Source: a virus
Reading direction: 5' to 3' (one strand)
DNA length: 31,395 nucleotides
Virus record (IMG/VR): IMGVR_UViG_3300026097_001284
Location: 1 to 31,395 of that record
A program made the position numbers and the translations under genes. The notes below the pieces were generated by a model, which saw only the letters and a program-made list of their open reading frames with translations, did no database searches and had not been told where the DNA came from. Every line of letters starts with the position of its first letter. The stretch's first letter is position 1. Shown here piece after piece: positions 1-31,395 of this stretch.

Positions 1-2
1 AT

Positions 3-482
3 GACGAAATGTGTTGGGGCACAGACGCCAGCCTTGAACTCGTCGATCATTGTGCTCTCGTCTTGGATTTACACCATGAATGGGTCCGTGAAGGATATTA
101 CATTACGCCCGAATCAGATAGATTTAAGCGTATAATAGATTCATGGCGAGGTGCTTGTCGTCCTGTTATTCATTACTCACTTAGCCGAGAAGATTTGCTA
201 AATCTACATCCCGCGGATAAACAACCGGATATGGAAGAACTACTAGATTGGGGATACAAGAAACAAAAACTCCGTGCCCACTCGGACTATATGTGGAATA
301 CAGCCTGTAATGCGTGGGCTAAAGAGTTTTGGGAATACGCTGATATTATGGTAGAGTCAAAGTGTAAGAACTTGGCGAGCATGAAGCTCTACGAAGAATT
401 TACTTCGCAAGCTTCAACACTTCTGCAACAAGATCCGCTTTCTTTCGACGCTTGTCAAGATCAACACCATGCTCTTTCTTAG
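3..482 (+). CDS. uvdE: UV-damage endonuclease UvdE/UvsE, C-terminal part (5' end outside window)
   Basis: C-terminal part of a TIM-barrel UV-damage endonuclease, which nicks DNA 5' of UV photoproducts and starts excision repair. The frame is open to the left edge, so the gene begins upstream. Visible family features are LVLDLHHEWV (the metal-site His pair after a strand), SWRG followed by PVIHYS, and ADIMVESKCKN near the end, which matches the family's ADVMVEAKGKE-type motif with conserved Glu and Lys. The last ~28 codons lie antisense to the 3' end of the opposing gene at 400-717 and do not look like family sequence, so the C-terminus may have drifted under the overlap. UvdE occurs in other marine T4-like phages and would protect or repair phage DNA in sunlit water. 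The family call is firm from motifs; activity is inferred. Confidence 0.85.
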   Translation, partial: DEMCWGTDASLELVDHCALVLDLHHEWVREGYYITPESDRFKRIIDSWRGACRPVIHYSLSREDLLNLHPADKQPDMEELLDWGYKKQKLRAHSDYMWNTACNAWAKEFWEYADIMVESKCKNLASMKLYEEFTSQASTLLQQDPLSFDACQDQHHALS

Positions 483-717
483 CATAGGCTTCTAACTGAT
501 CTTTGGTCATTTTGTTAAGATCGGTTTTTGTAACGCCGGTCTTTTTGCGACCACGCTTCTTTTCTTCTTGTTTTTCCTGAACAGGTTCATTTAGTGCAAG
601 TTCAGGATTTGCCTTTTTGCCAGCATCTTTAAACGACTGGTAGTTATTAGGTTCTTGTGAGATAACTGGTGTGTCCGGAACATCACTTCCTAACATTTTT
701 TTTAACCATGTAAACAT
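400..717 (-). CDS. Small basic protein with C-terminal SAP/Rho-N-like motif
   Basis: A 105-residue protein. Residues 1-10 form a short hydrophobic, basic helix (MFTWLKKMLG). Residues 11-50 are low-complexity and acidic. Residues 53-59 (KKRGRKK) are a basic, AT-hook-like patch. Residues ~68-104 form a helix-extended-helix module (LNKMTKDQLEAYAKK, then GVDLD and DLVAEVLKLAK) of the SAP/HeH/Rho-N type, which usually binds DNA or RNA. The start is supported by a perfect AAGGAGG five bases upstream. A late-type box ATTAAATA lies at 739-746 on this strand. The 3' end overlaps uvdE convergently by 83 bases. Nucleic-acid binding is an inference from the module; no exact family is recognised. Confidence 0.7.
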   Translation of the reverse strand: MFTWLKKMLGSDVPDTPVISQEPNNYQSFKDAGKKANPELALNEPVQEKQEEKKRGRKKTGVTKTDLNKMTKDQLEAYAKKEHGVDLDKRRKKADLVAEVLKLAK

Positions 718-738
718 ATAGTCCTCCTTAAGGACACT

Positions 739-746
739 TATTTAAT
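739..746 (-). promoter_or_regulatory. Putative late promoter box (ATTAAATA) for the 400-717 gene
   Basis: Read on the - strand the box is ATTAAATA, resembling the T4 late -10 element TATAAATA and the GTTAAATA boxes before the other - strand genes. It lies ~20 bases before the AAGGAGG site and interlocks with an AATAAATA box of opposite polarity at 744-751, so the interval may be a divergent promoter. Confidence 0.4.
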
Positions 747-751
747 AAATA
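744..751 (+). promoter_or_regulatory. Putative late promoter box (AATAAATA)
   Basis: AATAAATA differs from the T4 late element TATAAATA only in its first base. It is 21 bases upstream of the ATG of the small membrane protein gene, with a TAGGAGA ribosome site between. The same box precedes the genes at 21223 and 28630. Confidence 0.5.
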
Positions 752-772
752 GGTTTGTGATAGGAGATTAAA

Positions 773-940
773 ATGGGTCTAAATTGGATTAAATCACGTA
801 TTAAAGAAAGAACTTCTTGGGACGGTGCTGGACTAATAGTAATGGGATTATTAGCTATTTTCGCTGCAAATTTAGCAAAAATAGCAGGTGGTATTGCGGT
901 TGCTTACGGTATATGGACAATCTGCAAAAAAGAAAATTAA
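773..940 (+). CDS. Small single-pass membrane protein
   Basis: A 55-residue protein, with ATG at 773 preceded by TAGGAGA at 761-767. Residues 1-18 are amphipathic and basic (WIKSRIKERTSWDG). Residues ~19-48 are hydrophobic (LIVMGLLAIFAANLAKIAGG, then AVAYGIWTI), giving one membrane span or a hairpin. The tail CKKEN is charged. Its last four bases overlap the convergent zinc-finger gene at 937. Short proteins with an ERTSWDG segment before a membrane span are, as I recall, common in marine T4-like phages, but no function is known to me. A minor holin or membrane-anchor role is possible but unsupported. Confidence 0.7.
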   Translation: MGLNWIKSRIKERTSWDGAGLIVMGLLAIFAANLAKIAGGIAVAYGIWTICKKEN

Positions 941-1224
941 AATTTGCTTACAGGTAAATCTAATCCTGCAGGCATATCCCATATCTGTTTTTGCTCGATA
1001 CCTTTCTTTTGTGCAAAACGTTTTGCATCACAATTAGAACAAACATGAAAATAATTATTGCTTGTTCTTTTGTGGTGCATTTTCTTTGGAGTTCTTTCAA
1101 ACTCGGTGCCACAATTATCACATTTAAAATTATAAACAGTTCTTGTTCTTGAGTACTGATGTTCTTTTCCTAGTTTACTTACCCTGGTGAAAGTATTTGT
1201 TTCTAATCTTTTCTTTATAAACAT
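937..1224 (-). CDS. Four-cysteine zinc-finger protein
   Basis: A 95-residue protein with two CXXC knuckles, C35-x2-C38 and C62-x2-C65, separated by a basic His-rich linker (residues 46-55). This is the layout of a zinc-ribbon or HNH-like treble-clef nucleic-acid-binding finger. The N-terminal third is basic (TFTRVSKLGKEHQY) and the C-terminus holds IWDMPAG. I recognise this as a small family conserved in T4-like marine phages, without assigned function. There is no Shine-Dalgarno sequence before the ATG. Instead a TGTAAATA box ends four bases before it, suggesting a leaderless message. No catalytic HNH histidine pair is evident, so a homing endonuclease is not favoured. Confidence 0.75.
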   Translation of the reverse strand: MFIKKRLETNTFTRVSKLGKEHQYSRTRTVYNFKCDNCGTEFERTPKKMHHKRTSNNYFHVCSNCDAKRFAQKKGIEQKQIWDMPAGLDLPVSKF

Positions 1225-1228
1225 AAAG

Positions 1229-1236
1229 TATTTACA
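1229..1236 (-). promoter_or_regulatory. Late-type box TGTAAATA abutting the start codon of the zinc-finger gene
   Basis: On the - strand the order is TGTAAATA, CTTT, ATG. With the usual spacing of T4 late promoters the transcript would start at or next to the A of the ATG. No ribosome binding site is present. Confidence 0.45.
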
Positions 1237-1256
1237 TTAGGCTTTTAAAATCTGTT

Positions 1257-1264
1257 GATAAATA
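1257..1264 (+). promoter_or_regulatory. Putative late promoter (GATAAATA) for the virion block
   Basis: GATAAATA followed by CCATTGAAG matches the box before the gene at 18729 (GATAAATA, CTATTGAGG). It stands 28 bases before the ATG of the 2281-residue structural gene, with CAGGGGC as a modest ribosome site. It is the only candidate promoter for the long + strand run that begins here. Confidence 0.6.
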
Positions 1265-1292
1265 CCATTGAAGCATTTTATCAGGGGCTAAT

Positions 1293-4200
1293 ATGGCAAG
1301 AAAAATTATTGACATCGGTGAAGTTGGCAACGACGGTACCGGTGATAGCATACGAGATTCATTTCGCAAGGTTAATGAAAATTTTAGAGAATTATACAGT
1401 TCACTAGGTCTAGGAGAACGTTTAACATTTATTGGGTTAGATGATACTCCTACAACCTATGCAGGACAAGAAAATGCGATAGTTACCGTAAACCAAACCA
1501 CTGACGGATTAAAGTTTAAACAAATACTCGGCGGTACTGGTGTAAACATCGATCAAACAACCAATCAAAATCAGATTACAATCAATTCTGAATTTTCTGA
1601 TGTTGCAGGCGATCCAGCCCCAAACCTAGGCGGTCCTCTAAATGCGTTCAGTGGCGGTATTAGATACCCTATTGCTAACTTACCCGATTTAACAAATGTT
1701 TCTGAAACACAGTCCTTGCTTAATCAAATCACAAATGTTCACGGCACAAACGCAGATGATCCTGATAGAATTGGCGTAAACAAAGGTTACGTGGATACAA
1801 AAATTTCTTTAGGTGGTGTTGACGGTATAGATCCGGTTACCGGGGAGTCAGATTCTGCATTTGGACGGATGACAGGGCCGTTAATTTTATCTAGAAGTCC
1901 AAACGAAGAAGATGATATCTTGTATGATGGCTTGATTGCCGCAACTAAAGATTATGTCGATAACGGCGGATTTGCCAGTGGTGTGAATCTATATGTGGCC
2001 ACAACTGGCGACGACGAACGAGACGATTTAGGTAAAGAGAAACAAGGACGCAGCCTTCCTTTTGCCTTTAGATCTATAGAAGCTGCTTGTAAGCGGGCTG
2101 AAGAAATACTTTTAGAATCAAATTTAGAACTCGGCCCATACAGAAAACTGCTTACATTTAACAACGGTAGAGGTATCTGCCAACTGTCTGATATTGAAAC
2201 CGCGCCAATTTCTGGCACAGGATTTGCGGGCGAAATCACAATGGCCGTCGATACACTGTCCTTGAATAACATCGGCACAAACTACAGGGTAGGAGACAGA
2301 ATTACATTTCCAAGCGGCACTGGCGAGTCTGCTGTAATTGAGGTACTTGCTACTGTATCTACCCCAGGTGCAATCAGTGCCTTTAAGATAATTTCATCCG
2401 GTTTATACTCGGTACTTCCTGGTTCATCAGATGTTGCAACCGAAACTGACAGCGAGTTCGGAACAGGGGCAACATTCGATATAACATATAAAGTTGCAGA
2501 TATATCTGTAACAGATGGCGGATCAGGTTACTCATTGGTTTCAGCAAGGGTAGAAGGTGGCGGAGGCACAGGTGCATTCGGTGAAGCGACTGTGGTTGGC
2601 GGCGTAATTACTAACATTGAAATTACTGATGCAGGTTCCGGATTCACAACGTTCCCAACATTGGTTGTAAATCTACCAAGATTATTGATTAGAACAGATG
2701 GATTCCAAACTGATTTTACAGGTGACACAGATACTGACAGTGTTGCGGCCTTTAGAACAAGAGATATAAGAGAAGGGTTCCTTTTAGAAGGTGTAACTTC
2801 CGGAGCAATAGCTCAAATTTTATCGCACAGCGGTGAATTAGACAGCTTCGGTAACGAAATCTTTGATGTTGATATACTCTCGGGTACTTTTGAAATCGGT
2901 GAAGAAATTAGATACGGTGACCGAGCACAAGAAACACAAGTCTGTATTTTTGTCGAAGCTGGAATATATGAAGAACATTTTCCATTGCGGGTTCCGCCAA
3001 ATACAGCAATTATAGGTGACGAATTTAGACGAACTATCGTTCGACCTAGACAAGGAACAAGTTCTTCACCTTGGGCTTTTCAGCGTTTTAGAAGAGACCT
3101 TACTATCCCCGAGCCTGATCCAGTAACCGACGGAGACGGATTAGTAACGAGTGGGACCGATTTGGTAATAGGCGAAAGACTTTTCGGTTATCATTATCTA
3201 CAAGACAGCGCCGCACCGGTTTATCCTAAAATTAGCAATCCTGGAAATTACAACGAGGCTGCAACACTATTAGAACTTAACAGAAAATTCTTACAAGAAG
3301 AAACAATTGCGTGGATTAATGAACAAATAGTTGAGGAAACGGCTCCTTTTACAAGTGCCTTTACATATAACAGTGCAAGATGTAAAAAGGATGTAGGATT
3401 AATTACTGACGCTGTAATTTTTGACCTTAGATACGGCGAATATAACAGAACAATTTCTGCAGGTTTAAAGTATTATGAAACAGCCAGTGGTAGAATTGCA
3501 ATTACAGATCAGCTTTCCGAAACACTTGCCGCTATAGACCGTTGGTTTGAATTAGCAGGAAAAGTAATTAATAACGAAGAAATTTTTGATACTTTTTCAA
3601 CTGAATCACAGGTAATTGATCGTGCGTTTCAATCTGCACCCGAAGCCCCAACCGTCTTGGAAGACCTAACGGATGCTTTGAAAGATGTTATAGACGGAAG
3701 TGGCAGTGTGAACTATCCTAAAGAAAACGATGCAATGGATATGTTCTTAATGAACGACGCTGACATCTTAAGAGCAGTAACCGGTCAAGGGCACGGTGGC
3801 TTTATGATGGTGTTAGATCCTACCGGGCAGGTATTGGCAAAATCTCCGTACTGTCAAGAATCGGCAAGTTTTTCCAAATCCACTAACGAGTGGACTTTTG
3901 CAGGAGGTATGTTTGTTGATGGATTTACAGGAAACCTTCAGTTCCTCCACGATTCAAGCGATAGTACAACAAGAATCAATGTATCTGGTCTTGATAGATT
4001 CCCGCAATTGCCAGCATCATTTATTGTAGCAGATACTCGATTCACCATTAACTATGTAAGGAATTTCCAGTACAACAAGGATGGAAGCACAGCTACTTTT
4101 GTGCTAGACGAAACTACGCCTTTTGATCTTGCACCTGGTCCCCAGACCTGTACAATAAGTCAGGGCAGTCCGGCAATCATTACGAAAAACGATCACGGAC

Positions 4201-7200
4201 TTACTCCCGGTGTTACTTTGGTGTTTAACGCAACCGGCGGAACATTACCTGCAGGCATAGAAGAAGGCGTAGAGTATTACGTATTAAGTTCTAATATTAC
4301 ACCTAACACTTTCCAAATCGAAGCACTGCCAGGAACAGGACAACCTATTGAAACTACAAGTGCAGGAAGCGGAACTTTTGATTATCAAGTAAAATATGAA
4401 GTTCTGATGCCTGGCAACAGAAGTATGCTGTCAAATGACTACACTCAGGTCAACGACATGGGTTTTGGTTTGTTGGCAACAAACGGAGGACTAACAGAAA
4501 GTGTCTCCATGTTCACCTATTACAACTATGTTTCTTACTATGCGGTAAATGGTGCACAAATTCGTTCTATAGGAGGTTCATCGGCTCACGGCGTTTATGC
4601 ATTGGTCGCGGCAGGATCAGATCCTTTAGAAGTTCCTACTCCTACAGAACCATACTATGATTTTGCACAGCGTGTAGATTGTTTTTTTCCTTCCGCAGGT
4701 TTTGCGAATGAAAAAGAAGGATTGATTGTTTTTGTAAACAATTATGACTGGGCTCCTTTAGAAAATGGCGAATTGGAAGTTGATCACGGCAACTTTATTG
4801 TTAGATATCCGGTAACCTCGGTTAACACAGAAGGCTTACCAGACGGCGTTGCAAGACTTAATCTTACATCAGACACCTCGGGCAACTTCGATGGAATTTT
4901 CGAAGTTATTCCGGACGGAACAAAGATGACATATAGATCTAAAGCTACCTTCATCCTAACAGGCGGACTAGAGAATGTTGCGGTTCGCCCGTCTACAGGC
5001 CTGGTGCTTAACGAATCGCCAGAAGTTTATCGTGTGTTGCAATTCCAAGCCTACAGCAATGATATAGATGAAGAGTTTATAACTAGAATCGTAACGACCG
5101 GTGACCCTGGTGAATTAAGTATATACGTTGAAGTTACTGATATCAGCACTGACTCTACGAGATTCATCTTAACAACTTCTTACAATCATAGATTAAGAGA
5201 AGGCGATACATTTGTACCAACCAGTTCCACCAACGGGTTTACAGCAGGAACAACTTACTATGTTGTAGAAGTTCCTGCATACAATCAAATAATTGTTGAT
5301 ACAGATCCGCAAGGCAATGATGGTTTTTCACCTTCTACAGGGACGAGCCTAAGCATCCTAGGACTTGTTCCGCACAAATTAGTGCCTAATTTTACTATTG
5401 CGTTCAACACAACAGGAACATTACCGACAGGTCTTGACAATGAAGTATTTTTTGTGTTAGAAGAAGGACTAACAGATACTAAATTCCAAGTTTCACGAGA
5501 ACGTAACGGAAACCCTGTTGCAATTACAGATGCTGGTAGCGGTGATTTAACCTATTTCCAAACAGGACTTACCAAAACTACCACAAGAGAAAACTATAAT
5601 TTCAATGATTTAACCTTGTTCCAGCCTAATATTGAGGTTCCAGGAACTAGGACAACGGTTACAATTTCGATTGCCGCTCCTGGGGTGTTTACTACCAGTG
5701 GAGCGCACGGATTAAATGTAGGCGATGCAATCCGTTTGTTCACAACAGGCGATCTACCAACAGGGTTAAGCACGGCACAAAATTATTTTGTAAACACAAC
5801 GCCATCAGCTAACACATTTACAGTATCCAGTGGCTATCCAGGTATAAGCGGGACCGCGGTGGTAGATACGACCGGCACACAAAGCGGCACACACAGTTTT
5901 TCATTTGTAAAAGGACGCCCGGGTGACAGAAGTTTTGCTGTTGTGCCAGTAGCCCCACAGGATAGAGATAGAATTCCTGGTTCTAGATTTACATTCCGCG
6001 GCGAAGATTACATTATCGAAGAATACCAGTCCGAAGAGGAAACAAATGAAGCCTATGCAATTTTGGTTCTCGATAGAGATCTAGAAGATGGTTTGATTTA
6101 TTACAGCGGCAGTTATGCTATTCAGAGTGCTGTTCCGATTAGGGATCAAAGAGCGAAAGGAACGCTCACAGTGAGAATTTCTCTAGTTCGTGTAACATCT
6201 CACGACTTATTGGAAATTGGTACTGGGTCATACGCTGATACTAACTATCCTAAAGAAATTTATGGTGCAAGCGTTAATGCGTTTGAGGAAGCTAACGAAG
6301 TGATCGAACGAGATGTGGGACGAGTGTTCTTTGTAACCACAGACCAGTTTGGTAATTTCAAAGTAGGACCATTCTTTAAGGTTGACCAGGGGACAGGTAC
6401 TGTTACTTTTGCGGCTGCTATTGCACTTTCCAATCTTGACGGTTTAGGATTCAAGCGTGGTGTGCCGATTTCAGAATTTTCCGTAGATAGCACATTCACA
6501 GACAATGCGGTTGATACGGTGCCGACAGAAAATGCTACTAGGGTTTATATCGAAAGAAGATTAGGTATAAGCCATAGTGGTGCTGTAGTTCCAGAAGAAA
6601 CACTGATTCCAACAGGGTCTGGTGGTTTTATGTCATTAGACGGTCAGCTATCTATGAAAGGTAACATGAATCTAGGTGATAACAAAATCATAACAGTAGC
6701 CGACCCAACAAATCCACAGGATGCTGTTAATCTAAGAAGCTTAACCTTTACAAATCTACAAGAATTTACAGGTAATTCAATATCTGCAAACCAACTATTG
6801 GTGTTTACAGGTGATGGTAACGAAGCTGTCAACGCCACTATTGTAGGTGATATTGCACTTGACATAGATTCAACGGCAAACACAATTGATGCACAAATTG
6901 TTCCTGATACTATCATTGACACTGACGTAAAATTACCTTTGAATAATACAGAGTTCGAAGCAGAGGCAATATTACAAAGCAAGCTTAATATGAATAAGGC
7001 TTCTGCTAGAACTGCAGCGGCTGCAGGAACTAATCAAGCAATACAAGCCACACTAGGTGTTGCCAGTTTTGATGATACACAGTTTACAGTTACCGACGGA
7101 TTTGTTGAATTACAAACCGCCACAGATAACACCACCGGTATAGAGCTGGAAAAAATACAGCATTTTGCTGGAAGGCATGTTATTGCAAATCCTAATGTAA

Positions 7201-8138
7201 GTGTAGACGGTGCCCAGGCAGTTTCTTATGCAGATGTGGTAAATGTAGGCGGCGCCCTTAAGAAAAATCAATTTACAGGGACTGGTTTCATACGTAGAGA
7301 TAACACTTCCAGCAATGCTAACGATGTAGACTACAGCATTGTTGAAAGTTCTGCGGCTTATACTGGGGCATCTGACAATAACAAACTGATAAATCGTGAC
7401 AGCCAAGGCGATTTTGAAGCAAGAGTTGGTAATTTATCAAAACTTAAAATAGATGATTTAGATGCAGTCGATTCTGTGCAGACAGCATCGGGTGGGTATA
7501 TTCAGCTTTACACTTATACCGGAGCTGGTGGTATTTTCCTATCTGGTGGAAGCTTAGGAACAGATAAGGTAAACCAGTATCGTAATGATCTCCATGAATT
7601 CTTAACCCAGGATGGTTCGGACGATGCTCCTATAACCGCAAAAAGTGTTCAAACTTTAGCACTCACCACAGGCGGCAACACAACGGCAGGAACCGTTACC
7701 GGTAGATGGAGCTTGACTGGCACATCACCAACCGAATCGAGATTCGAAGCAACTTACTCTGCAGACGTTGCTGAATACTATGAAGGAGATGCAGAATACG
7801 AAGTAGGAACTGTGTTGGTATTCGGAGGTGACAAAGAAGTTACTACAACAGTTAGGCACGCCGATCCAAGAGTAGCAGGTGTTGTATCGGCGACTGCTGG
7901 TTTTGTTATGTATACATCCTGTCCTGGGCTGAAGAACTGTGTTGCACTAACAGGTCGTGTTCCGTGTAAAGTATTAGGAAAAATTAACAAGGGCGATATA
8001 ATTGTTACTTCAGAAGTTCCAGGGGTTGGTGTTAAGGCGATCGGTGATGTAAGAGCAGGTACAATTATAGGGAAAGCAATAGAAAACTACGACTCAACAG
8101 AAGTCGGGCTAATTGAAGTAGCCGTAGGGAGAACATAA
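1293..8138 (+). CDS. Giant virion structural / tail-appendage protein (2281 aa)
   Basis: Residues 1-40 carry the short N-terminal domain (NDGTGDSIRDSFRKVNENF) shared with the next fiber genes, probably the attachment part. Residues ~210-560 hold YVATTGDD, then FAFRSIEAAC, and later EAGIYEEHFPLRVPPNTAIIG, typical of the entry to a right-handed beta-helix. Around residues 820-900 is a conserved GQGHGGFMMVLDP segment. Residues ~952-1031, 1287-1351, 1352-1425 and 1452-1538 are four related beta repeats (GLxxG, LPxGL, YxV). The last ~135 residues begin ATYSADVAEYYEGDAEYEVG and contain VAGVV and GRVP segments; this resembles a C-terminal trimerisation or self-cleavage domain of the peptidase-G2 kind, though I see no catalytic residues with certainty. 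Its stop overlaps the next start (TAATG). It is most likely a long fiber or baseplate-linked protein; the exact T4 counterpart is uncertain (gp10-like is possible). Confidence 0.85.
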   Translation: MARKIIDIGEVGNDGTGDSIRDSFRKVNENFRELYSSLGLGERLTFIGLDDTPTTYAGQENAIVTVNQTTDGLKFKQILGGTGVNIDQTTNQNQITINSEFSDVAGDPAPNLGGPLNAFSGGIRYPIANLPDLTNVSETQSLLNQITNVHGTNADDPDRIGVNKGYVDTKISLGGVDGIDPVTGESDSAFGRMTGPLILSRSPNEEDDILYDGLIAATKDYVDNGGFASGVNLYVATTGDDERDDLGKEKQGRSLPFAFRSIEAACKRAEEILLESNLELGPYRKLLTFNNGRGICQLSDIETAPISGTGFAGEITMAVDTLSLNNIGTNYRVGDRITFPSGTGESAVIEVLATVSTPGAISAFKIISSGLYSVLPGSSDVATETDSEFGTGATFDITYKVADISVTDGGSGYSLVSARVEGGGGTGAFGEATVVGGVITNIEITDAGSGFTTFPTLVVNLPRLLIRTDGFQTDFTGDTDTDSVAAFRTRDIREGFLLEGVTSGAIAQILSHSGELDSFGNEIFDVDILSGTFEIGEEIRYGDRAQETQVCIFVEAGIYEEHFPLRVPPNTAIIGDEFRRTIVRPRQGTSSSPWAFQRFRRDLTIPEPDPVTDGDGLVTSGTDLVIGERLFGYHYLQDSAAPVYPKISNPGNYNEAATLLELNRKFLQEETIAWINEQIVEETAPFTSAFTYNSARCKKDVGLITDAVIFDLRYGEYNRTISAGLKYYETASGRIAITDQLSETLAAIDRWFELAGKVINNEEIFDTFSTESQVIDRAFQSAPEAPTVLEDLTDALKDVIDGSGSVNYPKENDAMDMFLMNDADILRAVTGQGHGGFMMVLDPTGQVLAKSPYCQESASFSKSTNEWTFAGGMFVDGFTGNLQFLHDSSDSTTRINVSGLDRFPQLPASFIVADTRFTINYVRNFQYNKDGSTATFVLDETTPFDLAPGPQTCTISQGSPAIITKNDHGLTPGVTLVFNATGGTLPAGIEEGVEYYVLSSNITPNTFQIEALPGTGQPIETTSAGSGTFDYQVKYEVLMPGNRSMLSNDYTQVNDMGFGLLATNGGLTESVSMFTYYNYVSYYAVNGAQIRSIGGSSAHGVYALVAAGSDPLEVPTPTEPYYDFAQRVDCFFPSAGFANEKEGLIVFVNNYDWAPLENGELEVDHGNFIVRYPVTSVNTEGLPDGVARLNLTSDTSGNFDGIFEVIPDGTKMTYRSKATFILTGGLENVAVRPSTGLVLNESPEVYRVLQFQAYSNDIDEEFITRIVTTGDPGELSIYVEVTDISTDSTRFILTTSYNHRLREGDTFVPTSSTNGFTAGTTYYVVEVPAYNQIIVDTDPQGNDGFSPSTGTSLSILGLVPHKLVPNFTIAFNTTGTLPTGLDNEVFFVLEEGLTDTKFQVSRERNGNPVAITDAGSGDLTYFQTGLTKTTTRENYNFNDLTLFQPNIEVPGTRTTVTISIAAPGVFTTSGAHGLNVGDAIRLFTTGDLPTGLSTAQNYFVNTTPSANTFTVSSGYPGISGTAVVDTTGTQSGTHSFSFVKGRPGDRSFAVVPVAPQDRDRIPGSRFTFRGEDYIIEEYQSEEETNEAYAILVLDRDLEDGLIYYSGSYAIQSAVPIRDQRAKGTLTVRISLVRVTSHDLLEIGTGSYADTNYPKEIYGASVNAFEEANEVIERDVGRVFFVTTDQFGNFKVGPFFKVDQGTGTVTFAAAIALSNLDGLGFKRGVPISEFSVDSTFTDNAVDTVPTENATRVYIERRLGISHSGAVVPEETLIPTGSGGFMSLDGQLSMKGNMNLGDNKIITVADPTNPQDAVNLRSLTFTNLQEFTGNSISANQLLVFTGDGNEAVNATIVGDIALDIDSTANTIDAQIVPDTIIDTDVKLPLNNTEFEAEAILQSKLNMNKASARTAAAAGTNQAIQATLGVASFDDTQFTVTDGFVELQTATDNTTGIELEKIQHFAGRHVIANPNVSVDGAQAVSYADVVNVGGALKKNQFTGTGFIRRDNTSSNANDVDYSIVESSAAYTGASDNNKLINRDSQGDFEARVGNLSKLKIDDLDAVDSVQTASGGYIQLYTYTGAGGIFLSGGSLGTDKVNQYRNDLHEFLTQDGSDDAPITAKSVQTLALTTGGNTTAGTVTGRWSLTGTSPTESRFEATYSADVAEYYEGDAEYEVGTVLVFGGDKEVTTTVRHADPRVAGVVSATAGFVMYTSCPGLKNCVALTGRVPCKVLGKINKGDIIVTSEVPGVGVKAIGDVRAGTIIGKAIENYDSTEVGLIEVAVGRT

Positions 8139-9676
8139 TGGCTAAAAAATCCGTATTACCGGGAAATCCTCCATTAATTTGGAGCAACGTAGAAAAAGCA
8201 TTCGCTAACATCAACTCCAATTTCGACGAATTGTATCTAACTATAGGCGGAGGAAGCGTTGTTGATCTAACCACCTTAGAAAGCAGCATTATACCCGGGT
8301 CAACTAATATCTATTCCCTAGGCACAACATCAAAAGCATTTACCTCAATCCATGCAAGCGAATATGAAGCAGAAGGTCCTGGGGAGTTTAATGGATTATA
8401 TGCAGGTGCGGCACAAATTAAAGGAATCGGAAGCACTATAGATCTTCCTTTGAACAGTACCGTAGACGGCGAGCTCATAATTGATCCTAACAAAACATTC
8501 TTTAAAAGTTTTCAAATTGATGACGGAAACCGTATTGTTGCAGATGAATTTGTAGATACAGTAAATTTTTTAAGCGGAACAGCTATTCAAATAACCACAG
8601 ACTCAGGCGCCGAATCTATTACATTCACAAATACTGGTGTAACAGCACTGGCAGGCGGTTCTGGAATTTCAGTAAGTTCGGCTACAGGTAACATCACCGT
8701 AACAAACACTGGGGTTTTAAGTATTACAAATTCAACTAATTTGTCTGCACAAGCACCGTACAGTGTAGGAGCATTAGGCAGATCAGCAGGCACAGGCATA
8801 AGGGTCGACACAGCCACAGGCAATCCTGTATTGACAAATATAGGTGTCATTGAAGTACAGGGTGGTTTTGGTATTACCACAAACACTGATCCTGTTACAG
8901 GTATAGCAACAATTCAAAACAATGCGCCTGCTCAGCCTGCATTTGGTAGAATTAGATTAGCAGGAGACGGATTTGGCATTAATGATGTTGTCGCAGAAGT
9001 TACTACTGATCAATTGGTCATTGACCAAGGTTATGGTATTGTTGTAACCACTACTCCACTTACAGATACAATTAAACTAGAAGTTGATCAAAGAATAGAT
9101 ATTATTGGGTCAGTATTTTCAGATGGCTCTACAATGTTAGTAGATGGCACAAACGGTGTAATACCGGCGGAAAATCTTTTGGGAACCGCTTCTATAAACA
9201 TAAACGGTGATACTATAGGCTACCACACTGGAGATGTGGAAGGATCTGTCTTTGCCGATGACAGCACGTTATTAGTTGATGCAGTAGACGGAAAAATTGT
9301 GGGTAATGTCGAAACCACTTCGGTGTCAGCTGATACTGTTGCTACAAACGGGCTTACTGTGAATGCCCAAGCAAGACTGGGGGAGCACTGGCCATTCACT
9401 GACGGGACAGACGACATAGGCAGAGTGGGAAATAGATACGGAAATATCTATGCAAATTCTTTAATAGGTAATGTTGTAGGTAATGTAACTGGTGACTTGA
9501 TAGGATCTGTTTTTGCTGATGATTCCACCTTATTAGTAAACGGTGTTGACGGAAGTTTAACATACAGTGCTTCAGTACCAAGCGACTGGGACGGAACGGC
9601 TCCAACTACTGTAGGCGAAGCCATTGATAGATTAGCCACATTAGTTAAAACACTAAATGCAGGAACAGGAGCGTAA
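8138..9676 (+). CDS. Tail fiber / baseplate appendage protein with GSVFADDSTLLV repeats
   Basis: A 512-residue, beta-rich, Thr/Gly/Asn-rich protein. The N-terminal ~35 residues (WSNVEKAFANINSNFDELY) are a diverged copy of the domain starting the neighbouring fiber genes. Residues ~160-260 contain repeated GIS/GIR-V-TATGNxxxTNTGV units, as in trimeric beta-prism fibers. Three copies of a ~20-residue element (GSVFADDSTLLV type) begin at residues 324, 369 and 456. The end (TAPTTVGEAIDRLATLVKTL) is a helical motif also found at the end of the next protein. ATG overlaps the previous stop and GGGAG precedes it. It is probably a trimeric fiber; receptor specificity cannot be read. Confidence 0.8.
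   Translation: MAKKSVLPGNPPLIWSNVEKAFANINSNFDELYLTIGGGSVVDLTTLESSIIPGSTNIYSLGTTSKAFTSIHASEYEAEGPGEFNGLYAGAAQIKGIGSTIDLPLNSTVDGELIIDPNKTFFKSFQIDDGNRIVADEFVDTVNFLSGTAIQITTDSGAESITFTNTGVTALAGGSGISVSSATGNITVTNTGVLSITNSTNLSAQAPYSVGALGRSAGTGIRVDTATGNPVLTNIGVIEVQGGFGITTNTDPVTGIATIQNNAPAQPAFGRIRLAGDGFGINDVVAEVTTDQLVIDQGYGIVVTTTPLTDTIKLEVDQRIDIIGSVFSDGSTMLVDGTNGVIPAENLLGTASININGDTIGYHTGDVEGSVFADDSTLLVDAVDGKIVGNVETTSVSADTVATNGLTVNAQARLGEHWPFTDGTDDIGRVGNRYGNIYANSLIGNVVGNVTGDLIGSVFADDSTLLVNGVDGSLTYSASVPSDWDGTAPTTVGEAIDRLATLVKTLNAGTGA
9107..9166 (+). repeat. Fiber repeat copy 1 (GSVFSDGSTMLVDG)
   Basis: First of four related protein repeats of the form GSVF-x-D-x-ST-x-LV-x-G-x-x-G. It is the most divergent copy, beginning at residue 324 of the 512-residue fiber protein. 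Confidence 0.7.
9242..9301 (+). repeat. Fiber repeat copy 2 (GSVFADDSTLLVDA)
   Basis: Second copy, at residue 369 of the same protein, followed by DGKIVGNV. It is nearly identical in protein to copy 4 in the next gene, but the codons differ. Confidence 0.75.
9503..9562 (+). repeat. Fiber repeat copy 3 (GSVFADDSTLLVNG)
   Basis: Third copy, at residue 456 of the 512-residue protein, just before its C-terminal helical motif and preceded by the short VVGNVTGDL linker. Confidence 0.75.
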
Positions 9677-9679
9677 TAA

Positions 9680-10990
9680 ATGGCAAAACAAATAGTAAAT
9701 ATCGGAACTTCCGCAAATGATAGAACAGGTGATAGCCTACGCAGTGCTTTTAATAAAATAAACGAAAACTTTACAGAACTCTACACAGAATTAGGAATCA
9801 ACAGCGATGATGACTTAAATCTAGGGTCATTTGAGTTTACAGGAAGCACACTAACCACCACAGACAGCACTGCCATTGTTATCGATCAAGCCGCAACTAT
9901 CACGGGCGATTTCACCGTGGGTGGAGATATTGTTCCTAATGTTAACGAAGAACACAATCTAGGAAGTGCCACTCGTAGGTTTAAAGATTTGTATCTAAGT
10001 GGTAGCACCATTGACCTAGGCGGAACCACACTAAGCATTGTGGATGGAAATCTACAAATAGGCGGTGTAGATGTTGCGGCTGGTGATATTGATTATAGTG
10101 AAATACTGAATACACCCGCTATTCCAAACTTGGGAAACTGGACATTCAGCAGTAGTGTTTTATCTGATGGTAGCACAGGAAATGCTGTTATACAATCCAG
10201 TCCCTTTGCAGGTTCAAAACTTATACTTAGAGCTCGAGGCCCGAGCGACCAGGATTGGATTTTTGATCAAGACGGCCACTTAGAGATGCCAGGAACCTTC
10301 ACAGTCGGCGGTACAGGATTTGTTAACCTAAATAATGATGCACAAGGTGATACATTTTATGGCGGCGTAACAACTGATAAAGCAATATTATTTTTAAAAG
10401 GTTCTGACTACTTAGCAGGCAGTGATAACGGTGGCGGAGTCACTATCCAAGGCGGTTCAGCAAGAAACAGTGGCGATAACGGCGATGTAATTATTTCAAG
10501 CGGTAATGGAGGATTATCAGGAACCGGTAGTGTTTCTATAATAGCAGATAACGCAGTATCATTAATAGCTACCCAAATTTCAGTCGCTGGGGAATTTACA
10601 AATACACTTAACGCAGATATAAGTGGTAGTGTGTTCGCTGATGATAGCACACTATTAGTAGATGGCGTCGATGGCAAAGTTGTAGGTAACTTTATTGGAA
10701 ACACGATAAATGTTGAAGAAGAATCTGATCTCATAATAAACACAAGCGGCACACAGGAAGACACCAGCCCAGTTGGGATATATAGCAATACATTTAAATT
10801 TACCGCTCAGGGTGAATTAATATTTGACAGCGGATTTGGGGAAATTAAAGCCGCCGATGGAGCAATACTACGCATACAGTATCTAGCAAATTCGGAAATT
10901 CACTGGGCAACTGCTCCGGAAACTGTGAAAGAAGCATTGGATAGAATAGCAGCCGCAATTTATGCAGTGAATGGAAACACTCCAATATAA
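9680..10990 (+). CDS. Tail fiber / appendage protein, paralogue of its neighbours
   Basis: A 436-residue protein. Residues 1-39 (NDRTGDSLRSAFNKINENF) are the clearest copy of the shared N-terminal domain. The middle is beta-rich with structural repeats and a Gly/Ser-rich segment (residues ~245-280: GGGVTIQGGSARNSGDNG). A GSVFADDSTLLV element begins at residue 316. The C-terminus (TAPETVKEALDRIAAAIYAV) matches the end of the preceding protein. Only three bases separate it from the previous stop, and AGGAG lies just upstream. Shared ends with different middles suggest duplication followed by exchange of the central shaft or tip. Function as a virion fiber is inferred. Confidence 0.8.
   Translation: MAKQIVNIGTSANDRTGDSLRSAFNKINENFTELYTELGINSDDDLNLGSFEFTGSTLTTTDSTAIVIDQAATITGDFTVGGDIVPNVNEEHNLGSATRRFKDLYLSGSTIDLGGTTLSIVDGNLQIGGVDVAAGDIDYSEILNTPAIPNLGNWTFSSSVLSDGSTGNAVIQSSPFAGSKLILRARGPSDQDWIFDQDGHLEMPGTFTVGGTGFVNLNNDAQGDTFYGGVTTDKAILFLKGSDYLAGSDNGGGVTIQGGSARNSGDNGDVIISSGNGGLSGTGSVSIIADNAVSLIATQISVAGEFTNTLNADISGSVFADDSTLLVDGVDGKVVGNFIGNTINVEEESDLIINTSGTQEDTSPVGIYSNTFKFTAQGELIFDSGFGEIKAADGAILRIQYLANSEIHWATAPETVKEALDRIAAAIYAVNGNTPI
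10625..10684 (+). repeat. Fiber repeat copy 4 (GSVFADDSTLLVDG)
   Basis: Fourth copy of the repeat, in the neighbouring paralogue at residue 316, again followed by DGKVVGN. It links the two genes by duplication or recombination. Confidence 0.75.
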
Positions 10991-10991
10991 C

Positions 10992-10999
10992 GGTAAATA
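10992..10999 (+). promoter_or_regulatory. Weak late-type box (GGTAAATA)
   Basis: GGTAAATA followed by CTATACAAAGAG lies in the 29-base gap before the ATG at 11020. It keeps the TAAATAC core seen before the other genes but differs from TATAAATA at the first two positions. It may drive the genes from 11020 onward. Confidence 0.35.
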
Positions 11000-11019
11000 C
11001 TATACAAAGAGAACACATT

Positions 11020-11595
11020 ATGGCAATTCAAACAATTAACATCGGTAACAGAGTAAATGACGGTCTAGGTGATGACCTCCGCACTGCTTTTGAAAAAGTA
11101 AATGCAAACTTTACTGAACTTTCTAATGAGTTAGCCACTACTGGTGAAAATATAGGGAGTACAGGTGCCGGCATATTCAAACAAAGAACAGGCGGTACTT
11201 TAGAATTCAAGAACTTAGTAGGCGGAACTAAAATTACTGTACAAGAATTTCCGTCATCCGTTGAAATTAATTCTACACAACCCGATGCATTTACACAGTT
11301 TGATACAGATTCCGGCTCAATAAATGCGGCAACACACGAACAATTAACGTTGCAAGGCACCAAAGCACCAGGTTCTTACAGCGGAGTAAAAGACATTGAA
11401 GTAACTACTTTAGGATCTAATGTACTATTCAAAACTATACTTCCTGTAACTGAAATATTACAAAATTATGATTTTGGCTTTGTGACAGGCAATTTTGTTA
11501 ATTCTGTCCAATTTAATACGGCAAACACTAATGTTGATTTTGGTACATTAGAATACGATAGTAGAATTAATCTAGACTGCGGCACAATTTCCTAA
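11020..11595 (+). CDS. Short fiber / baseplate-associated protein with shared N-terminal domain
   Basis: A 191-residue protein. Residues 1-39 (NDGLGDDLRTAFEKVNANF, then ELSNELA) are the shared domain. Residues ~50-75 (GIFKQRTGGTLEFKNLVGG) and the remainder are beta-rich, with no repeat of the GSVFADD kind. An AAAGAGA sequence precedes the ATG, with a possible late box further upstream. It looks like a shortened member of the same paralogue set, perhaps the part that couples a fiber to the baseplate. No enzyme motif is seen. Confidence 0.75.
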   Translation: MAIQTINIGNRVNDGLGDDLRTAFEKVNANFTELSNELATTGENIGSTGAGIFKQRTGGTLEFKNLVGGTKITVQEFPSSVEINSTQPDAFTQFDTDSGSINAATHEQLTLQGTKAPGSYSGVKDIEVTTLGSNVLFKTILPVTEILQNYDFGFVTGNFVNSVQFNTANTNVDFGTLEYDSRINLDCGTIS

Positions 11596-11604
11596 GGAGA
11601 TATA

Positions 11605-14067
11605 ATGGCAATCAGTTGGAAAACGCCAAAAGGAAACCTAGGAACCTACCAAGAACGAGAACTGTTAGACATTTTGTTGGAAGCTGAAAGCGACACCGGC
11701 GATGTTCAATTGCAGGTCATTGCTGGTGATTTACCCAATGGATTACGTTTAGAAGGCAATAGGATTTTAGGTAGTCCTACTGAAGTTGCAAAATTAACCA
11801 ATTCAACATTCGCGGTACGAGCGACAGACGCTGTTGATCTTAAAGATAGAACCTTTTCCATTACGGTTGACGGAGGAGATGTTCCAATCTTTCAAACTCC
11901 TGACGGTTTTTTAAATGTAGGAGAAGGAGATCAATATTTTGTTCTAGATAATGCATTAGTTGATTTTCAAATTGAAGCAAGAGACCCAGATTTGAATGCC
12001 GGGCAAACAATTGAATTTTATCTTGTGCCTAATTCTGGACAATTGCCCCCAGGCCTGATTCTGTCTGCAGATGGAAAAATTACCGGGTTTACTGATCCAA
12101 TCCTTGCACTTCCTGATTTGGTGAGTGATTTGGGAGGATATGATGCGAATACCTTTGATACAACTCCTTTAGACATAGGCGGAGTAAACACTAATGGTTT
12201 CGACAGTTTCTTTTACGACAGTTTTACATATGATTATAATGAGCCTGCGTTAATACCTAAGCGTTTAAGTCGAATTTATACCTTTAGCATAGGCATAACT
12301 GATGGGATATTTGTTGAAACCAGGGTATTTAAAATTTACGTTGTTACAGAAGAGTTTCTTAGGGCGGATAACAACATACTACAGGTAGATACAAATCTAT
12401 TCCAAGCAGATTCAGACGGTAATCGGGAACCGATTTGGGTTACAGACAGTTATCTTGGTAGGTTTCGAGCCAAGAATTATATTACCTTGTTTTTAGAAGT
12501 ATACGATCCCCCAACATTGCCCGGTATAACATCTTACTTGTTAGAAACTGTAAATCCAGACGGTACTCCTAGCGTGTTGCCGCCAGGCACAGAATTAGAT
12601 ACAATCACCGGCGAAATTGCAGGCGAAGTTCCATATCAGGATGCGGTGACAACCACCTATCAGTTCACTGTATTGGCTATTAATTTCCCGCAAACATCCA
12701 CACCTTCATATAATTTACAGGGAGATTGGAGCAACAGTGTTTTTTATCAAGAAGGCGATGCTGTAAAATTTAATGGTGATTTATACATTGCAAATAAAAT
12801 TAATAGGAATAATCCGCCAGAACAAGGCGAATTTTGGACTCTAGGTTATACTACTACCCCAAAAACGTTTACGGTAGATATTATTGGAGAAATAGAAAGT
12901 GCAATTACGTGGATAACACCGAGCGATAGAGGTTCGCTCGCACCTAATGTCCCTAGTAACATTTTCATTAAAGCGACGACAACAGCATACGGCGAACAAG
13001 TATTTTACAGTTTAGAATCCGGCAGTTTACCACCAGGATTAGAGTTACTACCATCTGGTATTATTGCCGGAAAAATAAAACAGTTTGCAGATGACGAAGG
13101 AGAGGGCCTTACAAGATTTTTTGAAAGGGACTCAAGCACAGAAGACAGTGCTGGAACTATTTCTTTTGATACAACTTTTGATAATTCTAACACTACATTT
13201 GACAGAAAATTCGAATTCACTGCAAAAGCCAGAGATTTTGCTGGTCTAGCAGAAACCACAAGAACTTTTACCTTAACGGTTCCTGTAACGCAGAACAGAA
13301 CATTTGCCAGCCTTTATATAAAAGCATTCCAAAGCAAAGAAAAAAGATTGTATTGGGCAGACTTCATCACTGATGCAATCATATTTAACCCTGATGATTT
13401 ATACAGATACGGTGACGTAAATTATAGTGTACAAACTGATTTAAAAGTGTTGATTTATGCAGGAATAGAAGCACAGGATGCAGTCGAATATGTACAGGCA
13501 ATGAGCAGGAATCATTATAGAAAACGACTGCAATTTGGCGAAGTGAAAAAAGCGTTAGCAAAGGACCCTGCAACACAAGAAATTATGTACGAAACTGTTT
13601 ACGTTGAGATTTTAGACGAATATGAATCGAACGGAAAACAAATTAGCAATGTAATAGAATTACGAAATAATATCAACAGCCCGGTCTTGGTGAGTTATGA
13701 TGCAATAACTATAGATAGTGACATCCCGTTTGTAAGTGATTCGGATCACCAAAGAATTTTTCCTAATAGCATCGAGAATATGAGAGACAGAATACAAGAG
13801 TTGGGGCCGACGGATAGAACATTTCTACCATTATGGATGCGTAGTATACAGGATACAGGAACATTCGAATTAGGCTTTACAAAGGCAGTGGTTTTGTGTT
13901 ATGCTAAACCTGGTAAGGGAGAAGATATAATTAGGCGTATAAAGGCACAGAATTACGATTTTAAACAACTTAATTTCGAAAGCGATAGATATATCATAGA
14001 TATTTTAGACGGTGAAAATGAAGATAAATATCTTGCATTTCCACAAATTGGAGAAAAATTACCGTGA
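11605..14067 (+). CDS. Baseplate/fiber structural protein with Ig-like repeats and a CBM5/12-like module
   Basis: An 820-residue protein started by a strong AAGGAGAT site. It contains several putative-Ig (He_PIG type) repeats recognised by LPxGLxL...GxIxG: GDLPNGLRLEGNRILGSP near residues 43-60, SGQLPPGLILSADGKITGF near 145-163, a third at ~320-350, and SGSLPPGLELLPSGIIAGKI near 474-493. Residues ~371-412 (DWSNSVFYQEGDAVKFNGDL, then YIAN, later FWTLG) look like a small aromatic carbohydrate-binding module of the chitin-binding family 5/12. The last ~260 residues (YWADFITDAIIFNPDDLYRY onward) are a distinct conserved domain ending near a cell-like YIIDILDGE. It overlaps the next gene by 4 bases (GTGA). 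It is probably a host-surface-contacting part of the tail; I do not recognise a T4 equivalent. Confidence 0.8.
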   Translation: MAISWKTPKGNLGTYQERELLDILLEAESDTGDVQLQVIAGDLPNGLRLEGNRILGSPTEVAKLTNSTFAVRATDAVDLKDRTFSITVDGGDVPIFQTPDGFLNVGEGDQYFVLDNALVDFQIEARDPDLNAGQTIEFYLVPNSGQLPPGLILSADGKITGFTDPILALPDLVSDLGGYDANTFDTTPLDIGGVNTNGFDSFFYDSFTYDYNEPALIPKRLSRIYTFSIGITDGIFVETRVFKIYVVTEEFLRADNNILQVDTNLFQADSDGNREPIWVTDSYLGRFRAKNYITLFLEVYDPPTLPGITSYLLETVNPDGTPSVLPPGTELDTITGEIAGEVPYQDAVTTTYQFTVLAINFPQTSTPSYNLQGDWSNSVFYQEGDAVKFNGDLYIANKINRNNPPEQGEFWTLGYTTTPKTFTVDIIGEIESAITWITPSDRGSLAPNVPSNIFIKATTTAYGEQVFYSLESGSLPPGLELLPSGIIAGKIKQFADDEGEGLTRFFERDSSTEDSAGTISFDTTFDNSNTTFDRKFEFTAKARDFAGLAETTRTFTLTVPVTQNRTFASLYIKAFQSKEKRLYWADFITDAIIFNPDDLYRYGDVNYSVQTDLKVLIYAGIEAQDAVEYVQAMSRNHYRKRLQFGEVKKALAKDPATQEIMYETVYVEILDEYESNGKQISNVIELRNNINSPVLVSYDAITIDSDIPFVSDSDHQRIFPNSIENMRDRIQELGPTDRTFLPLWMRSIQDTGTFELGFTKAVVLCYAKPGKGEDIIRRIKAQNYDFKQLNFESDRYIIDILDGENEDKYLAFPQIGEKLP

Positions 14068-14639
14068 GTGACATACAATTTTTAGGGATTAATGAAAATT
14101 TCCCTGTAGCAGGTCAGGATAATGACACACAGGTGTTCAGAGATAACTTTGACACAATCAAGCAAAGCCTAAGAACTGCTCAAACAGAAGTTGAAGATTT
14201 GCAGGATAATACTGCTAAAACTAATCAAGCAAATGACTTTAATAATAACAAAATCCAACGTGCGACTTTACAAAACACAGCTTTTGCTAAATTCAATGCA
14301 GGATCTGTGACCGCTACACCTACCACGATTGATTATGAAAATGGAAATTATCAGATTTACACGGTAGGTGCAGATGTAGGATTTGACTTTTTAAATTTCC
14401 CGGGTGACCCGCTATTAGATTTTTCGCAAGCCGGTTTTGGAAAAATTACGCTTGAATTGTACAGCGACGGCGATGCAAGAACTGTTACATTTATTACCTC
14501 AGGCGGTACGGTAATAAAGAAAGATCCTAATTTTCCAGCTAATATAACAGTTTCGTCATCAGACGATCCTGTCATTATCGAAATTTGGAGATATAACTCT
14601 GAAGTAATTTACATGCATTATCTAGGAGTATTTTCTTAA
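14064..14639 (+). CDS. Small virion protein, tail fiber associated
   Basis: A 191-residue protein with a GTG start overlapping the previous stop (GTGA) and TTGGAG upstream. Residues 1-50 (INENFPVAGQDNDTQVFRDN, then FDTIKQSL) are a further diverged form of the N-terminal domain of the fiber set, followed by a coiled-coil-like stretch (TAQTEVEDLQDNTAK). Residues ~75-191 form a compact beta domain ending IIEIWRYNSEVIYMHYLGVF. This helix-then-beta-tip plan suits a short trimeric fiber or fiber-tip protein. Function is inferred from position and composition. Confidence 0.75.
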   Translation: MSDIQFLGINENFPVAGQDNDTQVFRDNFDTIKQSLRTAQTEVEDLQDNTAKTNQANDFNNNKIQRATLQNTAFAKFNAGSVTATPTTIDYENGNYQIYTVGADVGFDFLNFPGDPLLDFSQAGFGKITLELYSDGDARTVTFITSGGTVIKKDPNFPANITVSSSDDPVIIEIWRYNSEVIYMHYLGVFS

Positions 14640-14875
14640 TGCATCACCCGTTTATTGGTGAGCTTAAAGATATGTCAGATTCAGAAGTCGATGACAAGAT
14701 AAAGGAACTGACATCTAAATATCTTTCTGCGCAAAGATTTAATAACCCAGAGGTCTTGACACAACTTCAAACTTTCCTTACAATATACAGAGAAGAATTA
14801 AAAACACGTTCTCTTACACGGAAAATGACCACTGATGACGACGACGATCTCGACCAACTTATCAACATCGACTAA
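14639..14875 (+). CDS. Small acidic-tailed protein, conserved in T4-like marine phages
   Basis: A 78-residue, mostly helical protein. It begins MHHPFIGELKDMSDSEVDDK and continues with a helical pair (KIKELTSKYLSAQR, then VLTQLQTFLTIYREELKTR). The C-terminus has a run of five aspartates (TTDDDDDLDQL). The ATG overlaps the preceding stop (TTAATG), with TAGGAG upstream. Proteins opening HPFIG-L are, as I recall, a recurrent small family next to structural genes of marine T4-like phages; function unknown. The 3' end overlaps the next gene by 41 bases. Confidence 0.75.
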   Translation: MHHPFIGELKDMSDSEVDDKIKELTSKYLSAQRFNNPEVLTQLQTFLTIYREELKTRSLTRKMTTDDDDDLDQLINID

Positions 14876-15338
14876 TACGCTTGACGATATATTAGAAGGC
14901 ATAAAATTACACGGTATTGATTATTTAGATCTATGTAAAACAGATGCCGATTTGGATCAGTACAAGAAAAGAATTAACGAAGAATTCTTAAATTATCCTA
15001 TACCGAAAGAAGTGATTGATCATAAAAACTGGTATGTCCCGACTGAGTATATGTCAATGGATATAGAAAAGCACATCCTTAATTTGTGTAAGACTGACGA
15101 AGAAGTACAAAGAGTAAAAAGTGAGATTCAACTTTATCAAAAGCATGATTTTTTAGATGTCTTACGTTGTATGAAATATATAGTAGATACACTACGTGAA
15201 AATAATGTTGTTTGGGGAGTTGGTCGTGGATCCAGTGTTGCCAGCTATGTGTTATACTTACTAGGGGTTCATAAAGTGGACAGCATTAAATATAATTTAC
15301 CGTTAGATGAATTTTTTAAAGGAGAAATTAATGGGTAA
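14835..15338 (+). CDS. DNA polymerase III alpha (DnaE)-like fragment protein
   Basis: A 167-residue protein. Residues ~104-162 (HDFLDVLRCMKYIVDTL, then WGVGRGSSVASYVLYLLGV, then KYNLPLDEFF) correspond to the segment of bacterial C-family polymerases that reads GPGRGSxAGSLVAYxLxIT...LLFERFL. The match stops exactly where DnaE continues into its catalytic MPDFDxDF aspartates, which are absent, so the protein cannot polymerise on its own. Residues 30-50 and 80-100 are an internal repeat (LDLCKTDADLDQY and LNLCKTDEEVQRV). The start at 14835 has no good ribosome site; translational coupling to the overlapping upstream gene is likely. Possible roles are host polymerase decoy or clamp/replisome adaptor, both speculative. 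Confidence 0.7.
   Translation: MTTTISTNLSTSTNTLDDILEGIKLHGIDYLDLCKTDADLDQYKKRINEEFLNYPIPKEVIDHKNWYVPTEYMSMDIEKHILNLCKTDEEVQRVKSEIQLYQKHDFLDVLRCMKYIVDTLRENNVVWGVGRGSSVASYVLYLLGVHKVDSIKYNLPLDEFFKGEING
15318..15324 (+). promoter_or_regulatory. Ribosome binding site AAAGGAG deciding the start at 15331
   Basis: AAAGGAG lies six bases before ATG 15331. An in-frame ATG at 15307 has no such site and lies inside the previous gene, so 15331 is preferred. Confidence 0.8.
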
Positions 15339-15546
15339 AACTTATAGAAGCCTTAGAGGCAAAGAAGTTGATATGGAAAAATTAACACTACAAAACGAAT
15401 TACAACCTGCCGTGGGAAATATGCGTGTAAATGCACGCGGGGACGAACTAGGACAAGGTGGAGAAATTGTGCGAACCAGGGAAGAAGTATTAAAAGATTA
15501 TTATGATAAGAACCCACGTTCTGTTCGTGAAGACAAAACCAAATAA
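15331..15546 (+). CDS. Conserved small phage protein (MGKTYRS family)
   Basis: A 71-residue hydrophilic protein. It opens MGKTYRSLRGKEVDMEKL and contains GNMRVNARGDELGQGGEIV, then a basic helix ending VREDKTK. The start is fixed by AAAGGAG. The combination of a KTYRS-G-K-VDM opening with an NARGD segment recurs in marine T4-like phages as a short conserved gene of unknown function, often near structural genes. The 8-base overlap with the DnaE-like gene suggests coupling. No enzymatic motif or membrane segment is seen. Confidence 0.75.
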   Translation: MGKTYRSLRGKEVDMEKLTLQNELQPAVGNMRVNARGDELGQGGEIVRTREEVLKDYYDKNPRSVREDKTK

Positions 15547-15556
15547 AGGAGAATAA

Positions 15557-15958
15557 ATGTCAGTTTACACAATCCAAGGCGAAATTAAAGCCAAGGGAGA
15601 CGATATCTTAGTGGCCGATATGTACTTCGGCGAGATGAAAACCGCTTCTGGTATTATTATTGCAGAAGATAATGGAAAAACCAGAGGTGTTAAACCCAGG
15701 TGGGGCAAAGTTTATTCTGTAGGTCCTGCCCAAACAATGGTTAAAAAAGACGATTGGATCCTTGTAGAGCACGGAAGATGGACACGCAAGATAAAAGTAG
15801 ATAGCGGAGATGGAGAGTTTGAAATACAAAAAGTCGATCCTCAAGGCATTTTAGGTATTTGGAATGGTGAAGGAGAACCGAATACAAGTTATATCGGACA
15901 AGAATACAACGATGGACAAGGTTTCGACGTTGATCCTGGTTTGTTTATGGACAATTAA
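15557..15958 (+). CDS. GroES-like co-chaperonin (functional analogue of T4 gp31)
   Basis: A 133-residue protein with the order of a GroES subunit: first strand (IKAKGDDILVA), a mobile loop with the GroEL-binding hydrophobic triplet (TASGIII, residues 29-35), TRG, then GKVYSVGP and KKDDWILVEHGRWTRKIKV, and a last strand VDPQGILGIW that matches the GroES end. A ~25-residue acidic Gly/Asp tail is extra. T4 gp31 replaces host GroES to fold the major capsid protein; this protein probably caps host GroEL in the same way. A good AAAGGAG precedes the ATG, and the stop overlaps the next start (TAATG). Confidence 0.8.
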   Translation: MSVYTIQGEIKAKGDDILVADMYFGEMKTASGIIIAEDNGKTRGVKPRWGKVYSVGPAQTMVKKDDWILVEHGRWTRKIKVDSGDGEFEIQKVDPQGILGIWNGEGEPNTSYIGQEYNDGQGFDVDPGLFMDN

Positions 15959-16197
15959 TGTATCTCAAAAAGAAATCCTGGAATATAAGCGATATTAAAC
16001 GGCAGATAGACCGGATAGCATTAGAATGCAAAAGCCCTTACAATGAGGGCTTTACTTCCTTTGAGCTGAAAAAAGAACTATACGAACTAAAATTTTTTAT
16101 AGACCAGCAATTAAATTCTTGTCCTGACTTCGCTGGGGAAAAAGAATGGTTGATAGATCTTGAAAAAGAAACTATAATCAATTATCTAAAGAAATAA
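15958..16197 (+). CDS. Small helical protein of unknown function
   Basis: A 79-residue charged helical protein. The N-terminal half is basic (YLKKKSWNISDIKRQIDRI). The C-terminal half has ELKKELYELKFFIDQQLNSC, then FAGEKEWLIDLEKE and IINYLKK. It is translationally coupled to the co-chaperonin gene by a TAATG overlap and has no separate ribosome site. Similar short proteins with an ELK-FID-L, cysteine, then EWL-EKE pattern occur, as I recall, in other marine T4-like phages. Codons 25-32 encode a perfect 8-bp inverted repeat. No function can be assigned. Confidence 0.65.
   Translation: MYLKKKSWNISDIKRQIDRIALECKSPYNEGFTSFELKKELYELKFFIDQQLNSCPDFAGEKEWLIDLEKETIINYLKK
16031..16053 (+). terminator. 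Terminator-like hairpin inside a small gene
   Basis: AAAGCCCT at 16031-16038 pairs perfectly with AGGGCTTT at 16046-16053 around a 7-base loop. It is followed by a weak T-rich run (TTTACTT). It lies within the coding region at 15958-16197, so it may be a partial terminator, an RNA-processing site or chance. Confidence 0.35.
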
Positions 16198-16206
16198 GGA
16201 GACTAT

Positions 16207-16590
16207 ATGTCTAATCCGTTTAAGGATCAATCCGATTTTATGACTGCTTGTGATCAAACTGTTGGCATTCCCAATCCAGAACAGGCAGGAATGTACGTTA
16301 AACTTATCGTTGAAGAAATGAATGAACTAATGGAAGCAATCGATCAACAAGATGAAATTGAAGTATTAGATGCTCTCATTGATATTCTGGTTGTCACAAT
16401 CGGCGCAGGGCATAGCATAGGCGCAGACATGGAGGGAGCCTGGAAGGAAGTAATGCGTACTAACTTTGCAAAAATTGATCCAGACACGGGCAAAGTTCGC
16501 AAACGTGAAGACGGTAAAGTATTAAAGCCAGAAGGGTGGACTGCTCCTGTATTATCCGACTACGTTTATAAGGAAAATGATCCGAAATGA
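16207..16590 (+). CDS. mazG: MazG-type nucleotide pyrophosphohydrolase
   Basis: A 127-residue all-alpha NTP pyrophosphohydrolase. The metal-binding EExxE motif is EEMNE (residues 36-40), followed by E52-x2-D55 and D59 in the helix DEIEVLDALIDILVVTIG. The end is the conserved KVLKPEGWTAP. Such enzymes hydrolyse (d)NTPs or alarmone-like nucleotides to monophosphates and pyrophosphate; in phages they are proposed to adjust nucleotide pools or lower ppGpp signalling. A single domain of this size is usual for phage versions. AAGGAG lies just before the ATG, and the stop overlaps the clamp-loader start (ATGA), putting it in the replication operon. Confidence 0.85.
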   Translation: MSNPFKDQSDFMTACDQTVGIPNPEQAGMYVKLIVEEMNELMEAIDQQDEIEVLDALIDILVVTIGAGHSIGADMEGAWKEVMRTNFAKIDPDTGKVRKREDGKVLKPEGWTAPVLSDYVYKENDPK

Positions 16591-17501
16591 AAGATCTTTG
16601 GGTAGAAAAATACAGACCAAAAACAACAGCTGAGTATGTTTTTAAAGATGATGCTCAACGTAAACAAATTGAGACATGGGTTTCAGATCAAAGTATTCCG
16701 CACTTATTGTTCAGCGGGTCTGCCGGTATCGGTAAAACAACCATGGCAAAAGTATTAATCAACGAGCTAGGTATTGAAGAGTTTGATGTTTTAGAAATAA
16801 ATGCAAGTCGCACAAACTCTGTAGAAGATGTTCGCGATAAAATTACTAATTTTGTACAAATGATTCCATTTGGTCCGTTTAAAGTAGTATTGTTAGACGA
16901 GGCTGATTACTTATCTCCAAACGCACAGGCAGCATTGCGTGGTGTAATGGAGGAATATCATAGCACTTCTCGATTCATCCTTACTTGTAATTACCCAAAC
17001 AGAATTATTCCTGCTATTCACAGTCGGTGTCAAGGTTTTCATATTGAAAGAATTGATCAAACAGAGTTTACAGCCAGGATTGCAACTATTCTTGTAGAAG
17101 AAGAAATTGCATTTGATCTAGATACACTAGATAGCTATGTAAAAGTTGCATACCCGGATTTGCGTAAAGCAATTAATATGGTACAACAGAACGTACATAG
17201 CAATGAATTGCATGCACCTAATAAAGGCGACGAAGGCGAAGCTGATTGGAAGTTCGACATGGTCGATTTATTCAAAGCAGGTAAAATACAAGAAGCTCGT
17301 AAACTGCTATGTGGTAAGATCAGGGCAGAAGAAATGGAAGAAGTGTATCGCTGGTTGTATGATAATCTTGAAATTTTTGGCGAGGATGAAAATCAAGACA
17401 GAGCTGTGTTGATTATCAAACAGGGATTGGTTGACCATACGCTGGTCGCAGATCCAGAAATCAATCTTGCGGCAACACTTATTAAACTTGGGAGATTATA
17501 A
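16587..17501 (+). CDS. 44: Sliding-clamp loader large subunit (T4 gp44-like)
   Basis: A 304-residue RFC-family AAA+ ATPase (T4 gp44 is of similar size). It opens [10 protein letters not shown], the clamp-loader signature. Walker A is GSAGIGKTT (44-52), Walker B is [10 protein letters not shown] with D104-E-A-D107, and the arginine-finger motif is SRC (146-148, IHSRCQGF). A helical collar domain follows to the end. With gp62 and ATP it would load the gp45 clamp for T4-type replication and late transcription. No gp62 gene follows here: the next gene, joined by TAATG, is a ferredoxin, so the small subunit must lie elsewhere. Confidence 0.95.
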
Positions 17502-17827
17502 TGGCTTACGTAGTTGATGATAAATGTATTATGTGTAAACACACTACCTGCGTTACCGTCTGCCCGGTGGACTGCTTTTACGAAGGTGAAAACATGCTGG
17601 TAATCAATCCGGAGGAATGCATTGATTGTGGAGTATGCGAACCTGAATGTCCAGAAGATGCTATCTATGCAACTAACTATGTAGAAGATATGTGGTATCA
17701 GCACAATCTATACTTTTCCAAAGAATGGCCTAATATCGCAGACGAAAAAGATCCTATGCCGGAACATGAAAAGTATTCAGCCATAGAAAATAAAATACAC
17801 CTGTTTAGTAAAAATCCAGGCCAATAA
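17501..17827 (+). CDS. fdxA: Seven-iron ferredoxin (FdxA / Azotobacter FdI type)
   Basis: A 108-residue soluble electron carrier. All nine cysteines of the Azotobacter ferredoxin I family are in register: C9, C12, C17, C21, C25, C40, C43, C46 and C50. By family knowledge C9, C17 and C50 would bind a [3Fe-4S] cluster, and C21, C40, C43 and C46 a [4Fe-4S] cluster. The C-terminal extension also matches ([13 protein letters not shown], residues ~74-86). The ATG overlaps the clamp-loader stop, with GGGAG upstream, so it is the last gene of the replication operon before a strong terminator. It may feed electrons to a reductase or radical enzyme, or alter host metabolism; the partner is unknown. Confidence 0.92.
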
Positions 17828-17833
17828 AATAAT

Positions 17834-17858
17834 AGTAAGGGGACAATGTCCCCTTACT
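17834..17858. terminator. Bidirectional hairpin terminator between convergent genes
   Basis: A perfect 11-bp stem (AGTAAGGGGAC with GTCCCCTTACT) and 3-base loop lies between the ferredoxin stop at 17827 and the phoH stop at 17862. T-rich sequence follows on the + side (TTGTTTACT) and A/T-rich sequence (TATTATTTTATT) on the - side, so it can serve both strands. Confidence 0.85.
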
Positions 17859-17861
17859 TGT

Positions 17862-18587
17862 TTACTCCTCTCCGTAAATAGCTAGGATTTCTTTAACAGC
17901 CTTATGCCGTTCTATGTCACTCACCGTAAAGTGACAAATATCTACATAGCGGTGATTATCAAAGTTGTTATACAACTGTAAAAACTCTAAGAGACCATTG
18001 TTACTTGGACGATCGGCCTGCTGTAGATCACCGGTCACGACCATCTTTGACCCTTCACCTAGTCTAGTTAATAACATTTTCATCTGACTAGGTGTGGCAT
18101 TCTGCATTTCATCAGCGATAACAATCGCATTTTTGAATGTTCTTCCTCGCATGTATGCCAGAGGGCTCGTTTCAATCACCTCCTCTTGAACCATTTTTTC
18201 AATTTCCTTGGCATTGTAATTTTCAGCGAATACATCAAATATTGGTTTAGTCCACGGTTCCATCTTTTGATTTAAATCTCCAGGTAAGAATCCGTGTTGT
18301 TCATCGACGCTAACTGCGGGTCTTGTAACGACGATTCTATCAACATCTCCGTCCTTAAGCTCGTTTATAGCCCACTGAACCGCGATCATTGTTTTACCTG
18401 TACCTGCAGGACCAGTAGCAAATACAATATACTTACTATCGTCACTGAGTTTAAGTAAATACTCCTCTTGGTTTAGATTTTTTGGGTAAATTTGAACACG
18501 TTTTTTAGATTTGTGTTGAGAGATGTTTATAACGTTTTGATCTTCGGCAAGATTACTCATCATAGCCTGTTTATTTTTTCGCTTCAT
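17862..18587 (-). CDS. phoH: PhoH-family ATPase
   Basis: A 241-residue P-loop ATPase. Walker A is GPAGTGKT (residues 59-66), and the Walker B region is NAIVIADEMQNATPSQMKML, with RVVTRP-like and GDLQQAD sensor motifs. The start at 18587 (MKRKNKQ) is chosen because AAGGAGG lies 12 bases upstream; a longer frame back to 18677 would run through the leader hairpins and the promoter. PhoH genes are very common in marine phages; in bacteria the family is linked to phosphate stress and RNA metabolism, and its phage role is unsettled. It stands alone on the - strand, between a strong terminator and its own late-type promoter. Confidence 0.92.
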   Translation of the reverse strand: MKRKNKQAMMSNLAEDQNVINISQHKSKKRVQIYPKNLNQEEYLLKLSDDSKYIVFATGPAGTGKTMIAVQWAINELKDGDVDRIVVTRPAVSVDEQHGFLPGDLNQKMEPWTKPIFDVFAENYNAKEIEKMVQEEVIETSPLAYMRGRTFKNAIVIADEMQNATPSQMKMLLTRLGEGSKMVVTGDLQQADRPSNNGLLEFLQLYNNFDNHRYVDICHFTVSDIERHKAVKEILAIYGEE

Positions 18588-18599
18588 ATAAAGGTCTGT

Positions 18600-18606
18600 C
18601 CTCCTT
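18600..18606 (-). promoter_or_regulatory. Ribosome binding site AAGGAGG of phoH
   Basis: A perfect AAGGAGG on the - strand, 12 bases before ATG 18587. The spacing is longer than usual. Two small hairpins lie immediately 5' of it. Confidence 0.7.
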
Positions 18607-18610
18607 AGAA

Positions 18611-18652
18611 GTGTCGAGTTCGACCTACTTGCAAGTGTTCGAACCCGAACAC
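18611..18652 (-). promoter_or_regulatory. Structured 5' leader of phoH (two hairpins in an imperfect palindrome)
   Basis: On the - strand GTGTTCG (18652-18646) pairs with CGAACAC (18641-18635) around a GGTT loop, and GTCG pairs with CGAC (18624-18613) around AACT. Between them is the palindrome ACTTGCAAGT (18627-18636). The whole 42 bases is an imperfect dyad. The first hairpin begins about where the late promoter at 18658-18665 would start the RNA. Confidence 0.5.
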
Positions 18653-18657
18653 AAAAG

Positions 18658-18665
18658 TATTTAAC
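18658..18665 (-). promoter_or_regulatory. Putative late promoter (GTTAAATA) of phoH
   Basis: On the - strand GTTAAATA is followed by CTTTTG. The same GTTAAATACTTT string occurs before the - strand gene at 23575-24708. With T4 late spacing the start is near 18652. Confidence 0.5.
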
Positions 18666-18704
18666 TTGAGAAAACACTAATTATAGTACGTGATAAAAGA
18701 TTTC

Positions 18705-18712
18705 GATAAATA
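18705..18712 (+). promoter_or_regulatory. Putative late promoter (GATAAATA)
   Basis: GATAAATA then CTATTGAGG, 16 bases before the ATG at 18729. It is nearly identical to the element at 1257-1264. It would drive the 18729-21199 run, including the lysis genes. Confidence 0.6.
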
Positions 18713-18728
18713 CTATTGAGGAAAAACC

Positions 18729-19262
18729 ATGGCAGATATTAAAGACATAATCCAAAACGTACAACAAATCTATGATTCAAATAACAGCCTCAATATCTTA
18801 AAAGATTTTGAAAGGGTAATTGATGAGCTCGATGTTTATGTTTACGATAACTGGATTGATGGAGAATTAGTAGAAGGACCTAAAGAAACTAGATATTTTA
18901 TTTCATGCACATTCATGTGGCCGAAAGAACATATGCCTGATCCGAAAGGAGGCATAAAATTAATCAATTATGGATGCAAAGTCGAATGGGCAGAAGATTA
19001 TGTTGCTAAAGTGAGACAAATAAAAAAGCCAGAAGATATCCGTCCTGGTACAAAAAAAGGAAAAATAGATTACTATCCAGTATGGATGGTGAAAATAACA
19101 ATGCCTAAAAAATTAATTGCAACCGTAGAGACAGGATACACAGAACTTGACAGAAACAAAATTGAAGACATTGTAAATCAAGTTCCTGTTAAAGCTCCTA
19201 TACAGCAACCAGAATTAGAAGCAGCAGACGCAGATACAGAGGAAAATGATCTTGGCCTATAA
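18729..19262 (+). CDS. Conserved T4-like marine phage protein, function unknown
   Basis: A 177-residue protein. Residues 1-40 are helical (DIIQNVQQIYDSNNSLNILK). Residues ~36-60 hold LDVYVYDNWIDGELVEGP and residues ~64-86 ISCTFMWPKEHMPDPKGG. A conserved RPGTKKGKIDYYPVWMVKI lies at ~106-124. The C-terminal 20 residues are acidic. I recognise this pattern as a conserved gene of T4-like marine phages, possibly structural or assembly related, but know no assigned role. A late-type promoter and GAGGA precede the ATG. It overlaps the next gene by 17 bases, so the two are probably co-translated and may act together. Confidence 0.75.
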   Translation: MADIKDIIQNVQQIYDSNNSLNILKDFERVIDELDVYVYDNWIDGELVEGPKETRYFISCTFMWPKEHMPDPKGGIKLINYGCKVEWAEDYVAKVRQIKKPEDIRPGTKKGKIDYYPVWMVKITMPKKLIATVETGYTELDRNKIEDIVNQVPVKAPIQQPELEAADADTEENDLGL

Positions 19263-19995
19263 GCAAGTAAACGAAGGTCTACGAAAGTCGGATCTAAAAG
19301 ATTTAATATATCCAAAATTACAAATTGACACATTTAAAAGTAAAATGGGTGAAGATTCTGATGTATGTGTTGTTACTATGCAGGCCAAAGATAGATCGCC
19401 CGCCAAAGACTTAATGGAGTTTATTGAAAAATCATATGATTTTGTACTTGATGCTGATATCAGTGCTGGCGAAAATTCAAGAGGTGAATATAGTATATTC
19501 GTTGAAATCGAAAGAACAACAAATCTTGCAGAACAAATTTGCGATATGATGTACGGCATAAAGCAACTTACGGAAATAGATAATTTCGATTTCGTATACT
19601 ACAAGGACAAAACACAAAGGCCTGTATCAAGAGAAACACTAGAAAATCTAGTACCACAAAATTCGATGCAGTATTACTCTATGCTTAATGAAACCAAAAT
19701 TAAGGAAGCAGAATCATTTTTCTCCAAAACCTTCATGGATCACCTAGAAATTGACGGGAACCTGCTAAGTATTGTAAGACCTTTTGGGAATAAGATAAAC
19801 CTAGAAGTAATAGACGAAGGCGAAAAAGAAAAATTGATATCTAATATCAACGAGCCTATCACTGAGAATAGTGAAAGCACAGCAGAGGTTTTTTGGTTGA
19901 CCAAGGTCTTAGGTGATTACGATATTACTAAATATGGTGATAAATTCCTATTAATAAATGGGAACAACGCAAAACTTGTTAAAAGGGGGATATAA
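19246..19995 (+). CDS. Conserved phage protein, function unknown, paired with the upstream gene
   Basis: A 249-residue soluble protein without cysteine clusters, membrane spans or P-loop. Features are an N-terminal helix (VNEGLRKSDLKDLIYPKLQI), a mixed alpha/beta segment (YDFVLDADISAGENSRGEY, SIFVEIERTT) and a C-terminal region with FWLTKVLGDYDITKYGDKFLL. It starts within the upstream gene, 17 bases before that gene's stop, behind a GAGGA site, and its own stop overlaps the endolysin start (TAATG). This tight coupling between an unknown pair and the lysis cassette suggests common late expression. A virion or assembly function is plausible but not shown. Confidence 0.7.
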   Translation: MILAYKQVNEGLRKSDLKDLIYPKLQIDTFKSKMGEDSDVCVVTMQAKDRSPAKDLMEFIEKSYDFVLDADISAGENSRGEYSIFVEIERTTNLAEQICDMMYGIKQLTEIDNFDFVYYKDKTQRPVSRETLENLVPQNSMQYYSMLNETKIKEAESFFSKTFMDHLEIDGNLLSIVRPFGNKINLEVIDEGEKEKLISNINEPITENSESTAEVFWLTKVLGDYDITKYGDKFLLINGNNAKLVKRGI

Positions 19996-20459
19996 TGCGT
20001 TTATCAGAAAATTTTACAATGGCTGAATTTACAAAAAGCCAAACAGCAGAGCGTAGAGGTATAGATAACACACCACAAGGCGAGCATCTAGATGCAGCGG
20101 TGGCATTATTCGAAAACGTGGTACAGAAAGTTCGTGATCACTTTGGTCCTACTGTGATCAATTCAGGATATCGTTCACCAGAGCTAAACGAAGCCGTAGG
20201 TGGTAGTTCACGTTCACAGCACTGCAAAGGCGAAGCGGCTGATATCGAAGTGCCAGGAGTTCCTAATGCAGAACTTGCTGAGTGGATTCGTGATAACCTA
20301 GAATTCGATCAGTTAATCCTGGAATTTTACACTCCTGGGATCCCAGATTCGGGTTGGGTCCATGTATCTTATCTAGCAGACGGCGATAATCGCGGCGAAT
20401 GCCTAACAGCGACTCGTATCGACGGCAAGACAGAATACTCTGTAGGAATTAATGCTTAA
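19995..20459 (+). CDS. Endolysin: M15-family zinc peptidase
   Basis: A 154-residue peptidoglycan peptidase of the M15 (D-Ala-D-Ala/L-Ala-D-Glu type) family. The zinc-site motif is SGYRSPELN (57-65), SQHCKGEAADI (74-84) with H76 and D83, and WVHVSY (121-126) with H123. Glu110 in LILEF is a candidate catalytic acid. There is no signal peptide, so it would need a holin for release. It lies directly upstream of the Rz/Rz1 spanin pair and is translationally coupled to both neighbours (TAATG at its start, 8-base overlap at its end). Homologues are the usual lysins or virion-associated lysins of marine myoviruses. Confidence 0.9.
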   Translation: MRLSENFTMAEFTKSQTAERRGIDNTPQGEHLDAAVALFENVVQKVRDHFGPTVINSGYRSPELNEAVGGSSRSQHCKGEAADIEVPGVPNAELAEWIRDNLEFDQLILEFYTPGIPDSGWVHVSYLADGDNRGECLTATRIDGKTEYSVGINA

Positions 20460-20958
20460 AGTCTATGCTGTTTTAATCATAGTAGGAGTACTTGGCACTT
20501 TTGCATACGGTGCCAAGTATTACTATGACAGCACACAGGCAACAATCGCAACCCTACGTGAAAACAATGCCAAACTAGAAACAGCCGTCGAAATAAGCGA
20601 AGCAAGTATCGAAATGCTTCAGGAAGATATGGCTAAATTCCAAGAATTAAATCAACAATTACAAGCAGACCTACAGGCTGCAGAAGCCTACGGTGACGAG
20701 CTTCAAAGTAAATTGAACAGACTAGACCTTGTTCAAGATGCATTACGAGATGCAGAACAATTAGAAGGAAAGATGAATGGCGCTACAGCAAAACTTTGGC
20801 GCGGCATCATTGAAGATACTGGCGGTGATCCTAACCGTCCTCTACCTAACTGGTTGCAGCCTAGTGAGCAACCCAGAACCGGAGATCAAAGTGGTAACCA
20901 AGGTGGAGAAGACAACAGTACCGACAGTGAGCCGACCCAAGCCAGTCCAGCTCAATGA
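20452..20958 (+). CDS. Rz: Inner-membrane spanin (Rz-like)
   Basis: A 168-residue protein with one N-terminal membrane segment (residues 3-20, VYAVLIIVGVLGTFAYGA). A long periplasmic coiled coil follows at ~30-110 (TIATLRENNAKLETAVEI and on). The C-terminus is Pro/Gly/Ser/Glu-rich and disordered. This is the plan of an i-spanin, which bridges the envelope and fuses inner and outer membranes after peptidoglycan loss. It overlaps the endolysin by 8 bases and contains the start of the Rz1-like gene in another frame. The disordered tail lies exactly where Rz1 is also encoded, as expected for overprinting. Confidence 0.85.
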   Translation: MLKVYAVLIIVGVLGTFAYGAKYYYDSTQATIATLRENNAKLETAVEISEASIEMLQEDMAKFQELNQQLQADLQAAEAYGDELQSKLNRLDLVQDALRDAEQLEGKMNGATAKLWRGIIEDTGGDPNRPLPNWLQPSEQPRTGDQSGNQGGEDNSTDSEPTQASPAQ

Positions 20959-21199
20959 TGTAAGGGTATATGTAGTTAATGAACGCATTCTTGATGACTT
21001 CTTGTCAGAGTTCAAAGATCGGCACGGCGAAGTAGCATTTGTTGCTCTATCAATGAAAGACTACGAAAACTTGGCACTCAATATAGCGGATCTTCGTCGT
21101 TATATAAATCAACAAACACAGATCATTGTTTATTATGAAGATGCTGTGGATCCTAATGCAGATGACACTGTGGTCTCGGAAACTCCCCTAGAACAATAA
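20777..21199 (+). CDS. Rz1: Outer-membrane lipoprotein spanin (Rz1-like), starting inside Rz
   Basis: A 140-residue lipoprotein precursor. The signal peptide is residues 1-26 (ILAVILTVLYLTG) with lipobox LTGC, and the lipidated Cys is residue 27. The next residue is Ser, not Asp, so sorting to the outer membrane is expected. A Pro/Val-rich linker follows (TTVPTVSRPKPVQLNDV), then a mixed segment with DYENLALNIADLRRYINQQT. AAGGA lies six to ten bases before the ATG. It overlaps Rz by 182 bases in a different frame and extends well past it, unlike lambda Rz1, which is fully embedded. It is longer than classical Rz1 proteins (60-90 residues). Confidence 0.85.
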   Translation: MALQQNFGAASLKILAVILTVLYLTGCSLVSNPEPEIKVVTKVEKTTVPTVSRPKPVQLNDVRVYVVNERILDDFLSEFKDRHGEVAFVALSMKDYENLALNIADLRRYINQQTQIIVYYEDAVDPNADDTVVSETPLEQ

Positions 21200-21202
21200 A
21201 TA
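21195..21202 (+). promoter_or_regulatory. Putative late promoter (AATAAATA) over the Rz1 stop codon
   Basis: AATAAATA contains the Rz1 TAA stop and is followed by AACATAGTAGGAGGG and the ATG at 21223. It may give the two membrane-protein genes transcription independent of the spanins. Confidence 0.45.
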
Positions 21203-21222
21203 AACATAGTAGGAGGGCTACT

Positions 21223-21504
21223 ATGTTAGAAATGATAGACAGAATGTTCAGCGATACCCTTTGGATTTGGACCGCCATTGGTGGTTCTATAATCGGTGCC
21301 GTTGCATTGGCCTATCTTAAGGACACTAGAGCGGGTATTTGGTTCTACAGTAAGGTAGATCAATATTTAGATTTTCTAGTAGAAAGATACGGATGGACAT
21401 GGTTGGAACAGCCAACCGATGCTTGGCGTAAGAAATATCCTTATGTCACGAAAAAAATAGACGAGCTCGAAGCTCGTATTGCCGAATTAGAGGAGCGTAA
21501 ATAA
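21223..21504 (+). CDS. Small membrane protein with coiled-coil tail, lysis region
   Basis: A 93-residue protein started by a strong TAGGAGGG site. Residues ~13-32 are a membrane segment (LWIWTAIGGSIIGAVALAYL). The soluble part has GIWFYSKVDQYLDFLVERYG and WTWLEQPTDAWRKKYPYVTK, then a charged heptad helix (KIDELEARIAELEER). The N-terminus is short, so the tail probably faces the cytoplasm. The pattern is familiar from other marine T4-like phages, unnamed. It sits between Rz1 and the EF-hand membrane protein (TAATG overlap), so a holin, antiholin or membrane scaffold role is a fair guess but unproven. Confidence 0.7.
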   Translation: MLEMIDRMFSDTLWIWTAIGGSIIGAVALAYLKDTRAGIWFYSKVDQYLDFLVERYGWTWLEQPTDAWRKKYPYVTKKIDELEARIAELEERK

Positions 21505-21866
21505 TGGCAGAAGACAAAAAAACAATCGACGCGGCAGCTGTCGAAGGAATGGATGCTAATGGCGATGGGCACATTAGCCAAGAAGAAATGGAGATGCACT
21601 TGGAGTTTAAGCGCAAAGAACTAGAAGATCAAGATGCACAGCGTGACGCGATTCGCAAGATGGCATGGTTCGCACTGTTCGGACTGTTGTTGTATCCTAT
21701 TGGTATTTTCCTAACATCCGCATTTGGACTAGACACTGCGGCACAGCTAATTGCTGACATTGCTCCAACATACTTTGCTTCAATTGCCGTGTTGGTATCT
21801 GCATTCTTTGGTGCTGATGCTATTGCACAAAAGGGCAAAGGCGGCGGCTCCGCACCTAAGAAATAA
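21504..21866 (+). CDS. EF-hand membrane protein, candidate holin or lysis regulator
   Basis: A 120-residue protein. Residues 17-28 form a textbook EF-hand calcium loop (DANGDGHISQEE: D17, N19, D21, H23, S25, E28). A charged helix follows (EMHLEFKRKELEDQDAQRD). Two hydrophobic segments lie at ~52-72 (MAWFALFGLLLYPIGIFL) and ~81-105 (IADIAPTYFASIAVLVSAFF). The C-terminus is Lys/Gly-rich (KGKGGGSAPKK). Two spans with a basic tail, next to endolysin and spanins, fit a class II holin; the N-terminal EF-hand would then be a calcium-sensing domain. Proteins of this plan exist, as I recall, in other marine T4-like phages. The calcium-gating idea is inference. Confidence 0.75.
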   Translation: MAEDKKTIDAAAVEGMDANGDGHISQEEMEMHLEFKRKELEDQDAQRDAIRKMAWFALFGLLLYPIGIFLTSAFGLDTAAQLIADIAPTYFASIAVLVSAFFGADAIAQKGKGGGSAPKK

Positions 21867-21925
21867 TTTTCTTATTGACCTAAGGTGCTAAGTAGTTTAT
21901 ATGGACTATTACAGCGCCTTAGGTG
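21852..21925 (+). promoter_or_regulatory. Competing inverted repeats around the dnaJ start
   Basis: CACCTAAG (21853-21860) is the exact complement of CTTAGGTG (21918-21925), and ACCTAAGG (21878-21885) of CCTTAGGT (21917-21924). The two pairings exclude each other; the second closes a 31-base loop holding the dnaJ ATG at 21901. TAAGAA (21857-21862) can also pair with TTCTTA (21869-21874), which could be a weak terminator. Confidence 0.35.
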
Positions 21926-22722
21926 TTCCTAGAAACGCTTCCCAAAAAGAAATAAAACAAGCCTACAGAAAATTGGCTAATAAACATCATCCTGATAAAG
22001 GCGGTGATGCAAATCATTTCCAAAAAATTTCCGAAGCATACGACACACTGTCCGATCCGCATAAGAAACAGCTATACGATCATGGTCACAACCCTAATCA
22101 ACAACACTATAGAAGGGGTCCTTTTGAATTTCATTTTGGCGATCCCGGCATGGACGATATGTTTCAAAATTTTGGTTTTGGTTTTAACAATAGGCAGGCA
22201 AGGAACAAAAGCTTTAATGTTGCAGTGCAAGTATCTTTAGAAGATGTTCTTAAGGGCAAAAACATTGCGGCAGAAGTTAGTGATGGTTCTGGGAAGACTA
22301 GATTAGTTAACATTCAAATACCCCCTGGTATAGCCTCCGGACAGCAAATTAGATATGAAGGTATGGGAGAATCGTCTATTCCTAACATTCCCGCTGGTGA
22401 TCTAATTGTGGTTATAGATGTTGTAAGGCATAGAAGATTTGAAAGAAAAGGCAATGATATTATAACAAATGCAAAGGTAAATGTATGGGATGCATTGTTA
22501 GGAGGCAAGGCTAAAATTGAAACTTTAGACGGTAGAAGTTTAAATATTAATGTACCAAAGGGATCACAGCCAAACACTTTACTGAGCTGTAAAGGCGAAG
22601 GATTACCAGATATAAACTCAAAAAAACGGGGCAATTTACTGATAAAATTAGTAATTGAAATACCTAATAATTTATCAGCAAAACAAGAGCAGCTTTTAAA
22701 ACAGATAAAAAATGAAGTATAG
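21901..22722 (+). CDS. dnaJ: DnaJ-family co-chaperone, zinc-finger-less (DnaJ/CbpA type)
   Basis: A 273-residue J-protein. The J domain covers residues 1-65 with H30-P-D32 (NKHHPDKGG) and the opening YYSALGVPRNAS. A short G/F-rich linker is at ~73-100 (FEFHFGDPGMDDMFQNFGFG). Two C-terminal substrate-binding beta domains follow (DVLKGKNIAAEV; PPGIASGQQIRYEGMG; NVPKGSQPNTLL). The four CXXCXGXG zinc repeats of DnaJ are absent, so it is a type II (CbpA-like) protein. It would recruit host DnaK. There is no strong ribosome site upstream. Its stop falls within a decayed copy of the def start, so dnaJ and def were probably once directly joined. Confidence 0.92.
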   Translation: MDYYSALGVPRNASQKEIKQAYRKLANKHHPDKGGDANHFQKISEAYDTLSDPHKKQLYDHGHNPNQQHYRRGPFEFHFGDPGMDDMFQNFGFGFNNRQARNKSFNVAVQVSLEDVLKGKNIAAEVSDGSGKTRLVNIQIPPGIASGQQIRYEGMGESSIPNIPAGDLIVVIDVVRHRRFERKGNDIITNAKVNVWDALLGGKAKIETLDGRSLNINVPKGSQPNTLLSCKGEGLPDINSKKRGNLLIKLVIEIPNNLSAKQEQLLKQIKNEV

Positions 22723-22756
22723 TTTAGGATTACATGCGACACTGTGAACAGAAAGT
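22712..22756 (+). pseudogene. Decayed duplicate of the first 15 codons of def
   Basis: Read from ATG 22712 the frame gives M-K-Y-S-L-G-L-H-A-T-L-stop-T-E-S. The intact deformylase at 24816 begins M-K-Y-K-L-G-Q-H-E-S-L-R-T-E-S. By eye, 35 of 45 bases match without gaps, and codon 12 has become TGA. The dnaJ stop overlaps codons 3-4. The same DNA in another frame encodes the first residues of the radical SAM protein. It looks like the scar of an insertion between dnaJ and def. Confidence 0.7.
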
Positions 22757-23600
22757 ATATAAGATTGAATTCCTGGAATGGATGATCACTACTTCCTGTA
22801 ACCTTGCCTGTCCTGGATGCGATCGCTTTATTGAATTTTCTCACAACTGGACAGAGCCGTATGATGCTATTGTAGAAAGAATGGAGCAGTGGAGCAAAAT
22901 TGTACAGCCAAAAAATCTCACTCTTATAGGCGGCGAGCCGCTTATTCATCCCTACATCTATGATATCATAAGAAAATCTAGACATTATTTTCCCAAAAGC
23001 ACGATTGAAATAGCAACAAACGGGTTGCTATTGGGGAAGAAAACCCAACTTAAAAAAGTTATGCTAGAGGTAGGCAACTGTAAAATAAATTTATCCTTAC
23101 ACAATAACGATATAAGAGTGCAGGAAAAAATATTTGAACTTGTAAATAAACACTTAATTGACAAAAAATGGAAAAAAATAGATTCTAACAATTGGCAGAA
23201 AAATTCGATATCCGTTCATATAACTGAAGTAGAGGATTGGTTTGACTATAGAAGGAACATAGATGGCAAATTAAAACCGTGGCAAGATGGCGATGCTTCT
23301 GCAAGTTATGGAGCCTGCGGAGTAGGAATTTTTCCTATTATTTATAACGGTATAATGTATAAATGTCCACCTATATCTATGCTACGAACTCATCTTAAAA
23401 AATATAACAGATTAGATGATGTCGACTGGAAGCCTTACTTGCAGTATTCTGGTATTAGTCCGCAGTCTAGCCGAAAACAAATTAAAAGATTTATAAAAAA
23501 TATAGGGCAACCTCATTGGATATGTGGGATGTGTCCTGCTAATCCTAGGATGGTTCCTCAAAAAGAAGCCTTTATCAAACACTCGATTGATAATCTCTAA
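22734..23600 (+). CDS. Radical SAM enzyme with SPASM/twitch-like auxiliary cluster
   Basis: A 288-residue radical SAM protein. The cluster motif is CNLACPGC (C22, C26, C29), and GGEP at 66-69 is the SAM-binding motif. A barrel follows with IEIATNGLLL and KINLSLHNND. Four C-terminal cysteines (C195, C211, and C264-x2-C267 in WICGMCPANP) suggest a SPASM- or twitch-type auxiliary [4Fe-4S] site, common in peptide- and sugar-modifying enzymes. The substrate is unknown. Its first codons lie in the decayed def copy, and no good ribosome site precedes the ATG. It converges on a glycosyltransferase-like gene with a 26-base overlap, and both sit in an apparent insertion. Confidence 0.85.
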   Translation: MRHCEQKVYKIEFLEWMITTSCNLACPGCDRFIEFSHNWTEPYDAIVERMEQWSKIVQPKNLTLIGGEPLIHPYIYDIIRKSRHYFPKSTIEIATNGLLLGKKTQLKKVMLEVGNCKINLSLHNNDIRVQEKIFELVNKHLIDKKWKKIDSNNWQKNSISVHITEVEDWFDYRRNIDGKLKPWQDGDASASYGACGVGIFPIIYNGIMYKCPPISMLRTHLKKYNRLDDVDWKPYLQYSGISPQSSRKQIKRFIKNIGQPHWICGMCPANPRMVPQKEAFIKHSIDNL

Positions 23601-24708
23601 TAATGTTTGCAAAAAAATTGTAAGTTTCCTTTTCAATTTGTTTAGCATTATCTTTTAGTTTTTCTAGATTATACTCCAGTGTTCTATGATTTTTAAATCT
23701 CCAGGCAATTTGTTCTTTTCTGTTTAACGACTCTAGCGTTTCAACAAGTTTTTTTAAACTTTTAAAAAGTCGCATGTATCGGTCGACCGGATCACTTATA
23801 TTGTCAAAACTATAATCGAACCATTCGGTATATAATTTATACCCTAATTTTTGCAAGGTTCTATTACTGTCTTTTTGCCCGTATATAACAAAAGGCTGGT
23901 GAGCTAGGATAGGATAAAAACTTTTTTCACTTAGTTCTCTAGAAGTGCCTCGACAATCCTCAACTAAAGTTTCATTTACTACTTGAAACAGGGTTTGCTG
24001 GTGTAGTCTCAAATTAAAATTCTCATCACCATCTATAATTTTAGGCAATGAGTCAATCCATTTCTGCTGACTTTCATATGTTCGATCCTTAAATGGTATA
24101 AGGTTATCTTCTACCCTATAAATTTTTTCATTATGACTTATTAATGATCTGTGAGAAATTTCACTTGTGTCAAGATAGTACGCCATACTTGATCTATAAT
24201 GTCTAGCTAAATTGTTTAAACTGAGAAGATATTTGTTTTGAAATAGTTTATCGACTTGTGTGCGGCTTTTATGTATAGTATTGTTAAGCAACCGCTTCTG
24301 TATTTCATTTTGAGCAAAACATCTGCAGAAACAGTGTATTAGGGGTTTATTTTTTTGCTTGCTGTAATATTCAAGATTTTGCATCTCATTTAGATTCATC
24401 GTAATATAGATAACTTTTGAATGTGGAATATTTTTAGACTCTATTGCACTGTATATGTCATCGTATAATGGGCCGTCACCGTATATTGTACTAAAACCTT
24501 CACGAGACGAGTCTAACACAAGAAACTTACTTCCATTTTTGATTTCATTTTTAAGCTTCTTGGGCAAAGTTAAAAAGTGAGTGAATGTTTCAAGATTTTC
24601 AGGACAAAACTCTGCTATAACAAAGTATTGTTTCAAATGATTAGGTATAAATCTCTGAATATTAGCTTTACCATTTTTAACTATTTTATAAACAGGTTGG
24701 TTTTTCAT
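23575..24708 (-). CDS. Glycosyltransferase-like / conserved phage protein of the SEKxFxPI type
   Basis: A 377-residue protein. Residues ~255-330 (counted from ATG 24708) contain FQVVNETLVED, LSEKSFYPILAHQPFVIYG, LQKLGYKLYTEWFDYSFD and DPVDRYMRLF. This block (SEK-F-PI, pF-i-g, LxxLGY/F-x-x-F, D-SYD) is widespread in marine phage and bacterial proteins and resembles the acceptor-side region of fucosyl/glycosyltransferase-like families; no biochemical role is established to my knowledge. The N-terminal half is unfamiliar, with a CFCRCF segment. GTG 24723 is an alternative start, but it lies upstream of the TAAATA core, so ATG 24708 is preferred. With the radical SAM gene it may form a surface- or peptide-modification cargo. 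Confidence 0.65.
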   Translation of the reverse strand: MKNQPVYKIVKNGKANIQRFIPNHLKQYFVIAEFCPENLETFTHFLTLPKKLKNEIKNGSKFLVLDSSREGFSTIYGDGPLYDDIYSAIESKNIPHSKVIYITMNLNEMQNLEYYSKQKNKPLIHCFCRCFAQNEIQKRLLNNTIHKSRTQVDKLFQNKYLLSLNNLARHYRSSMAYYLDTSEISHRSLISHNEKIYRVEDNLIPFKDRTYESQQKWIDSLPKIIDGDENFNLRLHQQTLFQVVNETLVEDCRGTSRELSEKSFYPILAHQPFVIYGQKDSNRTLQKLGYKLYTEWFDYSFDNISDPVDRYMRLFKSLKKLVETLESLNRKEQIAWRFKNHRTLEYNLEKLKDNAKQIEKETYNFFANIIRDYQSSV

Positions 24709-24713
24709 CAAAG

Positions 24714-24721
24714 TATTTAAC
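24714..24721 (-). promoter_or_regulatory. Late-type box GTTAAATA abutting the start of the 23575-24708 gene
   Basis: On the - strand the order is GTTAAATA, CTTTG, ATG. The predicted transcription start is the A of the start codon. The first twelve bases (GTTAAATACTTT) equal those of the phoH promoter. Confidence 0.45.
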
Positions 24722-24775
24722 ACTGGACAAAGTTATGAGGCAAAAAGCAAAATTACAACATCAGACCGCAGAAGC

Positions 24776-24790
24776 TTAAATATAATTTAA
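24776..24790 (+). promoter_or_regulatory. TATAAT box in a short palindrome upstream of def
   Basis: TTAAATATAATTTAA is a perfect odd palindrome holding TATAAT at 24781-24786, ~30 bases before the def ATG. No convincing -35 element is seen. It could be a host-sigma-type promoter re-supplying def and clpA after the insertion. Confidence 0.35.
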
Positions 24791-24815
24791 ATCAAAGGAT
24801 CACAAACAATTCAAA

Positions 24816-25307
24816 ATGAAGTATAAGTTAGGACAGCACGAATCACTGAGAACAGAAAGTACCGAATGGGTGTTTTCTGTAGACGGTGATAGTGAAAAAT
24901 TACAGCACGACATGATAAATTGCATGTTAGAGAATAGAGGCATAGGCCTTGCTGCTAACCAAATAGATTTAACCAAACGTGTTTTTGTTATGGGGGCAAA
25001 GGATATTATAGGGTTTCCACAGCCGTTTGCACTTTATAATCCACAAATTATAGATCAAAGTTCAAATCTAGTGTTAGACACAGAAGGATGTTTAAGTTTT
25101 CCAGGACTCCAACTTACAATTAAAAGACCCGAATGGGTAGTAGTAGAATACAATGACAGTCAAGGAAATACTAAAACCTACAAAGCCGATGGTTATGCAA
25201 GTAAATGTGTGCAACATGAAATAGATCACTTAAATGGCATATGTTTTGTTGACATTGTGAGTCCTTTGAAGTTAAAATTAGCTAATAACAAATTAAGGAA
25301 AAAATAA
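24816..25307 (+). CDS. def: Peptide deformylase
   Basis: A 163-residue metalloenzyme removing the N-formyl group from nascent proteins. All three motifs are intact: GIGLAANQ (42-49), EGCLSFPG (90-97) and HEIDH (134-138). The metal ligands are C92, H134 and H138, and the catalytic acid is E135. Length is normal for phage or bacterial PDF and includes a C-terminal basic helix. The gene ends one base before clpA. Just upstream a short frame ends T-I-Q-N-E-V-stop, recalling the dnaJ end (Q-I-K-N-E-V-stop), as if def once followed dnaJ directly. Phage deformylases are known from marine T4-like viruses. Confidence 0.95.
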   Translation: MKYKLGQHESLRTESTEWVFSVDGDSEKLQHDMINCMLENRGIGLAANQIDLTKRVFVMGAKDIIGFPQPFALYNPQIIDQSSNLVLDTEGCLSFPGLQLTIKRPEWVVVEYNDSQGNTKTYKADGYASKCVQHEIDHLNGICFVDIVSPLKLKLANNKLRKK

Positions 25308-27584
25308 ATGATTGAGCCAAGTCCAACACTACAGAAAATTTTCGACGAAGCATTAGAATCAGCAAGAGCGAGAAACCACGAGTATATCACATTAGAACAT
25401 ATGGTTTTTGCAATGGTAAATGATGCAGAAGTTTACGATTACCTCAAGGAATATGGTTCATCAATTGATTCATTAGCAAAAAATGTGTTAGACTATTTAG
25501 ATAATAGTCTTGAAGAAATCAAAAATTTCAATGTAGAAAAACCAAGAAAAACCAACTCAGTAGAGAGAGTGTTGAATCGCTGTTTTACTCAGGCACTTTT
25601 TAGCGGTAGAAATCGAATTGAAGTCGAAGATCTTATTCTAAGCATTCTAAACGAAAAAAATAGCATGGCTTCATACTTCCTTACACAGAACGGCATTAAA
25701 AAAGATGAGTTTGCAGAACATTTTTCTGACAATCTTGTGGAAGAAGATTTGGATGTCTCAAATGTAGAAAGTTCACGTGGCGTGAAAGGAACTAACAAGG
25801 TAATTAAAGAATTTTGTATTAATTTAAGTGAAAAAGCCAAGAATGGTAAAGTGGATCCTGTAATAGGTCGCGATAAAGTAATCGAAGACGTTCAACTCAT
25901 ATTAGCTCGCCGTAATAAAGCAAATGCCTTGCTTGTTGGAGAACCGGGTGTAGGCAAAACTGCTATTGCAGAAGGTCTTGCAAAAGCAATCCATGATGGC
26001 GAGGTGCCGACCTTTATAAAAGATCACGAAGTATATTCATTAGATATAGGAAGCTTGATTGCTGGTAGTAAGTATCGAGGCGACTTCGAAGAAAGAACAA
26101 AGGCGGTTTTCAAAGCACTTGAAGAAAAAGAAAATGTAATTCTTTTTATCGATGAAGCACACATGATGAACGGCGCAGGTTCTTCTGGTCAAAGCTCGAA
26201 TGATCTTGCGAACCTATTAAAACCTATTCTCACAAAAGGCATTGTAAAATTAATGGCTTCTACTACCTGGGAGGAATACAGGAAGTACTTTGAAGCTGAC
26301 AGAGCCTTAATGCGCAGATTTCAGCGTGTGACTGTAGATGAACCGACACCAGAATTAACCGTTGAAATTATGAAAGGTTTGCGCAAGTATTACGAAGATC
26401 ATCATAATGTAGATATTACAGATGCGGCCATTGAACAAGCAGTGAAGATGTCTGTAAAATACATGCACGACAAAAAATTACCAGACAAAGCCATTGATGT
26501 AATTGACTGTGCAAGTGCTAGATATAAACTTAAACGCACTGAGGAGTCTGATGATGTAAGAGAAATTGTTGACATTGAACAGATTAATTTCGAAATGAGT
26601 CGTATGGTTAATATTCCTAAAGAAACGGTAAGTCAGTCTGAAAGTTCTCGATTGACTCATCTTGAAGAAAATATGAAGACAAAGGTATACGGGCAGGATA
26701 CTGCGGTAGACACTGTGTTAGATAAAATTTTTGTTGCGCAGAGTGGCTTCAAAAGTCCCGAGAAGCCGGTAGGAAGTTTTCTATTTTTAGGACCTACAGG
26801 GTGTGGTAAAACTGAGACTGCGAAGCAATTAGCAAGCCAGCTGGATATGAATCTTATTCGTTTTGACATGAGCGAATATCAAGAAAAACATTCGGTATCA
26901 AAATTAATCGGTTCTCCTCCGGGGTATGTAGGGTATGAGGAAAATGCTGGGCAACTAATTACAGAACTGCAAGAAAAACCAAACAGTGTATTATTGCTTG
27001 ACGAAATAGAGAAAGCGCACCCAGATGTATCTAATATCCTATTGCAATTCATGGATAATGGCTTTGTGACCGGATCAAACGGAAAACAGGCAGATGGACG
27101 AAATACAATTTTAATTATGACCAGTAATTTAGGAGCCGCCGATAACGAGAAAAATTCTATAGGATTCGGTGATCTAGAACAGGATGGTAAGGATGACGAA
27201 GCAGTGAATTCATATTTCGCTCCGGAATTTCGTAATCGTCTAGATGCAATTGTAAAATTCAACAAACTTGCAAAGGAAACAATGAAGGATATTGTAAGTA
27301 AGTTTGTGAAAGAATTAAACAATCAGGTTAAAGACAAGTATATAGAGATTAGTATTACGGATGATGCATTAGAATACCTTGCAGATAAAGGGTTTGACCC
27401 GAAAATGGGTGCTCGTCCCCTGCAGCGTGTAATAGACAAGGAAATAAAATCGCCCCTAAGTCGAGAAGTTTTATTTGGTAAATTAGTTAACGGAGGTAGA
27501 GTCCAGGTCATTAAAAGCAAAGATGGTTTAGGATTTAAGTACCTTAAAAAATTAAAAAAACAACGCGAAACCTCAAATGTATAA
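25308..27584 (+). CDS. clpA: ClpA-type AAA+ unfoldase (Clp protease ATP-binding subunit)
   Basis: A 758-residue protein, the same length as E. coli ClpA. The N-domain covers residues 1-~145 (EYITLEHMVFAMV). D1 has Walker A GEPGVGKT (211-218) and FIDEAHMMNGAG; D2 has Walker A GPTGCGKT (495-502) and LLLDEIEKAHPDV. The substrate-gripping pore motif SLIAGSKYRGDFEER is present. No ClpB-type middle coiled coil is present. I618-G619-F620 sits where E. coli ClpA has its IGL ClpP-docking tripeptide, so it should engage host ClpP. No clpP is in the window. The gene starts immediately after the def stop. It may redirect host proteolysis, for example by degrading host regulators; the targets are unknown. 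Confidence 0.95.
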   Translation: MIEPSPTLQKIFDEALESARARNHEYITLEHMVFAMVNDAEVYDYLKEYGSSIDSLAKNVLDYLDNSLEEIKNFNVEKPRKTNSVERVLNRCFTQALFSGRNRIEVEDLILSILNEKNSMASYFLTQNGIKKDEFAEHFSDNLVEEDLDVSNVESSRGVKGTNKVIKEFCINLSEKAKNGKVDPVIGRDKVIEDVQLILARRNKANALLVGEPGVGKTAIAEGLAKAIHDGEVPTFIKDHEVYSLDIGSLIAGSKYRGDFEERTKAVFKALEEKENVILFIDEAHMMNGAGSSGQSSNDLANLLKPILTKGIVKLMASTTWEEYRKYFEADRALMRRFQRVTVDEPTPELTVEIMKGLRKYYEDHHNVDITDAAIEQAVKMSVKYMHDKKLPDKAIDVIDCASARYKLKRTEESDDVREIVDIEQINFEMSRMVNIPKETVSQSESSRLTHLEENMKTKVYGQDTAVDTVLDKIFVAQSGFKSPEKPVGSFLFLGPTGCGKTETAKQLASQLDMNLIRFDMSEYQEKHSVSKLIGSPPGYVGYEENAGQLITELQEKPNSVLLLDEIEKAHPDVSNILLQFMDNGFVTGSNGKQADGRNTILIMTSNLGAADNEKNSIGFGDLEQDGKDDEAVNSYFAPEFRNRLDAIVKFNKLAKETMKDIVSKFVKELNNQVKDKYIEISITDDALEYLADKGFDPKMGARPLQRVIDKEIKSPLSREVLFGKLVNGGRVQVIKSKDGLGFKYLKKLKKQRETSNV

Positions 27585-28236
27585 GTGTGAAGTAAAACCA
27601 AAACAGACGCAGAGAAAGTTTTATAACAAGTGGATTTATAAAATAAGTTTATTTCTTCCTGGTTGTCATGTTTTTAGATATAACAGTTTAGAATCAATTA
27701 TGCATAATCCTGATATTGCTAAACCAAGTTGGAGATATACTATAAACCCAGATACTGGATCTATAAAGCATCTAGCAGATATTTTGCATACAACAAATCA
27801 CAAGTGGGCAAAAAGGATTGAAACAGATTGTATAGATATATATACCAACGATAAAGATCTTTATGACACAATATACAACGAATTAACGACCTCAGTAAGA
27901 CATAGATTTGAACCGGATATTGATAATCTAGACTTGTTGGACAAAAAATACACCACAGTTGTAAAAAAACTACCGTTCAATCGTTATAATTATAGAGTTT
28001 ATCTAAACCCTTTAAAGTGTTCGTTCGATGAAAGAGAAAGCTTTATACGGTGGGTTGACAGTCAAAACGGAAAAATCAAAATGACAAACGCGGTAAAGCA
28101 CTGGTTTTCGCATGCAATTGTAAATTGGGATCGTAGGTACATACTTATAGAAGATAAAGATGTTTTATTAATGGCAAAATTAAAATGTGCAAAAGCATTG
28201 GGCAAAGTTTATACATTCGAAGTTGCTGATAAATAG
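27577..28236 (+). CDS. Conserved phage protein, function unknown
   Basis: A 219-residue basic protein overlapping the clpA end by 8 bases. It opens with FYNKWIYKISLFLPGCHVFR, then has a helical middle (HKWAKRIETDCIDIYTNDKD) and a segment KKLPFNRYNYRVYLNPLKC followed by FIRWVDSQNGKIKMT. The KLPxxRYxYxVYL-P pattern is, in my recollection, a recurring unknown family in marine T4-like phages. No membrane span, signal or known catalytic motif is seen. The start lacks a ribosome site, consistent with coupling to clpA. A link to the Clp system cannot be claimed from adjacency alone. Confidence 0.7.
   Translation: MYKCEVKPKQTQRKFYNKWIYKISLFLPGCHVFRYNSLESIMHNPDIAKPSWRYTINPDTGSIKHLADILHTTNHKWAKRIETDCIDIYTNDKDLYDTIYNELTTSVRHRFEPDIDNLDLLDKKYTTVVKKLPFNRYNYRVYLNPLKCSFDERESFIRWVDSQNGKIKMTNAVKHWFSHAIVNWDRRYILIEDKDVLLMAKLKCAKALGKVYTFEVADK
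28228..28235 (+). promoter_or_regulatory. Late-type box GATAAATA abutting the start at 28240
   Basis: GATAAATA, GTTT, ATG: the box overlaps the stop codon of the preceding gene and ends four bases before the next ATG, the same geometry as at the - strand start 1224. There is no ribosome site. Confidence 0.45.
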
Positions 28237-28239
28237 TTT

Positions 28240-28584
28240 ATGCTTCAAGAAACTCTAAAACTTGCTGAAAATATCAACGCAGAAACAGAAAATTTTGCAT
28301 ACTCAGAAAAAAATAAGGGTGCCGGATATGCAGGTCGGTTAGATACCACAACAACTGTGCAGTACATACTTGATAACTTTTCAGGAGCAATAAAAATCCA
28401 AGGTAGTTTAGAATTATATCCAGGCGACGATGATTGGGTAGACATTGAACCAACTCTAATAGACGACGTTAGTTCCGTGTTAAATGATGATTACACCATT
28501 TCATTCACAGGCAATTTCCTTTGGTTAAGGGCAGCCTATCAAATTACTAATGGCACAATTAGTTCAATTCGTTATAATTTATAA
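28240..28584 (+). CDS. Small beta-rich phage protein, possibly structural
   Basis: A 114-residue protein. A short N-terminal helix (ETLKLAENINAETENF) is followed by a beta domain: VQYILDNFSGAIKIQGSLEL, YPGDDDWVDI, then ISFTGNFLWLRAAYQITNGT. The F-x-GNFxWLRA-x-y-x-ITxGTI pattern occurs in small virion-associated proteins of marine phages, as I recall, and looks like a jelly-roll or Ig-like decoration domain. No signal, membrane or catalytic motif is visible. A GATAAATA box ends four bases before the ATG, so expression is probably late and the mRNA may be leaderless. Confidence 0.65.
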   Translation: MLQETLKLAENINAETENFAYSEKNKGAGYAGRLDTTTTVQYILDNFSGAIKIQGSLELYPGDDDWVDIEPTLIDDVSSVLNDDYTISFTGNFLWLRAAYQITNGTISSIRYNL

Positions 28585-28596
28585 CTGTTCTTTTTA

Positions 28597-28604
28597 AATA
28601 AATA
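28597..28604 (+). promoter_or_regulatory. Putative late promoter (AATAAATA)
   Basis: AATAAATA then CACTATAAATGAACAGG, 25 bases before the ATG at 28630. A second, weaker match (TATAAATG) lies at 28609-28616. This is the clearest promoter for the last operon of the window. Confidence 0.55.
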
Positions 28605-28629
28605 CACTATAAATGAACAGGAATACTGT

Positions 28630-29010
28630 ATGCGTGATATTCTAGATAAACTAGATACTATCTTAAATGAAGAAAATTTTTTTAGGGGATCAGAAATTAC
28701 CCTAGAAGACGATCAAGACTTTCATGAACATTTCGGCTACCTCGGTTTTATCGAGGATGACACTGTATGGGAAGCAGAATATCAAGGACGTAAGGTAAAG
28801 CTGAATAAGCCTATGCAAGGTGATGTCAAAAAGTTCAAAGTATATGTTAAAAATCCAAAAGGTAATGTAGTAAAAGTTAATTTTGGATCAAAAGATCACA
28901 GAATTAAAAAATCGAATAAAGGAGCCAGGAAGAGTTTTCGTGCTAGACACAACTGTGAAAATCCAGGCCCAAAGCACAAAGCACGTTATTGGTCGTGTCG
29001 TAAATGGTGA
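28630..29010 (+). CDS. Conserved phage protein with basic Cys/His C-terminus
   Basis: A 126-residue protein. Residues 1-50 are acidic (LDTILNEENFFRG, DDQDFHEHFGYLGFIEDD). Residues 68-85 (KFKVYVKNPKGNVVKVNFG) form a beta hairpin. The C-terminus is strongly basic with H107, C109 and C123 (FRARHNCENPGPKHKARYWS, then CRKW), which may bind zinc or nucleic acid. This C-terminal block recurs in marine T4-like phages in proteins of unknown role. A late promoter (AATAAATA) and ACAGGAA precede the start. The next gene begins four bases after its stop. Confidence 0.75.
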   Translation: MRDILDKLDTILNEENFFRGSEITLEDDQDFHEHFGYLGFIEDDTVWEAEYQGRKVKLNKPMQGDVKKFKVYVKNPKGNVVKVNFGSKDHRIKKSNKGARKSFRARHNCENPGPKHKARYWSCRKW

Positions 29011-29014
29011 TACT

Positions 29015-29359
29015 ATGTTATTAAGAGAAATGTTTTCGCCAATGGGCGGTAAAAAAGAAGCAGAACAGCAAGTTGATTGGATAGGAGATTTGAAGTTTTT
29101 TATAGATAATGAAGACCGACTTCTTAAGACAGAAATGTTTCCTGCTGTAAAACGGCACATGCAAAATGTGAACGATCCAAACGCCTATCAAATTTATATT
29201 ACACCAATTAAAAAATGCTTGCGAGCATATCGTGCTAAATTTAATCTTGATAATCTTAAGACAAAATTCCCAAAAGAAGATATTACAAATCTTGCCAAAC
29301 AAATAGCCGAAGAACAAAAGCATCATATTACCAACGGAGACTATGATGCGCATCGGTAG
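29015..29359 (+). CDS. Conserved small phage protein (MLLREMFSP family)
   Basis: A 114-residue protein opening MLLREMFSPMGGKKEAEQQV. Then come a helical segment (DWIGDLKFFIDNEDRLLKTE, MFPAVKRH) and YQIYITPIKKCLRAYRAKFN, and an acidic/basic helical end (FPKEDITNLAKQIAEEQKHH). The start at 29015 is chosen because GGTGA precedes it and the upstream in-frame extension to 28883 lies wholly inside the previous gene. The family recurs in marine T4-like phages directly beside the two flanking genes found here; function unknown. Its 3' end overlaps the nucleotidyltransferase gene by 14 bases. Confidence 0.75.
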   Translation: MLLREMFSPMGGKKEAEQQVDWIGDLKFFIDNEDRLLKTEMFPAVKRHMQNVNDPNAYQIYITPIKKCLRAYRAKFNLDNLKTKFPKEDITNLAKQIAEEQKHHITNGDYDAHR

Positions 29360-31259
29360 TCTGTTTGAAAACACTGCCAATAAGGTAGTTGCAATAATGC
29401 CTGGGGGATTCCATCCTTTCCATCCCGGTCACAAGAGTTTATACGATTGGGCTGTAGGGGAGTTTGGCAAAGACAATGTATATGTTGCAGCTACAAATGA
29501 TACTAAAGAAAGACCTTTTCCTTTTGAAGTAAAAAAGAAACTTGCTGCTATGGCAGGCGTTCCTGAAAGTAACTTTATACAAGTGAATACGGCTCCGTTT
29601 AATGCAAGAGCATATACTGATTTAATAGATAGTGATACTGCATTGGTATTCGTTAGGAGTGAAAAAGAACGAAATGTAACTCCTTTACCTGATCAAATGA
29701 AAATAGACAAAGCCACAAAAAAACCTGGTAACGAACCTAGATATTATAGAAGTTATACAGGCAAAGATCTAAACACAGCGGACGAAATGGGCTATATTGC
29801 ATATGGTCCTACCATCAACTTTGATTTTAAAGGATTAGATATTAAAAGTGCCAGTGAAATTAGAGCAAACTGGCCTAAAATGTCAGATGAAGAAAAACTG
29901 GATGCTGCTGCTCAAATGTACGGTAGTGGTGCAGAAGAGGCAGTTAATTTATTAAATCGAGCACTAGGTGTTAAAGAACCAGAGATGGCAGAAGTTGCTG
30001 AACCAGAACAAACTAAAAATAAAAGAGATTTACTAAACAAAAGTTTAAGAGCAAAAGGGCACCAAGTTGTGCCGAATAAAAAAGGATACAATCGCAAAAA
30101 GGAACGACAAATGAAATTCGAAGATATACACAACGAGTCAGACAGTTATTATGATGACGTAAATCCGAAAGTTGTAGAGCTGGGGCGCAGGTTGATGAAG
30201 GCAGCCGAAACCGCAGACCCAGAGGACAGCAAAATGTTCTCGCTCGTAGGCGGTATGCTTTCTAATCATGACGGGAACGATCAAAGATTATTAAACAAAC
30301 TAAAAAAGCATGGTATAAATGTTGACAAATTATTAGAATTGATGAAATTTGCCGACGAAGAATTGCCTCCTTTTAGCACCAGCGATGTACCAGATCCAGT
30401 TTCAAGTAAGGACGACGATGAAGAAGAAAGAAATGAATCACGCAGAAACACTACTATCAGTCAGGAAGAATATGGCCAAAAACATGTTCGATCAACTGAA
30501 AAGACAATCGGGCAAAGTAAGTCCACCGCAGAAGAAGTAAATCCACCAGGTGCTTCTGCTTCAAAGCACGGCGGCAATGTGTTAAGCACACTGGAGCGTA
30601 TCATCGACAAAAAGCAGGCAATGCCTGTAAGTTTCCAGGACGGTAAAGGCAAGGTTGATATGTTCACCGCAAGTGCTATCATGCAGGTATATGATGCGGT
30701 CAATGACGACAACAAGAGAAAGATGAAAGATGCTCTCAGCACCAAGGCTGGCTTTATGAAAATGGCTAAGTTTGCCATGGGCAAGATCGGCGAAGGATTG
30801 GATGAAGACAGCAAGTTTGACAGAAACTTTTCAAAACGAATAGGTTATACCGTCAGAGGTGGCGCGGCCAGCGACATGATGAAGAAGCAAGCGGCACAAG
30901 CACAAGCTAACAATCCAGATGCTGGCACAGGGCTTGGTCCAAGTGTATTAAACATACCAAAAGCTCGCAAGAAAGCCAAAGAAAAAGGCGTCAGGGCACC
31001 AGGTAGCCTGCGTGCAAGTCCAAACACACGCGATCCAAAACGACTGCCAGAAAGCCGTTGTGATGAGTGCGGCTTGCCTAGATTTATAGCACTGCCTGAA
31101 GACATACAAGAAAAGTATGAAGCGATTGAAGAAGGCAAGAAAAAAGGCGTTGACGGCAAAGTGTGCTGGAAAGGCTACAAGCGTATGGGCACCAAAATGA
31201 AAGGTGGCAAGCGTGTAGACAACTGCGTCAAGATGACTGCTAAAGAAAAGAACAAGTAA
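29346..31259 (+). CDS. Nucleotidyltransferase-domain protein fused to phage-specific C-terminal modules
   Basis: A 637-residue protein. Residues 14-~170 are a cytidylyltransferase-like Rossmann domain: IMPGGFHPFHPGH with the HxGH site H26-P-G-H29, and IKSASEIR matching the ISSTxIR motif. A basic linker ends near residue 255. Residues 256 on (MKFEDIHNESD) look like a separate gene start: in-frame ATG 30111 has AAGGA seven bases upstream. The C-terminal third (KGKVDMFTASAIMQVYDAVN) ends with a Cys pair (CDECGLP) and a CWKGYKRMGTKMKGGKRVDN motif that is widespread in marine myoviruses. Codons are richer in G+C after ~30560. ATG 29346 is preferred over 29343 because GGAG is better spaced. The nucleotide substrate is unknown. 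Confidence 0.8.
   Translation: MRIGSLFENTANKVVAIMPGGFHPFHPGHKSLYDWAVGEFGKDNVYVAATNDTKERPFPFEVKKKLAAMAGVPESNFIQVNTAPFNARAYTDLIDSDTALVFVRSEKERNVTPLPDQMKIDKATKKPGNEPRYYRSYTGKDLNTADEMGYIAYGPTINFDFKGLDIKSASEIRANWPKMSDEEKLDAAAQMYGSGAEEAVNLLNRALGVKEPEMAEVAEPEQTKNKRDLLNKSLRAKGHQVVPNKKGYNRKKERQMKFEDIHNESDSYYDDVNPKVVELGRRLMKAAETADPEDSKMFSLVGGMLSNHDGNDQRLLNKLKKHGINVDKLLELMKFADEELPPFSTSDVPDPVSSKDDDEEERNESRRNTTISQEEYGQKHVRSTEKTIGQSKSTAEEVNPPGASASKHGGNVLSTLERIIDKKQAMPVSFQDGKGKVDMFTASAIMQVYDAVNDDNKRKMKDALSTKAGFMKMAKFAMGKIGEGLDEDSKFDRNFSKRIGYTVRGGAASDMMKKQAAQAQANNPDAGTGLGPSVLNIPKARKKAKEKGVRAPGSLRASPNTRDPKRLPESRCDECGLPRFIALPEDIQEKYEAIEEGKKKGVDGKVCWKGYKRMGTKMKGGKRVDNCVKMTAKEKNK
30418..30540 (+). CDS. Possible small overlapping gene or displaced frame inside the nucleotidyltransferase gene
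   Basis: A 40-residue reading frame in a frame different from the long gene. It has AAGGA five bases before its ATG and reads like a genuine amphipathic helix (MNHAETLLSVRKNMAKNMFD, then QLKRQSGKVSPPQKK). In the same interval the long frame gives low-complexity sequence (acidic run, then TTISQEEYGQ). It is either a small overlapping gene or the trace of two compensating frameshifts. The call is tentative. Confidence 0.3.
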   Translation: MKKKEMNHAETLLSVRKNMAKNMFDQLKRQSGKVSPPQKK

Positions 31260-31268
31260 GGTGATACA

Positions 31269-31395
31269 ATGCAACCAACCCTGCAAGACTTAATCGCAAG
31301 AATGACGGAGATTGACGAGGCAGAAGAAAACGCCTGCCCTCTGCCCACACAGGATCTAGAACTTAACACCAAAAATCGCAATGAAGCGATTCGCG
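31269..31395 (+). CDS. Conserved phage protein, N-terminal part (3' end outside window)
   Basis: The first 42 codons of a gene running off the right edge: MQPTLQDLIARMTEIDEAEE, then ACPLPTQDLELNTKNRNEAI. A short first helix followed by a CPxPTQD-x-LN-KNR block is a pattern I recall from a conserved family of marine T4-like phages whose downstream part is Trp- and Cys-containing. The function is not known. AAGGTGA lies before the ATG and only nine bases separate it from the previous stop, so it belongs to the same operon. Confidence 0.65.
   Translation, partial: MQPTLQDLIARMTEIDEAEENACPLPTQDLELNTKNRNEAIR

Follow-up and report, generated by a model that had tools for sequence, protein, structure and literature searches.

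The clpA gene and its product

The stretch of DNA analysed here (the window) is a virus record of 31,395 bases, in which an open reading frame on the forward strand (25308-27584, with ATG at 25308 and the stop codon at 27582-27584) encodes ClpA, a two-ring AAA+ unfoldase of 758 residues assigned to phrog_4871. The original prediction of a full-length protein equal in length to E. coli ClpA was borne out: the clpA gene of E. coli also measures 2277 bp, with a product of 758 residues. By far the best model for the protein is the NCBIfam ClpA model TIGR02639, with 904 bits over residues 6-734. Since this score is below the equivalog cut-off of 993 bits, which was set for cellular ClpA, the protein is filed as a phage ClpA homologue and not as a cellular ClpA ortholog. 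Furthermore, the phrog_4871 profile gives 844 bits over residues 6-745 (profile positions 10-756 of 764), and a PDB search returned E. coli ClpA with an E value of 4e-192. A chance match to ClpA models at such scores is out of the question, and 25308-27584 is a real phage clpA and is intact. The pairwise dN between this gene and its nearest relative is 0.18 with dS saturated, so that no dN/dS ratio is given; these values are consistent with purifying selection.

The protein comprises an N-domain (residues 1-142, 25308-25733; Pfam Clp_N, E 1.6e-8) and two AAA+ rings, in both of which, as had been claimed, the Walker A and B motifs are intact. All are encoded on the forward strand: GEPGVGKT (residues 211-218, 25938-25961) and ILFIDEAH (278-285, 26139-26162) in D1, and GPTGCGKT (495-502, 26790-26813) and LLLDEIEKAH (562-571, 26991-27020) in D2. 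The pore loops KYRG and GYVG, the arginine fingers and sensor 2 are kept as well. E. coli ClpA, which works in the ClpAP-ClpS protease, has the same N-D1-D2 layout with Walker, pore, arginine-finger and docking-loop motifs; the window protein differs from it in its score under the equivalog cut-off, its place in a separate phage clade and its docking tripeptide, IGF in place of IGL. Among the relatives the N-domain, which would be the docking site for adaptors and substrates, is the fastest-changing part of ClpA, with a mean pairwise identity of 53% versus 77% for D1 and D2.

The IGF tripeptide (residues 618-620; 27159-27167, forward strand) is the presumed tip of the ClpP-docking loop, and its alignment with IGL at residues 617-619 of E. 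coli ClpA agrees with the position first proposed for it. In the window and its 80 closest relatives among the matches listed, [IV]GF is present in all 81 sequences, G and F being invariant and the first place either I or V, while several loop positions beside the tripeptide vary. Such conservation amid varying neighbours favours ClpP binding and argues against a pure chaperone.

The conserved gene block around clpA

The clpA gene lies among late and structural genes and forms part of a tight conserved block, dnaJ-def-clpA-X-Y, which is all on one strand in the relatives; in the window it is on the forward strand. The gene for a dnaJ-like co-chaperone (21901-22722) stands just upstream of def in 72 of 80 related loci. 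The stop codon of def, encoding peptide deformylase (24816-25307), abuts the start of clpA, and the two genes directly adjoin each other in 66 related loci, with a median gap of 0. Downstream, the phage-only ORF X (27577-28236) is conserved in 71 related loci and overlaps the 3' end of clpA by 8 bases in the window, the median across the 71 loci being 28 bases, where the overlaps are upper bounds because the starts of the relatives were set at the first possible start codon. ORF Y (28240-28584), conserved in 70 related loci, is weakly similar (E 3e-7) to a structural protein of PA5oct that was detected by mass spectrometry. Moreover, a GroES-like gene (15557-15958) is found about 9 kb upstream of clpA.

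The structure prediction for ORF X is confident (pLDDT 94), and in the model the protein seems to consist of two ferredoxin-like domains. Its membership of a known family was rejected after several searches: there was no match in PHROGs or PADLOC, Pfam gave weak scattered matches only, and tblastn against phage records returned one insignificant match. With the model as query, Foldseek found nothing under E 0.001 in the PDB and only uncharacterised phage proteins in BFVD, and the VIA-align scores (Z of at most 5.7) may come from the common ferredoxin-like arrangement alone.

Parts of this organisation recur in named phages. PA5oct has in common with the window the order GroES-like, clamp loader, PhoH, structural, DnaJ and ClpA, and Sinorhizobium phage Phosso has the order dnaJ-def-clpA. 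Unlike the window, neither PA5oct nor Atu_ph07 has a def gene annotated between dnaJ and clpA, and an X-like gene was not found beside clpA in PA5oct. The dnaJ-def-clpA-X block is not described in the searched portions of the accounts of Atu_ph07 (PMC6102473) and of jumbo phages (PMC7824862). The new detail is the place of clpA within a conserved dnaJ-def-clpA-X-Y block, jumbo-phage ClpA itself being already known.

A two-gene insert (22734-24723) separates dnaJ from def in the window; it is absent from the 80 related loci and is also a difference from the phrog_4871 phages. One of its genes encodes a radical SAM protein with weak matches to prokaryotic viperin models (E 6e-12), and the other, a convergent ORF of 382 residues, had no match in the searches run.

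Phage ClpA and its partners in related genomes

Relatives of the window ClpA occur in at least 598 IMG/VR contigs, and 98 phage records have a match spanning at least 80% of the protein, some of these records resembling bacterial or prophage sequence. The annotated carriers in phrog_4871 include PA5oct, RaK2, 121Q, GAP32, SCTP-2, Atu_ph07 and Phosso, whose full-length homologues are 38-45% identical to the window ClpA and have its motifs and clade in common. A quick maximum-likelihood tree was built from 71 proteins. In it, the 25 ClpAs of phage origin group together in a single clade (SH-aLRT 98), and all 46 bacterial ClpA and ClpC sequences fall outside this clade, the long branches of PA5oct and SCTP-2 making its exact inner order unsure. 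Among bacterial sequences, identity reaches about 45% at full length (51% in one partial match), versus 79% for a phage relative. Judged from these sequences, the clpA of the window is an old phage gene and not a recent copy of a host gene. A recent capture from the host, with no special role in the phage, would fit the length shared with E. coli ClpA; the tree contradicts it, and with the identities and the conserved synteny also against it, this origin is very improbable. The jumbo-phage ClpAs instead make up a large family that has been described before, and the window clpA is an unexceptional member of it. For Atu_ph07, a published account reports ClpA, ClpP and ClpS together (PMC6102473), and a jumbo-phage survey suggests that ClpA could be a translocase or virion-assembly factor, with roles also proposed for ClpA and ClpP or ClpS (PMC7824862). 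A literature search found no published experiment on any phage ClpA and no paper testing what phage-encoded Clp machines degrade.

No ClpP match was obtained in the 31,395-base record. The claim that no clpP is nearby therefore holds for the window, but it carries little weight, since this 31 kb record covers part of a virus and ends 3.8 kb to the right of clpA. In relatives with both genes, the distance between clpA and clpP calculated from their coordinates is about 13 kb in PA5oct, reaches about 240 kb at the other extreme and is mostly more than 25 kb, so that clpP would usually fall outside a stretch as short as the window.

A ClpP-family protein is encoded in all 11 complete or near-complete phage isolate genomes searched; ten of these are known ClpA carriers, and the strict limit applied gave no match to phrog_4871 in the remaining one, XacN1. 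Every ClpA-bearing isolate of this set (10/10) thus encodes a ClpP-family protein, and ClpS is above cut-off in nine of the ten, the tenth, XaC1, being marginal. Among the 20 IMG/VR records closest to the window in the matches listed, five have canonical ClpP, one more has only a divergent ClpP, and five have ClpS. One close relative, G017, carries both clpS and a clpP with an intact triad; its lysis proteins and those of the window reach 98.7% identity, and its ClpP is 57% identical to that of E. coli. Relatives of this ClpP are encoded by at least 592 viral contigs, and window-type ClpA is present in 9 of the 16 ClpP-bearing records longer than 100 kb; none of the five records with a length of at least 245 kb lacks it. 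The Ser-His-Asp triad is kept in 16 of 16 aligned phage ClpP-family proteins. The divergent ClpPs of RaK2-like phages (33-40% identity to E. coli ClpP) could have another role. ClpP was not detected in three long ClpA-bearing contigs, G019 (330 kb), G011 (270 kb) and G012 (217 kb), which may be incomplete; their ClpAs retain [IV]GF, and the use of host ClpP by some members of the family is thus possible.

The ClpPs of G017 (L195) and PA5oct (L182) also have in common an insertion in their handle region, following the histidine of the active site; it is absent in E. coli ClpP.

Role of the phage unfoldase and its host

The best explanation, to which we give a probability of roughly 60%, is that the window belongs to a jumbo phage related to PA5oct and that its clpA supplies the unfoldase for a ClpAP(S) protease encoded by this phage, the ClpP most likely being the phage's own. 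That this phage itself carries clpP is an inference, as are the docking, substrates and timing of its ClpA. The ClpA hexamer would grip its substrates through the N-domain, alone or with a ClpS-type adaptor of phage or host, and would draw them through the pores of D1 and D2, the IGF loop holding the ClpP barrel into which the substrate would be fed. ClpP would most likely be encoded elsewhere in the phage genome, and host ClpP may serve too. Expressed with the late genes, the ClpAP(S) protease would be active in late infection and, together with the adjacent DnaJ and deformylase and the nearby GroES-like protein, would probably take part in late protein quality control during virion assembly, its targets being virion proteins that have misfolded or chosen proteins of the host.

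The original prediction took the missing clpP as a sign that host ClpP is used: a phage devoid of ClpP would dock its ClpA on the host enzyme and redirect host proteolysis. Docking of the window ClpA on host ClpP is possible, and the absence of clpP from the window, together with the long relatives that keep IGF with no ClpP detected, fits such a scheme. However, a ClpP-family protein is encoded in each of the complete or near-complete isolate genomes with window-type ClpA that were searched, canonical ClpP is found in five of the 20 closest records listed, the long contigs may be incomplete, and tens of kb usually separate clpP from clpA. Hijacking of the host protease is thus possible but unlikely, and is not the likeliest reading; the main result for the window is a correction, in that a clpP missing from a fragment is not evidence for it. 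ClpP might also be dispensable altogether, with ClpA acting as a chaperone or remodeller in virion assembly, as the survey suggests for jumbo-phage ClpA (PMC7824862). The late and structural genes around clpA, its DnaJ and GroES-like companions and the structural genes on both sides of clpA in PA5oct, RaK2 and 121Q speak for such a role; a pure chaperone would not need the docking tripeptide that is kept in 81 of 81 sequences, and we regard this role as rather unlikely.

Clp machines of their own are common among giant phages, and the conserved block with deformylase and protein X offers a concrete place to seek a phage adaptor. It is conceivable, albeit distinctly doubtful, that dnaJ-def-clpA-X constitutes a phage-specific degradation pathway, in which X would be an adaptor or cofactor of ClpA and the deformylase would prepare N-termini, ClpAP being steered to chosen substrates.

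As regards the host, the presence of ClpA and not ClpC had been thought to indicate a proteobacterium. This identification was rejected as weak: phage ClpA is an old lineage outside bacterial ClpA, so the type of gene says little about the host, and Bacteroidota hosts are predicted for an aquatic phage lineage with a core gene annotated as ClpA (PMC12619734). Two Rz-like spanin genes (20452-20958 and 20777-21199), the second starting inside the first in another frame, speak for a host that has an outer membrane.

These genes belong to a lysis cassette (19995-21866) consisting of an M15 peptidase gene, the Rz-like spanin gene, the second spanin gene that starts inside it and then two small genes. 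Parts of the cassette are 90-99% identical to those of two related loci, L002 and L065, whose ClpAs are only 62-67% identical to that of the window, a contrast which is a sign of mosaic exchange. Finally, a short ORF (14835-15338) matches only part of a DNA polymerase III alpha domain (PF07733) and is conserved in the relatives and in PA5oct, and a small 4Fe-4S ferredoxin with a DUF3470 tail (17501-17827) is conserved in 18 related loci.
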